Positions 1 to 34,327 of a stretch of DNA of 34,327 nt are shown here, piece after piece. The DNA is from an uncultured Clostridia bacterium. Its GTDB lineage: Bacteria; Bacillota; Clostridia; Christensenellales; UBA1242. The position numbers and the translations under genes were made by a program. Positions within the stretch are counted from its first letter, which is position 1. Each line of letters begins with the position of its first letter. A model generated the notes under the pieces. The model searched no databases, was not told where the DNA came from, and saw nothing but the letters and a program-made list of their open reading frames with translations. The stretch lies in NCBI GenBank assembly GCA_944350225.1, contig CALVOH010000003.1:1-34327 (forward strand). The letters run 5' to 3'.

Positions 1-33
1 TTTATTTTTATTGATAGAACTAACTTTTCTCAT
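1..33 (-). CDS. 5' end of an unidentified gene (partial)
   Basis: Only eleven codons are visible (MRKVSSINKNK) before the gene leaves the left edge. The start is well supported: a strong GGAGG site lies just upstream of the ATG, and a good promoter lies further upstream. The order spoIIE-tilS-(hpt)-ftsH is common in Firmicutes, so this could be ftsH, but the visible residues are too few to show it. The gene has its own promoter and so is not simply the tail of the tilS transcript. Confidence 0.6.
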   Translation of the reverse strand, partial: MRKVSSINKNK

Positions 34-57
34 AACACCTCCAAATTTGTTTTTTAA

Positions 58-87
58 ATTATATCAAACAAAATAATTGCAAGTCAA
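58..87 (-). promoter_or_regulatory. Sigma-A-like promoter of the left-edge gene
   Basis: On the minus strand TTGACT and a perfect TATAAT are separated by 18 bases. They lie about 25 bases upstream of the ATG of the gene leaving the window, with a GGAGG site between. Confidence 0.65.
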
Positions 88-218
88 TCAATATAACACA
101 AGAACGACAACCATATCAAATTCATTTAAATTTGTAATATTTAATAATTTTAAAACAGTCATCTCACTTAATATTATGAGAAAAATAAAATTTTTAATTC
201 TAAAAACTCAAATATAAA

Positions 219-285
219 TTTGTTGTTTTAGTAATGAAACTCAACACCAAATTTTGTTGTTTTAGTAGTGAAATTCAACACTAAA
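219..285 (-). repeat. 34-bp tandem duplication of the tilS 3' end
   Basis: The 33 bases at 219-251 repeat those at 253-285 with three differences and a one-base spacer. The right copy holds the last codons and stop of tilS. The left copy, just downstream, still reads VEFHY then a stop in its own frame. It is a local slippage or duplication product. No other gene or clear terminator is seen in 88-261. Confidence 0.75.
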
Positions 286-1590
286 TGCTGTTGGCACATT
301 TTCGAGCTTCACTAGCTCCGAAATCTCAACACCTGCTATTGCCAAAATATTGTTGCCATCTGCAAGCACGGGTAAAAAATCTCTCTTCCTTTGAGGAATT
401 TTTTTGTCAATCAAAAATGATTTTAGTTTTTTTGTTCCTCCGCCAAACTTAGTAAAGACATCCCCTTCTAATCTAAATCGCCAAAAGGCACTCTTTGAAA
501 CTTTTCTGTAATCGATGTAAATCACACCTTCCTTTGGCGTAAAATCTTTAACACGTCTTACAATCATTTTGCCCATTGTAGGCACGTCAAACTCTCCGCA
601 TTTGAATTCACATTTAAATTCTGGGACTTCAATCTTTTTATTGAAAAGTGTGATATATTCATAATCTTTAACTGCCACAACGTCAAACGGTAAAGACACG
701 CGTTTTCCGTTTTCAAAATCTGAAGCAAGTGCCATAATCATATCGACGTGTTTTCTTTCAAAATCAAACTTTACTCCAATTTTTTTTAGTGCTTTTATAA
801 TCATTCTTGAAATAATAGGTCTTTTGTAAAGAAAATAGCTCAATGGAATTTTTGCTTCTTTTTCTTCATAAATGACAGCATCGTCATAAACTTGTGAATT
901 TACAAAATCGTCATCTTCTTTTAACGTCGCGCCAAATTGACAAACCGATTTTATCACTGCTGGCCATTTCTTTGCAATTTCTGGTAAAATTGCATTTCGC
1001 AAAAAATTACGTGAGTAATAATTGTCTTTATTAGATTTGTCTTCGACATAATCCAAATTGTTTAAATTGATATAATCTAATATTTCCTCTTTAGAAGTTG
1101 TCAAAAGAGGACGAATATAACGACCTTCTCTGACAGGTTCCATACCACGAGCGCCAGACATACCTGACCCTCTAAAAATATGCATTAAAATCGTTTCTGC
1201 TTGATCGCTGAGATGATGCGCGAGTGCCAACTTGTCGATGACGTCTTTTTTAAATAGTGAATCAAAAATTGCATAACGTCCTTCTCGTGCCGCCGTTTCT
1301 ATGCTTATACCTTTTTCTTTCGCAAGTTTAAGTGATTCTATTCTAAATTTATAAGAACGAACGCCCATTTGCTTACACATTTGCACAACAAAATTTGCCT
1401 CATCTCGAGACTCTTCACGAATTCCATGATCTATGTGGATTGCTATAACTTCGATGTCAAGCTTGTCTGCGTTTTCTTTAAGAAAGTGTAAAAGGGCAAT
1501 CGAATCGCTACCTCCACTGACGCCAACCCCAACCCTATCACCTGGGCTAAACATATTGTTTTCTTCAATAAACTTTAAAACATTTTGCAT
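262..1590 (-). CDS. tilS: tRNA(Ile)-lysidine synthase TilS
   Basis: TilS uses ATP to attach lysine to C34 of tRNA-Ile(CAU), so that the tRNA reads AUA codons. It acts in the cytoplasm. The N-terminal PP-loop is SGGSDS at residues 25-30, followed by HIDHG and by LAHHLSDQAET, both typical of TilS. The C-terminal half carries the TilS substrate-binding region. The protein is 442 residues, normal for the family. I chose the start at 1590 rather than an upstream in-frame ATG at 1620: it has a GAGG site at good spacing and puts the PP-loop at the usual place, whereas the earlier ATG would lie upstream of the predicted transcription start. The gene follows spoIIE as in many Firmicutes but has its own promoter. 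Its 3' end is tandemly duplicated. Confidence 0.95.
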   Translation of the reverse strand: MQNVLKFIEENNMFSPGDRVGVGVSGGSDSIALLHFLKENADKLDIEVIAIHIDHGIREESRDEANFVVQMCKQMGVRSYKFRIESLKLAKEKGISIETAAREGRYAIFDSLFKKDVIDKLALAHHLSDQAETILMHIFRGSGMSGARGMEPVREGRYIRPLLTTSKEEILDYINLNNLDYVEDKSNKDNYYSRNFLRNAILPEIAKKWPAVIKSVCQFGATLKEDDDFVNSQVYDDAVIYEEKEAKIPLSYFLYKRPIISRMIIKALKKIGVKFDFERKHVDMIMALASDFENGKRVSLPFDVVAVKDYEYITLFNKKIEVPEFKCEFKCGEFDVPTMGKMIVRRVKDFTPKEGVIYIDYRKVSKSAFWRFRLEGDVFTKFGGGTKKLKSFLIDKKIPQRKRDFLPVLADGNNILAIAGVEISELVKLENVPTAFSVEFHY

Positions 1591-1611
1591 ACAAAAAAAC
1601 CTCGTGAAGAA

Positions 1612-1640
1612 ATTATACACGTTAATGCATAATAAATCAA
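1612..1640 (-). promoter_or_regulatory. tilS promoter
   Basis: On the minus strand TTGATT and TATAAT are separated by 17 bases. The -10 box lies about 21 bases upstream of the chosen tilS ATG, inside the spoIIE-tilS gap. It allows tilS expression independent of sporulation. Confidence 0.6.
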
Positions 1641-1667
1641 GGTTTATTTTAAAAATTAATAATTTTT

Positions 1668-3962
1668 TTATATATCAAACACTTTTACCACCATAACTGT
1701 CATATCATCTCGCGCACATCCATCATTGTTTGCAAGTGCTTGCTCTAATATTTTATCAGCAATAGTTTGAGGATTTTTTGCATAGCAAGATTTTACGAAA
1801 TCTTCAAACGCCTCATCTGTGGCAAAACTGTCACTTACGCCATCGGTAACAAGCACTATGTTGTCGCCAGAACTCACAACAACCTTTTTTGTCGTTGGAT
1901 TGACTTTGTCAACTATGCCAAGAGGCAAGGCTCCACTTTCAATCCTTGAAACGTTTTCGTTTGACATAATCAAAGATATCGGTGACGCCATTTTAACAAA
2001 ATCTGCAAATCCATTTTTTAAATCCAACACGCAAACATCCAACGCGGAAAATTTTTCTTCGCGCTGTAAAGATAAAAGCTTGTTTACACTTGATAAAACG
2101 AGTTCACTATCAAAACCTGCCTTATAGAAGTTTTCAATAAGCCCTATAGCTATTTCGCTCGTGTTTTCGGCATCTTTCCCGCTACCCATTCCATCACAAA
2201 GAGAAAACATAAAACGGTCTCCGTTTAACCTTTGAACACTGTGACTGTCACCACTGCGAGAGCTTCCTGCTTTTGTATGCTGTGAAATCGCAAATACGCA
2301 ATCGTATTTTGATGCGGTTTTTAAACTTAAAGTCGTCCATCCTGGTTTTGTCGATGGAAATTTTTCATAAACTCCCATTTTCGACTTGCAAATTTTTCCT
2401 ATTATATCTGCTATTTTTATTTTTTCTGCATCGGTGTTTCGAACTACCACTGAGGCCTCACACGTTCTCGCGTCTCTTTCAAAAACTATAACATCCGAGC
2501 ACACAATATCATTAAACAGTAATTCATCAATTATTTTTTGTTCTCGCCGGCCGTCAAAAGATATTTCCGTGTCAACCTCTTTAGAAAGATCTCTCATTAC
2601 ACTTGAAATACCACCAAGCTGGTCGGCAATCAACATTTTTGACATGTCTATATTTGAAAGCATACCGCTATAAGATTTATATTGCCTAGTCAAACTGTTT
2701 GTAGCAGATATTATGCCATTCAGTCTACCACACCTTGAATTTAAATATGAAGGTATGTCCAAAAGCGTAATCTTTCCTTTTTCGAAAGCTATTGTTACCA
2801 ATTCGTCCAACACTTTTTCCGTTTCTGCCTGAAAGGTCCTATGGCATCTCGCTCGATCCGGGCAACTTTCACAATTGCGCGAAACAATCTCATCTCTTAA
2901 CAGTTTTTTTACTTCCTCTTCGCTTAAATTTTGTTTCACTAGCCCTCTAAAAACTTTGTTCATTTCGCCAAATACGTCAGAAAGCGAACCCAATCTACGT
3001 TTTAGAACTTCACGGTTTCTGTTAACAACATTCTTGACGGCAATCCTATCTCCTTTGAGGTCAAACACACCTTTTATTGACTCATAAATCTTATCTGGTA
3101 TTAATGCAAAAATTATGCAACTTATTCCTGCCGGCAAAATAGAAATCCAACTAAAATCAGGATATAAGTTTAAAAAGTATCCAATTACAATCTCGGTAAT
3201 CAACAACGATATTGCAGAAAAATATTTGCGATATGTTTTAAATGGAGATATCGCTAGCGCCCACAACATAAAAGGTGCAATAAATATAGGATTAAGAGTT
3301 GATATCAAAGTTCCAAGTCCTAGTATCGCTGCTACAAAAACCGAATAGTATGTTTTTGAACAATATGTTATTGCAAGTAAAACGAAGGACACAAAGAGTT
3401 TTAAAAAAGAAAACCCATACAACTGCACCGGCACAAGGCCACCAGCAAGTGCCATAAGTATTACGCCACCGCTAATAAGTTCTACAGCAGAAAGCCTATA
3501 ATTAAACCCTCTAACAAATATGGCTTCAAAAAATGTAATAGATCCTAACATAAACAACACGCCTAGCACACATGAAGCCACGGAATAATAAATAGAATTA
3601 AAGTTGCTTGATGTTATTGCAAAAACCATTGAAGCTATTTGGCTTAAAAAACAATATATGCTTAGTTCCCAAACAGGCAACGGCTTTTTACAAAAATAAT
3701 GTATAAGATAAGGAACAAACAAAAAAAAGACTGAGCAAATAGCTCCAATTATGCTTGGCATTGAATGGTCAAGGACAATGCTGGAAATTAAGTAAGCCGG
3801 GCAAACCAACCATATTTTTTGATTTGCCCAAACTAGCGCAAACATCATTGAAAACGCAAACGGGAATATCACGCCGGCTATTGAGGATAAGTTTAAAACA
3901 AAAAACAACCCTAAAAAGCCTATGCCTAAAAACAAATATTTAAGTTTTTCAAAAACGTTCAT
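1668..3962 (-). CDS. spoIIE: Stage II sporulation protein E (membrane PP2C phosphatase)
   Basis: SpoIIE dephosphorylates the anti-anti-sigma factor SpoIIAA at the asymmetric septum, which releases sigma F in the forespore; it also helps form that septum. The 764-residue protein has the family layout: about ten hydrophobic membrane segments in the first ~300 residues, a central region, and a C-terminal PP2C-type phosphatase. Metal-site motifs are visible as CDGMGSGK and DDMT (residues 752-755). A Cys cluster (CESCPDRARC) sits in the central region, a feature I associate with clostridial rather than Bacillus proteins. The start has an AGGAG site. A TATAAT lies upstream without a recognisable -35 box, which would suit an activator-dependent promoter, but I see no clear 0A box there. 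Downstream is tilS, as in other spore formers. Confidence 0.95.
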   Translation of the reverse strand: MNVFEKLKYLFLGIGFLGLFFVLNLSSIAGVIFPFAFSMMFALVWANQKIWLVCPAYLISSIVLDHSMPSIIGAICSVFFLFVPYLIHYFCKKPLPVWELSIYCFLSQIASMVFAITSSNFNSIYYSVASCVLGVLFMLGSITFFEAIFVRGFNYRLSAVELISGGVILMALAGGLVPVQLYGFSFLKLFVSFVLLAITYCSKTYYSVFVAAILGLGTLISTLNPIFIAPFMLWALAISPFKTYRKYFSAISLLITEIVIGYFLNLYPDFSWISILPAGISCIIFALIPDKIYESIKGVFDLKGDRIAVKNVVNRNREVLKRRLGSLSDVFGEMNKVFRGLVKQNLSEEEVKKLLRDEIVSRNCESCPDRARCHRTFQAETEKVLDELVTIAFEKGKITLLDIPSYLNSRCGRLNGIISATNSLTRQYKSYSGMLSNIDMSKMLIADQLGGISSVMRDLSKEVDTEISFDGRREQKIIDELLFNDIVCSDVIVFERDARTCEASVVVRNTDAEKIKIADIIGKICKSKMGVYEKFPSTKPGWTTLSLKTASKYDCVFAISQHTKAGSSRSGDSHSVQRLNGDRFMFSLCDGMGSGKDAENTSEIAIGLIENFYKAGFDSELVLSSVNKLLSLQREEKFSALDVCVLDLKNGFADFVKMASPISLIMSNENVSRIESGALPLGIVDKVNPTTKKVVVSSGDNIVLVTDGVSDSFATDEAFEDFVKSCYAKNPQTIADKILEQALANNDGCARDDMTVMVVKVFDI

Positions 3963-3993
3963 CTTTTACTCCTGCAAAGTGATTATAAAAAAA

Positions 3994-4024
3994 TAAAAAA
4001 AAACTGCTAAAAATTATTTGCAGT
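3994..4024 (-). terminator. Weak terminator after the guanylate kinase-like gene
   Basis: On the minus strand ACTGC and GCAGT can form a 5-bp stem around a 12-base AT-rich loop, followed directly by a run of eight or nine T. It lies between the end of the kinase gene and the start of spoIIE. Confidence 0.45.
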
Positions 4025-4059
4025 CTTTTTGTCTTTTTTTTAATTCTTTTGTTGAACGG

Positions 4060-4608
4060 TTATTTTAAATTTTTTACTCCAACGGCTTTTTCAATTTGCT
4101 TCACGGTGTCTTTGAGATCTATATTTTCTATATAAAAATCAAATTTGTCAACACATTTTCTCTCCATTTCATACCGAGACATTCTCACCTTTATCATCTC
4201 TTCACTTTCGCCTCGATCTTTTAGTCTTTGATATAAAACAGAATTTGGAGCATCTAAAAACACTGTCTTGCAGTTTTTCTTTCCCAAATAATTTTGAACC
4301 TTTATAGCTCCGTTTACATCAAGGTCTTTTATATAATTTCTTTTTGTAGCTTTAATTTGTTCTAGTGCCGAACGTATTGTTCCATACATCAAATCAGCAT
4401 GCACATTTTCATATTCGAAAAAAACGTCGTCTTTTATCATTTTTTCGAACTCTTTTTTTGAAACGTGTATGTAAGCATCTCTCTCGCCTTCACGCTTCGC
4501 TCTTGTTGTAACGGCTTTTAAATATTGTAAATTTGGATACTTTTTCATCAAAACATCTATAACCGAATTTTTACCCACTCCTGATGGGCCTATGATAATA
4601 GTTAACAT
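4060..4608 (-). CDS. Guanylate kinase-like protein
   Basis: Guanylate kinase converts GMP and ATP to GDP and ADP. The P-loop GPSGVGKNS starts at residue 7, followed by TTRAKREGE, the YGT nucleotide-binding motif, and DLDVNGA where the family usually has DIDVQGA. The C-terminal half matches the family (PNSVLYQRLKDRG and later a Y-x-N pattern). The length of 182 is a little short (usual about 200), and several family positions, such as the GVDYHF stretch, are changed. It may therefore be a divergent paralogue rather than the main Gmk. The start at 4608 has an AAGGAG site; an in-frame ATG 15 codons earlier adds only a poorly conserved tail. It lies 73 bases downstream of cwlD in the same direction. 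Confidence 0.75.
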   Translation of the reverse strand: MLTIIIGPSGVGKNSVIDVLMKKYPNLQYLKAVTTRAKREGERDAYIHVSKKEFEKMIKDDVFFEYENVHADLMYGTIRSALEQIKATKRNYIKDLDVNGAIKVQNYLGKKNCKTVFLDAPNSVLYQRLKDRGESEEMIKVRMSRYEMERKCVDKFDFYIENIDLKDTVKQIEKAVGVKNLK

Positions 4609-4634
4609 TACATCTCCTTGAAAACAAAATTGAC

Positions 4635-4660
4635 TTGAAATATATTTTATCATATTTCAA
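4635..4660 (-). repeat. Inverted repeat between cwlD and the kinase gene
   Basis: Nine-base arms TTGAAATAT and ATATTTCAA surround an eight-base AT-rich spacer. No clean T-run follows, so it may be an operator upstream of the kinase gene rather than a terminator for cwlD. Confidence 0.35.
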
Positions 4661-4681
4661 AAGACAAACAAACCTTTTTGC

Positions 4682-5371
4682 TTACATATGAAGATAATTC
4701 AAAATTCCACAAGCCACTGCATAACAAATTTCCTGACGATATTCATTTGAAAGCAGTAACTTTTCTTCTTCATGATTGGAAAGAAAACCAAACTCAACCA
4801 GTGCTCCCGGAACCTGCGTACAATTTAAAATGTAAAAATCTCCTGCGTTTGCTTGTGACTTGGCATAAGCTATATTTTCATACAAAGCATTTTGCAAACT
4901 TTGTGCAAGCGCTTGACCCCCATAATTCTTTTCATCAAAAAAAACGTGCGCTCCGCGAGATGAACTTAATGGAAAAGCATTCATGTGAACACTTAAAACT
5001 AAATCAGCAGCGCTGTCTTCAATAATTTTTTGCCTTGCCTCCATGTCTGAACGCTTTTTATTTGATGCGAGTGGCGAATATAAACCGTTTAAATCTGTTC
5101 TCGTCATAACGACTTTTAATCCCAGCCTTTCACAAATGGATTTTAAAGTTTCGGCATATTCTAAATTGAGTTCATTTTCTGTTATTCCACTCGATTTACC
5201 GATGCAGCCTCCATCTGCGCCACCATGCCCCGCATCAATAACAATGGAGTATTCTGGCTTGGGCGAGGATGTTGTTTGAACGGCATAAAAAATACCAAAA
5301 ATAGCACAAATCAAAACTATGCTTATTAAGATAATGCACAATGTCCGTTTTTTTATTGTTAAAAATTTCAT
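4682..5371 (-). CDS. cwlD: N-acetylmuramoyl-L-alanine amidase, CwlD type
   Basis: Amidase_3 enzymes cleave the bond between MurNAc and the peptide stem. CwlD does this during spore cortex synthesis so that muramic-delta-lactam can form. The 229-residue protein starts with a basic tail and one membrane segment (about residues 11-30), which places the domain outside the membrane. The zinc and catalytic residues are all visible: His49 in DAGHGG, Glu65 in TENELNL, His129 in SVHMNA and Glu193 in EFGFLSN. The length matches CwlD. No good Shine-Dalgarno site is seen before the ATG. A diverged, truncated copy of its 5' end lies about 2 kb away on the same strand, beyond the ankyrin-like gene. Confidence 0.88.
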   Translation of the reverse strand: MKFLTIKKRTLCIILISIVLICAIFGIFYAVQTTSSPKPEYSIVIDAGHGGADGGCIGKSSGITENELNLEYAETLKSICERLGLKVVMTRTDLNGLYSPLASNKKRSDMEARQKIIEDSAADLVLSVHMNAFPLSSSRGAHVFFDEKNYGGQALAQSLQNALYENIAYAKSQANAGDFYILNCTQVPGALVEFGFLSNHEEEKLLLSNEYRQEICYAVACGILNYLHM

Positions 5372-5412
5372 ATTGTATATTATTAATTCACAATAAAATT
5401 TATGTTATGGTA

Positions 5413-5442
5413 TTGACAAATCAAAAAAAACTTTGCTATAAT
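5413..5442 (+). promoter_or_regulatory. Consensus promoter placed for a leaderless transcript
   Basis: Perfect TTGACA and TATAAT hexamers are separated by 18 bases. The ATG of the ankyrin-like gene begins only six bases after the -10 box, so transcription should start at or next to the start codon. No ribosome-binding site fits in between. Confidence 0.75.
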
Positions 5443-5448
5443 GTGAAC

Positions 5449-7029
5449 ATGAGAAAAGTTGATTTTAAAAATATGCCTTTAAACAAACTGTTTAATCTTC
5501 TTTCGGATGAAGATAAACAGATTGTGTCTTTATATGAAAATGTTCGTAATATCAATATTGATATAATTGATTTACCAATATTAAAAAAATATAAATGCTA
5601 TGCTTTCACAACTATTAGTCAAACTTTAAAAAGCATTCGGTCAAATTTGGTTACAGAAGCAAAACGTTCAAAAACCGATTTGAAAAAAGGCATATCGTCC
5701 ATAAAAAATCTGCAGAATCCTGTTGTCAAAGCAATAAGAAACAACAATCAACCTTTGGCGTGGTATTTAGTCAAAAAAAAATTATACAGTCCTGTGAAAC
5801 CTGATGAGATTTTTCCTTCACTTATCAATAACGCAAGCGATTTTATAGAAATAATTTTATATATGCCCTTAGAGAAAACAAAACGAAATGAACTTGCTAT
5901 ATATAGAATTTTAAAACGAATGATAAATAAGCCAGAAGATGAAAAGTTGTTATTGCAAGTATATGAAAAATTGAAAAAGACAAAATATTGTGACATCAAT
6001 CAATACTCTTCTTTTAACTGGATAAATTATCTTACTTCAAAAAGTGCCAATAAAGTTCATTTCCGAAAAGGCACCGCTAATCGTCATGTGCCACAAGAGA
6101 CTTATATGTTGCACGAAAGCATATTGACCTATCCCACAATCGTTCCATACCTATTAAAATTTAAAGATCTAGATGTTAACATAAAAAATAAGAGCAATAT
6201 TGAAGAACCTTCAGAATTTTCAGAATTAGAAAATCCTTCTCCTACAAATGGCAACTTGCCGATCATGCAACTTTTTAGATGGGCTGATTTAATTCATATA
6301 CTCAAACAACAGCATAATTATAAGTGTGGACTTGTTGGTATTTCTGATATGTATATAGATATTTTAGAAGAAATCTCAAAAAAGTATGATATAACAAAAT
6401 CAAATGAATATATTGATGAATTTATTAAACGCGGTGCTATACTAGACTATAAAAATGCAAATGGTGAAAGTGTTGTTATGACAGCGATTCACCACTACCA
6501 TGTACATGGAGTTGAAGTGTGCCGGCATCTTTTATACCCCGAAATTCTTCATGATATGGAAAAACTTAATGGGCATAGTTTATGGGCTGAACTTCCAGTA
6601 AAAATTTGTGAAATTTTATCTACAAAATTTCCATCAATGACAGATTCGTTGAACATCACATATTCTGAATATCTGTCAAACAAAACTGAGTATGATAGTC
6701 ACCTCCCAAAAGACAAAATGATTCATCCAGACTTTTTAATTGATTTAATTGACAAAATTCCTAAACTTAATCTGCTTTTAGAGCGTACGTCACATATATC
6801 TTATGATTATGAGAGAAAATTCGGAGAAGAAAGCCCTGAATATATAGGGTTTAATAACAAAGCCCAAGCAATATTAGAAAAATATGGAATAGATGATCAT
6901 TATTATTTTGACGCAGACGAGATTATAAATGCTGCAAGAAATGGATATCAAATCCAATCGCAAGGCATAGCAGAATATGAGAAATTTATCGAAGTTGAAG
7001 AAGAAAACCTTACTATAAAAACACCATAA
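5449..7029 (+). CDS. Ankyrin-repeat-like protein of unknown function
   Basis: The protein has 526 residues, no signal peptide and no membrane segment. Two stretches resemble ankyrin repeats: one begins near DVNIKNKSN and runs into NGNLPIMQLF; the clearer one is GAILDYKNANGESVVMTAI followed by a helix ending in CRHLL. Ankyrin repeats usually bind protein partners; no catalytic motif was recognised. The start at 5449 follows a perfect promoter by six bases and lacks a Shine-Dalgarno site. An in-frame ATG eight codons later is possible but also lacks one. The last codons may be shifted: adding one base in the A-run at 7017-7021 would extend the protein 15 codons to a stop at 7071-7073. The gene lies between cwlD and a relic of cwlD, which suggests it was acquired. 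Confidence 0.7.
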   Translation: MRKVDFKNMPLNKLFNLLSDEDKQIVSLYENVRNINIDIIDLPILKKYKCYAFTTISQTLKSIRSNLVTEAKRSKTDLKKGISSIKNLQNPVVKAIRNNNQPLAWYLVKKKLYSPVKPDEIFPSLINNASDFIEIILYMPLEKTKRNELAIYRILKRMINKPEDEKLLLQVYEKLKKTKYCDINQYSSFNWINYLTSKSANKVHFRKGTANRHVPQETYMLHESILTYPTIVPYLLKFKDLDVNIKNKSNIEEPSEFSELENPSPTNGNLPIMQLFRWADLIHILKQQHNYKCGLVGISDMYIDILEEISKKYDITKSNEYIDEFIKRGAILDYKNANGESVVMTAIHHYHVHGVEVCRHLLYPEILHDMEKLNGHSLWAELPVKICEILSTKFPSMTDSLNITYSEYLSNKTEYDSHLPKDKMIHPDFLIDLIDKIPKLNLLLERTSHISYDYERKFGEESPEYIGFNNKAQAILEKYGIDDHYYFDADEIINAARNGYQIQSQGIAEYEKFIEVEEENLTIKTP

Positions 7030-7102
7030 AAGAAGCAGAAGAAAAGCACCGATTTGAGGATATTCCTTTTTAAAAATTTTTAAATTAAATTTAATTTCAA
7101 AC

Positions 7103-7127
7103 AGCATATCAAACGATATGCTTTTTT
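7103..7127 (+). terminator. Terminator of the ankyrin-like gene
   Basis: AGCATATC and GATATGCT form an 8-bp stem with an AAAC loop, followed by six T. It lies about 75 bases after the stop codon and about 30 bases after the possible shifted stop. Confidence 0.8.
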
Positions 7128-7184
7128 CTTATCCCTATAAAATTATGTATGTCTTTCCTCTTAAAATTTTAAAATATACTGCCC

Positions 7185-7355
7185 TTACTTGACATTAACT
7201 CGACCATGTCCCGCGTCAATTACAATAGTAAAGCTCTTTTGTGGAACGTTTGCATTGACGACCATAAGAACCGAACATAAATAAATTAATAGAAACAACA
7301 GCAATATTATAATACAAAACAAGATTTTTCTTTTCTTTATTATGACAAATTTCAT
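7185..7355 (-). pseudogene. Truncated relic of a second cwlD copy
   Basis: This 56-codon reading frame begins MKFVIIKKRK, like MKFLTIKKRT of intact cwlD. It then has a hydrophobic segment and the zinc-site motif FTIVIDAGHG, matching YSIVIDAGHG. Homology stops right after DAGHG and a stop codon follows six codons later, so the other zinc ligands and the catalytic Glu are missing. It is an old copy, clearly diverged at the nucleotide level. Alternatively the peptide is still made as a small membrane protein, but no ribosome-binding site is seen. Confidence 0.8.
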
Positions 7356-7592
7356 ATAAATATTTTATTGAAACTCATATTTTATAGAACATCTTTTAAT
7401 TTTTAAAAAATTGTTTTATTTTAACTTTTAATAAGAAAAATTGTTATTATAAGAAGATGTAAAAAGTAGAAAGGCATAAATTGGATAAAATTATGTTGAC
7501 AAAAAACTACTACAAGATTAGAAATATTTATAAATTGATTATTGATATTTTTTAAATTAAATTATAAACACTTCTAATTATTAATTTAAGCA
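7356..7592. other. AT-rich intergenic region with one possible tiny ORF
   Basis: No gene of normal size is present. A 24-codon frame starting with TTG at 7481 (or ATG at 7493) and ending at 7555 has a GAAAGG site seven bases upstream and would encode a basic, Tyr/Ile-rich peptide. A TTGACA at 7496-7501 lies inside it. I see no further structure. Confidence 0.3.
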
Positions 7593-7621
7593 TTGACAAA
7601 AAATACTTTATATGTTAGTCT
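7593..7621 (+). promoter_or_regulatory. Possible promoter of the small-gene pair
   Basis: A perfect TTGACA is followed after 17 bases by TAGTCT, a poor -10 match. It lies just upstream of the GAGG site of the 107-residue protein gene. Confidence 0.4.
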
Positions 7622-7637
7622 TACAAAGAGGTAGTTT

Positions 7638-7961
7638 ATGAAAGATAAATTGAAAAATGAAGCTATTGAAGATCTAAAAAAAAATATTGGCATTCTTAAA
7701 GATTTAAAAACTGGTTGTGCAGTTTTGGGGCTTGCTTGTGGATGTATGGGTTTAATTTTTTCGGGGGTCGGAATTCTTGAAGGATCAATTGCTTGCAATA
7801 TTGGTCTCGCTGTTTTAATCCCTTCCTATGTTTCCGCTAAGGTTTCTCAATATCGTTTGGAAAAGATAAAAAAAGAATTGGAATCATCTACTAAAGAAGA
7901 ATTTGACATATTTGAAGAATACAATCTCACCGATGAAGACGATTTAAACAAAGACAGATAA
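7638..7961 (+). CDS. Small two-helix membrane protein, unknown function
   Basis: The 107-residue protein has a charged N-terminal helix, two adjacent hydrophobic segments (about residues 28-68, rich in Gly, Cys and Ile) and an acidic C-terminal tail that looks helical. A GAGG site supports the start. I do not recognise a family. It is followed after 22 bases by another small gene with a strong ribosome-binding site, and the two probably share a transcript. Confidence 0.65.
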   Translation: MKDKLKNEAIEDLKKNIGILKDLKTGCAVLGLACGCMGLIFSGVGILEGSIACNIGLAVLIPSYVSAKVSQYRLEKIKKELESSTKEEFDIFEEYNLTDEDDLNKDR

Positions 7962-7983
7962 AATATTTATTTAAGGAGTTAAA

Positions 7984-8169
7984 ATGAAAATTAAAGAACT
8001 TTTACGGAAGGTCGACAAAAAATTAAAAGAACTGCCACAAGAAAAATTGGCAGAAATAGAAAAAACAATCGATGAAGATATTGAAAAATTTTTTAGTTCT
8101 GAAGCAGAAGAAGATGATTTAACAATTCCAAAAGTTGTTGAAGAAAACTTTCCTTTTTTATTTAGATGA
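7984..8169 (+). CDS. Small charged helical protein, unknown function
   Basis: The 61-residue product is mostly Lys and Glu in a helix-like pattern, with an acidic stretch and an aromatic C-terminus (FPFLFR). A strong AAGGAG site with good spacing supports translation. It probably forms an operon with the membrane protein gene just upstream; they could act together, for example as membrane protein and cytoplasmic partner, but nothing in the sequence shows a function. Confidence 0.6.
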   Translation: MKIKELLRKVDKKLKELPQEKLAEIEKTIDEDIEKFFSSEAEEDDLTIPKVVEENFPFLFR

Positions 8170-8178
8170 CAATTTTCT

Positions 8179-8207
8179 TTGACAAAAAATCTAAATTGTG
8201 ATAACAT
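8179..8207 (+). promoter_or_regulatory. Promoter of the gatCAB-aspS leader
   Basis: A perfect TTGACA and TAACAT are separated by 17 bases. The predicted transcript starts near 8214, directly before the GAGG site of the leader ORF, so the leader peptide would be translated from the very start of the RNA. Confidence 0.7.
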
Positions 8208-8224
8208 ATCTTTCGAGGTAAACA

Positions 8225-8281
8225 ATGTTTTTAAATCTTAATAACAATAATAATAATTTTAAACATCACATGAGTTTGTGA
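8225..8281 (+). CDS. Asn-rich leader peptide of the gatCAB-aspS operon
   Basis: An 18-codon ORF encodes MFLNLNNNNNNFKHHMSL. Seven of 18 codons are Asn, six of them consecutive at 8240-8257. A GAGG site lies six bases upstream of the ATG, just after the predicted transcription start. The stop codon TGA (8279-8281) lies inside the strand that can form the antiterminator. The operon downstream makes Asn-tRNA, so shortage of Asn-tRNA would stall the ribosome on this run. The arrangement matches leader peptides of trp and his attenuators in enteric bacteria; the use of Asn codons here is my inference from the sequence. It is too small for standard ORF calling. Confidence 0.75.
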   Translation: MFLNLNNNNNNFKHHMSL

Positions 8282-8317
8282 ACTTTTGTTGTGTTGTTTA
8301 AATCACGGTTCACAAAC
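8266..8317 (+). promoter_or_regulatory. Protector and antiterminator structures of the Asn attenuator
   Basis: Segment 2, GTTTGTGAAC (8274-8283), is perfectly complementary over 10 bases to segment 3, GTTCACAAAC (8308-8317). Segment 3 forms the last three left-arm bases, the loop and the first three right-arm bases of the terminator, so the two structures exclude each other. Segment 2 can instead pair upstream: TCACA (8266-8270) with TGTGA (8277-8281). A ribosome stalled on the Asn run would cover 8266-8270 and free segment 2 to form the antiterminator. A ribosome at the stop codon would cover segment 2 and let the terminator form. Confidence 0.72.
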
Positions 8318-8329
8318 CGTGATTTTTTT
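8300..8329 (+). terminator. Attenuator terminator upstream of gatC
   Basis: An 11-bp stem (AAATCACGGTT with AACCGTGATTT) and a CACA loop are followed by a run of seven T counted from inside the right arm. It lies between the leader ORF and gatC, where a terminator can only act by preventing operon expression. Confidence 0.85.
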
Positions 8330-8413
8330 GTTTATATTGATTTGAATTTGATTTGTTTTGTTGTATACTTATAAAAATAGATAGTTTACTGATTAAAAGG
8401 AAAATATAAATTT
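8330..8413 (+). other. gatC leader end with a possible weak second promoter
   Basis: After the terminator comes AT-rich sequence with TTGAAT, a 16-base spacer and TATACT (8342-8369), which could be a weak internal promoter giving basal expression past the attenuator. An AAAAGG site lies rather far (about 13 bases) from the gatC ATG. No T-box motif is present. Confidence 0.3.
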
Positions 8414-8689
8414 ATGGATTTAAAAGAAATTCAGCATCTGGCAGAACTTTCAAAATTAGAGTTTTCAAAAGAAGAACTTGAAAACTTTGCTTTGGATTTT
8501 GCTAGCCTTGTCAGTCTTGCTGATAAAATTAAAAACGCAAATGTAAAAAGCAATCGAGTTTTAAGTAGTATCGACTTAAAAGATTTGCGTGAGGATGATG
8601 TAAAAGAAAGCTTGCCAACAAAAACTGTTCTTAAAAATGCACCAGTTGCGAAAAAAGATAGTTTTGTTGTGCCAAGAGTTGTGGAGTAG
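8414..8689 (+). CDS. gatC: Asp/Glu-tRNA amidotransferase subunit C
   Basis: GatC is the small subunit that wraps around GatA and GatB and stabilises the amidotransferase that turns Asp-tRNA(Asn) into Asn-tRNA(Asn), or Glu-tRNA(Gln) into Gln-tRNA(Gln). The 91-residue protein shows the family pattern: an N-terminal LAELSKLEFSKEEL helix pair, a middle linker, and a C-terminal segment ending KKDSFVVPRVVE. It is first in a tight four-gene operon. The ribosome-binding site of gatA (GGAG) lies in its final codons, and gatA starts five bases after its stop. Confidence 0.95.
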   Translation: MDLKEIQHLAELSKLEFSKEELENFALDFASLVSLADKIKNANVKSNRVLSSIDLKDLREDDVKESLPTKTVLKNAPVAKKDSFVVPRVVE

Positions 8690-8694
8690 AAAAC

Positions 8695-10116
8695 ATGGAA
8701 ATTACTAAACTTTCTGCAATAGAATTAAGAGATGAAATATTAAAAAGAAATCTTTCATGCTATGAAGTAGCAAAAGCATTTATTGACAATATAAAAAAAT
8801 ATGAGAGTTACAATGCTGTTTTGGAAATCTTTGATGACGCATTACAAAACGCAAAAGTAATGGACAAAAAAATTGCCGAAGGCTTTAATGGAAAACTCGC
8901 CGGCATGCCTGTTATAATAAAAGACAACATACTTTATCAAGACAAAATATGTAGCTGTGGTTCAAACTTTTTGAAAAACTATAAGGCAGAATACAATTCA
9001 ACTGTTGTAAAAAAATTAATTGATGAGGGAGCAATCATTCTTGGAAGAGCAAACATGGACGAATTTGCTATGGGTAGTTCAACAGAAAACTCCGCTTTTG
9101 GTATAACTCACAATCCTATCGCTTTTGACCGTGTGCCAGGTGGTTCGTCTGGCGGTAGCGCGTGTGCTGTTGCACTTGACATGTGCCCTATTTCTTTAGG
9201 CACAGAAACAGGAGGAAGTGTTAGACAACCAGCAAGCTATTGTGGTATTTACGGATTAAAACCTACCTATGGCAGAATTTCCAGATATGGAGTGGTCGCT
9301 TTTGCTAGTTCTCTTGACCAAGTCGGCATTTTTTCGAAAACGATTGAGGACAATGCTTTGATGTTAGAAGTTTTAGCTGGATATGACGAAAACGACGAAA
9401 CGAGCGCAAAAGTCAAAGTTGATAATTATACAAATCTTGATGATGCAATCAAGACAAAAATTGGTGTGCCTATTGAAATATTAAACATGACAAAAGGACT
9501 AGAATGCGAAAAGAACTTTAAAAACTTTATCGAATTTTTAAAACAACTAAATTTGGAAATTGTCCCTGTTTCAATTAAAAACATCGAGCTGGCATTAGCG
9601 ACTTATTATATTCTCGCTCCTGCTGAGGCGACAAGCAATTTGGCAAGATTTGATGGTGTAAAATACACTTCACGTAGCTTAGCTGCAAAAAACCTACAAG
9701 AGATTTACAAACAGAGCCGAAGCCAAGGTTTTGGCAAAGAAGTGAAAAGAAGAATTATGCTGGGAAACTATGTGCTGTCTTCTGGATATTATGATGCATA
9801 CTACAACAAAGCTAAAAGTGTGCAAGGATTGCTGATCGAACAATGCAATGAAGCTTTTAAAAAGTGTGATGTTTTAGTTATGCCTACAACTTTAGGCGAA
9901 GCTTACAAAATTGGAAGTAAACCTAGTGACCCTGTTGAAACCTACAAAGAAGATGTTTTCACGGTTACCGCAAATATCGTAGGCTCTCCTTCCCTTTCCA
10001 TACCTTTTGGGAAGGGCAAAAACAACTTACCTCTTGGAATACAACTATTTGGCAAAAAGTTTGATGAAAAAACGATTTACAGTTTAGCAAAATTTATACA
10101 AAACAACATAAAATAG
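8695..10116 (+). CDS. gatA: Asp/Glu-tRNA amidotransferase subunit A
   Basis: GatA is the amidase-signature subunit; it releases ammonia from glutamine (or asparagine) and sends it to GatB. The Ser-cisSer-Lys triad is complete: Lys76 in IIKDNI, Ser151 in PGGSSGGS and nucleophile Ser175 in TETGGSVRQPAS. At 473 residues the length is normal. It overlaps functionally with gatC through a shared ribosome-binding site and precedes gatB by ten bases. Nothing unusual is seen. Confidence 0.97.
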   Translation: MEITKLSAIELRDEILKRNLSCYEVAKAFIDNIKKYESYNAVLEIFDDALQNAKVMDKKIAEGFNGKLAGMPVIIKDNILYQDKICSCGSNFLKNYKAEYNSTVVKKLIDEGAIILGRANMDEFAMGSSTENSAFGITHNPIAFDRVPGGSSGGSACAVALDMCPISLGTETGGSVRQPASYCGIYGLKPTYGRISRYGVVAFASSLDQVGIFSKTIEDNALMLEVLAGYDENDETSAKVKVDNYTNLDDAIKTKIGVPIEILNMTKGLECEKNFKNFIEFLKQLNLEIVPVSIKNIELALATYYILAPAEATSNLARFDGVKYTSRSLAAKNLQEIYKQSRSQGFGKEVKRRIMLGNYVLSSGYYDAYYNKAKSVQGLLIEQCNEAFKKCDVLVMPTTLGEAYKIGSKPSDPVETYKEDVFTVTANIVGSPSLSIPFGKGKNNLPLGIQLFGKKFDEKTIYSLAKFIQNNIK

Positions 10117-10126
10117 GAGTCTTTTT

Positions 10127-11542
10127 ATGCAATATGACGTCATTATAGGTCTAGAAGTTCATGCAGAATTAAAAACGAAAAGCAAATGCTTTTGTTCGTG
10201 CAAAAACGAATATGGCTCATCACCAAACAGTAACTGTTGCCCGGTGTGTGTGGGCTTGCCTGGGGCTTTGCCTATCCTTAATAAATACGCCGTAGAACAA
10301 ACTATAAAGGCAGGGCTAGCACTTGGCTTTGAAATCAATAAAACTGCTATATTTGAACGAAAAAATTATTTTTATCCAGATCTCGCAAAAGCTTATCAAA
10401 TCAGCCAATTAGAAAAGCCTATTTGCATAAATGGACATTTAAAGGTTTTTGACAAGCAAATTCCAATTAATAGAATACACCTTGAGGAAGACGCGGGAAA
10501 GCTTGTACATGAAGGAAAGGAAACTTTTGTCGACTACAATCGTGGTGGTGTTCCACTTATCGAACTAGTAACGGACGCTTTAAAAGAACCTCATATGGAA
10601 ACAGCTGATGAGGCGATTGAGTTTTTAACTAAATTAAGACAAATTTACGTCTACGCTGGAATTGCAGACTGCGAACTAGAAAAAGGTCAAATGCGTGCAG
10701 ACGTAAACATTTCACTTAAACCAAAGGGTAGCGATAAATATGGTACAAAAGTTGAAATGAAAAATCTTATGGGTTTTAAATCTATTTATAGTGCTATAAA
10801 TTATGAAATTGCAAGACAAAAAGAAATTCTCGACGATGGTGGTGTGGTAGAACAAGAAACTCGAAAGTGGGATTTTGACAAAGGCGAAAGTTATACAATG
10901 CGCACAAAAGAAAACGCAGAAGATTACAGATATTTTCCTGATCCAGACTTGCTTGCTGTAAACATAAGCAATGAAGACATTGAAAGAATAAGAAAGCAGT
11001 TGCCTCCTCTTCCAGACGAGATTAAGGAAAAATATATCACACAATACGGGCTTAGCGAATATGACACAGACGTCATCTTGGCAGACAAGAAAATAGCAGA
11101 TTTCTATGAAGAATGCATTCTTGAATACGACAAGCCAAAAACAGTAGCAAACTGGTTTACAACCGAAATCCTTGCTAGAATCAAAGGAGGCGCTGGACTT
11201 GGCATCTCAAAAGAAAATCTCGTTTGGATTATACGTGCCGTTGACGATAAAAAAATTCAGCGTCTTACAGCAAAGGAATTTTTGGCTGACATCTGGAGCA
11301 AAAACGTCGATGCAGAAGCAGAAGCAAAAAAACGTGGAATAATGGCAGACTTATCTTCCGACTTTGTATTCAGCATTTTAGACAAGGTTTTACAAGAGAA
11401 AAATGAAGTCGTGACGCAATATAAAAACGAAAAAGATGAAAAGATTTTAAACTTTTTGGTAGGACAAGTCATGAAAGAAACAAAAGGCAAAGCCAATGCC
11501 CAAGAAGTTAAAGAAAAACTAAAAGAAAAATTAAGTGATTAA
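10127..11542 (+). CDS. gatB: Asp/Glu-tRNA amidotransferase subunit B
   Basis: GatB binds the mischarged tRNA, phosphorylates the Asp or Glu side chain with ATP and transfers ammonia from GatA. The N-terminus has the hallmark IGLEVHAEL and two Cys-rich sites (CFCSC and CCPVC) for zinc, followed by GLPGALP. The middle has the kinase-like cradle (EDAGKL, NRGGVPLIELVT, ADVNISL) and the C-terminus a YqeY-like helical tail. The length of 471 is normal. aspS starts ten bases after its stop, which supports coupling of AspRS and the amidotransferase. Confidence 0.97.
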   Translation: MQYDVIIGLEVHAELKTKSKCFCSCKNEYGSSPNSNCCPVCVGLPGALPILNKYAVEQTIKAGLALGFEINKTAIFERKNYFYPDLAKAYQISQLEKPICINGHLKVFDKQIPINRIHLEEDAGKLVHEGKETFVDYNRGGVPLIELVTDALKEPHMETADEAIEFLTKLRQIYVYAGIADCELEKGQMRADVNISLKPKGSDKYGTKVEMKNLMGFKSIYSAINYEIARQKEILDDGGVVEQETRKWDFDKGESYTMRTKENAEDYRYFPDPDLLAVNISNEDIERIRKQLPPLPDEIKEKYITQYGLSEYDTDVILADKKIADFYEECILEYDKPKTVANWFTTEILARIKGGAGLGISKENLVWIIRAVDDKKIQRLTAKEFLADIWSKNVDAEAEAKKRGIMADLSSDFVFSILDKVLQEKNEVVTQYKNEKDEKILNFLVGQVMKETKGKANAQEVKEKLKEKLSD

Positions 11543-11552
11543 GGAGAAAGTT

Positions 11553-13286
11553 ATGTATAGAAACATGATGCTTGATAAAGTTGATGAAAAGCTTATTGGC
11601 AAATCCGTCAAACTCGCTGGTTGGGTAAACACAATACGTGATCACGGTGGAATAGTTTTCATCGATCTTAGAGACAAAACAGGAGTCGTTCAGCTTAAAA
11701 CCAATGACGACAGCCTTCTCTCCTCTCTGACAAGAGAAAGCGTCATCAGCGTAACAGGAAAAGTCGTTTTGAGAAGTCATGACACAGTCAACCTCTCAAT
11801 CAAGTCTGGAAAAGTGGAAGTTGAAATCGACGATATGAGAGTTTTGTCTAAATCGAGAGCGATGTTGCCTTTTGATGTTAAGGACAGTATGAAAACAAAT
11901 GAAGAAGTCCGTTTAAAATATCGTTATCTTGATTTAAGAAACGACAAAATGCAGTCGATGTTAAAACTAAGAGCAGACGTTGCTTTTGACACACGGCTGA
12001 TTATGAGAGAACTTGGATTTACAGAAGTCGCAACACCTATTTTAACCGTTCCAAGTCCAGAAGGCGCACGCGATTATCTAGTTCCTAGTCGTGTTCATAA
12101 AGGAAAGTTTTACGCACTACCACAAGCCCCTCAGCAATTTAAACAACTTTTAATGTGCGGTGGCGTTGACAAATACTTTCAAATAGCTCCTTGCTTTCGA
12201 GATGAAGACCCAAGAGCTGATAGATTGACTGGCGACTTTTATCAAATAGACATGGAAATGAGTTTTGCTACACAAGATGATGTTTTGTCCACCGTTGAAA
12301 CTTTGGTAGAAAAATTATTCTCTAAACACAGCAAATTCCCTTTTAATAAAGGGCCATTTAAAAGATATGCTTACAAAGAAGCGATGACAAAGTTCGGAAC
12401 AGACAAGCCTGATTTAAGAAACCCAATTGTTATGGTGGGGCTTGAAGACGTCTTTGCAAACACAACCTTTTCAGCTTTTAAAAATCGAACCGTAGAAGGC
12501 TTTTCCGTAAACGCTAGCGCACAACCTCGTAGCTTTTTTGATAGACTCCAAAAGCTTATGCTTGATGAGGGCGCTGAGGGACTTGCATGGGTTAGAGTTC
12601 AAGAAGATGGAACTCTTAAAGGACCTATCGTTAAATTTATCTCGAAAGACGAATGCGACAACTTGATCAAAAAAACAAATGCCAAAATTGGTGATGACAT
12701 CTTTGTCATTGCAGACGCAAATCCAAAAACTTGTTACAAACTTGCAGGAATGCTTCGCAATGAGGTTGGCGAGAAACTCAATCTAATTGACAAAAATAGA
12801 ATAGAGTTTTGTTGGATAGTAGATTTTCCAATGTTCGAACTAAGCGACGAAGGTAAAATAGAATTTTGCCACAACCCATTCAATATGCCAAAAGCAACAT
12901 TGGAAGATTTGAAAACAAAAGATCCATTGACTATTGAGGCATATCAATACGATCTGGTCGCAAATGGATATGAAGTGGCATCAGGCGCAGTTAGAAACAC
13001 AGATAAAGACGTCATGATCAAACTCTTCGAAATCGTCGGATATGGCGAAGAAGAAATTCAAAGACGGTTTGGCGCACTTTACACCGCGTTTCAATACGGC
13101 GCACCTCCTCATGCAGGTGTTGCGCCTGGATTTGAAAGACTGCTTATGCTTATGCTTGGAATAACAAACATACGCGACGTAGTGCCTTTCCCTATGAATA
13201 GCAGAGCGCAAGATTTGCTTATGGGTGGTCCAATCGAAGCAGATGAAAAACAACTTCGTGAACTGCATATAAAATTAAGGCAATAA
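11553..13286 (+). CDS. aspS: Aspartyl-tRNA synthetase, likely non-discriminating
   Basis: AspRS charges tRNA-Asp with Asp; non-discriminating forms also charge tRNA-Asn, giving the substrate of GatCAB. The 577-residue protein has the N-terminal anticodon-binding OB fold, the class II core (RDEDPRADR motif 2; GFERLLML motif 3) and the bacterial GAD insertion. Residue 31 is His in IRDHGG; discriminating enzymes such as those of E. coli and B. subtilis usually have Leu here, and His31 is one of the residues known to relax tRNA choice in Pseudomonas AspRS. Together with the gat genes in the same operon this suggests the indirect Asn route. The start at 11553 has a GGAGA site; an upstream in-frame ATG at 11535 would overlap gatB. 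Confidence 0.96.
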   Translation: MYRNMMLDKVDEKLIGKSVKLAGWVNTIRDHGGIVFIDLRDKTGVVQLKTNDDSLLSSLTRESVISVTGKVVLRSHDTVNLSIKSGKVEVEIDDMRVLSKSRAMLPFDVKDSMKTNEEVRLKYRYLDLRNDKMQSMLKLRADVAFDTRLIMRELGFTEVATPILTVPSPEGARDYLVPSRVHKGKFYALPQAPQQFKQLLMCGGVDKYFQIAPCFRDEDPRADRLTGDFYQIDMEMSFATQDDVLSTVETLVEKLFSKHSKFPFNKGPFKRYAYKEAMTKFGTDKPDLRNPIVMVGLEDVFANTTFSAFKNRTVEGFSVNASAQPRSFFDRLQKLMLDEGAEGLAWVRVQEDGTLKGPIVKFISKDECDNLIKKTNAKIGDDIFVIADANPKTCYKLAGMLRNEVGEKLNLIDKNRIEFCWIVDFPMFELSDEGKIEFCHNPFNMPKATLEDLKTKDPLTIEAYQYDLVANGYEVASGAVRNTDKDVMIKLFEIVGYGEEEIQRRFGALYTAFQYGAPPHAGVAPGFERLLMLMLGITNIRDVVPFPMNSRAQDLLMGGPIEADEKQLRELHIKLRQ

Positions 13287-13300
13287 ATAATTTTGTTTAT

Positions 13301-13332
13301 AAAAAGAAAGTCAAACAGACTTTCTTTTTTTT
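13301..13332 (+). terminator. Terminator of the gatCAB-aspS operon
   Basis: Perfect 12-base arms with GTC/GAC at the loop end and an AAACA loop are followed by more T. It lies 14 bases after the aspS stop. Confidence 0.85.
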
Positions 13333-13426
13333 GTTTGAAAAGCTAATTTTATCACAAATATAATTTTTATCTTGAATGCTTTTTATTTCCTACAATCTTT
13401 ATTTTTAATTATTGCATATGCTACGC

Positions 13427-13455
13427 TTGACAAAAACATAAAAATTTTTCATACT
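13427..13455 (+). promoter_or_regulatory. Promoter placed for a leaderless transcript
   Basis: A perfect TTGACA, a 17-base spacer and CATACT (4 of 6) are followed by exactly six bases and then the ATG of the SH3-like gene. No ribosome-binding site is present. Confidence 0.55.
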
Positions 13456-13461
13456 AATCAT

Positions 13462-14052
13462 ATGAATAGTTTTTTACTCGCTTTAGCAATGATTTTTACC
13501 TTTTCGAGTAACTTTGTTGCGGGACAAAGTGTTTTTGTTATACCAAACAACGCCTCATTATATAGTGAGCCAAATTTTCAAAGCGAAGTGCTAATAGAAC
13601 TAGAAAAAGGCACAAATCTTGAAATACTGACGGAAGAGGAAAACGGATTTTTGTATGTTAATTATAATAATACACAAGGATATATTTATTACGAATTTGT
13701 TGGAAAAACCTTAGATGAACAAGAAAAGGTTTTGTCTTATAATGCTACCGTATTGAACAACACAACTGTCTATTCCCTAACATCAAATGAAAAAATATGT
13801 GATTTGGAAAAAGGAAAAAGGGTTTTCCTATATCAAGGTTATGACAAAGACAAAGATATGCTTGCTGTTCAATTTGAAAATGAGGGAGAGATCTTGTTCG
13901 GTTTAATTCGTATTGAAGACGTTAAGCCAGACGGTGTAAACACAGCACTTATAGTCGCCATATCTGCAATAGTAGCTGTCGTAAGCATAATAATAATACT
14001 ACTAGGAATAACAAATAAAAAACGGCACAAAAAGTTGAAAAAGCAGACTTGA
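13462..14052 (+). CDS. Membrane-anchored SH3-like (SH3b) envelope protein
   Basis: The 196-residue protein has an N-terminal hydrophobic signal or anchor (about residues 3-20) and an SH3b-like domain (pattern ASLYSEPNFQSEVLIELEKG, then a W-less GFLYVNY and a GYIYYEFV strand). A second, weaker copy starts near TTVYSLTSNEK, and a C-terminal membrane helix (about 160-182) is followed by a basic tail. The extracellular SH3b repeats would bind cell wall or peptide. The start at 13462 keeps the signal sequence at the N-terminus; an upstream in-frame ATG would add 30 residues and lies before the promoter. There is no Shine-Dalgarno site. The function is unknown. Confidence 0.7.
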   Translation: MNSFLLALAMIFTFSSNFVAGQSVFVIPNNASLYSEPNFQSEVLIELEKGTNLEILTEEENGFLYVNYNNTQGYIYYEFVGKTLDEQEKVLSYNATVLNNTTVYSLTSNEKICDLEKGKRVFLYQGYDKDKDMLAVQFENEGEILFGLIRIEDVKPDGVNTALIVAISAIVAVVSIIIILLGITNKKRHKKLKKQT

Positions 14053-14058
14053 CATGCT

Positions 14059-14087
14059 AAACTCCTCTCAAAAAAGGAGTTTTTTTT
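14059..14087 (+). terminator. Terminator overlapping the next gene's ribosome-binding site
   Basis: AAACTCC and GGAGTTT form a 7-bp stem with a 10-base loop and run into eight T. The right arm is also the GGAG ribosome-binding site of the next gene, whose ATG follows the T-run directly. Read-through RNA would hide that site in the hairpin. Confidence 0.7.
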
Positions 14088-14681
14088 ATGAATGAAATTG
14101 ACAAACTGAAAGAGGAAACCGAAAAGATAAGAAGAGACCTTTGGGCCTTGTCGAATAGATCCAGCACTGGTTCTTCTACTGCTGGACTAGAACAATTAGA
14201 AACGAAAATTACCTCAATTGAAAATGCACTATCAAATTTTAACTCTCGCCTTACATTCGTCGAAAACAAAACAAAAGATCCTGTAAAAACAATCATTTTT
14301 GACATGAATAGTGATGACAGCTCATTAAATTATGGCTTTACAAATGGAATGGTCCCAGAACAATCTATTGCAAGAGAAGATTTGTCAAGTTTTAAATATT
14401 TTAAATTTTATATAGTCAGTGGCGAAAGTGAATGCGTTTTAAAGGTAGATTTACCATCGGCCGACGCACAACCTTACAGCATTAATCACACATTTGCCCA
14501 AAACTCTCGAGGCTTTTTAACTGTTTTTATAGAATTTTCCGCAGATTTAAGCACTATCACCTTCACTGATATGGTCTATCTTTTATATGCAGGAAATTCC
14601 GGGACACCTGCTACGATCGTATGGAACGACACTACCTTATCGTCATACGGTCATATAAAAAAAATAGAAGCTTTTTCGTAA
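14088..14681 (+). CDS. Protein with N-terminal coiled coil, unknown function
   Basis: The 197-residue product starts with a predicted coiled coil (about residues 1-15 and again 25-62, with heptads around KITSIENALSNF), split by a Ser/Gly/Thr linker. The remaining ~130 residues look beta-rich, with no signal peptide and no membrane segment. Coiled coil plus beta domain is seen in phage tail or adhesin-type proteins, but I recognise no family and nothing phage-like surrounds it. GGAG supports the start, although that site is part of the upstream terminator hairpin. Confidence 0.6.
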   Translation: MNEIDKLKEETEKIRRDLWALSNRSSTGSSTAGLEQLETKITSIENALSNFNSRLTFVENKTKDPVKTIIFDMNSDDSSLNYGFTNGMVPEQSIAREDLSSFKYFKFYIVSGESECVLKVDLPSADAQPYSINHTFAQNSRGFLTVFIEFSADLSTITFTDMVYLLYAGNSGTPATIVWNDTTLSSYGHIKKIEAFS

Positions 14682-14684
14682 TCA

Positions 14685-14719
14685 ATAAAAAAATGACCTT
14701 GATTTATTACAAGGTCATT
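14685..14719 (-). terminator. Terminator enclosing a stop codon
   Basis: Ten-base arms AATGACCTTG and CAAGGTCATT surround an 8-base loop, followed on the minus strand by a run of T. The left arm encodes the last residues of the minus-strand membrane protein, and its stop codon sits in the loop. On the plus strand no T-run follows, so it mainly serves the minus-strand gene. Confidence 0.8.
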
Positions 14720-15012
14720 GTTCCACTCGCAAATAAATAAATTAAATAGGTTAAAAATCCTAAGGCGAAAATCACTGCAAATGCTTTAACGGCACCAGAC
14801 CACGCTCTTGAATATTTTGTAGCAAATGGTCGCGACGATGTAAAAAGAATTGCAGAACCTAATCCTAAAATCGCCAAGACTGCCATATTTATGTTTATTA
14901 AATCCAAAAAATACAAAATCAACATTGCAACAAGCGTGGCAGACAAAACAATCCCCAATATTTGTGATAATTGAACATCTTCTTTTTCGTTTTTTGTGTA
15001 ATCCATTCTCAT
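14707..15012 (-). CDS. Small membrane protein with three helices
   Basis: The 101-residue protein has a charged N-terminal tail and three hydrophobic segments (about residues 17-36, 40-58 and 74-95). No family is recognised. It is expressed from a perfect consensus promoter whose -10 box ends six bases before the ATG, and there is no ribosome-binding site, so it is the best candidate in this window for a leaderless mRNA. A second ATG two codons later is possible. It lies downstream of, and in the same direction as, spo0A, but has its own promoter. Confidence 0.7.
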   Translation of the reverse strand: MRMDYTKNEKEDVQLSQILGIVLSATLVAMLILYFLDLININMAVLAILGLGSAILFTSSRPFATKYSRAWSGAVKAFAVIFALGFLTYLIYLFASGTMTL

Positions 15013-15018
15013 ATTAAA

Positions 15019-15047
15019 ATTATAAAATTTTTAGACCATCATGTCAA
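15019..15047 (-). promoter_or_regulatory. Perfect consensus promoter placed for a leaderless transcript
   Basis: On the minus strand perfect TTGACA and TATAAT are separated by exactly 17 bases. The ATG begins after six more bases (TTTAAT). The -35 box lies immediately after the stop codon of spo0A. Confidence 0.85.
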
Positions 15048-15052
15048 CTGTT

Positions 15053-15823
15053 TTAGCCTTCCATAATCATTTTATCAGCAATAAGAGCTATAAGTTCGCC
15101 ATTTGTTGGCTTTTCATTACTGTTATATATTTTTAATCCGAAAAGTGCATTTATATTTTCTATTTTGCCTCTATTCCAAGCGACTTCAATCGCGTGTCGC
15201 ATACCTCTTTCCACTTTTGATGAGCTTGTTTCAAATCTTTCTGCAATTGTAGGATACAATTGTTTTGTGATTGATCCTATTATTTCAGGTTTTTCAACTG
15301 CAAGTTTAACAGCTTCTCTCAAAAACTGATACCCCTTTATATGAGCAGGAATTCCAATGCTTATAAAAATATTTGAAATTTTCTCGTCTAGTTGTTTGCT
15401 TGCTTTCATAGACAAAACAGAGTTGTTTTTATGGCTGTCCAACAAATCAAACATTCTTTCTTCCAACACCTCTGGTGCGACAGGCTTTACCATAAAATAA
15501 CTTGCGCCTTCATCCATCGCCTTTGTTACAAAGCCACTATGAGACAAGTTTGTAACAAAAATTACCTTCGGAATCTTTTCGTGCATCTCTTCTTTTAACT
15601 TTTCCAAAACGACAAAGCCGTCTATCCCACTTAACATAACCTCAATAATCAAAAAATCAGGTTTAAGTAAAGGCACATCTTTGACGACCTCATCGCCGTT
15701 TGGGCTAACACCCACAAGCGCAAATTTTTCGCTTTGGCGAAAATATGTTACAATCGAGTTTCCATCAGCTTTGTCTGCAACATAAACTCGAATTTTTCCT
15801 TTGTGAATCGGCAGATTTTCCAT
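15053..15823 (-). CDS. spo0A: Spo0A-type sporulation regulator with altered receiver site
   Basis: Spo0A is the master response regulator of sporulation; its C-terminal domain binds 0A boxes after phosphorylation of the receiver. The DNA-binding half is very clearly Spo0A (IGIPAHIKGYQFLREAV, GSITKQLYP, RHAIEVAWNRG, KPTNGELIALIADK). The receiver is degenerate: Glu61 replaces the phospho-accepting Asp (Asp56 in B. subtilis), the acidic pair is Asp17-Lys18 instead of Asp-Asp, and the usual MP after the acceptor is LS. Thr91 and Lys113 of the switch are kept. It may be active without phosphorylation or regulated in another way; it could also be a paralogue beside a normal Spo0A elsewhere. The length of 256 is normal. 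The start has a good AGGAG site. Confidence 0.88.
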   Translation of the reverse strand: MENLPIHKGKIRVYVADKADGNSIVTYFRQSEKFALVGVSPNGDEVVKDVPLLKPDFLIIEVMLSGIDGFVVLEKLKEEMHEKIPKVIFVTNLSHSGFVTKAMDEGASYFMVKPVAPEVLEERMFDLLDSHKNNSVLSMKASKQLDEKISNIFISIGIPAHIKGYQFLREAVKLAVEKPEIIGSITKQLYPTIAERFETSSSKVERGMRHAIEVAWNRGKIENINALFGLKIYNSNEKPTNGELIALIADKMIMEG

Positions 15824-15865
15824 AATTTCTCACTCCTTTTATATAATATTTTGAAAAATCATAAA

Positions 15866-15884
15866 TTTCACTTGTTTTGTGAAA
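15866..15884 (-). promoter_or_regulatory. Inverted repeat upstream of spo0A
   Basis: TTTCAC and GTGAAA are separated by seven bases, about 45 bases upstream of the spo0A ATG. The size fits a dimeric regulator site. A -10-like TATATAA stretch lies between it and the gene; no clear -35 box is seen. Confidence 0.35.
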
Positions 15885-15911
15885 CATATTTAAATTATCA
15901 CAAAAAGCCGA

Positions 15912-15948
15912 CAAAAAAAAGAATAACTCGCATCAAATAATGCGAGTT
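15912..15948 (-). terminator. Terminator of the lipoprotein gene
   Basis: Nine-base arms AACTCGCAT and ATGCGAGTT with a 6-base loop are followed on the minus strand by a T-rich stretch with an eight-T run. It lies between the lipoprotein gene and spo0A. Confidence 0.75.
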
Positions 15949-16023
15949 GTGTCTAATTTTGTTGAAACCTGATTATGCCTTTTTTTTACCTAAAAAAGCT
16001 TAAAATTTGTTGATTACAAAATA

Positions 16024-17400
16024 CTAATTAATTGTCTTTCCTAGGAGTTTAGGATTTGTTTGCGCAGTAAATGAAACTTGATATAAATAATAGTTAGCAT
16101 CAGTTTGCTCTTCTTCGCTCACCTCAGCCTCTTCGCTTTGATCATAAACTCGTTGAGCATAAAAATAAACATTTTTCAAGTTGCCGCTCTCATGAATTTC
16201 ATACCCTGCTTTGTCGCTTATAACAGTCATGCCGTCGACAAGAACTTTTATTTCTTCTGGTTCTAAAACACTTAAATATGATATTCCGTCTTCTGTGGAG
16301 AAAAATACTAGGTCATTATTCACAAACAGCACCGAATTGTATTCTCCACTTGCCAACAATCTTATAGGCTCGCTTGAATTATCTGCTTTATAAAATAGTT
16401 GTGCTTCTCCTGAAAGTGAGGACTCAAATATATATCCATTAAAACTGCTAGCTGTTTTGCATTCTATTCTAAATATATTGTCTATTTGGGCTGAATAAAA
16501 TGGTTTTTCTAGTGCTGAAAGGAAACTGGTCGTAGCAAGTTTTTGTGTGTTTAGTTTGTATGTGTTTGAAACACCTGTAATTTCATTTAATCTTGTAAGA
16601 AAAAGTTCGTTTCCTTCTCTTCCTGTAAACGTGATCGTGTTGTTTATTGTGCTACTAATTGATCGCGATTGCTTTGAAGCCAAATCAAATTCAAAAACTT
16701 CATTCCCTGATTGCCCGAACTCGTTCTCTTTGTCTTGTGTATAATATAGCTTTCCATCAAATTCGTCGTTTTCCTTAGGCAAAGCGACGCTTGTTGCAGA
16801 AGCAGAGATTTCAATCTTTTCATCGTTAGCCAAATTGATTACATTTAAAGCTGTTCCATCGTAGATTATAAAATAACTTTCCCCATCGAATTGAACTGCT
16901 CTAAATTGAGCTTTCTCGCTGTCAAAAGAATTCGTCGTCATAATTTCTTTGGTATCTTTCCCGTTCAGCCTGGTTTTAAAAACAGAAACATAAGTGAAAA
17001 CATATTCATTAAACTTTGTTTTATGTTTGTTTGGACTAGTGTAATAAACAAAATCTCCAAGCACAAAACTATACATGTTTTCATATCCCAAAACTTCGCT
17101 ATTTAACTTGTTTACATTTTCAGGTGAAGAGTATTGTTGTGTTTCTTCGTTAAGGTCGAGTCTTGCGAGATATGAATATTCAGCACCTGCATTAAACTCG
17201 TCCATCGATGTTATATCAGAGTTGACATAACCATTTGCATAAAAAATATTGTCGTCCACCACCGACACTATGCCACCATTATAAAGTATTTGCCCACTTT
17301 TACTGTTTGGAATACCACTAGAACTTGAACAAGCCACAAGAGATATTGAAAAAAATCCAACAAGCAACAAAAGTGAAAATATCTTAATTAATTTTTTCAT
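16024..17400 (-). CDS. Lipoprotein with a beta-propeller-like body
   Basis: The 458-residue protein starts with a lipoprotein signal peptide ending in LVAC, so Cys24 should be lipidated and the protein held on the outer face of the membrane. The body is a series of short beta-rich units (GGIVSVVDDNIFYANG, then FVLGDFVYYTS, GESYFIIYDG, DGKLYYTQD and similar). This pattern is typical of DUF5050-like propellers in clostridia. A ligand or partner is not evident. It has a GGAGAG site and its own promoter, and ends before a clear terminator, so it is a single-gene transcript next to spo0A. Confidence 0.72.
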   Translation of the reverse strand: MKKLIKIFSLLLLVGFFSISLVACSSSSGIPNSKSGQILYNGGIVSVVDDNIFYANGYVNSDITSMDEFNAGAEYSYLARLDLNEETQQYSSPENVNKLNSEVLGYENMYSFVLGDFVYYTSPNKHKTKFNEYVFTYVSVFKTRLNGKDTKEIMTTNSFDSEKAQFRAVQFDGESYFIIYDGTALNVINLANDEKIEISASATSVALPKENDEFDGKLYYTQDKENEFGQSGNEVFEFDLASKQSRSISSTINNTITFTGREGNELFLTRLNEITGVSNTYKLNTQKLATTSFLSALEKPFYSAQIDNIFRIECKTASSFNGYIFESSLSGEAQLFYKADNSSEPIRLLASGEYNSVLFVNNDLVFFSTEDGISYLSVLEPEEIKVLVDGMTVISDKAGYEIHESGNLKNVYFYAQRVYDQSEEAEVSEEEQTDANYYLYQVSFTAQTNPKLLGKTIN

Positions 17401-17432
17401 CTACTCTCCATTAATAAGTCATATTGTGATTA

Positions 17433-17461
17433 AGTCTATCATTTTTTTTCTTTTATGTCAA
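17433..17461 (-). promoter_or_regulatory. Promoter of the lipoprotein gene
   Basis: On the minus strand a perfect TTGACA and TAGACT are separated by 17 bases, with a normal-length leader carrying GGAGAG before the ATG. Confidence 0.55.
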
Positions 17462-17482
17462 TTATTTACAAGTTATTTGCTT

Positions 17483-18181
17483 TTAAACGTCAATTTTGAC
17501 CAGTTGATTATCCACCATGTCACAGGATGTGAGATAAAAATTGATTCCATCTAATTTAAATTGATTTTTTTTTCGCTTAACGCCGTGGATATGCCCGAAC
17601 ACGACCGAATCAACCTGAGCTTCTTTCAAAAGCTTTGTAAATTCGCTTTCCTCTTTTTTAAAATTGCATGGCGGATAATGCATCATACAAATTATTTTTT
17701 CGTTGTTCGTTTGCAACTTTTTAGCACTAGCTAAGGTCAATTCCAATCTTATTAGTTCACGTTTAAATATCTTTTCGTCTTCTTCCGATGCAAACTCACC
17801 ATTTTCAGAAACAGTCCAACCTCTCGTGCCACATATGATTACGTCTTCAAATTTTATTGCGTCATTTTGTATGGCAAAAATGTTTTTTGGTAGCATTGCT
17901 CGAACAGCCGAAATCGAAGACCACCAAAAATCATGGTTTCCACGAATTATTATTTTTTTTCCTGGCAAGTCTTTAATCAAATCAAAGTCAGCTTTCGCTT
18001 CTCCCAATTTCATAGCCCAAGAAAAATCGCCTGCAAGCAAAACTAAATCTTCTTCTTTTACTTTCGCGCGCCAATCTTCAAATATTTTTTCTTCATAGCC
18101 TTCCCATGTAGGCCCAAAAATGTTCATCGGTTTTGGATTGTTTATCGACAAGTGTAAATCGCTAATTGCAAAAACTTTCAT
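17483..18181 (-). CDS. Calcineurin-like metallophosphoesterase
   Basis: The 232-residue cytoplasmic enzyme has all five metal-site motifs in order: DLHLS near the N-terminus, LLAGDFSWA, IRGNHDFWW, MMHYPP and FGHIHG. It should hydrolyse a phosphoester with a two-metal centre; the substrate cannot be told. The WAMKLGEAKADFDLI region resembles the Ser/Thr phosphatase-like family often found in clostridia. Its ATG overlaps the stop of yqeY by one base, so the two are translationally coupled. Confidence 0.88.
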   Translation of the reverse strand: MKVFAISDLHLSINNPKPMNIFGPTWEGYEEKIFEDWRAKVKEEDLVLLAGDFSWAMKLGEAKADFDLIKDLPGKKIIIRGNHDFWWSSISAVRAMLPKNIFAIQNDAIKFEDVIICGTRGWTVSENGEFASEEDEKIFKRELIRLELTLASAKKLQTNNEKIICMMHYPPCNFKKEESEFTKLLKEAQVDSVVFGHIHGVKRKKNQFKLDGINFYLTSCDMVDNQLVKIDV

Positions 18182-18603
18182 TAAATTTCCTTCAACACTT
18201 CACCGACAACTTTCATGTCGCAAGCGCCCTGATAATTTTGTTTAAAATATTTCATCACCGTAGGCACACTTTTATCTGGCAAGGTTAAAATGATGTCTTT
18301 TATTTCTTCACGAGTAAGCATTTTTGGCAAATATTTTTCTACAAGCAAAATCTGTTGTGAAATTTTTTCTGCCATCTCTTTATTGCCCACTTTGATATAA
18401 TTGTCTCTCTCTTCACAAAGCTCTTTACTCGTTTTTTGAAGAAGGTGCGATGCGTCGCCATCTGTAAGTTGTAAACCTGCTTGTCTTTTGTTTATTTCTT
18501 CAAGTTTTAACTTATTTAAAAGCACACTATAAAGAGCTCTTGCCGTTTGATCTTTGGTTTTAATAGCCTCCACATTTGCCTTTTTGATTTGATCAATAAT
18601 CAT
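18181..18603 (-). CDS. yqeY: YqeY/GatB-tail domain protein
   Basis: YqeY proteins resemble the helical C-terminal tail of GatB and are thought to bind tRNA, but their role is not settled. The 140-residue protein shows the family features: KAKDQTA-like segment IKTKDQTARALYS near the N-terminus, EERDNYIKVGN, LVEKYLPKMLTREEI, and a C-terminal GACDMKVVGEVLKE in place of the usual GRADGKLV. A strong AAGGAGG site supports the start. It is first in a two-gene operon with the metallophosphoesterase. Confidence 0.9.
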   Translation of the reverse strand: MIIDQIKKANVEAIKTKDQTARALYSVLLNKLKLEEINKRQAGLQLTDGDASHLLQKTSKELCEERDNYIKVGNKEMAEKISQQILLVEKYLPKMLTREEIKDIILTLPDKSVPTVMKYFKQNYQGACDMKVVGEVLKEI

Positions 18604-18626
18604 AAAACCTCCTTAAGTCAATATAA

Positions 18627-18654
18627 ATTATACAAAATTTGTTAGAATTTTCAA
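18627..18654 (-). promoter_or_regulatory. yqeY promoter
   Basis: On the minus strand TTGAAA and a perfect TATAAT are separated by 16 bases, upstream of the AAGGAGG site. It diverges from the tRNA-Met promoter. Confidence 0.5.
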
Positions 18655-18673
18655 AGCAATTACTCGAAATCTA

Positions 18674-18703
18674 TTGACATTTGATTGAAAAATTATATAT
18701 AAT
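18674..18703 (+). promoter_or_regulatory. tRNA-Met promoter
   Basis: Perfect TTGACA and TATAAT are separated by 18 bases, with the -10 box 18 bases before the mature tRNA. Confidence 0.7.
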
Positions 18704-18721
18704 TAAATCACACTTAAATTT

Positions 18722-18798
18722 GGCGGTATAGCTCAGCTGGCTAGAGCGTACGGTTCATACCCGTAAGGTCACTGGTTCAAGCCCAGTTACCGCTACCA
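18722..18798 (+). tRNA. tRNA-Met(CAT), elongator type
   Basis: A 77-base cloverleaf: acceptor GGCGGTA pairing with TACCGCT, a D-arm GCTCAGCTGGCTAGAGC, anticodon stem TACGG/CCGTA with loop TTCATAC, and an encoded CCA. It is close to the B. subtilis elongator tRNA-Met. It lacks the unpaired first position and three G-C pairs of initiators. A TilS-modified tRNA-Ile(CAT) is the other possibility, but the likeness to tRNA-Met is strong. Confidence 0.93.
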
Positions 18799-18804
18799 AT
18801 AAAT

Positions 18805-18833
18805 ATTGCAATTTTTAAATTGCAATTTTTTTT
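18805..18833 (+). terminator. tRNA-Met terminator
   Basis: ATTGCAATTT and its complement form a tight hairpin followed by eight T, six bases after the tRNA. Confidence 0.8.
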
Positions 18834-18847
18834 ATTCTATCAAGACT

Positions 18848-19927
18848 TTAAACTTTAACAACTGAATATGACAAGTAAACATTCAAATTTGGATAGATTA
18901 TTGTTATTGTGGCATTTGTAAAATCTTCTAGCACTATCATTGTAAGCTCTTTGTATATCTTCCCTTCACTTGTAAATAATTTTGGTTCTTCATTTTTGAC
19001 ATTTGTTTCAAATATCAATAAGTCATCTTTAACATATATAGTTCCGTTTTTTAATTCTGCGTTTGAATTGAATATCAGTTTTATTTCTTGCTCATATTCA
19101 ATTTCCACTTCTATCTCTTTTATTAATTCATCGTTTAAATACACTAAAAGTCTGCTCGTTCCACTTTGCTTCCCTGTTATTGTTAGATTGTTGATTGACA
19201 GATTATTGCCTTCTTCTTTTAACTCTATCTCGGCTTGTCCTGTGTAATATACAGGGGTTATTGTTTTGTCTATTGTAAAAGATTGATTTTGAGATAAACA
19301 TATCTCGTTCGGCAATTCAATATTTGGCGAAACTGAGAGCACTTCAACTTCTACCGTTTGTTTTTGCGTTTGTAATGTAAAGGTTATTATAGTTGTTCCT
19401 ATCTTACTCGCAGTTATAATGTTTTTTGATACTTTAACTGAACTTCCTTCTAATGTTAAAGAATAATCCTTGTATGATTGAAAACTTTTTTGATTATCAA
19501 TCCCGTCTTCTCTTGCTTTGTCTATCTCTTTATCTAACAAATACAACGTTATCTTACTTGGAAGGTCTGTTATCGGCCCATCTGGGTTTTCTAAAACACT
19601 TATCTTTGTTGTTGTAATTGCCCTATCTTCTCCCCTCGTCGCCGTTGCTCGTAACGTAGCTGTTCCCACTTGTTTCGCGTATATGTAACCGTCTTGTAAG
19701 ATAGCTATGTCTTCATTTTCTATAACAAATGTTACTGTGGCTTCTTCGTCAGAGCATTTGTATGTAATAGGTTTTACTTCGTCAACTTGTATTGATATTT
19801 CATCAACTGCTATGCTTAAATCTGTCGCTTTCGGTTTTGTTACCATGACACAGATTATCGCTATCACGCAACACATTATAGCCATCACCGCAGATATGCT
19901 TATCACTACTTTCAACTTCTTCGTCAT
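18848..19927 (-). CDS. Membrane-anchored Ig-like (Big_2-type) domain protein, copy 1
   Basis: The 359-residue protein has a basic N-terminus, one membrane segment (about residues 8-30) and an outer part of beta-rich repeats. The first is Big_2-like (VDEISIQVDEVKPITYKC, then GYIYAKQVGTATLRATAT); another starts near LPSKITLYLLDKE and a third near LPNEICLSQNQSF. Such domains occur in surface adhesins and wall-associated proteins of Firmicutes; the partner is unknown. Only Lys3 differs from copy 2 (Arg3). No good Shine-Dalgarno site is seen; a weak TTGTAT-17-TAAGAT promoter would end six bases before the ATG, like the leaderless genes elsewhere in this window. A TGTCGAA 0A-box-like site lies upstream. 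Confidence 0.75.
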   Translation of the reverse strand: MTKKLKVVISISAVMAIMCCVIAIICVMVTKPKATDLSIAVDEISIQVDEVKPITYKCSDEEATVTFVIENEDIAILQDGYIYAKQVGTATLRATATRGEDRAITTTKISVLENPDGPITDLPSKITLYLLDKEIDKAREDGIDNQKSFQSYKDYSLTLEGSSVKVSKNIITASKIGTTIITFTLQTQKQTVEVEVLSVSPNIELPNEICLSQNQSFTIDKTITPVYYTGQAEIELKEEGNNLSINNLTITGKQSGTSRLLVYLNDELIKEIEVEIEYEQEIKLIFNSNAELKNGTIYVKDDLLIFETNVKNEEPKLFTSEGKIYKELTMIVLEDFTNATITIIYPNLNVYLSYSVVKV

Positions 19928-19949
19928 ATCTAAATCTTATACCTATCTT

Positions 19950-19956
19950 TGTCGAA
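19950..19956 (+). promoter_or_regulatory. Possible Spo0A box upstream of Ig-like gene copy 1
   Basis: TGTCGAA matches the core of the 0A box and lies 23 bases upstream of the ATG. The same site is present in the second copy (23777-23783). A 7-base match can occur by chance. Confidence 0.3.
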
Positions 19957-20054
19957 ATACAAATGTTTATATCGAAAAAAAACTAAATTTTACTTTGCTA
20001 TCATTTAAAACATTTCACAATAGAAAAAATCGGCAAGACTAGATACGCCAATGA

Positions 20055-21359
20055 TTAAATTTTTAATATAATATTTTCAAGTTCATTAAGATATTCTTCT
20101 GCTTTCTTTTCGTCGGAATGCTCTATCATAATTCTAATTTTTGGCTCAGTTCCACTAGCTCGAACAAGCACTCTGCCTGCAGGGGCTATATTATTTGAAA
20201 TTTGAAGAATTTTTTGTGATAAAAACTCATTGTTCAAAACTTTTAATTTGTCTTCAACAATCACATTTTTGTTTTTTTGTGTTAAAAGTTTTGCATCAAA
20301 CAACTGCGACAAACTTTTATTTTTTTCTTTCATGATTGTAGCGACACACAATGCAGAGAGTATTCCATCTCCAGTATTTAAAAAATTTTTCATTATTATA
20401 TGCCCAGACTGCTCACCACCTAGCGACAAATTCATTTTATCCATAGCTTCTATCACATATTTATCCCCTACATCAGTTCTAATAAGATTTATTTTCTTTT
20501 TATTTAAAGCTAGCAAAAGTCCTGTGTTAGTATGACTTGTTCCAACTACGGTATTCCCGTTCAAAAGACCTTTTTCATGCATGCTAACGGCCAAGATATA
20601 TACCAACATATCCCCGTCAAATACGCGTCCATTTTCATCTACTGCTATCACTCTGTCCGAATCGCCATCAAAAGCAAAACCGACGTCTGCTTTTTCATTT
20701 AACATTTTTTTTCTTAAATTCTCTATATGTGTAGAACCACACTTCTCGTTTATTTTCATTCCATTGTTTGCACATGCAGTTTTTAAGACTTGCGCGCCCA
20801 TTTTGTTAAAAACTCTTGGTGCTATTTTATAAGCAGCACCGTTAGAACAATCGAGAATGATTTTGAGTCCTTCCAAATTTCCCGAACAAGAGCATAAATA
20901 ATTTGAATATAATCGTTGCAAGGAGCTTTTCTTTTTATATTTCCCAACACGCAGTGACGACAAAATTTGAGGGCACCCAAAATATCTCTCCAAATCGGCC
21001 TCTTCCTTTTCGCTTAGTTTTTTGCCGTAGGAACCAAAGATTTTTATCCCATTATATTCACGAGGGTTGTGAGATGCAGAAATCATAACTCCGTAGTCAA
21101 AACCTTTTAGCTTTGTAATGTAAGAGACGCCGGCAGTAGGTAGCACACCTGCATCAAAAACATTTGCCCCACCTTTTAACGCGCCTGTTGCTAATGCACA
21201 AATTAAATAACTTCCGCTCTGACGCGTATCAGTCGCAATTAAAATTTTTGCATTATTTTTTTTACGGGCAAGTGCATTGCCTACCATTTGTGCTATCTGC
21301 TCAGTAAGGTCATTGTTTACAATTCCACGTATCCCATCTGTTCCAAAGTATATCCCCAA
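20055..21359 (-). CDS. glmM: Phosphoglucosamine mutase
   Basis: GlmM interconverts glucosamine-6-phosphate and glucosamine-1-phosphate for UDP-GlcNAc, the peptidoglycan precursor. Motifs are all present: N-terminal FGTDGIRGI, the phosphoserine loop ISASHNP (Ser96), the metal loop DGDSDR, the sugar loop GGEQSGH and the phosphate-binding RASGTEPKIR. The length of 434 is normal. The start codon is TTG, with a GAGAGG site inside the end of the upstream acetyltransferase gene; the two genes are only two bases apart and probably translated together. It lies between the two 1,130-bp direct repeats. Confidence 0.96.
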   Translation of the reverse strand: MGIYFGTDGIRGIVNNDLTEQIAQMVGNALARKKNNAKILIATDTRQSGSYLICALATGALKGGANVFDAGVLPTAGVSYITKLKGFDYGVMISASHNPREYNGIKIFGSYGKKLSEKEEADLERYFGCPQILSSLRVGKYKKKSSLQRLYSNYLCSCSGNLEGLKIILDCSNGAAYKIAPRVFNKMGAQVLKTACANNGMKINEKCGSTHIENLRKKMLNEKADVGFAFDGDSDRVIAVDENGRVFDGDMLVYILAVSMHEKGLLNGNTVVGTSHTNTGLLLALNKKKINLIRTDVGDKYVIEAMDKMNLSLGGEQSGHIIMKNFLNTGDGILSALCVATIMKEKNKSLSQLFDAKLLTQKNKNVIVEDKLKVLNNEFLSQKILQISNNIAPAGRVLVRASGTEPKIRIMIEHSDEKKAEEYLNELENIILKI

Positions 21360-21361
21360 TT

Positions 21362-21988
21362 TTATTTACCTCTCTTTAAATATCTTTCTGCCTTTTTAGG
21401 TTTTACTTCTTGCCTAACTCTTCCAATAACAAAATCACTTTCTTCCGTGGAATTTGTTACTGTCGTTCCAGCGCATATATATGATCTTTTAGCAATATTC
21501 ACCGGCGCTATAATGTTGCAGTTACTACCAATAAAGGCTTCATCACCTACTTTGCTTCGATTTTTTTCCTTACCGTTGTAATTTGCAAAAATAACTCCAC
21601 AACCTATATTGACCTTTTCTCCTATATCGACATCACCAATGTATGCAAGATGACTTGCTTTACTACCAAATCCAATACTAGAATTTTTAACTTCAACAAA
21701 ATTTCCTATTTTTACGTTGCTTGCGAGAAAACTGTTTGGCCTTAAATGTGCAAATGGACCAATTTTACATTTTGCACCCACCATGCTTTCTTCAATAACA
21801 CTACATTCAATTTCACAGTCATCGCCAATCGTACTTTCAAAAATTATTGAATTTGAGCCGATGTTTACATTATTTCCTATTTTGCAGTGCCCTTTTATAA
21901 CTACATTCAACCCAATATTTACATTTTCTCCAAATTCAGCTTCCTTAGAAATTGATACTTGCTTAACATTTAATATTTTTGGCTTCAT
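21362..21988 (-). CDS. Stand-alone GlmU-type acetyltransferase domain
   Basis: In most bacteria GlmU joins an N-terminal uridylyltransferase and a C-terminal left-handed beta-helix that acetylates glucosamine-1-phosphate. This 208-residue protein has only the beta-helix part: hexapeptide repeats (IGNNVNIGSNSII), then the GlmU-specific block GPFAHLRPNSFL, KIGNFVEVKNS, KASHLAYIGDVDIG, FANYNGKEK and IGRVRQ. The Arg, Lys, His and Tyr residues used for catalysis in E. coli GlmU appear conserved. No uridylyltransferase sequence (LAAGxGTRM) lies upstream in any frame, so that activity must come from another gene. Being directly coupled to glmM supports glucosamine-1-phosphate as substrate. A GAGGGG site supports the start. 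Confidence 0.85.
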   Translation of the reverse strand: MKPKILNVKQVSISKEAEFGENVNIGLNVVIKGHCKIGNNVNIGSNSIIFESTIGDDCEIECSVIEESMVGAKCKIGPFAHLRPNSFLASNVKIGNFVEVKNSSIGFGSKASHLAYIGDVDIGEKVNIGCGVIFANYNGKEKNRSKVGDEAFIGSNCNIIAPVNIAKRSYICAGTTVTNSTEESDFVIGRVRQEVKPKKAERYLKRGK

Positions 21989-22052
21989 AACCCCTCAAAA
22001 AAAAGTGTCATCGTTTTTTAATATGCTTTTTTTACGACTTTTGTGATTTTCT

Positions 22053-22081
22053 TTGACTTTTTTAGAAAAAGAAAGTATAAT
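22053..22081 (+). promoter_or_regulatory. Promoter of the YcxB-like gene
   Basis: TTGACT and a perfect TATAAT are separated by 17 bases, with the -10 box 22 bases before the ATG and a GGAGG site in between. It diverges from the glmM operon. Confidence 0.65.
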
Positions 22082-22103
22082 TTGCCTAATTTGGAGGAAT
22101 AAA

Positions 22104-22604
22104 ATGCTGATAGCATCAAACGAAACAACTTTGACAAAAAAAGAGATATTGCGCATGCAAAACATATCTATATTAAGAAGCTGTTGGATGGTGGCAATTT
22201 TTGCAGTTGTTTTTGTTTTGCTGGCTTTTAGAATAGAAAATGGACAATTCGTTTTTGAAAGTGTGTTTTTTGCTGTGTTGGGCGCTGTTACTTTGCCATT
22301 GTATTTCGTTGTTGTAAAATTGTTAATGTCAAAACAAAACAAACGTATTCCAGCTTTAACAAAATACAAATATAATTTTTATAATGATAGAGTTGATGTA
22401 GAAGCGTCAAACGGTAAAATGTCAGAAAAACTTTCAGTCAAATTAAGTGATGTAAAAGATTACAAATCAACAAAAAACAAATTTTTACTTATAGTAGACA
22501 AAAACATAACACTTTTTATTAACAAATCTGGGTTTGCTAGTTTAGAAGAACAAACTAAACTTGAAAAATTATTCGCTTTAAAAATTACAAAAAAGAAGAT
22601 TTAA
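22104..22604 (+). CDS. Small membrane protein with YcxB-like C-terminal domain
   Basis: The 166-residue protein has two hydrophobic segments (about residues 25-45 and 50-72) and a cytoplasmic C-terminal domain. The pattern KYNFYNDRVDVEASNG, LSVKLSDVKDYKSTKN, FLLIVDKNITLFINKSGF is that of the YcxB family. The role of this family is not known to me. The start at 22104 has a GGAGG site; the frame is open upstream but that part precedes the promoter. It lies opposite in direction to the genes on both sides. Confidence 0.72.
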   Translation: MLIASNETTLTKKEILRMQNISILRSCWMVAIFAVVFVLLAFRIENGQFVFESVFFAVLGAVTLPLYFVVVKLLMSKQNKRIPALTKYKYNFYNDRVDVEASNGKMSEKLSVKLSDVKDYKSTKNKFLLIVDKNITLFINKSGFASLEEQTKLEKLFALKITKKKI

Positions 22605-22620
22605 TTTTTTTAAATAAACA

Positions 22621-22648
22621 AAAGACAGCAAATTCTGCTGTCTTTTTT
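22621..22648 (+). terminator. Terminator of the YcxB-like gene
   Basis: Ten-base arms with AGACAGCA and TGCTGTCT and an AATTC loop run into a stretch of T. It lies 16 bases after the stop and just before the second 1,130-bp repeat. Confidence 0.85.
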
Positions 22649-22674
22649 CGTAGTTTTTTAATCTCATAAAAGTC

Positions 22675-23754
22675 TTAAACTTTAACAACTGAATATGACA
22701 AGTAAACATTCAAATTTGGATAGATTATTGTTATTGTGGCATTTGTAAAATCTTCTAGCACTATCATTGTAAGCTCTTTGTATATCTTCCCTTCACTTGT
22801 AAATAATTTTGGTTCTTCATTTTTGACATTTGTTTCAAATATCAATAAGTCATCTTTAACATATATAGTTCCGTTTTTTAATTCTGCGTTTGAATTGAAT
22901 ATCAGTTTTATTTCTTGCTCATATTCAATTTCCACTTCTATCTCTTTTATTAATTCATCGTTTAAATACACTAAAAGTCTGCTCGTTCCACTTTGCTTCC
23001 CTGTTATTGTTAGATTGTTGATTGACAGATTATTGCCTTCTTCTTTTAACTCTATCTCGGCTTGTCCTGTGTAATATACAGGGGTTATTGTTTTGTCTAT
23101 TGTAAAAGATTGATTTTGAGATAAACATATCTCGTTCGGCAATTCAATATTTGGCGAAACTGAGAGCACTTCAACTTCTACCGTTTGTTTTTGCGTTTGT
23201 AATGTAAAGGTTATTATAGTTGTTCCTATCTTACTCGCAGTTATAATGTTTTTTGATACTTTAACTGAACTTCCTTCTAATGTTAAAGAATAATCCTTGT
23301 ATGATTGAAAACTTTTTTGATTATCAATCCCGTCTTCTCTTGCTTTGTCTATCTCTTTATCTAACAAATACAACGTTATCTTACTTGGAAGGTCTGTTAT
23401 CGGCCCATCTGGGTTTTCTAAAACACTTATCTTTGTTGTTGTAATTGCCCTATCTTCTCCCCTCGTCGCCGTTGCTCGTAACGTAGCTGTTCCCACTTGT
23501 TTCGCGTATATGTAACCGTCTTGTAAGATAGCTATGTCTTCATTTTCTATAACAAATGTTACTGTGGCTTCTTCGTCAGAGCATTTGTATGTAATAGGTT
23601 TTACTTCGTCAACTTGTATTGATATTTCATCAACTGCTATGCTTAAATCTGTCGCTTTCGGTTTTGTTACCATGACACATATTATCGCTATCACGCAACA
23701 CATTATAGCCATTACCGCAGATATGCTTATCACTACTTTCAATTTTCTCGTCAT
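22675..23754 (-). CDS. Membrane-anchored Ig-like (Big_2-type) domain protein, copy 2
   Basis: A 359-residue protein identical to copy 1 except for Arg3 instead of Lys3. The DNA differs by silent or near-silent changes at only a few positions, all in the first ~75 bases of the gene: the lysine/arginine codons near the start, and the valine and isoleucine codons in the membrane segment. The same upstream stretch with its weak promoter and TGTCGAA site is included in the repeat, so both genes should be expressed in the same way. Lying just after the acidic lipoprotein gene on the same strand, it might also be read from that gene's promoter. Confidence 0.75.
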   Translation of the reverse strand: MTRKLKVVISISAVMAIMCCVIAIICVMVTKPKATDLSIAVDEISIQVDEVKPITYKCSDEEATVTFVIENEDIAILQDGYIYAKQVGTATLRATATRGEDRAITTTKISVLENPDGPITDLPSKITLYLLDKEIDKAREDGIDNQKSFQSYKDYSLTLEGSSVKVSKNIITASKIGTTIITFTLQTQKQTVEVEVLSVSPNIELPNEICLSQNQSFTIDKTITPVYYTGQAEIELKEEGNNLSINNLTITGKQSGTSRLLVYLNDELIKEIEVEIEYEQEIKLIFNSNAELKNGTIYVKDDLLIFETNVKNEEPKLFTSEGKIYKELTMIVLEDFTNATITIIYPNLNVYLSYSVVKV

Positions 23755-23776
23755 ATCTAAATCTTATACCTATCTT

Positions 23777-23783
23777 TGTCGAA
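23777..23783 (+). promoter_or_regulatory. Possible Spo0A box upstream of Ig-like gene copy 2
   Basis: TGTCGAA lies 23 bases upstream of the ATG; it was copied as part of the repeat, so it is not independent evidence. Confidence 0.28.
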
Positions 23784-23816
23784 ATACAAATGTTTATATC
23801 GAAACAGGGTCTATCT

Positions 23817-24671
23817 TTACCCCAATGAGATGGTTAGTGAACACTCTTTGTAGGTCGCATTATTAATAAGAGAAAGAGTCACATCGCTATTACCCATTTT
23901 TAAAATAACCAACAATAAATTATCATTTGTGAAAACATATGAAATTTGATTAAAATATTTTTCATTTAAATCGTTCAAAATATTATTTGAAAATTCAACA
24001 TAATCATTGGCAGTATTTAGAATTGCACAACAACTTTGCGAACCAACTTTTTCTTCTTCTATTTTCACAACATCAACAAAGTTTAGGTCTATATCAAAGC
24101 GAGAATAAATTTCTTTTTTAAACTCTTCTATCTCTGCACTATCTTGCTCAATATCAATATCGTTGGTTATGTCATCCTGAAAAAGATTGTCATTTTCTTG
24201 ATTTTCCTTTTCTTCATCTACAATACTCTGGTCTTTGTCCACCTCGACATCAGTCTCCTCACTGCTGTCGACCGATTCCTTGCCTTCATCTTCGCCAACA
24301 ATCTCTCCACTGTCATCTTCTAGCCCTGTGTTATCTTCTCCAACATCAGCACTCGTATTATCTTGGTTTTCGTCACCGTTGTTATTTACCTCGCCATTAT
24401 CGACGTTTTCATCCTTATTGAATTCACTATTTTCTTCGTTTTTAACTTCATCACCATTTGTTAAGCCCTGCCCATCATCAGTTTCTATTTCATTGTTTCC
24501 TTCGTTAGAAGAATTTTGATTGTCTTTATCCAAAAAAGTTCCGTCTTGATCTGAAAAAATTTGATCTTGAATTTGTTCTTCATTAACATTCACATTGTTG
24601 CTTGTCTTTCCACACCCAGAAAAACTAAAAGCGAAAACAAAACACAGCAAAAATAAAAATAGCTTTTTCAT
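23817..24671 (-). CDS. Lipoprotein with long acidic low-complexity region
   Basis: The 284-residue protein has a lipoprotein signal peptide ending FSGC (Cys20). About 160 residues rich in Asp, Glu, Asn, Ser and Gly follow (about 23-180), probably an unstructured, highly acidic spacer. A compact C-terminal domain of about 100 residues has a CC pair and alternating beta and helix patterns. The spacer may carry the domain through the cell wall or bind cations. No family is recognised. A GGAGG site and a TG-extended TAAAAT -10 box support expression; a TGTCGAA site lies just upstream of the expected -35 position. Confidence 0.72.
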   Translation of the reverse strand: MKKLFLFLLCFVFAFSFSGCGKTSNNVNVNEEQIQDQIFSDQDGTFLDKDNQNSSNEGNNEIETDDGQGLTNGDEVKNEENSEFNKDENVDNGEVNNNGDENQDNTSADVGEDNTGLEDDSGEIVGEDEGKESVDSSEETDVEVDKDQSIVDEEKENQENDNLFQDDITNDIDIEQDSAEIEEFKKEIYSRFDIDLNFVDVVKIEEEKVGSQSCCAILNTANDYVEFSNNILNDLNEKYFNQISYVFTNDNLLLVILKMGNSDVTLSLINNATYKECSLTISLG

Positions 24672-24690
24672 GCCTCCTCCACGACGTTAT

Positions 24691-24732
24691 ATTTTAGCAC
24701 AAAAAGAAAAAATGAAAAAACATTTTGTCGAA
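24691..24732 (-). promoter_or_regulatory. Promoter region with possible Spo0A box, acidic lipoprotein gene
   Basis: On the minus strand a TGCTAAAAT (extended -10) precedes the gene, with no -35 consensus. TTCGACA (the 0A-box core on the other strand, 24726-24732) lies about seven bases upstream of the expected -35 position. A missing -35 box would suit an activated promoter. Confidence 0.35.
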
Positions 24733-25032
24733 ATTTGCTACTCTTTTTAGAAAAATGATGTTATTCTTTTAAAATTTTACATTTTTAAAAAAACAATCTT
24801 CGGCAAAAAACATTTGTTGCAGAAAAACAAAATTTTACAAAATGCATGTTGACTTAACAATTAGGATTGAGGTATAAAAATTAAATAGTTTTAAAAAGGT
24901 TTTTTAAAATAATTGACAGTTTTTATTTTGTATGTTAAAATAATTGACGTGACAAAAAAGTCACCTGTTGTGGCTAAACCCCACAAATTTTTAAACGATA
25001 GTGAAGAAATTGAAATTTCAACTGATTTTTTT
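24733..25032 (+). promoter_or_regulatory. Leader region of tRNA-Ser with two promoters, repeats and hairpins
   Basis: No protein gene is seen. Two plus-strand promoters are present: TTGACT-18-TATAAA (24849-24878) and TTGACA-17-TAAAAT (24913-24941). The 14-base word TTAAAATAATTGAC occurs twice (24904-24917, 24935-24948). The RNA from the second promoter would form GTGAC(A6)GTCAC at 24949-24964, then TTGTGG/CCACAA at 24968-24986 followed by ATTTTT, which is terminator-like, all upstream of the tRNA. Confidence 0.5.
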
Positions 25033-25123
25033 GGGGAGATACTCAAGTGGTTGAAGAGGCGGCCCTGCTAAGGCTGTAGGTCGGGCAACCGGCGCGAGGG
25101 TTCAAATCCCTCTCTTCCCGCCA
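25033..25123 (+). tRNA. tRNA-Ser(GCT)
   Basis: A 91-base class II tRNA with acceptor GGGGAGA, D-arm, anticodon stem CGGCC/GGCTG with loop CTGCTAA (anticodon GCT at 25067-25069), a long variable arm, T-arm GAGGGTTCAAATCCCTC and an encoded CCA. It reads AGC and AGU codons. A recombinase relic abuts and overlaps it on the other strand, as expected for an integration target. Confidence 0.95.
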
Positions 25124-25860
25124 ATTGCGAGCAATCCGAACCCTTTGGGTTTGATTGCTCCTTTTTATTTTCTATATATTCAATTTCTTGTGATATATCT
25201 GGCTTTTCATTTAACTTTAATTGCTTACTTTTATCACTTGTTATATTAAAGTAAATTTCGCAATGTTCATCATATAAAACAACTCTATTTACAAACATAT
25301 CAATCAGTCTTTGTTTTGCATTTTCAAGAGAATAATCTAAATCTTTAAAAGACTTCAAATATTCATATATAAGTTCTTCACTTAATGGTTTAATTGTTAG
25401 CATTTGTCTGCTAGCAATTTTTTCTTTTATTTCTCGTATTCTAACTTCAAGTTCTTTCATTCTATCATTTGTTGTGTCATTAAATATTCCATTCTCAAGA
25501 GCAATTAATATGTTCTTCAATTTTTTGTTATTGTCTTGAAGTTCTTTATTTAGACTTTCTAAAATTGTGTCTTTTTCAATGCTTTTATTGTATGTATCAG
25601 CCAATACTTTACTTATACTTTTTAAGTTTGTATGTTGCATAAATTCTTGTGTTGCAATTAAAACTTTTTCTTCTATGTAATTTTTAGAAACGGATTTTTT
25701 ATCACATTTAGATTTATTTTTCTTTTTTGTAAAGCATTTATAATAATTGTAAATTGTGCCAAGATTTTTTCCATTATCTTCGCCGATATAGCACTACTTA
25801 ATTTACAAACGACTTTGCGTTTTAATCTCAAAAAATTTAATTTAACAATTTGCAAACGTA
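25068..25860 (-). pseudogene. Decayed large serine recombinase next to tRNA-Ser
   Basis: Large serine recombinases integrate and excise mobile elements. Only the C-terminal part remains. The zinc-ribbon is recognisable as IYNYYKCFTKKKNKSKCDKK, then SVSKNYIEEKVL. The coiled-coil region (LKNILIALENGIF, KELEVRIREIKEKIA) and the end (RLIDMFVNRVVLYDEHCEIYF) follow. A frameshift near 25795-25800 separates the first ribbon strand (VVCKLSS, with the second Cys lost) from the rest, and the catalytic N-terminus is absent. The frame continues antisense through the tRNA terminator and into the tRNA (GREGFEPSRRLPDLQP), ending at the anticodon. That tail is the usual translation of tRNA-Ser and not a real domain. 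Confidence 0.8.
25129..25171 (+). terminator. tRNA-Ser terminator
   Basis: GAGCAATC and GATTGCTC form an 8-bp outer stem, with an inner AACCC/GGGTT stem and a TTT loop, followed by CTTTTTATTTT. It lies six bases after the tRNA and is read through, on the other strand, by the recombinase relic. Confidence 0.8.
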
Positions 25861-25903
25861 TTTATATCTCGCCAAAACCATCTATTAAACTATCTTCAAT
25901 GTG

Positions 25904-25932
25904 TTGCCAGATCATCAAATATATGTTATAAT
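25904..25932 (+). promoter_or_regulatory. Promoter of the YgjV-GNAT gene
   Basis: TTGCCA (5 of 6) and a perfect TATAAT are separated by 17 bases; a GAGG site and the ATG follow. Confidence 0.65.
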
Positions 25933-25953
25933 TTATCAAAAATTGAGGTTTTT

Positions 25954-27291
25954 ATGAACGGTTTTTTGATTGCACAAATAATTAGTATTTTAACGATAGT
26001 TTTAACTATAATCGGCTTAACAAAAAAAGAAAAATACAAGACTTTAATTTATTTCACTCTTTGCAATTTTACGATGATGGCTACATATTTTTTTCTAAAC
26101 CGATACCTTTCAATAATTCTTTTAGGACTAGCTACCATTAGAACAATAGTTTATTTTATCCTTACAATAAAAAATATTAAACCAAATGTTTTTGTTTTTG
26201 TGTTTTTTGAAATTACAATAGTTATTATAACTATAATTTTATGGACTGATTATATCGATCTCCTTATGCTCATAAACTTGTGTTTAGTAACTTACACGAC
26301 TTGGCAAGATGACATGAAAATTTTAAGGTTGGGTTACATCATTTCTGCAATACTTTTGCTATCTTACGACATTATCGTTGGTGCTTATATTGGTGCAATA
26401 AGTGAACTTGTGTTGCTTGTTTCATCTATTACAACATTTATTCATTATAATGTAAAAAACAGAATAGACAATATTGTTTTGTCATTTTACATGGCATTGT
26501 CAAAAATGTATGATATAAAAATAGAAAAAAAGAAAAATTATTACAACATCTTTTCTGACAGCATTTCCGATTCTTATAATAACTTTGTATTGTTAGAAAA
26601 TCCTTTGGATTTAAAAAAATTGAAAAATAAAATATACAAAAGTTTTCAAAAAAGAAATTTACAACCCGCAACCTACTTGTTAACAAAAGACAATGAAAAT
26701 ATTAATTACATTGTAGACAATGTAAATAAAAATAAATTATTGTTTCATGACGTCTGGATGAAATTGCGCTCAGGATATAATCCAAATAGCAAAAAGTGCC
26801 TTTTGGGTAATCTTGAATTCAAACGATGCGACCACACAAACAAAGATGAAATCATTAAAGTTTTTGATAAAGGCTTTGTCCACCAAATTGGAACAGGTAT
26901 TTATAAATATTCGCAATCTTATATAAATGTGTACGAAAAAAAGATAAACGATGTTTATATCAATTCCAAAGAATTAACACCATATATGGCTTATTACAAT
27001 AAAAAACCTATTTGCCTGGTGATGGCATATAAAAATGGCTCAAATGTGTTTTTATGCCAAATTACAACGCTATATAAATATAGAAAAAAAGGAGTCGCTT
27101 CAGCATTAATAAAATTTGTAATATCATCCGAAAGAAAACTGGGATCAGAGGAATTTTATTTAGTTACTGAAAAATATACTTGGCTGGAAGCATTCTACAT
27201 GAAAAATGATTTTCAGCCTATTGCGGAAGGATTTTGTATTGAGTTAGAAAAGTCAAAAAAATCAAGTGGTCTTAAAAAGACTAACACATAA
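25954..27291 (+). CDS. YgjV-like membrane domain fused to a GNAT acetyltransferase
   Basis: The first ~170 residues form about six membrane helices resembling the YgjV inner membrane family (LTIIGLTKKEKYKTL, a central CLVTYTTWQDD, then GAYIGAISELVLL). Residues about 200-445 are soluble and end in a GNAT-like fold. The acetyl-CoA loop is RKKGVA at 377-382, preceded by a FLCQITTLYKYR strand and followed by the TWLEAFYMKNDFQPI segment found at the end of GNAT domains. The enzyme would acetylate a substrate at the inner membrane face; the substrate is unknown. A GAGG site supports the start. The next gene, a PH-domain protein, follows after 57 bases and may be cotranscribed. Confidence 0.78.
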   Translation: MNGFLIAQIISILTIVLTIIGLTKKEKYKTLIYFTLCNFTMMATYFFLNRYLSIILLGLATIRTIVYFILTIKNIKPNVFVFVFFEITIVIITIILWTDYIDLLMLINLCLVTYTTWQDDMKILRLGYIISAILLLSYDIIVGAYIGAISELVLLVSSITTFIHYNVKNRIDNIVLSFYMALSKMYDIKIEKKKNYYNIFSDSISDSYNNFVLLENPLDLKKLKNKIYKSFQKRNLQPATYLLTKDNENINYIVDNVNKNKLLFHDVWMKLRSGYNPNSKKCLLGNLEFKRCDHTNKDEIIKVFDKGFVHQIGTGIYKYSQSYINVYEKKINDVYINSKELTPYMAYYNKKPICLVMAYKNGSNVFLCQITTLYKYRKKGVASALIKFVISSERKLGSEEFYLVTEKYTWLEAFYMKNDFQPIAEGFCIELEKSKKSSGLKKTNT

Positions 27292-27348
27292 ATGTTGATA
27301 TTAGCAAAAGTTAAAATTTTTAAAGGAGATTTTTAAGGGAGAATTATT

Positions 27349-27981
27349 ATGAAAAAACTTGATGAAAAATATTTTGTCAAAAACGACAAAAATATAACTA
27401 AAATAGATGATTTGTTAGAAAATGATGAAAAAATACTTTGGAGAGGCAAACCAAAAAAGTCGGCGTTTGTAGTTTCAAAGATTTTACAATTATTACCATT
27501 TGCTCTTATCTGGATCGCGTTTGATTCCACATTTATTGCTGTGCTTATAACTCAAAATATTTTTTCTCAAATGCCATGGTATGCTGTTGTCTTTATTGCT
27601 TTTTTCTTTTTAATACATTTAATCCCCGTTTGGATATGGATTTCCAACATAATAACTGCAAATATTCAACATAAGAACATTGAATATTGCTTCACTCAAA
27701 AAAGAATAATAATCAAAACAGGAATTTTTATAGACATCAAAAATGTTTACTATTCAGAGATCAATGCAGTAAATGTAAAAGTGGGATTTGTGGATAAAAT
27801 AACAAGAGTTGGAGACATCTATATCACATCTAATAACGGTGCTCACATTTTACTCGATTTAGAAGATCCGTACTTTGTCGCAAACGAACTTCAAAAAATA
27901 GTACATGATATCAAAAATATAAATTTTACAAATAACTTAAAAGAAGTTAAAAAGAACAATAAAAAAACTTTATCAAATTGA
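27349..27981 (+). CDS. Membrane protein with bacterial PH domain
   Basis: The 210-residue protein starts with a soluble segment (DLLENDEKILWRGKPKKSAF, the usual opening of the DUF304/YdbS-YdbT group). It has two membrane segments (about residues 45-70 and 78-102), then a bacterial PH domain (YCFTQKRIIIKTGIFI, VYYSEINAVNVKVG, GDIYITSNNG). Such proteins are membrane-associated; their ligands are mostly unknown. AAGGGAG supports the start. The stop codon lies inside the terminator hairpin. It probably shares a transcript with the YgjV-GNAT gene. Confidence 0.8.
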   Translation: MKKLDEKYFVKNDKNITKIDDLLENDEKILWRGKPKKSAFVVSKILQLLPFALIWIAFDSTFIAVLITQNIFSQMPWYAVVFIAFFFLIHLIPVWIWISNIITANIQHKNIEYCFTQKRIIIKTGIFIDIKNVYYSEINAVNVKVGFVDKITRVGDIYITSNNGAHILLDLEDPYFVANELQKIVHDIKNINFTNNLKEVKKNNKKTLSN

Positions 27982-27993
27982 TAAAGTTTTTTT
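27961..27993 (+). terminator. Terminator overlapping the end of the PH-domain gene
   Basis: A near-perfect palindrome (ACTTTATCAA and TTGATAAAGT) flanked by A and T runs. The TGA stop is inside the right side of the loop and arm. A close relative of this hairpin is found at 29460-29492. Confidence 0.85.
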
Positions 27994-28047
27994 GAGCAGA
28001 AAGTTTAAAAAATAATTTTTCGCGAATTTTAAGATGATAAAGTCTTT

Positions 28048-28167
28048 TTATCTTTCAAGTTCGTAATGACTTCCAGAGTGTTGTGTAGCTGGAAATCTTT
28101 GACCTTTTTCAAGGTGTGTTGTTCCGCCACATCTTCCCTGCTCATTATAGCATGATAACGCCTATAT
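28048..28167 (-). pseudogene. Broken copy of the YjzC-like gene
   Basis: From CYNEQGRCGG to the final HYELER the frame matches the intact gene at 29497-29655 almost base for base. Upstream the match fails: one base is missing within the codons for GDYA, and about 40 bases encoding the N-terminus are gone, so a GAGGAGG-like site sits directly before the remnant without an in-frame ATG. The terminator copy beyond its end is also degraded. This is a dead paralogue. Confidence 0.85.
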
Positions 28168-28169
28168 TT

Positions 28170-28357
28170 ATAACAACCTCCTCGTTTGTGAAAATTTTTC
28201 TTTTAATTTTTTCTTTCAAAATTGACGTAAAAAATTAACTGAATCTTTTGTCTCACAATTTTAATATTGTTAATCATTTTTAAACATTAATTTGCACTAT
28301 TTACTATTAAAAGAGTAAAAATTTGAGAAAATCTTTAAAACAATAGCACTTGTTTTC
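28170..28357. other. AT-rich gap without genes
   Basis: The region between the broken YjzC-like copy and the transglutaminase promoter holds no ORF or hairpin that I can support. Confidence 0.5.
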
Positions 28358-28386
28358 TTGACAATAATTCTTCTATTTATTATAAT
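28358..28386 (+). promoter_or_regulatory. Perfect consensus promoter of the transglutaminase-like gene
   Basis: Perfect TTGACA and TATAAT are separated by exactly 17 bases. The leader of about 30 bases has an AAAGGA site, so this gene is not leaderless. Confidence 0.85.
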
Positions 28387-28422
28387 AAACTCGACGTTTT
28401 GTTAAACAAAAGGAATTTTGAT

Positions 28423-29355
28423 ATGGATAAAAAAGTGCTTGACCATTTTCTAGAAACAGGTATGTATTCAAACCCGGGACCATATATGGAATTATATAGG
28501 TCGTTGCCTGATGATATATACGAACTACGAGAACTTGTAAACAAACAACACATTCATAAGATGTCTCTTTATCGTTCGTTTTTATCAAAGAATAACAACA
28601 AGATAAACTTAAAATACAAATGGCAAAATTATAGATGCTTAGATGACGTCCTATTAACAGCACCAGCAATGACCGCAGAATTAATAAGAATCAACGGCAA
28701 CAAGAGCCCTTTTGTGGATATTAGCCCTGACCCAAACAAGAAACTTGTTATAACATGCCGTTACGTTTCATTACTTTATGCTTCAATACTGAAAGCAAAA
28801 GGCATTCCTTGTAGATGCCGAAGCGGTTTTGCTCCATACATTTATTCCGATAGAATCGTTGACCATTGGATCGTTCAATACTATGATAAAAATTTTAATA
28901 AATGGATAAACGTTGATTCCCAAGCGAACGTAAAAAGTAAAGTTTTTAATGTGTGTAACTTCCCTAAAAATGCTTTTATCTGGGCCGCTGACGCTTGGCT
29001 TTTAATGAGAAAAAACAAATTAGTTGATAAGGAAAAGTATTATAATGGCACAAAACATTTTGGAGATGCTACTTTTGCATGGAGCCTCTTGATGGATTTC
29101 CATGCACTATTTCACGATGAAATAAATTATATCACTTTGCCAGTGTTTTTGTGGGAATGCTATGATGATATAAGCAAATTAAAAAAGACAACATTCAAGG
29201 AACTCGATCGTTTGGCTAGACTAATGCAAAATATTGATGAAAATTTTTATAAATTAAAAGAAATCTGGGAAACAAATAAAAAGTTGAGATGCGTTGCTAG
29301 TTCTTTGAACAACACTTTCTTGCATTTAGAATTAGATAAAAAAGACTTTGACTGA
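28423..29355 (+). CDS. Transglutaminase-like superfamily protein
   Basis: The 310-residue protein lacks a signal peptide. The centre has the papain-like transglutaminase core: Cys112 in VITCRYVSLLYASILKAKG, His148 in IVDHWIVQYY and Asp165 in KWINVDSQ. These would form a Cys-His-Asp triad for peptide cleavage or crosslinking. The C-terminal ~120 residues are helical and unassigned. The substrate is unknown. The start at 28423 has an AAAGGA site; an in-frame ATG eight codons earlier lies too near the promoter. It sits between a broken and an intact copy of a YjzC-like gene, suggesting that it arrived by a recombination event. Confidence 0.8.
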   Translation: MDKKVLDHFLETGMYSNPGPYMELYRSLPDDIYELRELVNKQHIHKMSLYRSFLSKNNNKINLKYKWQNYRCLDDVLLTAPAMTAELIRINGNKSPFVDISPDPNKKLVITCRYVSLLYASILKAKGIPCRCRSGFAPYIYSDRIVDHWIVQYYDKNFNKWINVDSQANVKSKVFNVCNFPKNAFIWAADAWLLMRKNKLVDKEKYYNGTKHFGDATFAWSLLMDFHALFHDEINYITLPVFLWECYDDISKLKKTTFKELDRLARLMQNIDENFYKLKEIWETNKKLRCVASSLNNTFLHLELDKKDFD

Positions 29356-29459
29356 TCGCAAGGATTAATTTTAATAACAGCTGTTTTATCAAAACAACAT
29401 ATCTATTGTTTATTGTAAACTTTCTTTGGGTTTTTTCAAAAATTTAATCAAAAATTAAT

Positions 29460-29492
29460 AAAAAAAACTTTATCAAAATGATAAAGTTTTTT
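29460..29492. terminator. Bidirectional terminator between convergent genes
   Basis: ACTTTATCA and TGATAAAGT form a stem flanked by an A-run on the left and a T-run on the right, so it can stop both the transglutaminase-like gene and the opposing YjzC-like gene. Confidence 0.85.
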
Positions 29493-29496
29493 TGTC

Positions 29497-29655
29497 TTAT
29501 CTTTCAAGTTCGTAATGGCTTCCAGAGTGTTGTGTAGCTGGAAATCTTTGACCTTTTTCAAGGTGTGTTGTTCCGCCACATCTTCCCTGCTCATCATAAC
29601 AAGCATAATCGCCTGTTTTTGGTGCTTGTTCGCCAGGTCTAAATTTTTCTTTCAT
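29497..29655 (-). CDS. YjzC-like small protein
   Basis: The 52-residue product begins MKEKFRPGEQAPKTGDYACY and has RCGGTTHLEKGQRFPATQHSG, a pattern seen in the YjzC family of small soluble Firmicutes proteins of unknown role. Two Cys residues (CYDEQGRC) might bind metal. A GGAGG site fixes the start at 29655; an in-frame ATG 16 codons upstream would be mistaken. A broken copy lies 1.3 kb away. Confidence 0.75.
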   Translation of the reverse strand: MKEKFRPGEQAPKTGDYACYDEQGRCGGTTHLEKGQRFPATQHSGSHYELER

Positions 29656-29761
29656 TTTTTTACCTCCATTTTTAGTGTGCTCAATTTGTTTAAAATAATA
29701 CACTAGTGTTGTTTTACTTGTTTTTTGTTGGTCACTAATATAAAATAAAAATGAGGTAAAT

Positions 29762-30256
29762 ATGAAAATTTATTTTGCAAAAACAAAAAAAGAGGCAATA
29801 TTGCCATCAAAAAGAATAGAAGATGCAGGTTTTGACTTGTTTGCATGTTTTGAAGGTGATTTTTTAAGATTTAATCCATTTGAAGTGAAATTAATACCAA
29901 CAGGAATAGCTTGTGCTTTTGAAGATGGTTATTATTTACAAATTGAAGAAAGATCGAGTACTGGGAAGATAAACTTAAAAAAGAATGCCGGCATTATAGA
30001 CAGTGGATATCGCGGAGAGATAATGGTGGAACTTTATAATGCAAATCCTATCCCACTTTATATATCAAAAATTGAGAAAGACGAAATAGAAAAACTAGAA
30101 AAAGAGAATTTTGTTTTTCATAATTATAACAAGGCAATTGCTCAAGCAATACTTCATGAAATTCCAAAGGTTGAAGTGGAAGAATTGTCTTTTGACGAGT
30201 TACAAAAAATCCCTTCGCTACGTGGAACAAAGGGATTTGGTTCAACTGATAAATAA
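29762..30256 (+). CDS. dut: dUTP diphosphatase (trimeric type)
   Basis: Dut hydrolyses dUTP to dUMP and PPi, keeping uracil out of DNA and feeding dTMP synthesis. The five motifs of the trimeric family are visible in order: AGFDL, EERSSTGK, GIIDSGYRGEI, KAIAQ and RGTKGFGSTDK. The length of 164 is normal, with an insertion of charged residues between motifs 3 and 4 (IEKDEIEKLEKENF). A GAGG site supports the start. It converges with metG with only 18 bases between and no clear terminator. Confidence 0.93.
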   Translation: MKIYFAKTKKEAILPSKRIEDAGFDLFACFEGDFLRFNPFEVKLIPTGIACAFEDGYYLQIEERSSTGKINLKKNAGIIDSGYRGEIMVELYNANPIPLYISKIEKDEIEKLEKENFVFHNYNKAIAQAILHEIPKVEVEELSFDELQKIPSLRGTKGFGSTDK

Positions 30257-30274
30257 ACAATTTGTGCGTAGATA

Positions 30275-31840
30275 TTATATTTTTGAAAGGTCTTCAAGTT
30301 CTTTTCCAACGTCTAGCCTTGGGAATAGAATTGGAAGAGGGTTTACGCTTTCAGCTTTTATAGCATAAAACTTTTTAATGTCTTCAAACGAAAATGGTGC
30401 TTCTTCGCCTAATGCGTTCAAAACTTTTGTCGAAGCGCTTGGCAAAAATGAATAGAGCAATGTTGATCCAATTCTTATGCACTCTAACAAGTTTCTCATG
30501 ACTGTTGCAAGACGATTTTGCTTTTCAGGATCTTTTGCTAAACGGAATGGCTCGGTCTTTTCAATGTAAGCATTCGCTTTTGAAAAAATGTTAAAAACAC
30601 TTGCTAGTGCTTTTGAAACATCAAAATCTTGCATATATTTCATGGCCTTCTCACTTTCGCTAAACACTTCATCCTTCAATGAAGAATCTTCTTCATCGTC
30701 TTGTGCAACGGGAACTGCGGAGTTAAAATATTTCTTTAACATTGAAAAAGTCCTGGACACAAGGTTTCCAAAATTGTTGCAAAGGTCGCTGTTAAATTTG
30801 TTTAAAAATGCTTCAGTTGAGTATGCGCCGTCAGAACCAAACGGGATCTCGCGCAACAAATAGTAACGAACTGCGTCAGATGAATATCTTGGGACCAAAA
30901 TTCTAGGATCTGTGCATTCAACAGTGTTGGTTTTTTTGCTTTTTGAAAGTTTGTCGCCTCCAAGCAAAAGCCAACCATGTCCAAAAATTTGTTTTGGCAA
31001 CGGCAAGCCTAGTGCCATTAAAACTGCAGGCCAAATTATTGCATGAAAACGGACGATGTCTTTTCCAACCATATGCACATCTGCTGGCCAATACTTTTTA
31101 AAAAGTGTTTCATCGTCAGAAAGATAGCCAAGCCCTGTCAAATAATTTGACAAAGCATCTATCCAAACATAAATGGTGTGTTTAGGGTCAAAATCTACCG
31201 GTATGCCCCACTCTACGCTTGTCCTTGTAACACAAAGGTCTTCTAATCCTGGTTTTATAAAATTGTTGACCATTTCGTTTACACGACTTGCTGGCAATAG
31301 AAATTTCGGGTTGTCTTTGTATAGTTTCAACAGTTTATCAGAAAACTCCGACAACTTAAAAAAGTATGCCTCTTCCTCTTGTTCAACAACCTCTCTGCCA
31401 CAATCAGGGCATTTGCCATTTACAAGCTGGCTTTCAGTCCAAAACGCTTCACATGGCAAACAGTAAAGACCTTTGTAAGTCGATTTATAAATATAACCAC
31501 TTTCGTAAAGTTTGTTAAAAATCTTTTTTACAGCATCAACGTGGTTTTCATCTGTTGTTCTTATAAATTTGTCATATTCTATATTTAGCATACTCCAAAG
31601 ATTTTTAGTGTCTGCAACTATCTCATCTAGTTGTTGCTTAACATCTTTTCCAGCTTTTTTTGCAGCTTCAAAAACTTTTTGCCCGTGCTCATCTGTGCCC
31701 GTCATATAGAAAACGTCCTTTCCTTCAAGTTTTTTAAAACGAGCAATAGCATCACAAATAATAGTTGTGTAGCAGTTTCCTATTGTGAGCTTAGAACTAG
31801 GATAATAAATTGGTGTTGTAATATAAAACTTTTCTTTCAT
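30275..31840 (-). CDS. metG: Methionyl-tRNA synthetase
   Basis: MetRS charges initiator and elongator tRNA-Met. The class I signature has the form LTIGN in place of HIGH (after TTPIYYPSSK), and the second is KLSKS. Zinc-knuckle Cys residues are visible as CLPC and CPDC. TGTDEHGQKV and YVWIDALSNYLTG are family landmarks. At 521 residues it ends after the anticodon-binding helices and lacks the C-terminal EMAP-like tRNA-binding domain of longer enzymes. The start at 31840 has an AAAGGA site; another in-frame ATG eight codons upstream is less likely. It diverges from the small membrane protein gene. Confidence 0.95.
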   Translation of the reverse strand: MKEKFYITTPIYYPSSKLTIGNCYTTIICDAIARFKKLEGKDVFYMTGTDEHGQKVFEAAKKAGKDVKQQLDEIVADTKNLWSMLNIEYDKFIRTTDENHVDAVKKIFNKLYESGYIYKSTYKGLYCLPCEAFWTESQLVNGKCPDCGREVVEQEEEAYFFKLSEFSDKLLKLYKDNPKFLLPASRVNEMVNNFIKPGLEDLCVTRTSVEWGIPVDFDPKHTIYVWIDALSNYLTGLGYLSDDETLFKKYWPADVHMVGKDIVRFHAIIWPAVLMALGLPLPKQIFGHGWLLLGGDKLSKSKKTNTVECTDPRILVPRYSSDAVRYYLLREIPFGSDGAYSTEAFLNKFNSDLCNNFGNLVSRTFSMLKKYFNSAVPVAQDDEEDSSLKDEVFSESEKAMKYMQDFDVSKALASVFNIFSKANAYIEKTEPFRLAKDPEKQNRLATVMRNLLECIRIGSTLLYSFLPSASTKVLNALGEEAPFSFEDIKKFYAIKAESVNPLPILFPRLDVGKELEDLSKI

Positions 31841-31870
31841 GTTGTCTACGTCCTTTAAAATCATATAACA

Positions 31871-31899
31871 AATTTATCACACTCATCTATATTTGTCAA
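31871..31899 (-). promoter_or_regulatory. metG promoter
   Basis: On the minus strand a perfect TTGACA and TAAATT are separated by 17 bases. Its -35 box lies eight bases from that of the divergent promoter. Confidence 0.55.
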
Positions 31900-31907
31900 A
31901 CGATTGC

Positions 31908-31936
31908 TTTACAAAACGACTGAAAAATGCTAATAT
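31908..31936 (+). promoter_or_regulatory. Promoter placed for a leaderless transcript
   Basis: TTTACA and TAATAT are separated by 17 bases, and the ATG follows after exactly six bases with no ribosome-binding site. Confidence 0.55.
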
Positions 31937-31942
31937 TTTGTT

Positions 31943-32377
31943 ATGGAAATATGGAAAAAAGCACTGATTTGGTGTGGTGTAATTATTGGCGGAGGAGCGA
32001 TATTCGTAATAATTGTATATGCAATTTTGCGTAACTTTTCAATCCCAACAGCACCTGCTGGTGATTATATTTTAAAAAGTGTCGAAGTCAAAACTGACGC
32101 AGGTTACGAAACTATCGAAGAGTATTTTGACAAATCGTATTTCATAACTATCGATGATGAAGGGCTCTTGATTAGCCACTCGTCCGACAAAGGCATAGTT
32201 GAAAATGACGTTGGATATGTTGTTGCAGTAATTGGTGAAGAACTTGCAATTTATTTTAACGATGATGAAGCAAACCTTGCCTATCAAGGCTACTACAAAG
32301 ATAACACAATAAAAATCGCCGTTTCGTCAAGCACTGATTTGTTTCGATACACTTACGTTTTGGAGGAGACAAAATGA
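31943..32377 (+). CDS. Small membrane-anchored protein, unknown function
   Basis: The 144-residue protein has one N-terminal membrane segment (about residues 8-29, with GGGAIFVIIVYAIL). The outer beta-rich domain begins GDYILKSVEVKTDAGYETIEEYF and resembles small lipocalin-like extracellular domains of clostridia, though I cannot assign a family. Its last bases overlap the next gene as ATGA, so the activase gene is translationally coupled to it. The start has no Shine-Dalgarno site and is placed six bases after a -10 box. Confidence 0.68.
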   Translation: MEIWKKALIWCGVIIGGGAIFVIIVYAILRNFSIPTAPAGDYILKSVEVKTDAGYETIEEYFDKSYFITIDDEGLLISHSSDKGIVENDVGYVVAVIGEELAIYFNDDEANLAYQGYYKDNTIKIAVSSSTDLFRYTYVLEETK

Positions 32378-33063
32378 AAGTTTTTGGATTTGAAAAATTG
32401 TCAATGGTAGATTTTCCTGGACATTTGTGTTGCACAGTCTTTACAGGTGGATGCAACTTTAAATGCCCATTTTGTCAAAATTCAGATCTAGTAAAAATGC
32501 AAAACCTTCGCGAAATATATCAAGATGAGATTTTTTCATATTTGTCAAAGCGAAAAGGTGTTATTGACTCTGTGTGTATTTCAGGAGGCGAGCCTACAAT
32601 TTACCCTGATCTCGAACAATTTATAGTAAAAATAAAAAGTTTAGGCTTTCTTGTAAAGCTTGACACAAACGGCACAAATTATGAAATGTTAAAACGTTTG
32701 ATTGAAAAGAACCTTGTTGACTACGTGGCAATGGATATAAAAAATTCTTTATCTGCTTATGGTGAAACAGCAGGCACAAATTTTGTCGACTTGGAAAACA
32801 TAAAAAAAAGTGTTGAACTTTTAAAAAGAAATTTGGTTGATTATGAATTTCGAACAACATTAGTAAAACAATTTCATTCGACTTCGACGATAACAGAAAT
32901 GGCGAATTGGCTTAATGGAGCAAAAAGAATATTTTTACAACACTTTGTGGATAATGGAACTTGTTTACAAAAAGGTCTTAACGAAGTTGAAAAACAAGAC
33001 GCAGAAAAGTTTTTAGACATATTAAAAAACCACGTAAATTATGTCGAATTACGCGGTTATTAG
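32374..33063 (+). CDS. Anaerobic ribonucleotide reductase activating protein (radical SAM)
   Basis: This family uses a 4Fe-4S cluster and S-adenosylmethionine to make a glycyl radical in the anaerobic class III ribonucleotide reductase. The cluster motif is GGCNFKCPFC (Cys27, Cys31, Cys34), preceded by the typical SMVDFPGHLCCTVFT. CISGGEPT, DTNGT and YVAMDIKN follow as in the NrdG2 subgroup. The length of 229 is normal. The reductase NrdD is not in the window, so the exact partner is not shown; other glycyl-radical enzymes are possible. GGAG supports the start, and the gene overlaps the membrane protein gene by four bases. Confidence 0.88.
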   Translation: MKVFGFEKLSMVDFPGHLCCTVFTGGCNFKCPFCQNSDLVKMQNLREIYQDEIFSYLSKRKGVIDSVCISGGEPTIYPDLEQFIVKIKSLGFLVKLDTNGTNYEMLKRLIEKNLVDYVAMDIKNSLSAYGETAGTNFVDLENIKKSVELLKRNLVDYEFRTTLVKQFHSTSTITEMANWLNGAKRIFLQHFVDNGTCLQKGLNEVEKQDAEKFLDILKNHVNYVELRGY

Positions 33064-33082
33064 AAACAAATTTTTTGCTTTT

Positions 33083-33514
33083 TTATATCACGTACAATAA
33101 AATTATGAGAATTGCGCTCAAAACTGTTGTTAATATTGACAATATCATAAAAACCAATTTTAAAGTTTTTCTTTTAGCACTAAGCGAGTATGACAATATG
33201 TTTAAAATGCTAGACACAGCACTTATAATCAAACAAGGAAAGCCAAAATAGGCAAACATAGCAACTAAGCCAATAGCTGTTGCCAACTTTTCTCCCTCTT
33301 TGGCTAAAACATAATCTATAAATGTGTCCATAAATATTATTGCAAAAATTAAACCGACACAAAATAATATTATGCCAATTATCAAAAGGACATTGCTTGC
33401 GATGTTCTTTTTTCTAGCAGAATTTTCTCTTTGCATACTATCATTTGATTTCTCATTTTCAATCTTATTTATTTCTTCGTTTTGCAAAGATGTTTGCTCT
33501 TCTTCGTTTTGCAT
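33083..33514 (-). CDS. Membrane protein with charged N-terminal tail
   Basis: The 143-residue protein has an acidic, Glu/Asn-rich N-terminal tail of about 35 residues and three membrane segments (about 39-65, 78-106 and 117-143). No family is recognised with certainty; the layout resembles small DUF4190-type proteins. A modest AGGG site precedes the ATG. It converges with the activase gene, with 19 bases between the stops. The 143 bases upstream (33515-33657) hold no other gene. Confidence 0.65.
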   Translation of the reverse strand: MQNEEEQTSLQNEEINKIENEKSNDSMQRENSARKKNIASNVLLIIGIILFCVGLIFAIIFMDTFIDYVLAKEGEKLATAIGLVAMFAYFGFPCLIISAVSSILNILSYSLSAKRKTLKLVFMILSILTTVLSAILIILLYVI

Positions 33515-33657
33515 TTTTCTACCCTGTTGTCATTTTAACATATTTTAAACTTAATACAAAACACTAGAAAAATTATTTTCAACCAAGACTAATTCTTATT
33601 TTAAAAACTGTATTTAATTCTTAATTTTTTTATAAGCAAACAATTCTTGTTTTGCTT

Positions 33658-34327
33658 TCACACTAGGCTCTCCAAATACGTGCTAGCACTCGTTGCGGCT
33701 ATTGCCCCATCTGAGCAAGCAGTTGTTAGCTGTCTAACCTTTTTTAGTCTGCAATCTCCAGCTACAAACAAACCCCGTGTTTTTGTCTCCATGTTCTCAT
33801 TGGCTATGATATAACCGTCTTTCGACAAATCCACAAGTTGAGAATAAATTTTGTTGTTTGGCACTTGGCCTATCGCAACAAAAAGTGCTTTGCTTTTTAG
33901 CGTAAATCTCTGTTTTTGTGTGTCTTCAAAAACAAGTCCTTCAAGCTCGTTTTTTCCAATAAGCTCAACAAGTTTGGCGTTATGTGTTATTTTTACGTTC
34001 TCTTTTTTTAATAAAGCGTTTACTAGATTTTGATCGCCAAAAAATTTGTCAAACATCGTTACAACATGAACACCTTTGCACTGCGAAGATAAAAGAAGCG
34101 CATATTGAAGAGCAGTATTGCCATCTCCTATTAAAACAACTTCATCTCCCGCATAAAACGCACCATCGCATAGAGCACAATAGCTTATACCATGCCCAAT
34201 CAAATTTTCTTCATTTTCTAAATTTAATTTTCTGTGCTCGACACCGGAAGCAATGATTACTGCCCTCGCTTCCAATTTGTCAAACTCAGTTTTAACAACG
34301 AATATGTCGCCGATTTTTTCTAAACGT
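33658..34327 (-). CDS. Thioredoxin reductase-like flavoprotein (5' end outside window)
   Basis: About 222 C-terminal residues are visible; the gene runs in from the right edge (the frame is open to 34327, so the TTG near 34275 is not its start). Family motifs: ARAVIIASGVEHRKL, the redox pair in YCALCDGAF, the dinucleotide site LIGDGNTALQYA, AIGQVPNN, and the FAD-site GLFVAGDCR followed by RQLTTACSDGAIAA. The NADPH-specifying HRRxxxR segment of classical TrxB is replaced by MFDKFFGD. NADPH may therefore not be the donor; ferredoxin- or NADH-using relatives are known in clostridia. Confidence 0.85.
   Translation of the reverse strand, partial: RLEKIGDIFVVKTEFDKLEARAVIIASGVEHRKLNLENEENLIGHGISYCALCDGAFYAGDEVVLIGDGNTALQYALLLSSQCKGVHVVTMFDKFFGDQNLVNALLKKENVKITHNAKLVELIGKNELEGLVFEDTQKQRFTLKSKALFVAIGQVPNNKIYSQLVDLSKDGYIIANENMETKTRGLFVAGDCRLKKVRQLTTACSDGAIAATSASTYLESLV

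Follow-up and report, generated by a model that had tools for sequence, protein, structure and literature searches.

The gatCAB-aspS operon of an uncultured clostridial bacterium is headed by a short leader that is very probably a ribosome-mediated transcription attenuator, in which translation of a run of asparagine codons reads the charging of tRNA-Asn. This function had originally been predicted from the letters of a single 34,327-nucleotide stretch of DNA (hereafter the window, meaning the whole of that stretch), and comparative evidence, namely the recurrence of the leader in relatives and the covariation of its pairing segments, now supports it. The parts of the device, their conservation, their covariation and their placement before genes of Asn supply are all directly visible in the sequences that we compared.

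The prediction had placed upstream of gatC a promoter, a GAGG site and an 18-codon ORF with 7 Asn codons; a 10-bp antiterminator pairing overlapping an 11-bp terminator with a T-run; and a further segment complementary to the 5' antiterminator strand, which itself contains the stop codon of the ORF. Each of these elements lies in the window where it had been placed (Table 1). As a whole, the 122-nt leader folds with a z-score of -3.56, and 1/200 dinucleotide shuffles folds as well. A weak promoter-like sequence, TTGAAT-16-TATACT, is also seen at 8342-8369, between the terminator and gatC; it has the same position in L115 and L116, and TATAAT stands there in L117 and L118. It scores at background (443/1000 shuffles of the stretch do as well); as an internal promoter it could partly bypass the switch and give attenuator-independent expression. 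Elsewhere in the window, two near-identical ORFs of 359 aa on the minus strand (18848-19927 and 22675-23754) are apparently a recent duplication.

Table 1. Elements of the leader and genes of the operon in the window
Feature	Coordinates	Strand	Basis
Sigma-70-type promoter, TTGACA-17-TAACAT, TG before the -10	8179..8207	+	Sequence; similar promoters in relatives
Shine-Dalgarno GAGG of the leader ORF	8215..8218	+	Sequence
Leader ORF MFLNLNNNNNNFKHHMSL*, 18 codons and stop, 7 Asn, six consecutive (8240-8257)	8225..8281	+	Homologues keep the Asn run
Segment 1, TCACA, can pair with TGTGA 8277-8281 (protector hairpin)	8266..8270	+	Sequence; short hairpins by eye in relatives
Segment 2, GTTTGTGAAC, 5' antiterminator strand, holds leader stop TGA 8279-8281	8274..8283	+	Covariation; masked at stop codon in folding model
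Intrinsic terminator hairpin, 11 bp, loop 4, T-tract from 8326	8300..8325	+	Scan; terminator in relatives
Segment 3, GTTCACAAAC, 3' antiterminator strand, overlaps terminator	8308..8317	+	Covariation
gatC, first structural gene	8414..8689	+	TIGR00135, 62.8 bits, cut-off 47.1
gatA	8695..10116	+	TIGR00132, 577.3 bits, cut-off 481.1
gatB	10127..11542	+	NF004014, 566.4 bits, cut-off 414
aspS, bacterial-type AspRS (start codon chosen in this analysis; ORF list start 11535)	11550..13286	+	TIGR00459, 622.8 bits, cut-off 373.85

From this arrangement we infer where the ribosome stalls, when transcription terminates, which way the control runs and how it responds to Asn-tRNA, as follows. A ribosome would translate the 18-codon leader. 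When Asn-tRNA is scarce, it would stall in the Asn run with its leading edge ending just before segment 2; segment 2 would then pair with segment 3 during transcription, the terminator would be blocked, and gatCAB-aspS would be transcribed. When Asn-tRNA is plentiful, the ribosome would reach and cover the stop codon inside segment 2, leaving segment 3 to go into the terminator, and transcription would end before gatC. By such a switch Asn-tRNA, the product of the operon, would thus repress its own synthesis.

The genes behind the leader are those of the tRNA-dependent Asn pathway: the window genome (G000) has gatCAB and an AspRS, all four genes scoring above their NCBIfam cut-offs, and no AsnRS over the cut-off. 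Neither AsnRS nor AsnA nor AsnB scores above the curated cut-offs there, so GatCAB with AspRS is the only route to Asn-tRNA detected in this organism; the genome is 96% complete, and the absence of AsnRS is therefore not absolute. On the strength of that absence, the AspRS of the window would be non-discriminating. Across the genus, asnS exceeds the cut-off in 73/112 genomes, G000 not among them, and among the 12 whole-genome carriers of the gatC leader it does so in G129 and G106 only. All 14 genomes given to the search, 12 of them carriers of the gatC leader, have no asnA, and no asnB over the cut-off was found in any of 14 gatC-leader carriers, nine of which have weak sub-threshold matches. 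A glnS over the cut-off is present in 8/14 genomes, G000 not among them; GatCAB therefore probably makes Gln-tRNA there too, though the leader reads Asn alone.

GatA was found in 49/101 relatives, and at E <= 1e-150 in 39 of the 112 genomes of the genus. Directly before gatC, Asn-run leaders were identified in 16 species including that of the window. Thirteen of these leaders are full (G000, G103, G149, G123, G130, G017, G025, G044, G119, G129, G042, L036 and L040), that of G106 is partial, being interrupted by a contig end, and those of G340 and G371 come from other genera of the same family; L036 and L040 are named-collection records without a genus label whose GatA falls in the same clade. 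In the leader peptides of the relatives, for example MVFNFNNNNNNFNCHIAL, MLSNNNNNNNNSNHM, MLNIVLNNNNNNNLNHI and MSEFVNFNNQNNLCTSF, the Asn run is constant and its flanks vary. All 13 full gatC-type leaders have a promoter (-35 of TTGACA or TTGACT, -10 of the form TA...T) ending 15-28 nt upstream of the leader ATG, and all 13 have a terminator hairpin with a T-run; short hairpins comparable to the protector formed by segments 1 and 2 can be picked out by eye in relatives. The original prediction had named, as an observation that would speak against it, relatives with the terminator and no Asn-rich ORF or antiterminator. In the set compared (the 13 full leaders including that of the window, the two from other genera and the truncated one of G106), a terminator before gatC goes together with the Asn-rich ORF and the antiterminator.

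The leader is not confined to gatC. A model built from the 13 gatC leaders only (R1) was run on the 112 genomes of the genus, and its 12 strongest rows all correspond to gatC leaders, of which 11 had entered the model as full leaders. Fifteen weaker loci were read, down to L182 and setting aside G009:C39 (whose R1 score equals that of G009:C7), G123:C7, the second G125 row and one G056 row; 14 of them carry an Asn-run leader, which precedes aspS2 in eight cases and asnA in six. The remaining candidate (L181/G125; L214, G125:C1:172601-172755) has Asn codons and a terminator-like hairpin, with no ATG and no adjacent structural gene, and is regarded as a remnant. The gene aspS2 encodes a second type of AspRS and is followed by gatA on the same contig in 7/8 cases; in the eighth, G141, there is no GatA row at E <= 1e-150. 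Three of three aspS2 products, two from leader-borne genes and one from the T-box clade described below, exceed the cut-off of NF003483, the aspartate--tRNA(Asn) ligase family. The ammonia-dependent asparagine synthetase gene asnA (TIGR00669) is present in 7/112 genomes, six over the cut-off and one, in G120, as a contig-end fragment; every one of the seven has the leader, the seventh being that of G004 (MIKFINNNNNNLELKIHF).

At E <= 4e-8, a second model (R2), built from the aspS2 and asnA leaders, gave 17 places in 16 genomes. Each of these lies at aspS2 or asnA, and G014, whose operon is split over two contigs, was new among them. It also recovered gatC leaders on which it had not been trained (E 8.6e-5 to 8.5e-4, five genomes); its weak rows L216 and L218 turned out not to be leaders of this kind in front of an Asn gene. 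A third other genus of the family, represented by G431, has the leader before asnA. The leaders read thus total 16 before gatC, nine before aspS2 and eight before asnA, in 33 species of at least four genera and one family of small-genome uncultured Clostridia, and all lie at Asn-supply genes except the one remnant. The original proposal of control over gatCAB-aspS therefore stands for that operon, while its restriction to a single operon gives way to a small regulon of gatCAB, aspS2-gatCAB and asnA. Over 396 genomes of the order, the model R3 gave rows at E < 1e-10 only in the same family (G340, G371, G431, G103 and G000); five rows examined at E >= 3e-5 (L228, L229, L230, L232 and L238) are chance-like. 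Absence elsewhere in the order is weak evidence, because R3 scored only 7 candidates per genome.

This distribution bears on the suggestion that the leader is a general sensor of slowed translation, caused for instance by an antibiotic, with no specificity for Asn. Stalling leaders of resistance genes in Firmicutes are reported to be similarly built (PMC4191407, PMC6310831, PMC10314930). The feature conserved in our peptides is, against this, the Asn run itself, with 5-10 Asn codons per leader across the other gatC, aspS2 and asnA leaders and 7 of 18 in the window, and the genes downstream are gatCAB, aspS2 or asnA. We accordingly regard such a general sensor as very improbable.

At the aspS2 and asnA loci an additional element is seen. 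A second short ORF with Asn codons (e.g. MKKTNAVAGEDDNNNN..., MGKFFLFLNNFNNAVAGGNLL) lies between the attenuator terminator and the structural gene at L168-L177, L179, L180, L182, L191, L208 and L225, and a conserved GC-rich hairpin, GCC(n)GGGC, adjoins it at 15/16 loci scanned (the exception being L178), and by eye at L208. Neither the ORF nor the hairpin was seen in the window or in gatC-type leaders. Judging from sequence, the two together may constitute a second, translational level of Asn control.

A separate observation concerns the region 3' of segment 2, where the sequence CCTTTTG in L002, L004, L036, L119 and L120 could base-pair with the Shine-Dalgarno region of the same leader (CAAAAGG), and L117 has the variant CTTTTGT. 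When the partners were permuted between leaders, 385/20,000 permutations equalled the leaders' own pairing. This pairing may shut off leader translation on the terminated RNA, which is only suggestive.

The pairing of segments 2 and 3 is kept despite changes of letters, as in GTTTGTGAAC/GTTCACAAAC, ATGAGGGCC/GGTTCTCAT, GGACC/GGTCC, GAGCC/GGCTC, GTGCC/GGCAC and GGTTCT/AGAACC, so that the compensatory changes by which the original prediction had proposed to be checked are indeed found in these two segments. In a set of 11 dereplicated leaders, aligned in a register set by hand (L115 and L116 left out as near-copies of the window leader), the central five antiterminator positions form standard pairs in 55/55 cells, and positions 3 and 4 make use of A-U, G-U, G-C and U-A. 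On swapping segment 3 between species, 4/100,000 permutations match the score of the leaders' own pairs in that hand-set register; a version based on duplex energy, which dispenses with the register, gives 12/100,000 permutations as good as their own. The best duplex of L019 departs from the homologous register. Taken singly, 18/27 leaders are clearly better than their dinucleotide shuffles (<= 10/200 as good); the nine that are not clearly better are L115, L116, L003, L004, L120, L170, L171, L174 and L178, with the highest counts out of 200 in L120 (83), L171 (72), L004 (44) and L003 (40). The 27 comprise 13 gatC and 14 aspS2/asnA leaders, leaving aside G004, G014, G106 and the three leaders from other genera.

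We further modelled folding in the presence of a ribosome by masking the leader up to 13 nt past the start of the A site, the assumed leading edge. In 27/27 leaders, the predicted pairing between segment 2 and the terminator region is higher with the ribosome stalled in the Asn run than with the ribosome at the stop codon; the mean expected pairs are 14.6 and 2.4 respectively (n=27), a contrast due in part to the fact that a ribosome at the stop codon leaves a shorter stretch of RNA free. Segment 2 begins 13-26 nt past the Asn run in 12/13 gatC leaders. Folding with no ribosome still allows the antiterminator in many leaders, with 13.5 expected pairs in the window and a mean of 10.9 (n=27); the third state of the classical scheme, in which the protector hairpin of segments 1 and 2 would bring about termination in an untranslated leader, is therefore not well supported, and in the model the untranslated state is not uniformly terminating.

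Attenuators of the trp/his/thr/ilv type form a known class, defined by a promoter, a codon-run ORF, an antiterminator and terminator that exclude each other, and a stop codon in segment 2. The leaders described here resemble it in the order of their parts, in the stop codon within segment 2 and in their position before a pathway operon. At the level of sequence we found: 1) a short ORF bearing a Shine-Dalgarno site between the promoter and the first structural gene; 2) consecutive codons for the amino acid that the pathway supplies, conserved among species; 3) a terminator before the first gene; 4) a mutually exclusive antiterminator with covariation in the group, weaker in the 9/27 single leaders named above; 5) a spacing that, in the folding model, leaves segment 2 open while the ribosome is in the Asn run and covers it once the ribosome is at the stop codon (27/27). 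The differences are that Asn is read here, that the targets are the transamidation pathway, aspS2 and asnA, that the hosts are an uncultured clostridial family, and that there is no Rfam match.

These results also bear on the idea that the stall acts on translation or mRNA stability rather than on the choice of terminator, or that the peptide itself is the effector. The complementarity of CCTTTTG to the leader's Shine-Dalgarno region in several species, and the second short ORF with its hairpin before aspS2 and asnA, would suit such a mode of action. The terminator with T-run in every full gatC leader and the covariation of the antiterminator point instead to transcription, and the peptide is variable outside the Asn run; an effect at the level of translation, stability or the peptide is very unlikely to take the place of terminator choice.

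A further possibility is that a T-box or another known riboswitch senses tRNA-Asn or Asn directly and that the Asn-rich ORF is incidental. T-boxes are certainly at hand in these organisms: matches at E <= 0.001 occur in 66/66 tested genomes of the genus (exceeding the cut-off in 60), with four in G000, and in 15 species of a sister clade within the genus a T-box precedes an operon in which the AspRS gene stands before gatCAB. The leader-bearing loci look otherwise. There is no T-box in the window at the gathering score; 14 gatC loci (11 with the leader, and three leaderless neighbours) gave no match at E <= 0.1 to Rfam families including the T-box (RF00230); six aspS2-leader loci gave no T-box at E <= 0.01; and the leader is about 120 nt long, with no Stem I or T-box motif seen on reading it. 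We therefore give direct sensing by such an element at the window a very slight probability.

The attenuator and the T-box instead appear as alternatives at the same operon. In 6/6 aligned T-boxes of gatCAB (L032, L034, L144, L145, L146 and L147) the specifier, at what we take to be its position, is AAC (Asn). In G009 the two devices occur together, the Asn leader at aspS2-gatCAB (L178, G009:C7) and a T-box at a second aspS2 (L033, G009:C42), the latter with GAC (Asp) at the specifier position. In a GatA tree of 54 rows, 47 of them from the leader-bearing family, the T-box rows group together (support 90/63), 15 gatC-leader rows form a clade (support 100/99), and leader rows turn up at four other positions (a six-row aspS2 group, G043, G042 and G009); neither leader nor T-box was detected for 8/47 family rows. 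With leader and T-box at the same operon in sister clades, two unrelated RNA devices reading the same tRNA thus replace each other within a genus. Going by the tree, the leader may be the older, with one replacement by the T-box; the supports are moderate, and repeated gains are the alternative. We lean, by a little, towards a wider picture in which one trp-type device, placed before gatCAB, aspS2-gatCAB and asnA, forms a family-wide Asn regulon and is interchangeable within the genus with an Asn T-box on the same operon, the leader being possibly older and the second ORF possibly adding a translational level.

Six Asn codons in a row, (AAY)6, are found at a single place in the 831,551-base window genome, counting both strands, and that place is the leader itself. 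Among 12 gatC-leader genomes searched it is found in 10 separate places in eight genomes, seven of these places being the leader; in the other five genomes the Asn runs are shorter or interrupted, or, in G106, the leader is truncated at the contig end. A constitutive terminator of an upstream unit next to a chance Asn-coding stretch is rejected as having almost no probability: AT-rich DNA readily yields AAT and AAC, and the promoter scan of the window is, alone, at background (7 sites against 7.2 expected), but the genome has no second (AAY)6, 33 species share the arrangement at genes of Asn supply, and 74 of the 80 gatA loci of the named collection have no Asn-run ORF within 3 kb upstream, five of the six positives being of this leader-bearing family and one spurious.

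Several described systems are close to the attenuator proposed here. In bacilli, hisS/hisZ has a His leader peptide, whose place is taken by a T-box at other hisS genes (Naville and Gautheret 2010, PMC2965389). This case, too, is a codon-run leader before an aminoacyl-tRNA-forming gene in Firmicutes, with T-box exchange in relatives; it differs in that it concerns His and direct aminoacylation, whereas Asn and the indirect route are involved here, the exchange is on one operon within one genus, and the leader extends to asnA. In Rhodobacterales (alphaproteobacteria), the Cys leader uORFC-8-2 precedes cysS (PMC8632094), and is likewise a leader with codons of its own amino acid before an aminoacyl-tRNA synthesis gene; it has two tandem Cys codons, in contrast to the Asn run in Clostridia. 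T-box control of clostridial gatCAB, mentioned in the original prediction, is described for the transamidation operon of Clostridium acetobutylicum (Saad et al. 2012, 2013; PMC4052509, PMC4206432), which shares with the present system the pathway operon, the tRNA-Asn charging signal and transcription antitermination; that T-box binds tRNA directly, in this case two tRNAs (Asn and Glu), and has no leader peptide. The accompanying remark that ribosome-mediated attenuation is uncommon in Firmicutes is fair, with exceptions in the hisS His leader (PMC2965389), bmrCD (PMC4191407) and a Leu-rich attenuator peptide of S. aureus (PMC5794164). In the literature searched, which takes in only a minority of subscription papers, we found no account of an Asn leader peptide or attenuator, and no relevant mention of Asn was found within PMC1262725 (on Actinobacteria) or PMC2965389. 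What appears to be new, within a known class of mechanism, is the specificity for Asn, the existence of the regulon and the exchange with an Asn T-box inside one genus.

If the attenuator operates as proposed, asparagine would join the amino acids read by leader-peptide attenuation. Attenuation would also reach the indirect, tRNA-dependent route of synthesis, with the leader of the window sensing the only route to Asn-tRNA detected in its cell. Since one operon is found under two unrelated sensors of the same tRNA, each in its own clade of the genus, the replacement of a regulator becomes traceable. In Bacillus subtilis the coupling of transcription to translation is regarded as loose; were the same true of these Clostridia, it would work against attenuation. 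A functioning attenuator would mean that in these Clostridia ribosome and RNA polymerase stay close enough for attenuation, and the leader makes this directly testable.
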